The position numbers and the translations under genes were made by a program. From Magnetospira sp. (lineage in GTDB: Bacteria > Pseudomonadota > Alphaproteobacteria > Rhodospirillales > Magnetospiraceae), in the NCBI GenBank assembly GCA_028282245.1, contig JANQIL010000141.1, positions 1 to 34,070 on the forward strand: 34,070 nucleotides of DNA, read 5' to 3'. The notes below the pieces were generated by a model. It did no database searches, was not told where the DNA came from, and saw only the letters and a program-made list of their open reading frames with translations. This document shows positions 1 through 34,070 of the stretch, piece by piece. Numbering within the stretch: position 1 is the stretch's first letter; each line of letters starts with the position of its first letter.

Positions 1-914
1 CTTCTTGTCCACACAAGAGTTGCACAAACTGGCTGATACGTACCTTCTTCGTAAAGCTTTCTGCGCGTTGGTGATCGTGTTATTGCCCTTTCGGTGTGGA
101 TTTCACCTGGGCCATCAATTCTCAAAAACGCGCCAGCTGAAATCGGAACAACCTGCAAGTATTTGAGTTTTGGGCTTATGGTAAGAAGCTGCGGGTCATA
201 GAACCAGCTAGTACCAACCACACCTTTAACCTCGGGCATTTGTTCGAAAATTTGAGCGATTCGAAGATAACACTCGTTCCAACCATTTTCGTTAAACTTA
301 GTCAGGTTTCGTGTGTCCGTGTGAATACGAAAGAGTGGTCCTCGTCCACCAAGTCTACTAATTACAAACGCAAGACAACGCAAATTTTCCTTGATTCCAT
401 GATTTTTATAGAATGATTTGGGAATCCAAGCACGCATGTCAACGATTTGCGCTCCGGCAGGAATGGTTAGAAATTCACAGACCCTGATATCCCGATCAAA
501 GTAGCTTTCCATCCGATTTCCGTAATACTCATCAGTTTCTTTTATAAGAGAGGAAGAAATATACCTAGCTGCAACGGCGTACTCAGAAATTATATCTGCC
601 GAAATTGTCGAATTTTCCAATCGATCTGGTAATTTAATCAACCGGCTCATTACAATTTTCTTGGCAAACAGACCCCGCTCATGGGGATTAAGAGAATCAA
701 ATTGGCGCGTCAAATCACTAGAAAATTCATCCAATAGTCTCAGTCCTATTGGTTTATTGCTATTTTGAATTCGGGATATTTCGTTACGGAAGCCCTCCGA
801 AAGACCCGAGAGTTGATTGTTCATGGCTGCGGTGGTCGATTGGCGTAAATCATTCAATTCATCTGCGTTAACGATCGCGCGAATTTCATCGATAATTTCA
901 CGTCTATCCATCAT
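1..914 (-). CDS. Unrecognised protein, 3' end cut by the window edge
   Basis: An open frame starts at ATG 914 (a second ATG follows at 911) and stays open to the left edge, giving about 304 residues without a stop. It begins MMDRREIIDE and has no signal peptide or obvious membrane segment. The middle has a hydrophilic region with RGPLFRIHTD, followed by SWFYDPQLL, ISPKLKYL and GAFLRIDGPG. The regularity of this stretch suggests a folded domain, but I do not recognise the family and assign no function. Base composition is clearly more AT-rich than every gene to the right of 1600, and codons often end in A or T. Together with the adjacent insertion-sequence remnant this suggests horizontal acquisition. 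The uninterrupted frame argues that it is a real gene rather than noise. Confidence 0.7.
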   Translation of the reverse strand, partial: MMDRREIIDEIRAIVNADELNDLRQSTTAAMNNQLSGLSEGFRNEISRIQNSNKPIGLRLLDEFSSDLTRQFDSLNPHERGLFAKKIVMSRLIKLPDRLENSTISADIISEYAVAARYISSSLIKETDEYYGNRMESYFDRDIRVCEFLTIPAGAQIVDMRAWIPKSFYKNHGIKENLRCLAFVISRLGGRGPLFRIHTDTRNLTKFNENGWNECYLRIAQIFEQMPEVKGVVGTSWFYDPQLLTISPKLKYLQVVPISAGAFLRIDGPGEIHTERAITRSPTRRKLYEEGTYQPVCATLVWTR

Positions 915-1118
915 GGCCTCTAATTTTAGTATTACTTAAGTTGTGATTTGCAAACAATATAACGCAATTATGTCTTTGGTGTCCATTCCCCCAGCATGCT
1001 TGATCCGCCGAGGGTCGAGGGCCGCTTTCTTTGATCGCGTGGCCGCATCGTGGAGGCAACCTTTGCCAACCTTTTAGCGAAGAGTGCCTTTGGTCCTAGC
1101 GATAATCAACCTGAATGT
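915..1118. other. Intergenic stretch, AT-rich then GC-rich
   Basis: No coding frame or RNA gene is visible here. The first part is AT-rich and would contain the promoter of the minus-strand gene at the left edge, though no convincing pair of promoter boxes stands out. The composition changes to GC-rich at roughly 990-1060, which may mark the boundary of the acquired segment. Confidence 0.4.
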
Positions 1119-1568
1119 TTAACCCGGATTTGTAACGAGGATCGGGTTCTGGCTTGATTTTTTGGATGGGGCTGTCCCGGATAAATATCTCAGATAGAGC
1201 TTAACCCATTGTCTGAGTTTACGTAATTGAAGTTGCGGGTCGCTGTTGTTGGAGCGCCATTCGCGTTTCTTCAAGAATAACCCGAAGCGGGCCTTCGAGA
1301 CGCCGTTGAACTTGCGTATATGACGCTTGGTCTGGTTCAAGAAATTTTCGATGCCATTGATGTGGTTCTGCTTGTCCGCGAATAGTTCCGAGTGGCTGAT
1401 CCGGGCGTGCCGCAGGGCCGAGACGTCGAGGGCATTGTAGCCCTTCCAGCAGTCCGTGTAGTCATAAGGCAGCGCAGAAGCCGTCCGTGCCGTCGTCCCG
1501 GCAACGAAATGCTCCGTCAGGTGATCCTGCTTCGATCGGCTCAGGCGGCTCTTGCGCACAAACCCCAT
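1119..1568 (-). pseudogene. IS1595-family transposase with in-frame internal deletion
   Basis: The N-terminus (KSRLSRSKQDHL, FVAGTTARTAS) matches the start of IS1016/IS1595 transposases. It joins directly at about residue 33 to the C-terminal catalytic part (YTDCWKGYNALDVS, HINGIENFLNQTKRH, RKFNG, EWRSNNSDPQLQLRKL). In intact relatives roughly 100 or more residues lie between these parts, including the rest of the helix-turn-helix and the first catalytic aspartate. The deletion keeps the frame, so an open frame of 149 codons survives. It cannot form a complete DDE-type active site. The frame also reads through the left inverted repeat (the YLSGTAP stretch) into flanking DNA, so the original stop has been lost or altered. 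It is a non-functional fossil that could at most be mobilised in trans by a related intact copy. Confidence 0.8.
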
Positions 1569-1603
1569 GACAACACCTCATCGGCGTTATCTGGGACAGA
1601 CCC
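1168..1603 (-). mobile_element. Internally deleted IS1595-family insertion sequence
   Basis: The ends form an inverted repeat. The left end reads GGGGCTGTCCCGGATAA from 1168, and the right end, read inward on the minus strand from 1603, is GGGTCTGTCCCAGATAA. These match at all but two of 17 positions. Between them lies a shortened transposase of the ISXO2-like/IS1016 type. The element is only about 436 bases, well below the usual size for the family, because the middle of the transposase is missing. The 8 bases outside each end (TTTTGGAT on the left, TCATCTTG on the right) do not match, so no target-site duplication remains. It sits 44 bases downstream of the clpA stop codon. The family call comes from remembered protein motifs; the boundaries come from the visible repeats. 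Confidence 0.8.
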
Positions 1604-1647
1604 TCATCTTGTTTTCATCACCTTGGAAATTCTTCATGGTCGACGTT

Positions 1648-3960
1648 CTACTCCGTCAGCGCCGGGACCTTCGATTTGTCGCGCGGGGCCGGCGGCCGGG
1701 GCGCGGCGGGATAGCTGAACTTGAGCTGCCCGTCCTCCACCGTGACAACCACCGTGCCGCCCTTGGACAGCCGGCCGAACAGAAGCTCCTCGGCCAAGGG
1801 CTTCTTGACGTATTCCTGGATCACCCGGGCCAGCGGCCGCGCTCCGTAGAGGGGGTCGTAGCCCTTCCTGGCCAGCCAGTCGCGCGCCGCCTCGGCGAGG
1901 TCGATCAGCACGTCGCGGTCGCCCAGTTGCGCCTCCAGTTCCATGATGAATTTGTCGACCACCTTGGCGACCACCTCCGGCGGCAGGTTGGCGAACGGGA
2001 TCACCGCGTCCAGGCGGTTGCGGAACTCCGGAGTGAACATCTTCTCGACCGCCTCCATGTCCTCGCCACTGCGCTCCTCGCGGGCGAAGCCGAGCGCCGG
2101 CTTGGCCATGTCGGCGGCCCCGGCGTTGGTGGTCATGATCAGGATCACGTTCCGGAAGTCGACCGACTTGCCGTTGTGGTCGGTCAGCTTGCCGTGATCC
2201 ATCACCTGGAGCAGGATGTTGAACAGATCCGGGTGCGCCTTCTCGATCTCGTCGAGCAGCAGCACCACGTGCGGGTGCTGGTCCACCGCGTCGGTCAGCA
2301 GGCCGCCCTGGTCGAACCCGACGTAGCCCGGCGGGGCGCCGATCAGCCGCGACACCGTGTGGCGCTCCATATACTCCGACATGTCGAAGCGCACCAACTC
2401 GATGCCCAGGGTCTTCGCCAGTTGCCGCGCCACCTCGGTCTTGCCGACCCCGGTCGGGCCGCTGAACAGGTAGCTGCCGATGGGCTTTTCCGGCTCGCGC
2501 AGCCCGGCGCGCGCCATCTTGATCGCCGAGGCGAGCGACCCGATCGCCGCGTCCTGGCCGAACACCATGGTCTTGAGGTCGCGCTCCAGGTCCTGGAGCG
2601 CCTTGGTGTCGTCGCGCGACACGCTCTTCGGCGGAATGCGGGCGATCTTGGCGACGACGTCCTCGACGTCCTTCACCGACACCGTCTTTCTGCGCTTGGA
2701 TTCCGGCAGCAGCATGCGCGACGCCCCGACCTCGTCGATCACGTCGATCGCCTTGTCGGGGAGCTTGCGGTCGTGGATGTAGCGATCCGACAGCTCGACC
2801 GCGGTGCGGATCGATTCCGCCGTGTAGCGCACCTTGTGGTGGTCCTCGAAATAGGGCTTGAGGCCGCGCAGAATCTTGACCGTGTCCTCGATGGTCGGTT
2901 CGTTGATGTCGATCTTCTGGAATCGGCGGACCAGGGCGCGATCCTTCTCGAAGTGGTTGCGGAACTCCTTGTAGGTGGTCGAGCCGATGCAGCGCAGGGT
3001 GCCCGAGGCGAGCGACGGCTTGAGGATGTTGGACGCGTCCATGGAGCCGCCGGAGGTGGCGCCGGCGCCGATCACGGTGTGGATCTCGTCGATGAACAGG
3101 ACCGCGCCGTCGGTCGCCTCCAGTTCCTTCATCACCGCCTTCAGGCGCTCCTCGAAGTCGCCCCGATAGCGCGTCCCGGCCAACAGGGAACCCATGTCGA
3201 GAGCGAAGATCACCGCGTCCCGGAGCACCTCGGGGACCTTGGCCTCGACGATGCGGCGCGCCAGGCCCTCGGCGATGGCGGTCTTGCCGACCCCCGGATC
3301 GCCCACGTAGAGCGGGTTGTTCTTGGAGCGCCGGCACAGAATCTGGATGGTTCGCTCGATCTCGGCGTCGCGGCCGATCAGCGGATCGATCTTGCCGCTG
3401 CGCGCCTTTTGGTTGAGGTCGACGCAATAGGCGCCCAGCGCCTCGTGGCCTTGCTGCGCCGGCTCCTCGGTCTCGGTTTCCGGCTCGCTGGCGCCGCGCA
3501 CCGGGCGCGGCTCGCCGCCTCCCGGGACCTTGGCAATGCCGTGCGAGATGTACTGCACGGCATCGAAACGCGACATCTCGTGCAGTTGCAGGAAATAGAC
3601 GGCATGCGACTCGCGTTCGGAGAACACCGCCACCAGCACGTTGGCGCCAGTCACTTCCTCGCGTCCCGACGACTGCACGTGGATCGCCGCCCGCTGAACC
3701 ACCCGCTGGAAGCCGGCGGTCGGCTTGGGATCCTCGCCGGCCACCCGGGTGACAAGATTGCGCAACTCCTGATTGACGAACTCGGAAAGATCGTGGCGCA
3801 GCTTGTCGGGATCGACCCCGCAGGCGCGGATCACCGCCAGCGCGTCCGGGTCGTCGACCAGGGCCAGCAGCAGGTGTTCCAGGGTCGCGTACTCGTGGCT
3901 GCGCTCGGCCGCCAGGGCGAGTGCCCGGTGCAGGGTCTGTTCGAGGTTGCGTGACAGCAT
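1648..3960 (-). CDS. clpA: ClpA, ATP-dependent unfoldase of ClpAP protease
   Basis: This is the hexameric AAA+ unfoldase that feeds substrates to ClpP in the cytoplasm. At 770 residues it has the family's usual length. The start [10 protein letters not shown] opens the double Clp N-domain (about 1-145), the docking site for ClpS. A variable acidic linker follows (about 150-170). The first AAA+ module has Walker A GDPGVGKT at 220-227 and Walker [10 protein letters not shown]. The second has Walker A GPTGVGKT, the Walker B stretch [13 protein letters not shown], and a C-terminal small domain containing [10 protein letters not shown]. The short spacing between the modules is typical of ClpA rather than ClpB. 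The start codon is 2 bases from the clpS stop, so the two genes form one transcription unit with clpS first. The tail ends in a proline-rich stretch. No frame damage is seen. Confidence 0.97.
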
Positions 3961-3962
3961 GT

Positions 3963-4289
3963 CTATTCCTTTTCGACCGCGCACTGGAGGGGGTGCTGAT
4001 GCTGACGGGCCATGTCCATCACCTGCGTCGCCTTGGTCTCGGCGACCTCGTAGGTGTAGACGCCGCAAACGCCGACTCCTTTCTGGTGCACTTGGAGCAT
4101 GATTCGCGTGGCGTCCTCGTGCGACTTGTTGAAGAACCGTTCCAGGACATGAACCACGAACTCCATCGGCGTGTAGTCGTCGTTCAGCATCAGGACCTTG
4201 TACATGGAGGGCTTCTTGGTCTTCGGCCGCGCCTTGACCGCGACCCCCTTTTCGGGTCCGTCGTTCTGGTCGTCTCTGCGTTCGCTCAT
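3963..4289 (-). CDS. clpS: ClpS, N-end rule adaptor for ClpA
   Basis: This small adaptor delivers N-degron proteins to ClpA and modulates its choice of substrates. The 108 residues begin [10 protein letters not shown] with a flexible charged N-terminal extension of about 30 residues, followed by the conserved core. In the core, [15 protein letters not shown] contains the Asn-Asp pair and the Met that line the pocket for N-terminal residues. [19 protein letters not shown] follows and is the usual second core motif. The frame continues upstream of this ATG, but AGGAG lies a suitable distance before it, so this start is preferred. Its stop is immediately before the clpA start, the arrangement seen widely in proteobacteria. 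Identification is secure. Confidence 0.97.
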
Positions 4290-4405
4290 GGCACTGCGCT
4301 CCTGCCGCGCCGGCGGCGCCACCGCTCCATGGCCGCCGACACTCCCAATAATATATGGCGTGCCGGGTCCCGGAAAAGCCCCCCCCTTTCGCGGCATCGC
4401 GAATC

Positions 4406-4434
4406 CTGTCATTCGCCGTGAATTGCTGTATGAT
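4406..4434 (+). promoter_or_regulatory. Candidate sigma70-type promoter for the repeat protein/cyclase operon
   Basis: CTGTCA at 4406-4411 (four of six to the -35 consensus) and TATGAT at 4429-4434 (five of six to the -10 consensus) are separated by exactly 17 bases. The -10 box ends 42 bases before the ATG at 4477. It lies in the divergent region shared with clpS. This is read from sequence only; no transcript evidence is available. Confidence 0.4.
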
Positions 4435-4476
4435 GTCCAACACTTGAGCGACGATCCGAAATCTCGACGGGGTCCC

Positions 4477-5418
4477 ATGACCGACCGGAAAACAGCCGGG
4501 AGCCGACTTGGTGCCGCCGCCCGGCGGCGCGTCGAGTCCGATGGCGCGGCCGGGCGCGTCGCCCGGATGGCCGATGAAATCCGGCACCTCCAAGGCACCA
4601 TCGCCCTTATGCGGGACGATATCGAACGGGCCGGCGCGGCGCACCGGCAGGCGGTGGACGAGGCAACCACGGCGCGCGACCAGGAACTGGACGGGCTGCG
4701 CCAGGTGGCTGCCGAAATGCGCGCGCACCTGGAGTCCGCGCACCTGGAAAAGGATGCTGCGGTCCGCGCCACCGCCGCCGAAATGGAAGCCGAGGCCGCG
4801 CGGCTGCGCGAAACCATCGCCGAACTGCGCGACCGTCTGGAGGCAACGGTTGAATCGCGGGATGCGCGGATCGCCATGGCCACCGAGGCGGCGCGCGCCG
4901 AGATCGGCCAGTTGCGCGACACCATTGATGCCCTGCGGGGGCGCGTCCAGAGCATGGCCAGCGAGACCGACAAGGCGTTGCGGGCGGCTCGCGAGGCGGC
5001 CGACAACGAGCAGGCGGTGCTCAAGCTGTCGGTGGCGGCGCTACGGGAGCAATTGGAGGAGGCGGCCGTCGAGGCCAACGTCGCGGTGGCCCAGGCGCGC
5101 TCCGAGTCGGACGCCGAGATCACGCGGCTGACCGAAACCATCGGCGTGCTGCGCGAGCAGATCGAGGCCCTGCAGGAGGAGAGGCGCGACGCGGTCGAGC
5201 AGATGACCGGCGTCGCGCGGTCCGAAACGAACCAGTTGCGGGAGACCGTCGCGACCTTGCGCGAGGCCCTGGAGGAGCAGGCCACGGAGGCCGAGCGGCG
5301 GCTCGACGCGCGCGACAGCCAGGCCCGCGACGAACAGCGCCATCTCAAGGAAACCGTCGCCGTCCTGCGCCAACGTCTCGACGCCGCCCAGGCGGTTTCC
5401 GGGGATCGGGAAGCATGA
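4477..5418 (+). CDS. Coiled-coil protein made of 36-residue tandem repeats
   Basis: I do not recognise this 313-residue protein as a named family. After a 37-residue basic N-terminus it consists of seven complete 36-residue units (starting at residues 38, 74, 110, 146, 182, 218 and 254) and a final 24-residue partial unit. No residues are inserted or lost between units. Each unit opens with a motif like LRETIAxLRxxLE and continues with an Ala/Glu/Arg-rich helical stretch. There is no proline or glycine break of note, no signal peptide and no membrane segment, so a long cytoplasmic rod or helical bundle is likely. The ATG at 4477 follows CGGGG and begins the GC-biased coding region. The stop overlaps the start of the following adenylyl cyclase (ATGA), implying translational coupling. 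A scaffold, oligomerisation partner or regulator of the cyclase is a reasonable inference but is not shown by the sequence. Confidence 0.85.
4588..5415 (+). repeat. 108-base coding repeats, about 7.7 copies
   Basis: The period is exactly 108 bases (36 codons). Units start at 4588, 4696, 4804, 4912, 5020, 5128 and 5236, with a partial unit at 5344. The repeats are clear at protein level (Leu at position 1, T-I/V at 4-5, L-R at 8-9, Leu/Ile/Val at 12) but diverged in DNA. That suggests old duplications held in register by selection rather than recent slippage. Confidence 0.85.
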
Positions 5419-7685
5419 ACGGGGTACGCGCGAAGTCGACCACGACCAGCAGCCTCGACCGGCGCAAGGCCAAATGCCTTGAAGACGTGCTGCACCGGGT
5501 CGCCGTCGTCGAGACCCTGGACGAGGTTCTGGAACAACTGGTCGAAGCGACCAGCCTGCAACTCGACACCGAGCGCAGCACGGTTTTCCTGAACGACGAA
5601 GACTCCGGCGAACTCTACGCGCGCATCGCCCAGGGCGCCCTGCGCCGCGAGATCCGACTCCTCAACACCACCGGCATTGCCGGTCACGTCTATGCCTCCG
5701 GGCGCCCGGTGATCGTCCACGACACCGCCCATGACGATCGCTTCAATCCGGCGATCGACGAGCAGACCGGGTTTCAGACCCGGTCCATCATGTGCGTGCC
5801 GATCCGCACCCTGAAGGGCCAGATCATCGGCGTCGCGCAGACCCTCAACAAGCGCAAGGGACGTTTCGGCAAGGCCGACCAGGACATTCTCGAAGCGATG
5901 ATGCAGCACGCCGCCATCGCCCTGCGCAACGCGCAGACCATCGAGCAGATCGAGAAATCGCGCCAGCAGGAGCGCGAATTCATGGACGTCGTCGCCGAAT
6001 TGACCTCGGAGATCGACCTGAACGTTCTGCTTCAGAAGGTGATGTCGGAAGCCACCAGCATGCTGAACGCCGAGCGCTCCACGCTGTTCCTGAATGAAAA
6101 GAAGACCAACGAGCTGTTTTCCCGCATCGCCCAGGGCGACGGGGTGGGCGAGATCCGGTTTCCCAACCACCTGGGCATCGCCGGCACGGTGTTCGTCTCG
6201 CGCGCCACCGTCAACATCCCGCACGCCTATGCCGATCTGCGCTTCAACCCCGCGTTCGACAAGAAGACCGGATTCTTCACCCGCTCCATCCTCTGCGTGC
6301 CGGTGGTCAACAAGCGTGGCGAGACGATCGGCGTCACCCAGGTGCTCAACAAGCGCGGCGGCCCGTTCACGGACGAGGACGAGCAGCGGCTGAAGGCCTT
6401 CACCGCGCAGGTCTCGATCGCGCTCGAGAACGCCAAGCTGTTCGACGACGTTCAGAACATGAAGAACTATAACGAGAGCATGCTGCAATCGATGTCGAAC
6501 GGCGTGCTGACCCTGGACGAGAACGGTGTCGTCGTCACCTGCAACGCGGCCGGCCTGAGGATCCTCAAGCACCGGTCCGAGGAGATCGTCGGCCACAAGA
6601 TCCGGGATGTTTTCGGCGGCGGCAACCAATGGGTCGTCGAGCGGGTCGAAAAGGTCCGCGACAACAACGAGGCCGACATCCTGATGGACGCCGAGATGGA
6701 ATGGCGCGATCAGAAGGTGTCGATCAACCTGACCGTCCTGCCGCTGCACGGCGTGGACGGCAAGCCGCTCGGAATCATGATCATGTTCGAGGACATCTCC
6801 AACGAGAAGCGGGTCAAGTCGACCATGGCCCGTTACATGGATCCGGGCCTGGCCGACAAGCTGCTTGAGAGCGGCCAGGACCTGCTGGGTGGCCAGAACT
6901 CCAAGGCCTCCATGCTCTTCACCGACATCAAGAGCTTCACCTCCCTGGCCGAGGAACTGGGTGCCCAGGCCACGGTGTCGCTTCTCAACGAGTACTTCAC
7001 CATCATGGTCGAGTGCATCTCCCGCGAGGGCGGCATGCTGGACAAGTTCATCGGCGACGCGATCATGGCCGAATTCGGCATCCCGCTGCCGCACGACGAC
7101 GACGAGGACCGCGCCCTACGCGCCGCCATCGCCATGCAGACCGAGTTGCAGGCCTGGAACCGCGATCGGGTCGGCCAGGGACGCCCGGAGGTCGGCATGC
7201 GGGTCGGAATCAACACCGACGTGGTGGTGTCCGGCAACATCGGCAGCCCCAAAAGAATGGACTACACGGTGATCGGCGACGGCGTGAATCTGGCATCGCG
7301 CCTGGAGGCCGCCTGCAAGCAATACGGCGCCTACATCCTGATTTCCGATCACACCCGCAGGGGTCTGCGCGGCACCTACCGGATGCGCGAGGTGGACCTT
7401 CTGGTGGTCAAGGGGAAGACGCAGCCGGTCCCGGTGTTCGAGGTCCTGGACCATTATCGGGACGTGGAATTTCCCAACATGATGGAGGTGCTCGGGCACT
7501 TCAACGAGGGTGTCGCCGGCTACCGGCGCGGCGACTGGCGGCGCGCCGTCGGAAGCTTCGGGGAGGCCCTGCGGGCGCACCCGAACGATTTCTGCTCAAG
7601 GATGTACGTCGATCGCTGCGAGCGCCTGATGGCCGAACCGCCGCCCGGCGACTGGAACGGCGTCTGGGTGATGACCACCAAATAG
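5415..7685 (+). CDS. Class III adenylyl cyclase with two GAF domains and a PAS domain
   Basis: This predicted cytoplasmic enzyme makes cAMP from ATP. Order in 756 residues: GAF1 (about 20-175), GAF2 (about 190-340), PAS-like domain (about 350-465), cyclase domain (about 495-680) and a short helical tail. The catalytic set looks complete. Metal-binding Asp504 lies in LFTDIKSFT and Asp548 in [11 protein letters not shown]. Lys544 and Thr618 are the adenine-specifying pair, and Asn625 and Arg629 are the transition-state residues. A Thr at the second specificity site marks the class IIIb group, which includes bicarbonate-responsive enzymes such as cyanobacterial CyaB1. GAF2 keeps the full NKFDE signature of cyclic-nucleotide-binding GAFs (N312, K313, F318, D322, E323). 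GAF1 has the same pattern with Gln for the last Glu. Product feedback or cGMP control through GAF2 is an inference. The start overlaps the upstream repeat-protein stop. Confidence 0.93.
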
Positions 7686-7771
7686 CCGCCCTCGGCGAGC
7701 GGCCGACTGATTCGATTTTTGGAATAATGACCGCCAACATGCGTGTGTTCGGTAAACAGTTATTTCTATAT

Positions 7772-8101
7772 TCAAAGACATTTATTGGAATTTAATAAAT
7801 AATTTAGGTGGCGGTTCCGATCCTGGTAGGCACGCATTTCGATCTGTTCTTTTTGCGAAAGATCGAAGGCGAACATCGCCGGCCAGAACACAAGGGCACC
7901 GACGGTGCCGGCGGCTGTATTATCGTTCTCGACATTTTGGTCTTTTCCGGCAAGCGCCATCGCATGATTCCGGTTTGCGAGGATTTCGTTTCGGATCTGC
8001 TCGCATGTCAGGTCCGCATCGCCGGCTTGAGAGATCCTGACCGGTTCCGCCGTGCGGGCGGAGCATCCCGCGACAAGAAATATAATAATTAATAATTTCA
8101 T
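7772..8101 (-). CDS. Small putative lipoprotein
   Basis: The 109-residue protein begins MKLLIIIFLVAGCSA, a lipoprotein signal with lipobox VAGC, so it should be anchored to a membrane facing the periplasm. The mature part has LTCEQIRNEI, a possible short membrane-inserting or amphipathic segment (GTVGALVFWPAMFAFDL) and a C-terminal cysteine near the end (SNKCL). Cys in LTCEQ and the terminal Cys could pair. I recall similar unnamed proteins in proteobacteria but no assigned function. It is AT-rich relative to its neighbours and is transcribed divergently from another lipoprotein gene 93 bases away, with which it may be co-regulated. Confidence 0.75.
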   Translation of the reverse strand: MKLLIIIFLVAGCSARTAEPVRISQAGDADLTCEQIRNEILANRNHAMALAGKDQNVENDNTAAGTVGALVFWPAMFAFDLSQKEQIEMRAYQDRNRHLNYLLNSNKCL

Positions 8102-8119
8102 TTGCTTTTTCCCGAATCC

Positions 8120-8149
8120 TTGACAAACCCATTTTCAGATATCTATGTT
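8120..8149 (+). promoter_or_regulatory. Candidate sigma70 promoter for the plus-strand lipoprotein
   Basis: A perfect -35 box TTGACA at 8120-8125 is followed after 18 bases by TATGTT at 8144-8149, four of six to the -10 consensus. It lies 45 bases before the ATG at 8195, in the 93-base divergent region between the two lipoprotein genes. Confidence 0.5.
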
Positions 8150-8194
8150 TTCTCGAAATGTAAATACTCTGGTACGCATAAGTGGGCTATCAAA

Positions 8195-8737
8195 ATGAGT
8201 AAGTTTGTTTTGTTCCTTTTTATGGCCGGCATGCTTTCGGCCTGCGCCTCTCCGGCCATGGTCGAGCACATGACGGTCAAGTCGGGCGGCGAACGGGCAT
8301 TGGCCAATCCCTCGTTGCGAAACGCAATTCGAATCGACTCGATCAGCGGTGGCGAGGCGACCAATCCGCTTTGGACATCCGAGGTTTCGAACGACGATTT
8401 TCGGGAGGCGCTTGCGGCATCGCTCCGAAACGCCGGGCTCCTAAGCCCTGATGACAGCACCGGCAGGTATAATCTCGATGTACAGATTCTTGGCCTGAGT
8501 CAGCCGGCATTCGGCTTCGACATGACGGTGACATGCCACGCGAATTACATGGTCGAAACCAGTGAAACCGGCGACCCATACTTCCTGGATACGGTCACGA
8601 CCGCCTACACCGCCACTGTTGGAAGCCATCTTATCGGGGTTGAGCGTTTGCGGATCGCCAACGAGGGCGCCGTCCGCGAAAGCATTCGGGAATTCATTGA
8701 CCGGCTGATGGCGTTTTCCCCGCCGGCCGGCCGATAG
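8195..8737 (+). CDS. Putative lipoprotein of unknown function
   Basis: The 180-residue product starts MSKFVLFLFMAGMLSACAS, a signal peptide ending in lipobox LSAC, so it is predicted to be a membrane-anchored periplasmic lipoprotein. The frame is open further upstream, but this ATG places the signal peptide at the N-terminus and lies just after a good promoter. The mature part contains FREALAASLRNAGLL and YNLDVQILGLSQPAFGFDM, then VTCHANYMV and a C-terminal helix rich in Arg and Glu. This alternation resembles small periplasmic lipoproteins of the LptE/LpoB-like alpha-beta type, but that is only a structural impression. Function is unknown. The convergent ccdA-like gene ends 40 bases downstream. 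Confidence 0.8.
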   Translation: MSKFVLFLFMAGMLSACASPAMVEHMTVKSGGERALANPSLRNAIRIDSISGGEATNPLWTSEVSNDDFREALAASLRNAGLLSPDDSTGRYNLDVQILGLSQPAFGFDMTVTCHANYMVETSETGDPYFLDTVTTAYTATVGSHLIGVERLRIANEGAVRESIREFIDRLMAFSPPAGR

Positions 8738-8776
8738 ATCGGCCCGACGGGGATCCGCCGCGCGGCGCGCCCGAGG

Positions 8777-9514
8777 TCAACTCAGGCTTTGCAACGCCGG
8801 AAACGCGCGCAAAAGCCAGCCGGAGACCGCCGTCAGGCCGCCGGTCATGATCAGAATGCCGGTGGCGACCAGCAGCAGCCCGAGGCCGATTTCGATCTTG
8901 CGCATGTGGCGCCGGAATCTGGCCAGGAAGGCCATGAAGCGGCTGGCGAAGGCGGCGGCGATCAGGAACGGGATGCCGAGGCCGGCGGTATAGACGCAGA
9001 GCAGCCAGACGCCATCCCGGATATTCTCGCCCTGTGACGCCTGAAACAGGATCATCGACAGGATCGGTCCCACGCAGGGGCTCCAGCCGAACGCGAAGGC
9101 GGCTCCGAACAGGAATGCCCCGAGCAGGCCGGCCGGCTTGCTGTCGATGTGCATCCGCTTCTCGTAATTGAGGAACGGGATGCGGATCGCCCCCATGAAA
9201 TGCAGCCCGAAGATGACGATCAGGCCCCCGCCGGCAATGGCAAGAGTGGATCTGTTCTGGGCCATGACTTGGCCCAGCGCCGTCGCCGAGGCGCCAAGCG
9301 GCACGAACACCGCGCCCAGGCCGATCACGAAGGCGAGGCCGGCCAACAGGGCGCCGCGGGTCACCCCGGCCGGTTTCTCGTCGGCCGTCAACTCGGCCAG
9401 CGAGTTGCCGGAGATGAACGACAGGTAGGCCGGCACCAGCGGCAGAATGCAGGGCGCCAGAAAGGTGCCGACGCCGGCGACCAGGGCAGCCAGGTACGAA
9501 ACGTGCAATTCCAT
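8777..9514 (-). CDS. CcdA/SoxV-like thiol-disulfide electron transporter
   Basis: This inner-membrane protein of the DsbD/CcdA family carries reducing equivalents from cytoplasmic thioredoxin to periplasmic thiol proteins. It has 245 residues and six hydrophobic segments. The redox cysteine pair is Cys22 in FLAPCILPLVPAY and Cys147 in GWSPCVGP, both with the typical flanking prolines. It is the last gene of the sox operon, 19 bases after soxB. That position and family match SoxV, which in Paracoccus supplies electrons needed for Sox function. The SoxS-like thioredoxin at 15638-16009 is a plausible recipient. From sequence alone a general role in cytochrome c maturation (CcdA) cannot be excluded, so no symbol is assigned. 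Confidence 0.9.
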   Translation of the reverse strand: MELHVSYLAALVAGVGTFLAPCILPLVPAYLSFISGNSLAELTADEKPAGVTRGALLAGLAFVIGLGAVFVPLGASATALGQVMAQNRSTLAIAGGGLIVIFGLHFMGAIRIPFLNYEKRMHIDSKPAGLLGAFLFGAAFAFGWSPCVGPILSMILFQASQGENIRDGVWLLCVYTAGLGIPFLIAAAFASRFMAFLARFRRHMRKIEIGLGLLLVATGILIMTGGLTAVSGWLLRAFPALQSLS

Positions 9515-9533
9515 GGCGCGCGGTCTCCCCGTG

Positions 9534-11222
9534 TCAGGCGCCGACGATCTCGATGGCCCGATTCTCGGGCAGATCGATCACCCCCTTGCGTTGAATGTGG
9601 TTGGACACCACGTCCCAGATCGGCGGACCATCGGTGCCCTCGTTGACCGAGGCCCAGCCGCCCACCGTGTAGGTCCTGGACGGGTCGATGGGGTCGCCGG
9701 TCGCCAGCAGGGTCATGTTGGAGATGCGCCGGCCCATCGTCTGGCCGATGTCGATGCGGTAGCCGAGGCCGCCGACCCGCACCATGTCGCCGCCCTGCTG
9801 ATAATACGGATCGGGATTGAACAGGTTGTCGGCCACATCCTCCAGGATGGTCTTGAGCATCTCGCCGGTCATCTGGCTGCGGTAACATTCGGGATAGGTG
9901 ATGCCCGTCTGGTGGTACACGTGCTCGACCAGGATGTCCTCGCCCGGCGGCAGGGAGGAGCCCCAGCGGAATCCGGGAGACAGGGCGATCTGGCAGTCCC
10001 GTTCCTCGATCACCGCCTGGCAGATCAGATCGTCGAAGGTTCCGTTGAAGTTGCCGCGTCGGTAAAGCAGCGAGTCCGTTCGGCCCAGCACGCGATTGAT
10101 CTCGCTGGAATAGGGGGCCCGGATGTCGTCGATCAGCCGGGCCATTTCGGGGTCCGGAGCGATGACGTCGGAGAACACCGGAATCAGCTTGAACCGGTGA
10201 TCGGCGACCCGCTTGTTCTCCACCCGCAGATCCAGGCGGGCCAGGAATTTGCCGTGCGAGCCGGAGGCCACCAGCAGGGTGTCGCCGACCCGGATCACGC
10301 CGGGCATGGCGTCATGGGTATGGCCGGTCAGCAGAACGTCGATGCCCCGGACCCGGGAGGCCAGCTTGCGATCCACGTCGAACCCGTCATGACTGGCCAG
10401 AACCACCAGATCGGCCCCCTCGTCGCGCGCCTTGTCCACGTGTTCCTGGACCAGGGCGTCGCGGATGCCGAACGACCATCGCGGGATCATGTGGCGCGGA
10501 TTGGCGACCGGGGTGTAGGGGAATGCCTGACCGATGACCGCCACCTTGACGCCGCCGCGCTCGAAATAGGCATGGCTGTCGAACACCGGCTCCTCGAAAT
10601 CGGTGTCGACCACGTTGCCGCACAGGAACGGGAAATCGAGCATGCCGATCAGCTCGCGCACCCGGTCCTCGCCGTGGGTGAATTCCCAGTGCGCGGTCAT
10701 GGCGTCCACTCCCAGCGCGTTCATGGCCCGCACCATGTCGGCGCCGCGCGTCTTGAGCGCCGTGTAGGAGCCCTGCCAGGTGTCGCCATTGTCGATCAAG
10801 AGGGTGTTGTTCGGGCGTTCGGCGCGGATCGCCTTGACGAGGGTGGCCATGTGGGCGAGACCGCCGACCCGGCCGTGGTCGCGCGACAGATCGGCGAAAT
10901 CCAGGCTGGTGAAGGCATGGGCCTCGGGGGTTCCGGCGATCAACCCGAAATGATCGAGAAATGCCTTGCCGGTCAGGTGCGGCGGCAGCCCGCGTGCCTC
11001 GCCGACCCCGATGTTGACCGACGGCTCGCGGAACCACAGGGGCACCAGCTGGGCGTGGATATCGGTGAAATTGAGCAGGGTGACCTGACCCAGGGGGGCG
11101 AAACTCAGCAGCGCGTCCTGCGTCAGGTGGCCGCGCGACGCGGCCCGGGAGACGCCGCCCAGCGGCCCCGCGAGGGCGGCGGTGGCGGCGGCGACCTGAA
11201 GGAAATCGCGGCGAGTGAGCAT
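9534..11222 (-). CDS. soxB: SoxB, dimanganese sulfate thiohydrolase
   Basis: SoxB hydrolyses sulfate from the S-thiosulfonate attached to SoxY in the periplasm. The chosen start gives 562 residues, the usual length, and a Tat-type signal with RRDFLQ at residues 4-9 followed by an Ala-rich core; longer upstream starts would bury this signal. Metallophosphoesterase motifs are present: DIH at 54-56, NGDTWQGS around 145-152 (Asp147), HWEF at 178-181 in the position of the nucleotidase NHE motif, and GHTHD further on. The C-terminal 5'-nucleotidase-like domain is intact. It lies between soxA (109-base gap) and the ccdA-like gene. Identification as SoxB rather than a generic 5'-nucleotidase rests on FTDIHAQL, HWEFTHGEDR and the surrounding sox genes. 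Confidence 0.96.
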   Translation of the reverse strand: MLTRRDFLQVAAATAALAGPLGGVSRAASRGHLTQDALLSFAPLGQVTLLNFTDIHAQLVPLWFREPSVNIGVGEARGLPPHLTGKAFLDHFGLIAGTPEAHAFTSLDFADLSRDHGRVGGLAHMATLVKAIRAERPNNTLLIDNGDTWQGSYTALKTRGADMVRAMNALGVDAMTAHWEFTHGEDRVRELIGMLDFPFLCGNVVDTDFEEPVFDSHAYFERGGVKVAVIGQAFPYTPVANPRHMIPRWSFGIRDALVQEHVDKARDEGADLVVLASHDGFDVDRKLASRVRGIDVLLTGHTHDAMPGVIRVGDTLLVASGSHGKFLARLDLRVENKRVADHRFKLIPVFSDVIAPDPEMARLIDDIRAPYSSEINRVLGRTDSLLYRRGNFNGTFDDLICQAVIEERDCQIALSPGFRWGSSLPPGEDILVEHVYHQTGITYPECYRSQMTGEMLKTILEDVADNLFNPDPYYQQGGDMVRVGGLGYRIDIGQTMGRRISNMTLLATGDPIDPSRTYTVGGWASVNEGTDGPPIWDVVSNHIQRKGVIDLPENRAIEIVGA

Positions 11223-11331
11223 GGCGGCCTCACGTATCGGTGCGTGTGGTTCGCGGACCTGCGCGGGACGAAGGGCGACGCGCGCCAAGCACGAGGCGTC
11301 GGCGCCCTTGAGGAACTGTTGGCCTCGCCGC

Positions 11332-12168
11332 TCAGCGGCGCACCGACGGCGCCTCCGACGGCAGGCCGTTCGACCGCCACATCACGAACAGTTCGAGGTT
11401 CGTGTATTCCTCCGATCCGCGCTTGAAGGGCTCGGCCCGGATGTTCTTGTTGCATCCCGTGAACCGGCGGTGCAGGGACCCCAGTTTCTGCCACTTCAGG
11501 CGGTAGGTGGGAAAGCCGTTGCCCATGCCGTGGCTCAGCAGGTCGGCCCGGATCATGTTGCCGGCATTGTCCAGGTGGCACATGTTGCAGGACAGGTCCA
11601 GTTGGCCGCGCCGCTGGAAATAGAACTCGCGACCCTTCTCGAAGAACGGCCGGGCCGGGCCATCGATCGCCACGTCGATCGGCATGCCGCGCGATTGCAG
11701 CTTCACGTGGGCGGTCATGCCGAGCATCTGATCGGACTCCCATTTCCAGGCGTCGGCGCCCATCCGCTCGGTGCGGCATTCGTTGATGACGTGTTCCAGG
11801 GCCGCCATATTGGCGGTCTTGTCCCGGTACTTGGGATATCCGAGCGAAACCCCCTTCAGGGTCTCCACGGCGCCGTGGCAGTCGGCGCAGGACTTGCCCG
11901 CGGTGCCCTCGGCCGCGCCCCACAGGTCCTCGGCCAGACCGACCCAGGTGAAGGCGGGGTTCTTGAAATCGTCCTCCTGCATGTCGCGGGTGGCGACGGT
12001 TGCGTAGACGTAGCCCGAGTGCTTGTCCCCCACGATGTGGTCCTTGATTCGTGGGTCGTTCATGATATCGCCGTAGACGGCGCTGCCCTCCTGGGCGGCG
12101 CCGGTGGTCGCGGCAAGCAGCAGGACCGCCGCGACCACGCCCGGGACACCCGTCCAGTACCGCCTCAT
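11332..12168 (-). CDS. soxA: SoxA, dihaem cytochrome c of the SoxAX complex
   Basis: With SoxX this periplasmic protein oxidatively couples thiosulfate to the SoxY cysteine. The 278-residue precursor has a Sec-type signal (about 1-25). Two haem-binding motifs are visible, CADCH at 94-98 and CNMCH at 194-198, so this is the dihaem type. Cys239 in RRFTGCNK, followed by RAEPF, fits the active-site cysteine that ligates haem and is modified to persulfide in characterised SoxA. Cys131 is an additional cysteine outside the haem motifs. The gene lies between soxZ and soxB in a colinear minus-strand operon. The ATG at 12168 follows a purine-rich stretch containing GGGAGG, supporting the start. Confidence 0.96.
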   Translation of the reverse strand: MRRYWTGVPGVVAAVLLLAATTGAAQEGSAVYGDIMNDPRIKDHIVGDKHSGYVYATVATRDMQEDDFKNPAFTWVGLAEDLWGAAEGTAGKSCADCHGAVETLKGVSLGYPKYRDKTANMAALEHVINECRTERMGADAWKWESDQMLGMTAHVKLQSRGMPIDVAIDGPARPFFEKGREFYFQRRGQLDLSCNMCHLDNAGNMIRADLLSHGMGNGFPTYRLKWQKLGSLHRRFTGCNKNIRAEPFKRGSEEYTNLELFVMWRSNGLPSEAPSVRR

Positions 12169-12223
12169 GGCGTGAGTCCTCCCTGTCTTATTCTATTTTG
12201 TTCGCGCCACGGGCAACGGTCCG

Positions 12224-12550
12224 TCAGCCGACCTGGATCGATTTGGTTTCCGACACGGACTCGCCCGTGTCGTCGGTCCAGGTGAAGGTGTATTCGCCGC
12301 TCTCCGTGGCACGCTGAAAGAAGGCGATGTAGGGGTTGGCCGAAACCGCCGGTTCCAGTTTCATCGTGAACACGGTCTTGCCGTTGAAGTCGCAGGTGAA
12401 GGTGTTGACGATGTCGCGCGGGATCGGCTGTCCGTCCTTGTCCTTGCGCAAGCCGGTCTCCATCTTGTGCGTGACCAGGGTCTTGATCTGAAAGACTTCG
12501 CCCTTGGCGGCCGATTTCGGCACTTTCACGCGCGGCCTGGATGCTGCCAT
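12224..12550 (-). CDS. soxZ: SoxZ, partner of the SoxY carrier
   Basis: SoxZ forms the SoxYZ heterodimer that carries sulfur intermediates in the periplasm. The 108-residue protein has no signal peptide, as expected because it is exported with SoxY. It shows the typical opening PRVKVPKSAAKGEVFQIKTL, then HKMETGLRKD, PRDIVNTFTCDFNG, and a final beta-rich region ending ETKSIQVG. Length and fold pattern match the family. A single cysteine (FTCDFNG) is present. It sits 48 bases after soxY and 55 before soxA. Confidence 0.95.
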   Translation of the reverse strand: MAASRPRVKVPKSAAKGEVFQIKTLVTHKMETGLRKDKDGQPIPRDIVNTFTCDFNGKTVFTMKLEPAVSANPYIAFFQRATESGEYTFTWTDDTGESVSETKSIQVG

Positions 12551-12598
12551 TGCTCGAAACTCCTCGTTGGTGTCCGTGTTGTCGTCGGGCGTCGGCGG

Positions 12599-13084
12599 TC
12601 AGCCGCCGCAGCCGCCGACGGTGACCTTGACTTCCTTCTTGCCGGAAATCACCGATCCGTCGCTCAGTTCGGCGATCGCCACCACGTTCTGGGTCCGTGC
12701 CATGCGAATCCGGGTCGAGGCCTCGGCCTTGCCGCAGGCGGGGGTCAACTCGAAGGTGCATAGGCCCGGGTTCGGGTTGCCTTCGGCCACGACGTGAATC
12801 TTGGTCACGTGATCGGCGTCGGTCATTGGGCTATCGACGGTGACCGTCACCGGCACCGTGTTGCCGTTCTCGGCGATCGGCGGCAGGTCGATGGCCACTC
12901 GCGGGTCGTCGACCGGGTTTCTGCCGCCGGTCAGTTCGCTCGCCCATTTGGCCGCGTCTTCCGGGGCCGCGTCGGCGTTGCGCGCGGTCATGCCGGCGCC
13001 CGCCGCGACCAGGGCTCCACCGCCGAGCGCGCCCAGGAGGCCGCGCCGGTTGAGCGTCAGCGAAGTACTGCGTTGCTGGGTCAT
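12599..13084 (-). CDS. soxY: SoxY, sulfur carrier with C-terminal GGCGG arm
   Basis: The 161-residue precursor has a Tat signal (NRRGLLGALGGG, arginines at 13-14) and ends in GGCGG. Cys159 there is the swinging-arm residue on which thiosulfate is loaded and cleaved. The middle contains NPNPGLCTFELTPACGKAE and TRIRMARTQNVVAIAELSDG, characteristic of SoxY. The two cysteines in LCTF and PACG are an oddity: in SoxY sequences I remember these positions are usually other residues, so a structural disulfide is possible here. It is preceded by soxX (65-base gap) and followed by soxZ. The ATG at 13084 puts the Tat motif at the correct distance from the N-terminus. Confidence 0.96.
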   Translation of the reverse strand: MTQQRSTSLTLNRRGLLGALGGGALVAAGAGMTARNADAAPEDAAKWASELTGGRNPVDDPRVAIDLPPIAENGNTVPVTVTVDSPMTDADHVTKIHVVAEGNPNPGLCTFELTPACGKAEASTRIRMARTQNVVAIAELSDGSVISGKKEVKVTVGGCGG

Positions 13085-13149
13085 TTCGTCGAGTTCTCCT
13101 CGTGGTCTCCGTATTGGAATCGTGAGCTTGCGAAGGCATCTTCGCAGAT

Positions 13150-13617
13150 TTAGTCCGTGTCGTCCCTAAGGGTCTTGAGATAGGCCACCACATCCTCGAC
13201 CTCCTGCGGCGTCAGGATGGTCTTGCCCCGGAACTGTTTGGCGACCCGGTGCAGGCCGCTGATCCGGTAGAAGGAGGGCATCATGGTGTCCGGATTGACG
13301 ATCTTCGGATTGACGATCCGCAGTCGCAGCTCGGCCTCTGGCATGCGGCTGCCGACACCGGCCAGATCCGGCGCCACTTCTCCGTGATACTGCGCGTCCG
13401 GAATCGGCATTTTGTGGCAGGCGAGGCAGTTTCCCTTATTGCGCCGAATGGCGATCTCGCGGCCCCGCTCCGGATCGCCCGGTTGGCCGGACAGGTATTC
13501 AGGGATACCATTTCCGACCACGAAGAACGCGGCCAAATCCCCGGCCTGGGCCTCGCCCGCCGCGAGGCCCGCCAAGCACAACGCCCACAGGGCGCGCGGT
13601 ATCGCCTTGGATCGCAT
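13150..13617 (-). CDS. soxX: SoxX, monohaem cytochrome c of the SoxAX complex
   Basis: This is the periplasmic partner of SoxA and the first gene of the operon. The 155-residue precursor has a Sec signal ending near GEAQA (about residue 25), one haem motif CLACH at 64-68, and TMMPSFY at 111-117 providing the likely Met axial ligand. The C-terminal helix LTPQEVEDVVAYLKTL is typical of class I cytochromes c. A strong ribosome-binding site (AGGGAGG) lies just before the ATG at 13617. The AT-rich leader upstream should hold the sox promoter, though no box pair there is convincing. Confidence 0.95.
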   Translation of the reverse strand: MRSKAIPRALWALCLAGLAAGEAQAGDLAAFFVVGNGIPEYLSGQPGDPERGREIAIRRNKGNCLACHKMPIPDAQYHGEVAPDLAGVGSRMPEAELRLRIVNPKIVNPDTMMPSFYRISGLHRVAKQFRGKTILTPQEVEDVVAYLKTLRDDTD

Positions 13618-13785
13618 AGGTCCTCCCTGTTTTTTTTATCGTTGCGTCGTTTGTTCGGGGGATCGCCCCACCCGATTGGAAAGCTACTAATTTGTAAGTG
13701 GGCAATCAACCCATATGTTTCTATACGCAGGTAGTTTGTGAAATAATTGCAATAAAATAACGTGAAGCCGGCGTGCCGCTCAGCG

Positions 13786-13893
13786 TCATTCCGAAAGGGT
13801 ACGGAAATTGGTCCGCCGCGCGGTGGCGCCGAACACCGTTCCGGCCGCGAAACCGCCGACCGAAACCAGCGCGGCGGGAGAAAACGCGTCCAT
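13786..13893 (-). pseudogene. Possible N-terminal remnant of a YeeE/YedE-type sulfur transporter
   Basis: A 35-codon frame starts at ATG 13893 and stops at 13786. It encodes a hydrophobic segment followed by VFGATARRTNFRTL. This closely resembles the opening of YeeE/YedE (SoxT-like) thiosulfate or sulfur transporters, where a glycine-rich helix leads into FGAxxQRTNFCTMG. The frame stops directly after this motif, and I see no continuation of the family in any frame downstream. The conserved cysteine is Arg here. Being in the sox regulatory region fits the family, which is commonly found with sox genes. It may be a truncated relic or, less likely, a small membrane peptide. The assignment is from remembered motifs over a short stretch. 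Confidence 0.45.
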
Positions 13894-13894
13894 G

Positions 13895-13922
13895 GATTAC
13901 CCCACGAGGGTTCTGGGTAATC
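13895..13922. promoter_or_regulatory. Inverted repeat, possible operator
   Basis: GATTACCC at 13895-13902 and GGGTAATC at 13915-13922 form perfect 8-base arms around a 12-base spacer. The centre-to-centre distance is 20 bases, about two helical turns, as expected for a dimeric regulator. It lies between the divergent sox operon and the dsrE2 side, just upstream of the YeeE-like remnant. No regulator gene for it is recognised in the window. Confidence 0.35.
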
Positions 13923-14018
13923 GGGTTTCGCCATCGCCGACGGTGAATACGAAAATCCTACCACAATCCCCCCAAATCCATTAGAGTGCGGTTAATTAGG
14001 AAACACTAAACTAATAAA

Positions 14019-14031
14019 CCCGTTAAACGGG
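14019..14031. promoter_or_regulatory. Short palindrome upstream of dsrE2
   Basis: CCCGTTAAACGGG is a perfect 6-base-arm palindrome with one central base, 45 bases before the dsrE2 start and inside an AT-rich leader. It could be an operator or simply part of a leader hairpin. There is no T-run after it, so it is not a terminator. Confidence 0.3.
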
Positions 14032-14075
14032 CGCGATTTCACGTCTTGAAAATCAAACGGTTAGGGAGACACCGC

Positions 14076-14570
14076 ATGAGCAATACCGACGGCAAGAAGA
14101 TGAGCATCATTGTCACCAAGGGAACCCTCGACTGGGCCTACCCGCCGTTCATCCTGGCCACCACCGCGGCCAGCCTGGGCGTCCAGGTGACACTGTTCTT
14201 CACCTTCTACGGCCTGCAACTCCTGAAAAAGGACCTGGGGCACCTGAAGATTTCCACGTTGGGCAACCCCGGCATGGAAATGCCCATGGGCGGCATGCAC
14301 ATGTCGATGCCGAACGTGGTCTCGATGCTGCCCGGAGTCGATTCAATGGCCTCGTCGATGATGAAGGGCCTGATGAAGAAGAAGGGCGTCGCCTCGCTGG
14401 AAGACCTGCGCGAGGCCACCCAAGACCTCGAATGCCGGATGATCGCCTGTCAGATGACGGTGGACCTGTTCGAGCTCAAGCAGGACCAACTCATCGACGG
14501 ACTGGAGTACGCCGGGGCGGCCACCTGGGTCGAGGTCGCCACCGACTCCGAAATCAACCTGTTCATATGA
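14076..14570 (+). CDS. DsrE2-type (DsrE/DsrF/DrsH-like) sulfur relay protein
   Basis: The 164-residue protein matches the DsrE2 branch of the DsrE/F/H superfamily. It opens with KMSIIVTKGTLDWAYPPFILATTAASLG, has a hydrophobic segment VTLFFTFYGLQLL, a Met/Gly-rich middle (MEMPMGGMHMSMPN) and conserved cysteines in LECRMIACQMTVDLF. Family members pass persulfide sulfur with TusA and rhodanese in sulfur-oxidising bacteria, and a tusA gene lies 820 bases downstream on the same strand. The hydrophobic segment may make it membrane-associated. The ATG at 14076 follows TTAGGGAGA; a possible TTG start 30 bases upstream is less likely. It faces away from the sox operon, sharing its regulatory region. 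Confidence 0.88.
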   Translation: MSNTDGKKMSIIVTKGTLDWAYPPFILATTAASLGVQVTLFFTFYGLQLLKKDLGHLKISTLGNPGMEMPMGGMHMSMPNVVSMLPGVDSMASSMMKGLMKKKGVASLEDLREATQDLECRMIACQMTVDLFELKQDQLIDGLEYAGAATWVEVATDSEINLFI

Positions 14571-14653
14571 TCCGATGAAATCGGACCCATGACCGAGGCA
14601 TGCGGGCGCGGTCGCGCCGGCAGTCCGCAACCGCGAGGAGTTTCGATCGCGCC

Positions 14654-15229
14654 ATGCCCAAGAGCACGCTCATTGCCGTCGCCGCCATCGCGGCGGTTCA
14701 TGCCTCGGCCCAGCCGGCCGGGGCAGAGGATCTCACCGCCCTCACGGCCGAGGCCAAGGGGATCGCGATGGAATTCGCCAACACGCTCAAGTCGGAGCTC
14801 AAATCCGGACTGATCGATGGCGGGCCGGAGTCGGCGATCGAGGTCTGCAACCGAAAGGCGCCGGAGATCGCCAAAAAGTTGGAGGCTCGCCACGGATGGC
14901 GGATCAGCCGCACCAGCCTGCGCCTGCGTAACGAGAAGAACGCGCCCGATCCGTTTGAAAAAGAGGCACTTCGGAAGTTCGACGCCGATCTGGAAATGGG
15001 CGCCGATCCGAGCACCATGATGGTCGCCGACGTGGTCGAAACCAGCGATGGCAAGGCGTTTCGGTTCGTGAAGGCGATTCCGGTGGCCAGCGTTTGCCTT
15101 GGCTGCCATGGCGAGTCCCTGGATCCGGACGTCGCCGCCAAGCTGGCCGAGATGTATCCGGGCGACGACGCGATCGGCTATCAGATGCTCGACCTTCGGG
15201 GCGCCTTCACGCTTGAAAAGCCGCTTTAG
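14654..15229 (+). CDS. Periplasmic monohaem protein with DUF3365 (Tll0287-like) domain
   Basis: The 191-residue precursor starts MPKSTLIAVAAIAA and has a Sec signal ending near PAGAED (about residue 24). The domain shows AIEVCNRKAPEIAK, WRISRTSLRLRNEKNAPDPFE and one c-type haem motif CLGCH at 148-152, followed by AEMYPGDDAIGYQMLDLRGAF. This pattern is that of DUF3365/Tll0287-like haem proteins, proposed redox or sensor domains. Cys65 may pair or serve as an additional ligand. The start at 14654 is chosen because it places the signal peptide at the N-terminus. Its place between dsrE2 and tusA suggests a link with sulfur-compound redox chemistry, but its function is unknown. Confidence 0.85.
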   Translation: MPKSTLIAVAAIAAVHASAQPAGAEDLTALTAEAKGIAMEFANTLKSELKSGLIDGGPESAIEVCNRKAPEIAKKLEARHGWRISRTSLRLRNEKNAPDPFEKEALRKFDADLEMGADPSTMMVADVVETSDGKAFRFVKAIPVASVCLGCHGESLDPDVAAKLAEMYPGDDAIGYQMLDLRGAFTLEKPL

Positions 15230-15393
15230 GCGGCGGGCGCCACGGGCCGCTGCTCGGCGGTGTTGCGGGGCCTTCGACGGACGGCTAAAGTTGGCCTCCG
15301 AAGGTATCTTAATCATGCGGCGATGAATGCCGCGTCGGAAACAACGGGGTTGGGAACACGGGTTCCCGCGCCAAGGGATAAGGAAGGAAACCA

Positions 15394-15621
15394 ATGAGCG
15401 TTGAATTGGATGCCAAGGGCCTCAATTGCCCGCTGCCCATCCTCAAGGCCAAGAAGGCGATCAAGGACCTGCCGGCCGGCGACGTGCTGCGCGTTCTGTC
15501 GACCGATCCGGGCTCGGTGAAGGATTTCGAGGCCTTCTGCCGGTCGACCGGCAACGAGTTGCTGAGCAGCGCGGACGACGGCGGCGTTTATACGTTCGAG
15601 ATCAAGAAGACCGCCGCCTGA
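15394..15621 (+). CDS. tusA: TusA-family sulfur carrier
   Basis: The 75-residue cytoplasmic protein has the hallmark LDAKGLNCPLPILKAKKAI near the N-terminus. The cysteine in the CPxP motif carries persulfide sulfur. The rest (GDVLRVLSTDPGSVKDFEAFCRSTGN, then a final beta strand) matches the two-layer alpha-beta fold of TusA/SirA. In sulfur oxidisers TusA works with DsrE-type proteins and rhodanese. The dsrE2 gene upstream makes that role more likely here than tRNA thiolation alone. A purine-rich AAGGAAGG ribosome-binding site precedes the ATG. The SoxS-like gene begins 16 bases after its stop. Confidence 0.93.
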   Translation: MSVELDAKGLNCPLPILKAKKAIKDLPAGDVLRVLSTDPGSVKDFEAFCRSTGNELLSSADDGGVYTFEIKKTAA

Positions 15622-15637
15622 CCCGGCTTTCGTGGCC

Positions 15638-16009
15638 ATGCGACTGATCAACGCGATTTTCCGGCCTCTCGGGCTGGGGATCGCGTTGTTGGTTTTTGCG
15701 TCTCCCGCCGCCGCCGCCGAACTGGTCATGTTTCACGAGGAGGGCTGCCCCTGGTGCGCGGCCTGGGAGAAGGCGATCGGCGGCACCTACCACAAGACCG
15801 AGGAGGCCGACGGGTTGCCGTTGCGCCGGGTCGACCTGCATGCCGAGCGCCCGCCCGACCTGCGCGATCTCGACAAGCCGGTGCTCTTCAGCCCGACCTT
15901 CGTGGTGATCGGCGACGACGGGCGCGAGGTAGGACGCATCACCGGCTATCCGGGCGAGGAGTTCTTCTGGTTCCTGCTCGGTGAATTACGTACCAAGCTG
16001 GATAAATAG
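15638..16009 (+). CDS. SoxS-like periplasmic thioredoxin-fold protein
   Basis: The 123-residue precursor has a signal peptide ending near AAAAEL. Its thioredoxin-like domain contains the redox motif CPWC in HEEGCPWCAAWEKAIG, then LPLRRVDLH and LFSPTFVVIGDDGREVGRITGYPGEEFFW, including the cis-proline region SPTFVV. This pattern resembles SoxS of Paracoccus, a periplasmic reductant implicated in reactivating SoxYZ. A GTG six bases earlier is an alternative start. It directly follows tusA. With the CcdA/SoxV-like membrane protein it could form a complete route for electrons into the periplasmic sulfur carrier; that link is inferred from families and neighbourhood. Confidence 0.85.
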   Translation: MRLINAIFRPLGLGIALLVFASPAAAAELVMFHEEGCPWCAAWEKAIGGTYHKTEEADGLPLRRVDLHAERPPDLRDLDKPVLFSPTFVVIGDDGREVGRITGYPGEEFFWFLLGELRTKLDK

Positions 16010-16363
16010 GACGGCGGCGGATACACCACGCCGACCGCTCATCGGTCTTGCCCGGGAAGCGCTGATCGGTTTCCGGGCGCCCTCCCTGGAGCGGGCGAAA
16101 CGGGCCGCCGCTTGCGCTCGGATCGGGGGATGGCCTGTTCGAAGCCCTGAATTTCAAGTGTTCCGATCGCGAAACGCGCGGGTTGGCGCGTGGTCGCCGG
16201 ACCGCCGGATGCTTTCGTGGCGGTTCGGATCGCCGCGCGATGCCGGCGCGGGGCGGTTTGGACACGGAATTCCCGAAGACGCGATGGTTGCGAACGAATA
16301 CCCAGCCGCGACAATGTCATGTAGAATAGGCGCGAACGACGGCAAGGGCGAGAGAATTGGACG
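16010..16363 (+). other. 354-base region without a convincing gene
   Basis: No frame here has the third-position GC pattern of neighbouring genes or a recognisable motif. A perfect small hairpin, GACCG-CTCAT-CGGTC, lies shortly after the SoxS-like gene but lacks a following T-run, so it is a poor terminator. The last 60 bases become AT-richer and should contain the promoter of the cyclic-nucleotide-binding protein gene; the best boxes (TTGCGA, then GACAAT after 16 bases) are weak. Confidence 0.4.
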
Positions 16364-16729
16364 ATGAGCGGAGAACTCCTCGAACGGCGGGTGGTTGACG
16401 ACGGAAGCAAGGTGTTCAGGGAAGGCGACCTCGGCGATCACGCCTATATCGTGCAGGATGGCGGCGTCGACATCGTCAAGATCCATGGCGCCGAGGAGGT
16501 GTGCGTCGGCCATGTCGGCAGGGGCGGGGTGTTTGGTGAAATGGCGCTGATCGGCGACCAGCCGCGCATGGCCACCGCCCGGGCGGTCGGCACCACCACC
16601 CTGATCGTCGTCTCGCGCCGCAAGTTCGCCGAGAAAATGGCGGCCGCGGATCCGTTCATGCGCGCTCTTCTGGGTATTTTCGTTCGCAATATCGGTAACT
16701 TCAGGGAGCATGGAGCCTCGCGCGAGTGA
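16364..16729 (+). CDS. Stand-alone cyclic-nucleotide-binding domain protein
   Basis: The 121 residues are almost entirely one CRP-type cyclic-nucleotide-binding domain, with no DNA-binding helix-turn-helix and no membrane segment. The phosphate-binding cassette is intact. FGEMALIGDQPRMATA at 57-72 has Glu59 for the ribose hydroxyl and Arg68 for the phosphate, while KVFREGDLGDHAYIVQDGGV forms the preceding beta roll. It should therefore bind cAMP or cGMP and act by protein contact. No partner is encoded beside it. The GAF/PAS cyclase at 5415-7685 is a candidate source of ligand. The ATG at 16364 places the first strand correctly; the ribosome-binding site is weak. Confidence 0.9.
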   Translation: MSGELLERRVVDDGSKVFREGDLGDHAYIVQDGGVDIVKIHGAEEVCVGHVGRGGVFGEMALIGDQPRMATARAVGTTTLIVVSRRKFAEKMAAADPFMRALLGIFVRNIGNFREHGASRE

Positions 16730-16950
16730 CCCCCGCGTCGGTTGTGGGTCGCCATAGTCTTGCCATGCTCGACCGCCATGCTAAACACCGTGGTTTCGGA
16801 ATTCACGCGCGGATTCACATTGGAATTATTGAGGCAAATCGGCCGCCCGCCCCGGACATCGTGGCTCGGGTTTTCCGCGCCGTGAAGCCGGCCATTGACC
16901 GGCTCGGCCGGAACACCAACATCATCGTCACCGACTCATAGGGAACGGGC

Positions 16951-17811
16951 ATGGCCGAACCAAGAAAAGCCGCCACCAGCAAGGTCGCCGTCGGTCGCTT
17001 GAAATTCACCAAGCGACTTCGCGCCTATTTCTTCGCCGGCGTTCTGGTCACGGCGCCCATATCGATCACCATCTATCTCGCCTATCTGCTGATCAATTTC
17101 GTCGACAACAGGGTCGGCAAGCTGATTCCGGCGCCCTATCACCCGGAGACCTACCTGCCGTTCGGTCTGCCGGGGCTGGGCTTGATCCTGGTCATCATGG
17201 GACTGATCCTGGTCGGTGCCTTCACCGCCGGCTATCTGGGGCGGATGCTGGTCCGGTTCAGCGAGAACCTGCTTGTCCGGATGCCGGTGGTGCGCACCGT
17301 TTACGGGGCGACCAAGCAGATTCTGGAGACCGTGCTGGCCCAGCAGTCGCAGGCGTTCCGCGAGGCGGTGCTGATCGAGTATCCGCGGCGCGGCCTGTGG
17401 GCCATCGCCTTCATTACCGGACGCACGGAGGGGGAGGTGCAGAACCTCACCGAGGAGGAGTGCATCAACATCTTCCTGCCGACGACCCCGAATCCGACGT
17501 CCGGCTTTCTGCTGTTCGTGCCCCGCAAGCATGTCGTGCGCCTGAACATGTCGGTCGAGGAGGCGATCAAGATGGTGATTTCCGGCGGCATCGTGACACC
17601 GCCCGACCGGCGCCCGGCCGAGGCGAGGGCGCGCCCGGCCGCCTCGTCGCGCATTTACGAGGATCTGGACGTGCTGCGGGAAAAGGAGAACGCGCCGGTC
17701 CTGGTGTCGCGGCATCCGGTTCCCGGCCCGCACCGCATCGCCAAACGCTCAACCGGAGCGCAGAAACCGAACGGCGGCGTCGCGCTCGAAAAGGTAAAGC
17801 AGGACACGTAG
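16951..17811 (+). CDS. DUF502 family membrane protein
   Basis: The 286-residue protein has two strong membrane segments: YFFAGVLVTAPISITIYLAY at about 26-45 and a second at about 73-95 (GLPGLGLILVIMGLILVGAF). A cytoplasmic or periplasmic domain follows with YLGRMLVRFSENLLVRMPVVRTVYGATKQI, WAIAFITGR and FLPTTPNPTSGFLLFVPR, all hallmarks of DUF502. The biochemical function of the family is not established to my knowledge. The C-terminal 70 residues are a disordered-looking, family-atypical tail rich in Arg and Pro. Its last 63 bases overlap the convergent recG gene. There is a suitable purine stretch (AGGGAACGGG) before the ATG. Confidence 0.93.
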   Translation: MAEPRKAATSKVAVGRLKFTKRLRAYFFAGVLVTAPISITIYLAYLLINFVDNRVGKLIPAPYHPETYLPFGLPGLGLILVIMGLILVGAFTAGYLGRMLVRFSENLLVRMPVVRTVYGATKQILETVLAQQSQAFREAVLIEYPRRGLWAIAFITGRTEGEVQNLTEEECINIFLPTTPNPTSGFLLFVPRKHVVRLNMSVEEAIKMVISGGIVTPPDRRPAEARARPAASSRIYEDLDVLREKENAPVLVSRHPVPGPHRIAKRSTGAQKPNGGVALEKVKQDT

Positions 17812-19830
17812 CGCCCGGCCTCTGGGCTGTTCGAGGTCGGGGTCGCGGTCGAGCGCCAGGCGGGCGTCGCCGCGCGCCATCTCCAGAAGGTCGGCATGCG
17901 CCGCCGGGTCGGCCAGCCGGAAGCCGGGCAGGCCGCTTTGCCGGGTCCCCAGGAGTTCCCCGGCGCCGCGCAGCTTCAGGTCCTCCTCGGCGATCCGGAA
18001 CCCGTCGTCCGTCTCGCGGAGGATCTCCAGGCGCCGTCGCGCGGTATCGGTCGGCGGCGCCGCGTAGAGCAGCAGACAGGTCGAGGCGCGATCTCCGCGC
18101 CCGATCCGGCCGCGCAGTTGGTGAAGCTGGGCGAGGCCGAACCTCTCGGCGTGCTCGATCACCATCACCGTGGCCTCCGGGACGTCGACACCCACCTCGA
18201 TGACCGTCGTGGCGACCAGAACCGACGTCCGGCCGGCCGCGAAGTCGGCCATCACGGCATCCTTGTCGCGGTCCTTGAGGCGGCCGTGGAGAAGGCCCAC
18301 GCGTTCCCCGAACACCTCCGCGAGATGCGCGTGACGGGCCTCGGCGGCGGCCACGTCGAGGCTTTCGGACTCGGCGACCAGCGGGCAGACCCAATAGACC
18401 CGGGCGCCGCCGTCGAGCGCGCGGGCCAGCCCGGCGACGACCTCGTCGAGGCGGTCGACCGGCATCGCGCGGGTGTCCACCGGATGGCGGCCGGGCGGCT
18501 TCTCGGTCAGCCGCGAGACGTCCATGTCGCCGTAGGCGGTCAGCATCAAGGTGCGCGGAATCGGCGTCGCCGTGGTCACCAGGACGTCGACCGCGCGGCC
18601 CTTGGCGGTCAGGCCGAGCCTTTGGTGCACCCCGAACCGGTGCTGCTCGTCGATCACCGTGAGCGCCAGGTCGCGGAACGCCACGTCGTCCTGGAACAGG
18701 GCGTGGGTGCCGACCGCGAGCGCCGCCGAGCCGTCGGCCAGGGCGTCGAGCGTCGCCTGCCGCCTGCGTCCCTTCTCGCGTCCGGTCAACAACGCCAGGT
18801 CGACGCCGGCCGCCTCGGCCAGCGGCGCGAGGGTTGCCAGATGCTGGCGGGCCAGCAGGTCGGTCGGCGCCATCAGGGCGGCCTGGGCGCCGGCCTCGAC
18901 CGCGATGAGCATGGCCAGCAGGGCGACCACCGTCTTGCCGCTGCCGACGTCTCCCTGCAACAGGCGCAGCATCCGGCCGTCGGCCGCCATGTCGCCGGCG
19001 ATCTCCTGATCCGCCGCCCGTTGGGACGCGGTCAGGGCGAAGGGCAGGGTGCTCAACACCCGGTCGCGCAGCCGCCCGTCGCCACGAATCGACCGGCCGG
19101 CGGCGCGTTTCATCTGACGGCGGATCAGCGCCAGGGCAAGCTGGTTGGCCAGTAATTCGTCGTAGGCGAGGCGGCGCCGGGCGATGGCCGTCGGCGCCAC
19201 GTCGGCGGTATCGGACGGCGCGTGGACGGCCCGTACCGCGTCGCGCCAAGCCGGCCACGACTCCCGGCCCATCAGCCCCGGGTCGTGCCACTCCGGCAGA
19301 TCGGGCGCCAGATCCAGCGCGCCGAGGATCGCCTTGTGCAGGGCTTTCGGGGTAAGGCCGGTGGTCAGCGGATAGACCGGCTCGACGGCCGGCAGGTCGG
19401 CCGCCGCCTCCGGCGAGGCGACATGATCCGGATGCGGCATTTGAATTTCGCGTCCGTAACGTTCGATGCGGCCGCTGACCAGGCGCACTTCGCCGGGCGG
19501 CAGGAGGCGGGCCAGATAGTCGGGACGGGCATGGAAGAAGACCAGGTGAAGAAACCCCGTTTCGTCGGAGCACAGAACCTTGTAGGGCAGCTTGGGGCGC
19601 GGCGGCGGCTGGTGGGCGTCGACGGTGACCGTCAGGGTGGCGATCACGCCGGGCGGCGCGGCGGCGATCTTGGGCGCGAAGCGGCGGTCGACAAGGCCGC
19701 TCGGCAGATGCCAGAGGAGGTCCACCGCATGCGGCCCGGCCAGCCGCTCGACCAGCTTGCCCAGCCTTGGGCCGAGGCCGGGCAGGGCGGTGACCGGTTT
19801 GAACAGGGGGAACAGGGATTCCGGGCGCAT
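17749..19830 (-). CDS. recG: RecG, branch-migrating DNA helicase
   Basis: RecG remodels stalled replication forks and recombination junctions. The 693 residues fit the family. The N-terminal wedge/OB region includes LPGLGPRLGKLVERL and DLLWHLPSGLVDRR. The helicase core has Walker A GDVGSGKT, the stretch VGTHALFQD, a DEQH box (TVIDEQHRFGVHQR), TATPIPRT, and motif VI QLRGRIGRG. The C-terminal module LKLRGAGELLGTRQSGLPGFR is diagnostic of RecG. The start MRPESLFPLFKPV is a usual one. The 3' end runs 63 bases into the convergent DUF502 gene, so the end of RecG is encoded opposite that protein's non-conserved tail. Confidence 0.97.
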   Translation of the reverse strand: MRPESLFPLFKPVTALPGLGPRLGKLVERLAGPHAVDLLWHLPSGLVDRRFAPKIAAAPPGVIATLTVTVDAHQPPPRPKLPYKVLCSDETGFLHLVFFHARPDYLARLLPPGEVRLVSGRIERYGREIQMPHPDHVASPEAAADLPAVEPVYPLTTGLTPKALHKAILGALDLAPDLPEWHDPGLMGRESWPAWRDAVRAVHAPSDTADVAPTAIARRRLAYDELLANQLALALIRRQMKRAAGRSIRGDGRLRDRVLSTLPFALTASQRAADQEIAGDMAADGRMLRLLQGDVGSGKTVVALLAMLIAVEAGAQAALMAPTDLLARQHLATLAPLAEAAGVDLALLTGREKGRRRQATLDALADGSAALAVGTHALFQDDVAFRDLALTVIDEQHRFGVHQRLGLTAKGRAVDVLVTTATPIPRTLMLTAYGDMDVSRLTEKPPGRHPVDTRAMPVDRLDEVVAGLARALDGGARVYWVCPLVAESESLDVAAAEARHAHLAEVFGERVGLLHGRLKDRDKDAVMADFAAGRTSVLVATTVIEVGVDVPEATVMVIEHAERFGLAQLHQLRGRIGRGDRASTCLLLYAAPPTDTARRRLEILRETDDGFRIAEEDLKLRGAGELLGTRQSGLPGFRLADPAAHADLLEMARGDARLALDRDPDLEQPRGRALRVLLYLFERDAAVRFLRSG

Positions 19831-19869
19831 GCGACTTCCACGGCTGACAGGAGCGGCGCGAGCCGGTAT

Positions 19870-19897
19870 ATCCTAGCTTCCCTCCAAGCACAGACAA
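19870..19897 (-). promoter_or_regulatory. Candidate promoter for recG
   Basis: On the minus strand TTGTCT (19897-19892) and TAGGAT (19875-19870) are 16 bases apart, each four of six to consensus. They lie 40 bases upstream of the recG ATG, in the 101-base divergent space shared with sdhE. Confidence 0.35.
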
Positions 19898-19931
19898 GCC
19901 AGCACATACAGCAGCGCGGAAAACAACGGCC

Positions 19932-20192
19932 GTGGACGCCCGACGCAAACGTATCCTCTATCGCGCCCGCCATCGCGGCATGCAGGAGACCGACCTATTG
20001 CTGGGCGGCTTCGCCATGGCCCGGCTGGAAAGCCTTGATGAGTCCCTGCTGGGTCCGTTCGAGGCGCTGCTGGAGGAAGGCGACAACGACCTGTTGAACT
20101 GGATCAGCGGCCGCGAGGCGCCGCCGCAGCGCCACGACACGCCCCTGATGCGCCTTCTCCTGGACTTCGGCGGAGGTGCGCGGGAGCCGTGA
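19932..20192 (+). CDS. sdhE: SdhE-type FAD assembly factor
   Basis: The 86-residue protein belongs to the SdhE/YgfY family, which promotes covalent FAD attachment to the succinate dehydrogenase flavoprotein. It shows RRKRILYRARHRGMQETDLLLGGFA, containing the conserved RGxxExD motif, then LESLDESLL, FEALLEEGDNDLLNWISG and a final helix. Length and helical pattern fit well. The start is GTG at 19932. The stop overlaps the GTG start of mfd by the sequence GTGA, so the two are probably translationally coupled. The sdhE-mfd pairing is, as I recall it, common in alphaproteobacteria. Confidence 0.93.
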   Translation: MDARRKRILYRARHRGMQETDLLLGGFAMARLESLDESLLGPFEALLEEGDNDLLNWISGREAPPQRHDTPLMRLLLDFGGGAREP

Positions 20193-23100
20193 GGCCGTTT
20201 CACCTCGATCTTGGCATGGCCGGCCGGCTCACGGTCGGCGGCGCGCCGGAAGGCTACGATGCGCTGGTGCTGGCCAGGTTGGCGCGCGATCACGGGCCGT
20301 TGCTGTTCGTGGCCCGCGACGGGGCGCGGATGGCCCGCGCGGCGGAGGCCCTGGAGTTCTTCGCGCCGGACCTCGACAGGATCGAACTGCCGGCCTGGGA
20401 TTGCCTGCCATATGATCGCGTGTCGCCGAACGGCGAGGTGGTGGCGCGCCGGCTCGATGCGCTGACCCGCTTGGCCACCGAGGCGCCGCCGCCGCTGGTT
20501 CTGGCCACCGTGTCGTCGGCCGCGCAGCGCCTTCCGGCACGCGATCGGCTGGCCAACGCGGTTCTGCGCGGCAAGATCGGCGATCGCCTGCCGCTCGACC
20601 GGCTGATGGCATTCCTGATCGGCAACGGCTACCAGCGCACCGGAACCGTCATGGAGCCCGGCGAGTACGCGGTGCGCGGGGGGATCGTGGACGTGTTCCC
20701 GGGTGGCGCCGCCGTGCCGCTGCGGCTCGATTTTTTCGGCGACGAGTTGGAGGGACTCCGCAGCTTCGATCCGCTCAGCCAGCGCACGGTCGGCTCCGCC
20801 GTCGCGTTCGCCCTCAGGCCGGTCGGCGAGGTTCTGTTCGACGACGACTCGGTTGGCAGGTTCCGGTCCGGGTACCGGAACCTGTTCGGCACCGACGGCA
20901 CGCGCGATCCCTTGTACGAGGACATCTCGGCCGGCCGCCGCGCCGACGGGCATGAACACTGGCTGCCGCTGTTCCACGACGGCCTGGAGACCCTGTTCGA
21001 CTATCTTCCCGAGTGCCCGGTGATACTCGACAATCAGGTCGACGAGGCGCTCGCCGCGCGACTCGATCAGATCACCGATCATTACCAGGCGCGATTGGAG
21101 GCCCTGCGGGTGGATGGCCTGGGCGGCGGTCCGCCCTATCGGCCGGTGCCGCCCGAATATCTTTATCTGGACCGTGACACCTGGGATAATCTACTAGTAG
21201 ACCTTCCGGTGGTCCAGTTGTCGCCGTTCGAGGTGATCGAGGGCGCGGCGGCCCATGACGCCGGCGGGCGCCCGGGGCGCGATTTCGGCGACGTGCGGGC
21301 ACGGCCCGGGGACAATGTGTTCGACGCGGTGCGCGACCACCTGCGCGCGGTGCGCGGCGACGGACGCCGGGTGATGCTGACCGCGTTCAGCGAGGGCGCG
21401 CGCGATCGTCTGTCCCATGTGTTGGCCGAGCACGGTATCGGCGGCCTCGCCGCGCGCGGCGACTGGGCGTCGTTCATCGGCGGCGCCGAAAACGAGTTGA
21501 TGCTCTCCGTGGCCGGGTTCGAGCACGGCTTCGCGAGCGATGATTTCGCGATCATTACGGAGCAGGACATCCTCGGCGACCGCTTGGTTCGGCCATCGAA
21601 ACGACACCGCGTGAAGGCGGAGAACTTCATTTCCGAGGCCGCCGCGCTGGGCGAGGACGACCTCGTGGTTCATGTGGAGCATGGGATCGGCCGCTACGAG
21701 GGCCTGGAGACCCTGGACGTGGCCGGCGCCGCCCATGACTGCCTGAAGGTGGTCTACGACGGCGGCGACCGGCTGTTCGTGCCGGTCGAGAACATCGAGG
21801 TGCTGTCGCGCTACGGCTCGGACACCGACGGGGTGACGCTCGACCGGCTGGGCGGCGTCGCCTGGCAGGCCCGCAAGTCAAAGCTCAAGCAGCGTATCCG
21901 CGACATGGCCGACAAGCTGATCGGGGTGGCGGCGGCGCGTCAGTTGAAGCCGGCCGAGGTGTTTCCGGTCCCCGAGGGCCTCTACGACGAATTCTGTGCC
22001 GGTTTTCCCTATGCCGAGACGGACGATCAGTTGCGGGCCATCCACGACACCCTGGAGGACCTCGGGCGCGGCCGCCCCATGGACCGCCTGGTGTGCGGCG
22101 ACGTGGGGTTCGGCAAGACCGAGATCGCCCTCAGGGCCGCGTTCGCCGCCGTGATGGCGGGGCGCCAGGTGGCGGTGGTCGTGCCGACCACCCTGCTGGC
22201 CCGTCAGCACCACAAATCGTTTCGGGAACGTTTCGCGACCCTGCCGATCGAGATCCGGCAGTTGTCCCGGCTGGTCGCCGCCAGGGAGGCGCGCGAGGTG
22301 AAGGACGGTCTGGCCGGCGGCGGCGTGGACATCGTGGTCGGCACTCACGCCCTGCTGGCCAGCGGCGTGGCGTTCAAGGACCTGGGGCTTCTGGTGATCG
22401 ACGAGGAACAGCACTTCGGCGTCAAGCACAAGGAACGCCTCAAGCAGCTGCGAGCCGACGTGCACGTGCTGACGCTGACCGCGACGCCGATCCCGCGCAC
22501 CCTGCAACTGGCCTTGACCGGGGTGCGCGAACTGAGCCTGATCGCCACCCCTCCGGTCGACCGGCTGGCGGTGCGCACCTTCATCACCCCGGAGGACCCG
22601 GTGGTGCTGCGCGAGGCGATCCTGAGAGAGCTCTACCGGGGTGGACAGACGTTTTACGTATGTCCGCGCATCGAGGACATGGCGAAACAACGCGAACGCC
22701 TCCACAAGCTGGTGCCGGACCTGCGGGTTGCCGAGGCGCACGGCCGAATGAGTCCCGGCGACCTGGACGACACCATGACCGCGTTCACCGACGGCGATTA
22801 TGATCTGCTGCTGTGTACCAACATCGTCGAGTCCGGACTCGATCTGCCGCGCGTCAACACCATCATCATCCACCGCGCCGACATGTTCGGGCTGGCCCAG
22901 CTCTATCAGCTTCGCGGCCGGGTCGGGCGCTCGAAGCGGCGCGCCTATGCCTACCTGACCCTGCCGCCGGGCCGCAAGCTGACCGCCACGGCCGAGAGGC
23001 GGTTGCAGGTGATGCAGACCCTGGACACCCTCGGGGCCGGCTTCACGCTGGCCAGCCACGACCTGGACATTCGCGGCGCCGGCAATCTCTTGGGCGAGGA

Positions 23101-23671
23101 ACAGTCCGGCCATATCAAGGAAGTGGGGATCGAACTTTATCAAAAACTTCTGGAGGAGGCGGTGGCCGAGGCGCGCGACGTGGCGACCGCCGAAACGTCC
23201 CGCGACTGGAGTCCGCAGATCAATCTGGGTATTCCGGTGCTGATCCCCGAGCACTACGTGTCGGATCTTGGAACCCGCCTGGGCCTGTACCGACGGGCCG
23301 CCACCCTGGACGACAAGGCCGACCTGGACTCGTTCGCCGGCGAACTGGTCGACCGGTTCGGGCCGCTGCCGGAGGAAGTCGACAATTTCCTGAGGACGGT
23401 CGAAATCAAGCAACTCTGCCGAGCCGCCCAGGTGTCCAAGGTGGACGCCGGCCCGAAGGGAGCGGTGCTGGCGTTCCATGACAACCAGTTCCCCAATCCG
23501 GCGGGGTTGGTTGACTTCATCGCCCGCCAGACCGGCACCGTCAAGCTCCGGCCCGACCACCGGCTGGTCTATCGGCGCGGTTGGGAGGATCCGGCACAGC
23601 GTCTCGTTGGGCTGCGGCGCATGATGCTGGACCTGCGCCGGATCGCCGAGACCGGCCGAGGAATTCCATAA
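20189..23671 (+). CDS. mfd: Mfd, transcription-repair coupling factor
   Basis: Mfd displaces RNA polymerase stalled at lesions and recruits UvrA. The 1160 residues match the family. An N-terminal UvrB-like region includes LPAWDCLPYDRVSPN and EPGEYAVRGGIVDVFPGG. The CarD-like RNA polymerase-interacting domain lies around DLVVHVEHGIGRYEGLETLDV. The translocase has Walker A GDVGFGKTEIALRAAF, motif II VIDEEQHFGVKHKE, TATPIPRTLQLA, and QLRGRVGRSKRRAYAYL. The C-terminal TRCF domain follows. It starts with GTG overlapping the sdhE stop. The codon pattern is uniform and no frame damage is seen. Confidence 0.97.
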   Translation: MRPFHLDLGMAGRLTVGGAPEGYDALVLARLARDHGPLLFVARDGARMARAAEALEFFAPDLDRIELPAWDCLPYDRVSPNGEVVARRLDALTRLATEAPPPLVLATVSSAAQRLPARDRLANAVLRGKIGDRLPLDRLMAFLIGNGYQRTGTVMEPGEYAVRGGIVDVFPGGAAVPLRLDFFGDELEGLRSFDPLSQRTVGSAVAFALRPVGEVLFDDDSVGRFRSGYRNLFGTDGTRDPLYEDISAGRRADGHEHWLPLFHDGLETLFDYLPECPVILDNQVDEALAARLDQITDHYQARLEALRVDGLGGGPPYRPVPPEYLYLDRDTWDNLLVDLPVVQLSPFEVIEGAAAHDAGGRPGRDFGDVRARPGDNVFDAVRDHLRAVRGDGRRVMLTAFSEGARDRLSHVLAEHGIGGLAARGDWASFIGGAENELMLSVAGFEHGFASDDFAIITEQDILGDRLVRPSKRHRVKAENFISEAAALGEDDLVVHVEHGIGRYEGLETLDVAGAAHDCLKVVYDGGDRLFVPVENIEVLSRYGSDTDGVTLDRLGGVAWQARKSKLKQRIRDMADKLIGVAAARQLKPAEVFPVPEGLYDEFCAGFPYAETDDQLRAIHDTLEDLGRGRPMDRLVCGDVGFGKTEIALRAAFAAVMAGRQVAVVVPTTLLARQHHKSFRERFATLPIEIRQLSRLVAAREAREVKDGLAGGGVDIVVGTHALLASGVAFKDLGLLVIDEEQHFGVKHKERLKQLRADVHVLTLTATPIPRTLQLALTGVRELSLIATPPVDRLAVRTFITPEDPVVLREAILRELYRGGQTFYVCPRIEDMAKQRERLHKLVPDLRVAEAHGRMSPGDLDDTMTAFTDGDYDLLLCTNIVESGLDLPRVNTIIIHRADMFGLAQLYQLRGRVGRSKRRAYAYLTLPPGRKLTATAERRLQVMQTLDTLGAGFTLASHDLDIRGAGNLLGEEQSGHIKEVGIELYQKLLEEAVAEARDVATAETSRDWSPQINLGIPVLIPEHYVSDLGTRLGLYRRAATLDDKADLDSFAGELVDRFGPLPEEVDNFLRTVEIKQLCRAAQVSKVDAGPKGAVLAFHDNQFPNPAGLVDFIARQTGTVKLRPDHRLVYRRGWEDPAQRLVGLRRMMLDLRRIAETGRGIP

Positions 23672-23694
23672 CGCCGGCGCGACGGAGCTGGCCG

Positions 23695-24393
23695 TCACAT
23701 CGGGTCGAACACCAACTGCTCGTCGGCGGTGCCGAACAAAAGCTCGCGCGATACATCAAGCATGCGCGCCAAAACCTTGGGATCATGAGCGCCCGACAGG
23801 GCCGGACCGCCCTCGAAAAGAAACGTCGGCACGCCGTTGGCGCCGCGCCGATGGGCCCAGGCGTTGTCTTGCAGAACCCCCTCGATTCCATCGTTGCCGG
23901 AAACGTGGGCAATGATCGTATCGAAATCAAAACCGTTTTCGGCGGCAATGGCCGCGAGTTCCCGCGGGTGTCCGATGTCCCGGCCTTCGGTGAAGTGGGC
24001 CCGATAGAGGGCCTCGACCATCGGTTCCGCCTTGCCCCGTTCGGCCGCCAGGCGGATCAGGCGGTGCGAGTCCACGCTGTTCGGGGCGCGCCGGATGCGG
24101 TCGAAGGCGAACCCTATGCCCTCGCTCTGCCCGGCCTCCTCGATCGCCGCCAGGACCCGCCCGATCCGCTGCTCGTTGCCGAACCGGCGGGTCAGATAGG
24201 TCATCTGGTCGACTCCCTCGCGCGGCATGTTGGGATTAAGCAGGAATGCGTGAAACCGGATTTCGGCGTGCAGGTCGGGGCGCAGGCGTAGCGCCTTGTC
24301 GAGCCGCCGCTTGCCGATGTAGCACCACGGGCAGACCGTATCCAGGATGACGTCGACGCGGATCCGGTGCGCCGGGGCGGCTTGCATGTTCAT
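23695..24393 (-). CDS. DsbA-family oxidoreductase, FrnE type
   Basis: The 232-residue protein has no signal peptide and begins a thioredoxin-like domain at RIRVDVILDTVCPWCYIG, with the redox motif CPWC at 21-24. A helical insertion follows and the cis-proline loop is GANGVPTFLF. This arrangement is that of FrnE/2-hydroxychromene-2-carboxylate isomerase-like DsbA proteins, which are cytoplasmic disulfide isomerases or oxidoreductases. FrnE homologues have been linked to oxidative stress. The ATG at 24393 overlaps the stop of the upstream PleD-like gene (ATGA), so the pair is probably translationally coupled. A role downstream of that regulator is possible but not shown. Confidence 0.92.
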   Translation of the reverse strand: MNMQAAPAHRIRVDVILDTVCPWCYIGKRRLDKALRLRPDLHAEIRFHAFLLNPNMPREGVDQMTYLTRRFGNEQRIGRVLAAIEEAGQSEGIGFAFDRIRRAPNSVDSHRLIRLAAERGKAEPMVEALYRAHFTEGRDIGHPRELAAIAAENGFDFDTIIAHVSGNDGIEGVLQDNAWAHRRGANGVPTFLFEGGPALSGAHDPKVLARMLDVSRELLFGTADEQLVFDPM

Positions 24394-25730
24394 CGCAGGT
24401 CCTCCTGCACCCGGGCGATCAGGTCGAAGGCCGAATCCCCGGCGGCGTATTCGGCCATTCCGACCTCGACCCAGACCTTGATCGCCTGGCACACCTCCTC
24501 GCCCAGGTGGAATTCGGTGACTCCCAGGACTCCCGCGATCCGCTGCATGACGATGCGCGCCTCGTCGACCGGGGTGTCGGGCAGGATGACGCAGAAAATG
24601 TGTTGCGAGTGGCGGGCGCACAGGTCCTCGGCGCGGATCAGTCGGTTGATCCACCCGGCCAACTGATGAACCATCAGGGTTTCCGCCGCGTCGCCGAACT
24701 GCGCGATGATGTCGGGCAGATTGGGGATCGAGAAGAAGACCAGGGTCAGGAAGCGATTGCCCTCGAAGGCCATCTCGATGCGGTTTTCCAGGTGGCGGAA
24801 CAGAAAGTTGAAATCGTAGGTGTCGGTCTGTGCGTCGAGGGTTTCCGGCTGGCGAGTGGCATCCAGGCCGCCACGCACCGCCCACCGCAGGCGTTGCCGG
24901 TCGACCAGCGCCGCGACCGAGGCGCGGAGCCGCTCGCTATCGACCGGCTTCGGCAGCAGCAGGGACGCGCCGCGCCGGTAGGCGGCGGCCCGGTCGGCGA
25001 ACCGGCCGGGCTCGGCCAGCAGCACCATCGGCAGGTTGAACAGGCGCGGATTGTTGCGAACCTGGGTGCACAGTCCCAAGTCCGCGTCGTCGCTGCCGTC
25101 CGGGCTGGAATCGAGCAGCGCCGCGTCGAAGCGTCCGTCGGTCATCATGTCGGCGGCCCGGAACAGGGATTCGCTGTGGGCGACCTCGCTGTCCGGGGCC
25201 AGGATCCCGGCCAGGCGCGCCGCCGTGTCGGCCGTGCCGCCGATCACCAGCACCCGGTAGGTGGACTCATCGCGCCGCAGGCGCTCGGCGTGAAGCTCGC
25301 GGCCGGTCACCATGTCGGCCAGCCGGGCTCGCGCCCGCAACTCCGCGCGCATGCACGACAGGCGAACCAGCGGCGCCAGTCGGGCCCGCATCTCGTCCGG
25401 TTCGGCCGGCATCTCGAACACGTCCTGAACACCGACCGCTTGGGCGCGCCGGTAGACATCTTCGGTGTCGCCATCGTCGAGCGCGGCGACCGGCACGACT
25501 CCGGTATCCGGATCGTCGCGCAGGCGGCGCGCCAGTTCGAGTCCGTCGAAGAACGCCGCCGCCAAGTCGATGACGATCACGTCGGGGATGATATGCCGCG
25601 CCGTATCCAGGGTTTCCTGCTCGGACTCCCGACAGACCACGTCGTAGCCGCCGTCGTGAAGGACGGCGGACACCGTTGCGAGGCGCTTCCGGTCTGTCCC
25701 GGCGAGCAGGACGTTGGCCAATCGGGTCAC
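24390..25730 (-). CDS. PleD-like double response regulator with dead GGDEF domain
   Basis: The 446-residue protein has two receiver-like domains and a C-terminal GGDEF-fold domain. Receiver 1 (about 5-125) has a candidate phosphorylation Asp55 in VIVIDLAAAF, but the usual switch Lys is replaced (FEMPAEP). Receiver 2 (about 155-280) has ALLDSSPDG and a normal PKP motif. In the third domain the active-site loop that should read GGDEF is SQHIF-like (ARHSQHIFCVILPD), so diguanylate cyclase activity is very unlikely. It probably senses or scaffolds. The GTG at 25730 is chosen because AGGGAGG lies 8 bases upstream; upstream codons lack coding character. It overlaps the FrnE-like gene by ATGA. Confidence 0.88.
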   Translation of the reverse strand: MTRLANVLLAGTDRKRLATVSAVLHDGGYDVVCRESEQETLDTARHIIPDVIVIDLAAAFFDGLELARRLRDDPDTGVVPVAALDDGDTEDVYRRAQAVGVQDVFEMPAEPDEMRARLAPLVRLSCMRAELRARARLADMVTGRELHAERLRRDESTYRVLVIGGTADTAARLAGILAPDSEVAHSESLFRAADMMTDGRFDAALLDSSPDGSDDADLGLCTQVRNNPRLFNLPMVLLAEPGRFADRAAAYRRGASLLLPKPVDSERLRASVAALVDRQRLRWAVRGGLDATRQPETLDAQTDTYDFNFLFRHLENRIEMAFEGNRFLTLVFFSIPNLPDIIAQFGDAAETLMVHQLAGWINRLIRAEDLCARHSQHIFCVILPDTPVDEARIVMQRIAGVLGVTEFHLGEEVCQAIKVWVEVGMAEYAAGDSAFDLIARVQEDLR

Positions 25731-25933
25731 TCGGGCGTCCTCCCTGGTCGGCGCGGTACCATCTTTCGCTGGCACAATAAGTCCGCCGCCGGAAGGTGTC
25801 CACAGGTTGCGGCGGACGACGACGGCGGGCGGCACGATCATCCCGGGGCGGCGGATTGCCGGCCTTGACCCCGTGCGGCGTCCTGTGGTCTACCCCTTGC
25901 CACCGCGATCCAATTGCTCAGGCGATCCCGACC

Positions 25934-26803
25934 ATGGCTGAATCCGATACCGCGCGAAAGACCTGGATCCTTCGTCTATCCTGCCAGAACCGGGTCGGCA
26001 TCGTTGCCGCGGTGGCGTCCCTGATCGCCGAGTTCGAGGGCAACATCAGCGATTCGGCGCAGTTCGACGACCATTCCACGGGCCGCTTCTTCATGCGCAC
26101 GGTGTTCGAGACCGACAGCCGATCGATCCCGCCGGCGTTCCGCAATCGGTTCGCGCGCGAGGTCGCGAAGCCGTTCGACATGTACTGGTCGCTGCATGAC
26201 GGCGACGAACGAATGCGCGTCATGCTGATGGTCTCCAAGGGCGACCATTGCCTTGAGGATATTCTGTACCGTTGCGCCAAGGGAAGCCTTCCCATCGAGG
26301 TGACGGCGGTGGTCTCCAACCATCAGACCCTGCGTTCCAACGCGGACTCGCGCGGCATCCCGTTCCACTATCTTCCGGTGACCCGCGATACCAAGGCCGA
26401 CCAGGAGGCCCGGGTGCGCGAGCTGATACGCGAGACCGCGTCGGACCTGCTGATTCTGGCCCGTTACATGCAGATCCTGTCTCCGGAAATGTGCCGCCAC
26501 CTGCACGGCCGCTGCATCAACATCCACCATTCGTTCCTGCCCGGGTTCAAGGGCGCCAAGCCCTATCACCGGGCCCACGAGCGGGGCGTCAAGCTGATCG
26601 GCGCCACCGCCCATTACGTGACCGAGGATCTGGACGAGGGGCCGATCATCGCCCAGGCGGTGGAGCCGGTGACCCATCGCGACAGCCCGAACGACATGAT
26701 CGCCATCGGTCGCGACATCGAGAACAAGGTGCTGTCCCGGGCCGTGCGCCTGCACACCGAGCAGCGGGTGTTCCTCAACGGCATCAAGACGGTGGTGCTG
26801 TAG
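25934..26803 (+). CDS. purU: PurU, formyltetrahydrofolate deformylase
   Basis: PurU hydrolyses 10-formyltetrahydrofolate to formate and tetrahydrofolate in the cytoplasm, balancing one-carbon pools. The 289 residues comprise an N-terminal ACT domain (WILRLSCQNRVGIVAAVASLIAEFEGNI) and a formyltransferase-like hydrolase domain. The latter contains DLLILARYMQILSPEMC, INIHHSFLPGFKGAKPYHRAHERGVKLIGATAHYV and LDEGPIIAQ, which include the Asn, His and Asp of the active site. The start at 25934 (MAESDTARKT) is preferred because upstream codons lack coding bias. Convergent with rplI across 77 bases. Confidence 0.95.
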   Translation: MAESDTARKTWILRLSCQNRVGIVAAVASLIAEFEGNISDSAQFDDHSTGRFFMRTVFETDSRSIPPAFRNRFAREVAKPFDMYWSLHDGDERMRVMLMVSKGDHCLEDILYRCAKGSLPIEVTAVVSNHQTLRSNADSRGIPFHYLPVTRDTKADQEARVRELIRETASDLLILARYMQILSPEMCRHLHGRCINIHHSFLPGFKGAKPYHRAHERGVKLIGATAHYVTEDLDEGPIIAQAVEPVTHRDSPNDMIAIGRDIENKVLSRAVRLHTEQRVFLNGIKTVVL

Positions 26804-26880
26804 GCTCGATAGCGGCTCTCAAGGCGGCGCGCCCGGCATGCGGGACGTGCCGTCTTGATGCTCGCGCGAGGCGGGGACGC

Positions 26881-27507
26881 CTATTCGGCGAGATCCTCGG
26901 TTTTCGGCTCCGCCGCCACGTCGTCGTCGGGGGCGGCCGCCTCGACCGGCTCGTCCTCGGCCTCCGAATCGATGGTCGGCGGCATCCGGTAGACGTCGTC
27001 CTCGTCCTCTTCGTCGCCGCGCCGGACCGCGCGTCCGGTCTCGGCCTGCACCGCGGCCTCGGCCTCGGAGCGGGCGACGTTGACGGTCACCGTCACCGTG
27101 ACCTCGGGGTGCAGCCGCACCGCCACCTCGTGCATGCCGATGGTCTTGATCGGACGTTCGAGGACCATCTGCTGACGGCTGACCGTGAACCCGGCCTCGG
27201 TGATCGACAGCGCGATGTCGCGGGTGTTGACCGAACCGTAGAGCTGACCGGCCTCGCCGGCCTGCCGCAGCACCACCACCGACTGGCCGTCCATGCGTCC
27301 GGCGACGTCCTCGGCTTCCTGGCGGCGCTGCAGGTTCTCGGCCTCGAGCTGCGTCTTCCGCGTTTCGAAGAGCTTCAGGTTGGCCTCGGTGGCGCGCAGG
27401 GCCTTCTTCCTGGGCAGCAGGAAGTTACGCGCGTGGCCCGGCTTCACCTTGACCACGTCGCCCATCTGGCCCAGCTTCTCGACCCGTTCGAGCAATATGA
27501 CTTGCAT
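26881..27507 (-). CDS. rplI: Ribosomal protein L9 with acidic C-terminal extension
   Basis: L9 binds 23S rRNA in the large subunit. It starts [33 protein letters not shown], the diagnostic N-terminal domain, then a long connecting helix and a C-terminal domain containing [11 protein letters not shown]. The canonical protein ends near residue 150. Here about 55 further residues are strongly acidic (for example [14 protein letters not shown]), giving 208 in total. Such tails are not unusual in alphaproteobacterial L9. It is the third gene of the rpsF-rpsR-rplI operon, 27 bases after rpsR. Confidence 0.97.
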
Positions 27508-27534
27508 GATCTATCCTCTCCGACCCGGCCGCGC

Positions 27535-27774
27535 CTACTTGACCACGTAGGGCAGCAGGGCGAGGTAGCGCGCCCGCTTGATGGCGCGCGCCAGTTCCCG
27601 CTGCTTCTTGGCGGACACGGCGGTGATGCGGCTGGGCACGATCTTGCCGCGCTCGGAAATGAAGCGGCCCAGCAGGCGGGTGTCCTTGTAATCGATCTTC
27701 GGGGCGTTGGCGCCGGAGAACGGGCAGGTCTTGCGACGCCGGAAAAACGGACGGCGGGGGGCTGGCTTGCTCAT
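27535..27774 (-). CDS. rpsR: Ribosomal protein S18
   Basis: S18 pairs with S6 in the platform of the small subunit. The 79-residue basic protein contains [65 protein letters not shown], all typical. The start ATG at 27774 overlaps the rpsF stop (TGATG); a GTG one codon earlier is possible but the overlapping ATG is preferred. Confidence 0.97.
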
Positions 27775-28232
27775 CACGCGGCTCCCGGGCTGGTTTCGCG
27801 GGACTCTCCCTGGTCGGCGTCGCGGCGTGGCCGGTCGCCACGATCTCCACGGTCCCCGCGATCACGGCGCGGCCGGTCGCCGCGATCCCCGCGGTCACGG
27901 TCGCCACGGTCGCGGTTTTGCATGACCACCGACGGGCCTTCCTCCACCTCGTCGATGCGCAGGGTCAGGAACCGCAGGACGTCCTCGTTGAGGTGCATCT
28001 GGCGCTCCATCTCGTGAACCGCCGCCGGCGGGCTGTCGAGATTGAACATCACGTAATGGCCCTTGCGGTTCTTCTTGATCCGATAGGCGAGATTGCGCAG
28101 GCCCCAGTACTCCTGCTTGACGACCGTGCCACCCTGCTCGGTGATCACGCCGGAGAAGGCCTCGACGAGGGCCTCGACCTGGGGCGCGGAAATATCCTGG
28201 CGCGCGATGAACACGCACTCGTACAACGGCAT
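27774..28232 (-). CDS. rpsF: Ribosomal protein S6 with Arg-Gly-Asp-rich tail
   Basis: S6 binds S18 and 16S rRNA in the small subunit. The 152 residues begin [22 protein letters not shown], and the fold continues through [27 protein letters not shown]. After residue 105 or so comes a low-complexity tail built from RGDR and RPRRD units encoded by near-repeated DNA (about 27825-27918). Longer C-terminal tails of this kind occur in alphaproteobacterial S6. It is the first gene of the operon. The start at 28232 is standard for the family and follows AAGGGAG. Confidence 0.97.
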
Positions 28233-28293
28233 GTCAATGTGCTCCCTTTGGCTTCTCTCAGCCCGCGCGACCCCGACGGCCGAAACAGGCATA

Positions 28294-28308
28294 GCCGGAA
28301 CATCCGGC
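28294..28308 (-). promoter_or_regulatory. Leader hairpin of the rpsF operon
   Basis: GCCGGA and TCCGGC form a perfect 6-base stem with a 3-base loop in the 5' leader, between the candidate promoter and the rpsF start. Leaders of rpsF operons in many bacteria carry a structure bound by the S6:S18 complex for feedback control. Whether this hairpin is part of such a site cannot be decided by eye. Confidence 0.35.
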
Positions 28309-28327
28309 AGGAAGGCTGAAGGCGGCG

Positions 28328-28355
28328 ACTATACACAAACCGAAGCCGCGATCAA
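28328..28355 (-). promoter_or_regulatory. Candidate promoter of the rpsF-rpsR-rplI operon
   Basis: On the minus strand TTGATC (28355-28350) and TATAGT (28333-28328, five of six to the -10 consensus) are 16 bases apart. The -10 box is 95 bases upstream of the rpsF ATG, leaving a leader of about 90 bases. Confidence 0.5.
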
Positions 28356-28412
28356 GAGACGATAACGGCTTCGCTCCCCGGCGGTTCGGCGCGTCATCCG
28401 GCTTGAGTCGGA

Positions 28413-29336
28413 ATGGTTATGGAATTACGTTTGGCGGAGCGGCATCGGGTCGCGTTTGAAGAGGGAAAGTCGACGGTGGAGCCATCCGACGGCGCGGCCA
28501 TGTTTCGAATGCTGAGCGGCTTTCATGAGCGCCCGGCGCCATTCTCCCGCCACACCACCGGGGATCTGTGGACGGACCCCCATGTCTCGAAACAAATGCT
28601 GGCCTTTCACCTGAATTCCGACAGCGATCTCGCGTCCCGGCGACCGGCCCTGATCGAGGGAACCGTCGACTGGCTCGATCGGCGCCTGAATCTGTCCGGC
28701 AAGGCCGTGTGCGATCTCGGGTGCGGTCCGGGGCTCTATGCGACACGCATGGCCGCGAGGGGCGCGGCGGTGACCGGGGTCGACTTCTCGTCCGGGTCTC
28801 TCGATCACGCAGCCGAACATGCGCGGCGGGCCGGGTTGTCGATCGACTGGATTCTCGGTGACTACCTGGATTGCCCGCTGCCTTCGGACCAGGACCTGAT
28901 CTGCCTGATCTACAACGATGTGTGCGCCCTCTCGCCGGACCGCAGAAGAACGCTGTTCGATCGAATTCGCGCGGCCCTTGCCCCTGGCGGGCATTTCGTC
29001 TGCGACAGCCACGCGACGGCGCAGTATGCGGCGCGGGTGGAGGAAACCGTCTACGGCCGGCGCCTGATGGACGGTTTCTGGGCCGACGGAGACTATTTCG
29101 GATTCCTGGCCACGTTCCGTTACGACGCCCTGCAACTCGCTCTCGACAGGTATCTGATCGTCGAGCCCCGGCGCGTGCGCGAAATATTCAATTGGCTCCA
29201 GTATTTCGATCCGGCGGCGCTGTGCCAGGAAATCGCCGCCGGTGGGTTCGAGACGGTCGCGGTCGTCGATGCCCTGACCGGCGACCCCTGGGTCGAGCCG
29301 GCCCGGGAGTTCGCGGTCGTCGCCCGGGCCGTCTGA
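28413..29336 (+). CDS. Class I SAM-dependent methyltransferase
   Basis: This 307-residue protein has a Rossmann-type methyltransferase core. Motif I is VCDLGCGPGLYATRMA at about 99-114, followed by VTGVDFSSGSLDHA (the acidic end of strand 2), LGDYLDCPLP and LIYNDVCALSPDRRRTLFDRIRAALAPGGHF. The substrate cannot be told; small-molecule methyltransferases of this type are common. The opening DLWTDPHVSKQMLAFHLNSDSDLASR is typical of one unnamed subgroup. Start choice is uncertain: ATG at 28413 or 28419 gives the longest form, and ATG 28500 would remove 29 poorly conserved-looking residues. It converges on the CNB-ZIP gene with a 56-base gap. Confidence 0.88.
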   Translation: MVMELRLAERHRVAFEEGKSTVEPSDGAAMFRMLSGFHERPAPFSRHTTGDLWTDPHVSKQMLAFHLNSDSDLASRRPALIEGTVDWLDRRLNLSGKAVCDLGCGPGLYATRMAARGAAVTGVDFSSGSLDHAAEHARRAGLSIDWILGDYLDCPLPSDQDLICLIYNDVCALSPDRRRTLFDRIRAALAPGGHFVCDSHATAQYAARVEETVYGRRLMDGFWADGDYFGFLATFRYDALQLALDRYLIVEPRRVREIFNWLQYFDPAALCQEIAAGGFETVAVVDALTGDPWVEPAREFAVVARAV

Positions 29337-29392
29337 CGCGGATTCCGGATGATCGATGCGGGTTTCGTGTGCGAGCGCGCCCTCGGCCCGGC

Positions 29393-31219
29393 CTACAGGG
29401 TCGAGGACCATATCGCGGTCAGGAATCCGAGCAGGGTGGAGAAGCCGACCAGCGCGCCCCCCTTGAGGTAGGCTTCCGGCAGCATGGTCTCGGCGATCAT
29501 GGTCAGCATCGCCCCGGCCGCCATGCCCTGCACCAGGGCAAAGACATGCGGCGGCGCCCCGGCCAGGAACAGCGCGCCGAGCGCCGCGCCGAGGCCGGTG
29601 ATCAGCATCAGCGAGCCCCACATCAGGAGCACCCGGCGGAACGCCATCCCCTGGTGCCGCATGCCGACCGACGACGACAGGGCCTCCGGGTAATTGGACA
29701 GGAACAGCCCGGCGATCAGCGACAGGCTGAGCTGGGAATGGGATTGCCCGGCCCCGATCACCAGCGATTCGGGGATTCCGTCGAGCAGAATGCCGAGCCA
29801 GATGGCCAGCGGCGCGCCGCCGTGCCGGCCGACCTCGCCAGCCAGTTCGGAGGCCGCCGGGATCAGCCGCCCCTCGGCCAGGTTGCGGGTCGCGTGGCGA
29901 ATCCAGCGGGCCGCCTTGTGGGGGTCGAAGTGCTGGCGGGTTTCGAGGTAGTCGGCCACTTCGCCCCGGCGCAGGAAGTCGCGCACCTGATCATCGAGGT
30001 GCGGGAAGCGCAGCAGCAGGTCCTCGAAGTCGTCCCGCTCCAGCGACCACAGCGCGGACCCGGCGGTCGCCACGGCGCTGACCGAATGACGCGCCCCGGT
30101 CAGGAACGACATTCCGCCCAGCGCCTCGTGGTCGTGCACCGCCACCTGCGGCCGGTCGCGGTTCAGCGGATCGATCAGGGTCACCTCGCCGTGCTCGACG
30201 ATGTAGAAACGGTCGGCCGGGTCGTGGCGGTGAAAAAGCGTGTCGCCGGGGTTGAGACGGATCGGCAACAGCCGCTCGGCGATGGCTTCGAGTTCCTCGC
30301 GGAGCAGCCGTTGAAAGATCGGAAAGCGGCCGATGTGCCCGGCCATGCGCGGGAACTCGGCCGCCCCGCGCGGGGAGTCCTGCGCCGGGGGTACCGGACC
30401 GCCGCGATCCAGGGACACGGCGGCTCGGTCGCGCCAGTCGGCGACCGCGTCGGCGTCGATTCCAATGGCGCCGGTCAGGAAGGCGGTCACCGATTCGCCC
30501 ATCAGATAGTCGCGGACCGCCCGCGCGAAGGTTGGCGAGGTCACCACCCGGTGATCCACGGCGCGCTTGGGAATGCGCCAGATCCGGGACTCGGCGGTGG
30601 TGATCGCGGAGGCCGACCGCCGGGTGCCTGTGAACAGGGACGCATGCCCGAAGGCCGCCGACGGGCCGATGGCGCGGACTACCGCGCCGCCCCGTTCGCC
30701 GTCGATCAGCCGCACCTCGCCGGATTCCACGAAATAGAACGAGTCCGCCGGCTCGCCCTTGAAGAACAGGGTGACACCCTCCGGCACCTGGCGCATGCGG
30801 GCGGCGCAGGCCAGATCCTCCAGATCGTCCGTGGGCAGATCATCCAGGGCGTCGAGGTGCTCCATGTGGCCGAGCAGCCGGGTCAGCCGATGCCGCCGCC
30901 GTCGCCGAAGGTAACCGATCATGGTTGACGACTTGCGCAGGAAACCGCCCTGGTTGTTGATGGTCTGGTTGAGGAACACGAACAGCAGGCCGCCCAGGAC
31001 GCAGCCCAGGGTGAGCGAATGGACGTGGCCCTCGCCGAGCGCCGAGGCGACCAGATCGATGGTCAGCGCGGCGAGCAGGGCGCCGCCGCCGAACGCCATG
31101 AGCACCGCCAGCACCCGGTCGCCCGGCGTCCAGATCAGGGTGGTCAGGGTGCCCAATGGCAGCGAGCAGGCGCTCACCAGCCCCCAGAACAGGGCCAGCA
31201 GAATGACCGACGTATCCAT
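29393..31219 (-). CDS. ZIP-type metal transporter homologue with two inserted cyclic-nucleotide-binding domains
   Basis: The 608-residue protein has three N-terminal membrane segments (within 1-90), a long soluble insert (about 100-455) and about five C-terminal membrane segments. The insert contains two CRP-like domains: CNB1 (about 125-245) and CNB2 (about 295-420). In the phosphate-binding cassettes CNB1 has GHASLFTGTRRSAS (Glu replaced by His, Arg kept). CNB2 has GGMSFLTGARHSVS (Glu absent, phosphate Arg apparently His), so CNB2 looks degenerate. The ZIP metal site is also altered. TM4 reads LLDGIPESLVIGA and TM5 LFLSNYPEALSS, retaining Pro-Glu but lacking both usual histidines (Asp480 and Ser508 occupy their approximate places). 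I recall ZIP-like proteins with this DGIPES/SNxPE variant. Metal and direction are unknown. The upstream gene in the same orientation, 73 bases away, is a cyclase-like protein. Confidence 0.88.
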   Translation of the reverse strand: MDTSVILLALFWGLVSACSLPLGTLTTLIWTPGDRVLAVLMAFGGGALLAALTIDLVASALGEGHVHSLTLGCVLGGLLFVFLNQTINNQGGFLRKSSTMIGYLRRRRRHRLTRLLGHMEHLDALDDLPTDDLEDLACAARMRQVPEGVTLFFKGEPADSFYFVESGEVRLIDGERGGAVVRAIGPSAAFGHASLFTGTRRSASAITTAESRIWRIPKRAVDHRVVTSPTFARAVRDYLMGESVTAFLTGAIGIDADAVADWRDRAAVSLDRGGPVPPAQDSPRGAAEFPRMAGHIGRFPIFQRLLREELEAIAERLLPIRLNPGDTLFHRHDPADRFYIVEHGEVTLIDPLNRDRPQVAVHDHEALGGMSFLTGARHSVSAVATAGSALWSLERDDFEDLLLRFPHLDDQVRDFLRRGEVADYLETRQHFDPHKAARWIRHATRNLAEGRLIPAASELAGEVGRHGGAPLAIWLGILLDGIPESLVIGAGQSHSQLSLSLIAGLFLSNYPEALSSSVGMRHQGMAFRRVLLMWGSLMLITGLGAALGALFLAGAPPHVFALVQGMAAGAMLTMIAETMLPEAYLKGGALVGFSTLLGFLTAIWSSTL

Positions 31220-31292
31220 GACGCGTCCCCGACGTTAAGCGACGGCGGTCATTGTGCGGGCCGTCCGCGTGGCCCGGCAAGCGACGTTTGGA

Positions 31293-32582
31293 TCAAACCT
31301 CGTCGCTTCGGGCCGGGCGTCCGACGGGCAGTCCGTCGGGCGAGTAGTAGAGGATTTCCTCGTCGTGGAGGTTGCCGAACTCGCCCAGGTCCTGGTGCTG
31401 CAACCCAAGGAAAATGGGCGGCGCGTTGCGTCGGTAGATGTTGACCTTGGCGTTGAAGACCTGATGCGTCTGGCCGTGCTTGTCGCGGATGCGGTAGCGG
31501 GCGATGCCGTAGCTGCCGTCCGCGTAGCGCGGCCCGGTCAGGTAACATCGGATCGACACCACCTCCTCGCCGGACAGGGTCACCCCCTGCAGGTTGGAGA
31601 TCGTCTCGCCGGCCTGGCGGATGAACTCGATCGCGTCCATGCGCAGGGTGCGGTCGCCTTCGCTGTCGAACATGGGGGTCTGGAAATTGCCGATCAGCAC
31701 CTGGCCGGGCAGGGCGTTGCCGATCATTCGCGCCAGCACGATGGTCACGTCGCCGACGATGAAACTCACCGTGGTCGGGTTCAGGCCCTCCGACTGGAAA
31801 AACTCGTAATGCGAGCCCACGTGGAGGCAGGTCCGGAGAAAGGGAACCGTGCGGCCGTTCGACTTGGCGCGCGCGATGGCGTTGTCGGCCATCACCAGGT
31901 GCATGAAGTGATACAGGTCGAGATTGGCGCGGATGGTCGAGACCCGGTTCCAGATGTAGTAGCCGTCGCCGGTGGTGGAGCGAGCGAACTTGATGTCGAT
32001 GTGCTTCTCCAGCAGCTTGGCGTAGGCGGCGTTGACGGAATAGGACAGGCTGTTGAGTTGGGTGACCTGCTCGAAGGGCGATACCAGGGAGAACCCGACG
32101 GCGTCGAACAGGGCCACCGCGCGATCGTTGACAAGCGTGATGCCGTAGCGGCCCACCAGGGCCTCGATGACATCGGCCCCGAGGTCGATTCCGGGCCGGA
32201 ACGGCAGGTTCAGCCGCACCGGCTCGGCCTCGAACAACCGCGCCACCGCGTGCAACCGGTCGGCGCCGAGCTGCTTTCGACCGGCCAGGATGCGTTCGAT
32301 CGCGCTGGCCGCGCCGTCGCCCAGGGCCTCGGCGATCGGGTCCTCGCGCCCGGCCACCACCTCGGCGATCCGGTAGTGCGGCACGACGATCAGGTCGATC
32401 GCCGAGTCGGCGAGGCTCCAGGCGATCACGATATCGCGCCCCAAGTTCCACTTGATGAACAGCTCCTCGTCGAGAATTCGACTGGACTCCCGAATGAGTC
32501 GTGCCGTCCGTTCCTCGGCCGGAACGGATGCCCAGAACCTGTCGAGCCAGGTTCGGCGGGTCAAGTTGGCGCGCGCGTTCAC
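31293..32582 (-). CDS. Degenerate class III nucleotidyl cyclase-like protein
   Basis: The 429-residue protein has an unrecognised N-terminal region (1-145), a region with class III cyclase features (about 150-300) and an unrecognised C-terminal region (310-429). The cyclase match rests on spaced motifs. AVALFDAVGFS (Asp160) resembles the first metal motif, and STTGDGYYIWNR (Asp206) resembles the KFIGDAIMA motif. LHVGSHYEFF and IVGDVTIVLARMI (Asp278, Arg285), then LPGQVLIGN, match the later strand-helix pairs. Both metal aspartates and the Arg are kept. The adenine-specifying Lys is Ser/Thr (around 202-204) and the transition-state Asn is Ile281. It may bind nucleotides without cyclising them, or use a different chemistry. 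No signal peptide or membrane segment is present. It precedes the CNB-ZIP gene by 73 bases, probably in one operon. The family call is by eye. Confidence 0.6.
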   Translation of the reverse strand: MNARANLTRRTWLDRFWASVPAEERTARLIRESSRILDEELFIKWNLGRDIVIAWSLADSAIDLIVVPHYRIAEVVAGREDPIAEALGDGAASAIERILAGRKQLGADRLHAVARLFEAEPVRLNLPFRPGIDLGADVIEALVGRYGITLVNDRAVALFDAVGFSLVSPFEQVTQLNSLSYSVNAAYAKLLEKHIDIKFARSTTGDGYYIWNRVSTIRANLDLYHFMHLVMADNAIARAKSNGRTVPFLRTCLHVGSHYEFFQSEGLNPTTVSFIVGDVTIVLARMIGNALPGQVLIGNFQTPMFDSEGDRTLRMDAIEFIRQAGETISNLQGVTLSGEEVVSIRCYLTGPRYADGSYGIARYRIRDKHGQTHQVFNAKVNIYRRNAPPIFLGLQHQDLGEFGNLHDEEILYYSPDGLPVGRPARSDEV

Positions 32583-32744
32583 GTATCGGACTCCGTTCCC
32601 TCAAGGTTCCGGGGATTTTTCCATCAAGCCTTCGATCAATACAAGGCGCATCGAGGAGGCCTGCCACAAACGCATTTGTTTTCGGGTCCGCTTTGCGCTA
32701 TGTCTGCCGGCCCAAGCACGGGTTTTCTGGAGGGGCGCACGCGC

Positions 32745-32948
32745 ATGTCGAGGGACTCCGTCGAGCCGGGCGACGTGTTCGTCAAACCCGGGTTGTCGCC
32801 GATTCGCTGGTCGGTGGAACGGATGTTCGATTATACCGACATCCCGCCGCACGTGCGCCTGATCAGTCTCAATGACGGCCGGCGAACCATCACCGTCGCC
32901 CTGTCGACGCTGCTTGATCCGCGCCAGTTCCGCCGCGAGTCGACCTGA
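32745..32948 (+). CDS. Small conserved-looking protein of unknown function
   Basis: The 67-residue product begins MSRDSVEPGDVFVKPG and continues with a compact beta-rich pattern (IRWSVERMFDY, IPPHVRLISLNDGRRTITVALSTLLDPRQF). It has no signal peptide, membrane segment or cysteine. I recall similar short proteins in Rhodospirillales genomes without assigned function. ATG 32745 is preferred over one at 32700 because a GGAGG ribosome-binding site lies between them. It is divergent from the cyclase-like gene and converges closely on the EamA permease gene (7 bases). Confidence 0.7.
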   Translation: MSRDSVEPGDVFVKPGLSPIRWSVERMFDYTDIPPHVRLISLNDGRRTITVALSTLLDPRQFRREST

Positions 32949-32955
32949 ACGCGCC

Positions 32956-33837
32956 TCAGGCGCCCGGCCGACGCCTGGCGACGCTGACGGCGATTCCCGA
33001 CAGGATCAGCGCCATGCCGGTCAGGGTCGCGCCGTCCAGCGGCTCGCCCAGGGCCGCCGCCGATGCGGCGACGCCGATCACCGGCACGCCCAGCGAACCG
33101 AGGGCGGCGGTCGAGGAGGGCATGTGGCGGGCGACGTGGAAGTATCCCCACATGCAGAACGCCGAGGCGACCAGACCGTTGTAGGCGGTCGCCGCCAACA
33201 GGCTGGGCGTTGGATCGATGTCCGGCGCCCCCTCGAACAGCACCGCCAGAACCAGCAGGAGCGCCGTCCCGATCGATTGCTGCCATGGCGCCAGGGCCAG
33301 GGAATTGCCTTCCCAGGCGTGCCGGCGGATCACCACGATCGGCACCGCCAGGCACAGGGCGCCGCCGATCAGCAGCAGGTTGCCCGTCAGCACCCCGGGT
33401 GCCCCGTAATCGAGGGTCAGCGGGTTGAACAGCACGCCGATCCCGGCCAGGCCGATCAGTCCCCCCAGGCCCTTCCCGAGGGTGATTTTCTCGCCGAGAA
33501 ACACCGCCGCCAGGGGAATCACCCAGATCGGCGTGGTATAGACGAGCAGGGCGGCCCGTCCGGCCCCGACCATGTCCACGCCAAGATGGATGCAGGCGAC
33601 CAGCAGACCGACCTGAAACACGCCGGCGATCACAATCACCGGGCCGTCCTTGCGGCTCGGCCGGTGAATGCCGCCCAACGCCGCCTGGACGGCGAACAGG
33701 GCGGCGGCGCCGATGGCGAATCTCAGGACCCCGAACCACAACGGCGGGCTATCGGCCAGGGCGATCTTGATGACCGGCCAGTTGAGGCCCCAGAAGATCA
33801 CCACCAGAGCGAGGATCGCGGCGGGAGAGAGTTTCAT
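32956..33837 (-). CDS. EamA-family (drug/metabolite) permease
   Basis: The 293-residue inner-membrane protein has ten hydrophobic segments arranged as two EamA repeats. The first opens LVVIFWGLNWPVIKIAL and includes LRFAIGAAALFAV and TTPIWVIPLAAVFLGEKIT. The second includes YNGLVASAFCMWGYFHVARHMPSSTAALGSLGVPVIGVAASAAALGEPL, both with the family's characteristic export motifs before the last helices. Substrates of such transporters are varied (amino acids, nucleotide-related metabolites, drugs) and none can be assigned here. The gene ends 8 bases from the convergent small gene. Confidence 0.93.
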   Translation of the reverse strand: MKLSPAAILALVVIFWGLNWPVIKIALADSPPLWFGVLRFAIGAAALFAVQAALGGIHRPSRKDGPVIVIAGVFQVGLLVACIHLGVDMVGAGRAALLVYTTPIWVIPLAAVFLGEKITLGKGLGGLIGLAGIGVLFNPLTLDYGAPGVLTGNLLLIGGALCLAVPIVVIRRHAWEGNSLALAPWQQSIGTALLLVLAVLFEGAPDIDPTPSLLAATAYNGLVASAFCMWGYFHVARHMPSSTAALGSLGVPVIGVAASAAALGEPLDGATLTGMALILSGIAVSVARRRPGA

Positions 33838-33893
33838 TCGAGACCGGCATGGCTGGTGACAACGAGCGCTTGAGCGCCCATTTTGGAAGGACC

Positions 33894-33968
33894 CTAGTGT
33901 CCCGAATCCGAAGTTCGGAGCATTGTTTGGCGGGCGTTTTCGAACTTCGGATTCGATCAGGACACTAG
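33894..33968. mobile_element. CTAG-bounded palindromic element 1 (MITE-like)
   Basis: The 75-base element begins CTAGTGTCC-CGAATCCGAAGTTCG and ends with the same sequence inverted (CGAACTTCGGATTC, 4 extra bases, GGACACTAG). Long arms enclose a loop of about 20 bases. The CTAG termini fit insertion at TA as used by IS630/Tc1-type elements. No gene is inside. Family assignment is an inference. Confidence 0.6.
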
Positions 33969-33982
33969 GTCATAATCTGATT

Positions 33983-34060
33983 CTAGTGTGGTTTTGGAGT
34001 CGAAGTTCGCCATGGAGTTTGCCCCGAATAATGTCGCGAACTTCGAATCCACCACACTAG
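33983..34060. mobile_element. CTAG-bounded palindromic element 2 (MITE-like)
   Basis: The 78-base element starts 14 bases after the first. It opens CTAGTGTGGT, has TCGAAGTTCGC, a central loop, then GCGAACTTCGA and ACCACACTAG. It shares the CTAGTGT termini and the CGAAGTTCG core with element 1 but differs elsewhere, so the two are relatives rather than a duplicate. It carries no gene. Confidence 0.6.
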
Positions 34061-34070
34061 CTAAGCGGGA

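What the first reader, a model, noticed from the sequence alone, without database searches (positions are those of the whole stretch)
29393..31219. ZIP-family transporter interrupted by two cyclic-nucleotide-binding domains
Two CRP-type domains are placed in the loop between TM3 and TM4, the normal position of the ZIP regulatory loop. ZIP proteins are not generally known to be gated by cyclic nucleotides. One of the two sites (CNB1) retains the phosphate Arg, while CNB2 has lost the key residues. The usual TM4/TM5 histidines are replaced by Asp and Ser with Pro-Glu retained. This could be a ligand-controlled metal permease or a transporter-like sensor.
Basis: partly seen in the sequence, partly recalled or inferred. 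Interest (0 to 1): 0.75.

Follow-up and report, generated by a model that had tools for sequence, protein, structure and literature searches.

The report
Metal transporter carrying cyclic-nucleotide sensor domains
A bacterial ZIP-type metal transporter carries one or two cyclic-nucleotide-sensor-like domains in the cytoplasmic loop that links its fixed and moving halves, and the same design recurs in unrelated bacteria, so a nucleotide or a similar small molecule may control the metal uptake.

Summary
Window 29393-31219 (-) is an intact 608-aa frame: ZIP TM1-3, two CRP-type domains (Pfam cNMP_binding, 8e-35), ZIP TM4-8. It is not an assembly fusion. Two-CNB orthologues (47-51% identity) occur in three genomes of other families, and one-CNB homologues (~460 aa) in seven more. 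On the ZIP part all 11 form one clade (100/100) apart from 14 insert-free relatives. The insert is 186 aa with one CNB and 368-369 aa with two; homologous tails behind the two CNBs indicate a tandem duplication of CNB plus tail.

Two corrections. (1) All seven one-CNB members keep the cNMP phosphate-cassette Glu and Arg. In the two-CNB form the Glu is lost at all 8 sites; CNB1 keeps the Arg in 2 of 4. (2) The Asp/Ser metal site belongs to the whole insert-free LDGIPES-type ZIP subfamily.

Best reading: a divergent ZIP permease gated by a cytosolic CNB module in the L(3,4) loop, which joins the scaffold to the moving transport domain. cNMP control is plausible for the one-CNB clade and doubtful for this protein. 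No paper found describes the combination. Binding and transport are untested.

The parts
29393..31219 (-). whole gene, 608 aa, ZIP transporter with a two-CNB insert (CNB-ZIP)
   Evidence: open frame; Pfam; full-length orthologues
30959..31219 (-). residues 1-87: ZIP TM1-TM3; conserved acid D55 in TM2 (position of BbZIP S106, own reading of the alignment)
   Evidence: alignments, hydropathy, BbZIP alignment through insert-free relatives
30860..30958 (-). residues 88-120: NxxGGFLRK[STA]S signature and basic linker after TM3, cytoplasmic by the positive-inside rule
   Evidence: conserved in all 11 CNB-ZIPs; 56% identity among the two-CNB forms
30500..30859 (-). residues 121-240: CNB1 (Pfam core 143-221)
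   Evidence: Pfam; 30% mean identity among the two-CNB orthologues
30596..30649 (-). phosphate-binding cassette of CNB1, GHASLFTGTRRSASAITT: Glu to H192, Arg R201 kept
30350..30499 (-). residues 241-290: tail 1 with invariant W262
   Evidence: homologous to tail 2
29990..30349 (-). residues 291-410: CNB2
   Evidence: Pfam; 47% mean identity, 33 invariant positions of 120
30065..30118 (-). phosphate-binding cassette of CNB2, GGMSFLTGARHSVSAVAT: Glu to G369, Arg to H378, motif conserved in all four orthologues
29822..29989 (-). residues 411-466: tail 2 with invariant W439, leading into TM4
29396..29821 (-). residues 467-608: ZIP TM4-TM8, with D480, E484 (TM4), E512 (TM5), E577 and E582 (TM7)
   Evidence: 67% mean identity among the two-CNB orthologues; carboxylates invariant; BbZIP alignment

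Best explanation
This is a divergent ZIP-family metal permease of the LDGIPES-type subfamily. Its cytoplasmic TM3-TM4 loop has been replaced by a folded regulatory module made of two CRP-type (CNB) domains. Shown: the architecture, its single origin in this ZIP subfamily, its recurrence in diverse genomes, the probable tandem duplication of a CNB+tail unit, the intact cNMP cassette in the one-CNB sister clade, and the altered cassettes here. Inferred: eight helices with the loop in the cytosol, and metal transport by the usual ZIP elevator with a carboxylate-only site (D480, E484, E512). In published BbZIP structures TM3 belongs to the scaffold and TM4 to the moving transport domain, and the L(3,4) loop already acts as an inhibitory zinc sensor. 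A CNB module there could gate transport allosterically, locking or freeing the elevator on ligand binding. In the one-CNB clade the ligand is probably a cyclic nucleotide. In this two-CNB protein CNB2, with its conserved RH cassette, is the more likely functional site, for a non-canonical ligand or an apo/protein interaction, and CNB1 is a diverging partner domain.
For: Pfam and BbZIP matches. Intact orthologues in several families and orders. One clade for all CNB-bearing ZIPs at 100/100. Insert lengths 186 vs 368-369. Tail 1 vs tail 2 homology at 19-64 bits, above every one of about 2000 shuffles. One-CNB cassette LGEIA..TG..RTA with Glu and Arg in 7/7. Metal-site carboxylates D480, E484, E512 invariant and an acid at 55, TM4-8 67% identical. 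The genome encodes six class III nucleotidyl cyclase matches and 14 CNB domains, so cNMP signalling is available. Literature on L(3,4) autoregulation and elevator domains: PMC10256678, PMC9278863; precedent of a cAMP-modulated solute carrier: SLC9C1, PMC6052114.
Against: The cassette Glu is absent from all eight CNBs of the two-CNB form and the Arg from six, so classical cAMP/cGMP binding by this protein is doubtful. No conserved gene neighbour supports a signalling or metal role. The Zip score is below Pfam's cut-off for every CNB-ZIP tested, and some give no Zip hit at all. No usable structure model could be made (pLDDT 41), so the inter-domain geometry is unknown. The gene is absent from the same-genus and same-family genomes searched (G098, G099), so it is dispensable.
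Confidence: 0.6

Rival explanations
1. A true cyclic-nucleotide-gated metal permease: cAMP or cGMP binds CNB1 through R201 (and possibly CNB2), and directly opens or closes transport in this protein.
For: Pfam cNMP_binding at high score; R201 kept here and in G463; Glu and Arg intact in all seven one-CNB homologues; cyclases present in the genome.
Against: The ribose-binding Glu is replaced in CNB1 (H192) and CNB2 (G369); the phosphate Arg is His in CNB2 of all four orthologues and in CNB1 of two; CNB1 is the less conserved domain.
Confidence: 0.25
2. The CNB pair is only structural: a scaffold or dimerisation module inherited from a once cNMP-binding ancestor, with no ligand, over a working metal transporter.
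For: Degenerate cassettes in the two-CNB clade; CNB-like domains without demonstrated ligand are known in other proteins (own knowledge); ZIPs are reported as dimers (PMC10256678).
Against: CNB2 keeps an invariant pocket motif SF[LI]TG[AS]RH[ST]VSAV across orthologues only about 50% identical, which a plain spacer would not need.
Confidence: 0.25
3. A transceptor or sensor: the ZIP part has lost transport and reports external metal to the cytosolic CNBs.
For: The usual ZIP metal histidines are replaced and the M2-type ligands are absent (G481, N509, T541 by alignment).
Against: The same substitutions occur in insert-free family members; the remaining carboxylates are invariant and TM4-8 is the best conserved part.
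Confidence: 0.12
4. Assembly artefact or chance fusion of a ZIP gene and a Crp-like gene.
For: The genome is a 168-contig draft.
Against: Same architecture, same junction signatures and same insert length in independent genomes.
Confidence: 0.01

Closest known systems
ZIP (SLC39) transporters, GufA/ZupT-like, BbZIP of Bordetella bronchiseptica
   Same: TM1-8 alignable through insert-free relatives; Pro-Glu motifs in TM4 and TM5; the regulatory element lies in the TM3-TM4 loop L(3,4), shown in BbZIP to be a cytosolic zinc sensor (PMC10256678).
   Different: L(3,4) is a 370-aa double CNB module with no obvious HxH pair; by alignment H177 is D480, N178 is G481, Q207 is S508, D208 is N509; Pfam Zip score below the cut-off.
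Insert-free LDGIPES-type ZIP subfamily (e.g. Deinococcus taeanensis WP_225523609, Rhizobium WP_203431459, Haladaptatus WP_227357152)
   Same: 44-53% identity over TM4-8; same Asp/Asn substitutions and acid in TM2.
   Different: About 250 aa, TM3-TM4 loop short and basic, no CNB.
SLC9C1 sperm Na+/H+ exchanger (solute carrier with CNBD)
   Same: A secondary transporter joined to a cytosolic CNB domain; cAMP modulates transport (PMC6052114).
   Different: Different transporter family; one CNBD after a voltage sensor, not an insertion between scaffold and transport halves; eukaryotic.
CNB domains of PKA regulatory subunits, Crp/Fnr regulators, acetyltransferase Pat, family 2B encapsulins
   Same: Best sequence matches of the two inserts.
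   Different: None of these is a transporter; the cassette here lacks the Glu and, in CNB2, the Arg.

Membership tests
ZIP (SLC39) family | Eight-helix ZIP fold, sequence match over TM1-8 | tested here: met
   Profile of insert-free relatives matches BbZIP over TM1-8 at E 1.8e-11; P0001 Zip E 9.3e-6 but below the Pfam cut-off; no structure model of its own
ZIP (SLC39) family | TM4/TM5 metal-site motif with His and Pro-Glu | tested here: inconclusive
   Pro-Glu kept in both helices; His replaced by D480, and S508 in TM5, by alignment; shared with insert-free relatives
ZIP (SLC39) family | Transport of Zn2+ or another divalent metal | not testable with these tools
   no assay
Cyclic nucleotide-binding (CNB) domain superfamily | beta-roll domain, Pfam PF00027 | tested here: met
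   two stretches, E 8.1e-35
Functional cNMP-binding CNB | Phosphate-binding cassette with ribose Glu and phosphate Arg | tested here: not met
   CNB1 H192/R201, CNB2 G369/H378; met in all seven one-CNB homologues
Cyclic-nucleotide-gated transporter (functional analogy with SLC9C1) | cNMP changes transport activity | not testable with these tools
   no assay

The most novel reading that the evidence does not exclude
CNB-ZIPs are nucleotide-gated elevator metal transporters: a CNB module wedged between the scaffold helix TM3 and the transport-domain helix TM4 couples a second messenger (a cNMP in the one-CNB clade, another ligand read by the RH-type CNB2 in the two-CNB clade) directly to divalent-metal uptake.
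Probability: 0.35. Interest if true: 0.78.

Novelty: new variant of a known kind. Interest (0 to 1): 0.6.

Why it matters
ZIP transporters are major zinc and iron importers from bacteria to humans, and how their TM3-TM4 loop controls the elevator is an open question. Here a well-understood kind of ligand-binding switch sits exactly in that loop, with zero-, one- and two-domain versions available for comparison. If ligand binding gates transport, it would link second-messenger signalling directly to metal uptake, which I did not find described, and would give a tool for trapping ZIP conformations.

Tried and rejected
Assembly fusion: rejected by orthologues. Functional operon with the upstream gene P0002 (31293-32582, -): by eye it carries class III cyclase-like motifs (FDxVGFS, TTGDG, IVGDVT.xLAR), but Pfam, NCBIfam and PDB searches find nothing and hhalign against two cyclases of the same genome gave probability 0.2% (shallow template, so weak evidence either way). 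P0002 is widespread without CNB-ZIP (32 of 317 genomes), and in the same-genus genome G098 it follows rpsF directly, with the methyltransferase and CNB-ZIP missing between them, so the pairing is not conserved. Structure prediction from single sequences failed for both proteins (pLDDT 41 and 36); relatives from the genome search are not among the sequences that tool admits, so no alignment-based model was tried and no fold search was run. A tree of the CNB domains alone is unresolved. The scan of viral contigs and the phage collection gave nothing; plasmids gave only insert-free ZIPs. A degenerate DNA pattern for the GGFLRK linker was too unspecific. An idea that H330 and H378 form a metal site was dropped, because a His at the H330 position is, from memory, also present in ordinary CNBs such as CRP.

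Full report
What is there. Window 29393-31219 on the minus strand is an intact 608-codon frame starting with ATG. Pfam finds the cyclic nucleotide-binding domain twice (8.1e-35) and Zip in two stretches at a score under its curated cut-off. The best ZIP stretch covers residues 472-583. The N-terminal part (residues 1-87, hydropathy) aligns with TM1-3 of insert-free ZIP relatives. P0001 itself gave no BbZIP match among the PDB hits shown, since CNB proteins filled the list, but a profile of the TM4-8 halves of CNB-ZIPs reaches BbZIP structures weakly (E 0.003), and a profile of the insert-free relatives reaches them over TM1-8 at E 1.8e-11.

It is not an accident of assembly. A search of 317 genomes of the same order gave full-length two-CNB orthologues in G160 (49% identity) and G014 (48%), and shorter homologues of about 460 aa with one CNB in G294, G295, G029, G305, G306 and G309. 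A class-wide sample of 385 genomes added G463 (two CNBs) and G508 (one CNB), both in high-quality genomes. A phylum-wide sample of 398 gave no further CNB-ZIP but five insert-free relatives. Insert-free relatives also sit on plasmids of Deinococcus, Rhizobium, Haladaptatus, Pantoea and others. The distribution of CNB-ZIPs is rare and patchy; no other genome in the orders of G463 and G508 has one.

History. On the ZIP part alone, with the insert removed, the 11 CNB-bearing proteins are one side of a branch with 100/100 support against 14 insert-free ones, and the one-CNB group is likewise 100/100. The long branch to the outgroup L013 makes the root unsure. All share the junction signature NxxGGFLRK[STA]S after TM3. 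Inserts between that signature and TM4 are 186 aa in all one-CNB proteins and 368-369 aa in all two-CNB proteins. The segments behind CNB1 and CNB2, each with an invariant Trp (W262, W439), are homologous: a profile of one scores the other at 19-64 bits, while the best of about 2000 shuffles is 11.8. The simplest reading is one insertion of a CNB unit and a later tandem duplication of CNB plus tail. The similarity of these tails to the one-CNB tail is suggestive only, and the CNB tree is unresolved, so a separate recruitment is not excluded.

The nucleotide pocket. The cassette reads LGEIA[LM]VTGxxRTATA in all seven one-CNB proteins, with Glu and Arg at the spacing of PKA-type sites (own knowledge of the motif; sequences). 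In the two-CNB proteins CNB1 reads FGHASLFTGTRRSASA (this window), FGHMGCITGAPRATYA (G463), FGRMAFLAGAPHALCA (G160) and MGVRAFLAGTPHAGSA (G014), and CNB2 reads [FL]G[GA]xSF[LI]TG[AS]RH[ST]VSAV in all four. Among the four orthologues mean identity is 58% in TM1-3, 56% in the linker, 30% in CNB1, 24% in tail 1, 47% in CNB2, 37% in tail 2 and 67% in TM4-8. The domain under stronger constraint is therefore CNB2, with an altered and fixed pocket motif. That argues against a dead domain there and against classical cNMP recognition.

The metal site. By alignment to BbZIP (my reading of the columns) H177, N178, E181, Q207, D208, E211 and E276 correspond to D480, G481, E484, S508, N509, E512 and E577; the acid D55 in TM2 lies at the position of S106. 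D480, E484, E512, E577 and E582 are invariant in the two-CNB proteins, and position 55 is Asp or Glu. In the one-CNB clade the residue at 577 is Ala. The Asp-for-His change and the PE motifs are shared with most insert-free relatives, so they define the subfamily, not the CNB form. Transport is likely retained; the metal is unknown.

Mechanism. Structural papers on BbZIP describe an elevator: TM1, 4, 5 and 6 move against a scaffold of TM2, 3, 7 and 8 (PMC9278863; another paper groups TM2 with the moving part, PMC10256678). The L(3,4) loop of BbZIP folds back as an inhibitory intracellular zinc sensor through two His residues. The CNB module occupies exactly this connection. That it gates the elevator is an inference from position and homology. 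A precedent for a solute carrier under cAMP control is SLC9C1 (PMC6052114). The genome encodes six Guanylate_cyc matches and 14 CNB domains, so cNMPs may well be made.

Surroundings. Neighbours are not conserved between CNB-ZIP loci. In the same-genus genome G098 the rplI...rpsF block is followed directly by P0002, whereas in the window a methyltransferase (28413-29336, +) and the CNB-ZIP lie between them. G098 has no CNB-ZIP match anywhere, though it is only 81% complete. The pair was therefore gained here or lost there; the patchy distribution favours gain. GC content does not mark it as foreign. No promoter- or terminator-like site was found in 29300-31420.

Literature. Full-text searches for ZIP with cyclic-nucleotide-binding domains found no description of the combination. 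The library lacks most subscription papers, so this is not proof of novelty; the architecture may well be listed in domain databases.

Verdict. The architecture is real, conserved and of single origin on present evidence. Regulation of metal transport by the CNB module is the best explanation (0.6). cNMP control of this particular protein is doubtful (0.25) but plausible for the one-CNB clade.

Noticed in passing
window 31293-32582 (-): 429-aa protein P0002 with class III cyclase-like motifs (FDxVGFS, TTGDG, IVGDVT.xLAR) that no Pfam, NCBIfam or PDB profile recognises; found in 32 of 317 genomes of the order. A possible divergent or unrecognised cyclase-like family; profile comparison was negative.
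   Followed up: partly
window 28413-31219 against G098 (L071): A two-gene segment (methyltransferase and CNB-ZIP, about 2.7 kb) is present here and absent between rpsF and P0002 in the same-genus genome G098.
   Followed up: partly
L080, L082, L083: Insert-free ZIP relatives lie next to msrA and/or msrB methionine sulfoxide reductase genes on Sphingomonas, Pseudomonas and Acinetobacter plasmids, hinting at an oxidative-stress role of the subfamily.
   Followed up: no
window 5415-7685 (+): 756-aa protein with a class III nucleotidyl cyclase domain at 6900-7424, in the same window as the CNB-ZIP.
   Followed up: no
window 16388-16642 (+): A further cNMP_binding domain (71.7 bits) in a 134-aa frame, apparently a small stand-alone CNB protein.
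   Followed up: no
L003 (G000:C157:4896-5720): 737-aa protein with two CNB domains followed by what looks like a patatin-like phospholipase (GGGGARG, GTSMG motifs), a second double-CNB fusion in the same genome.
   Followed up: no
window 8777-13084 (-): A row of genes that look like a sulfur-oxidation cluster (CcdA-like, SoxB-, SoxA-, SoxZ- and SoxY-like, judged by eye).
   Followed up: no
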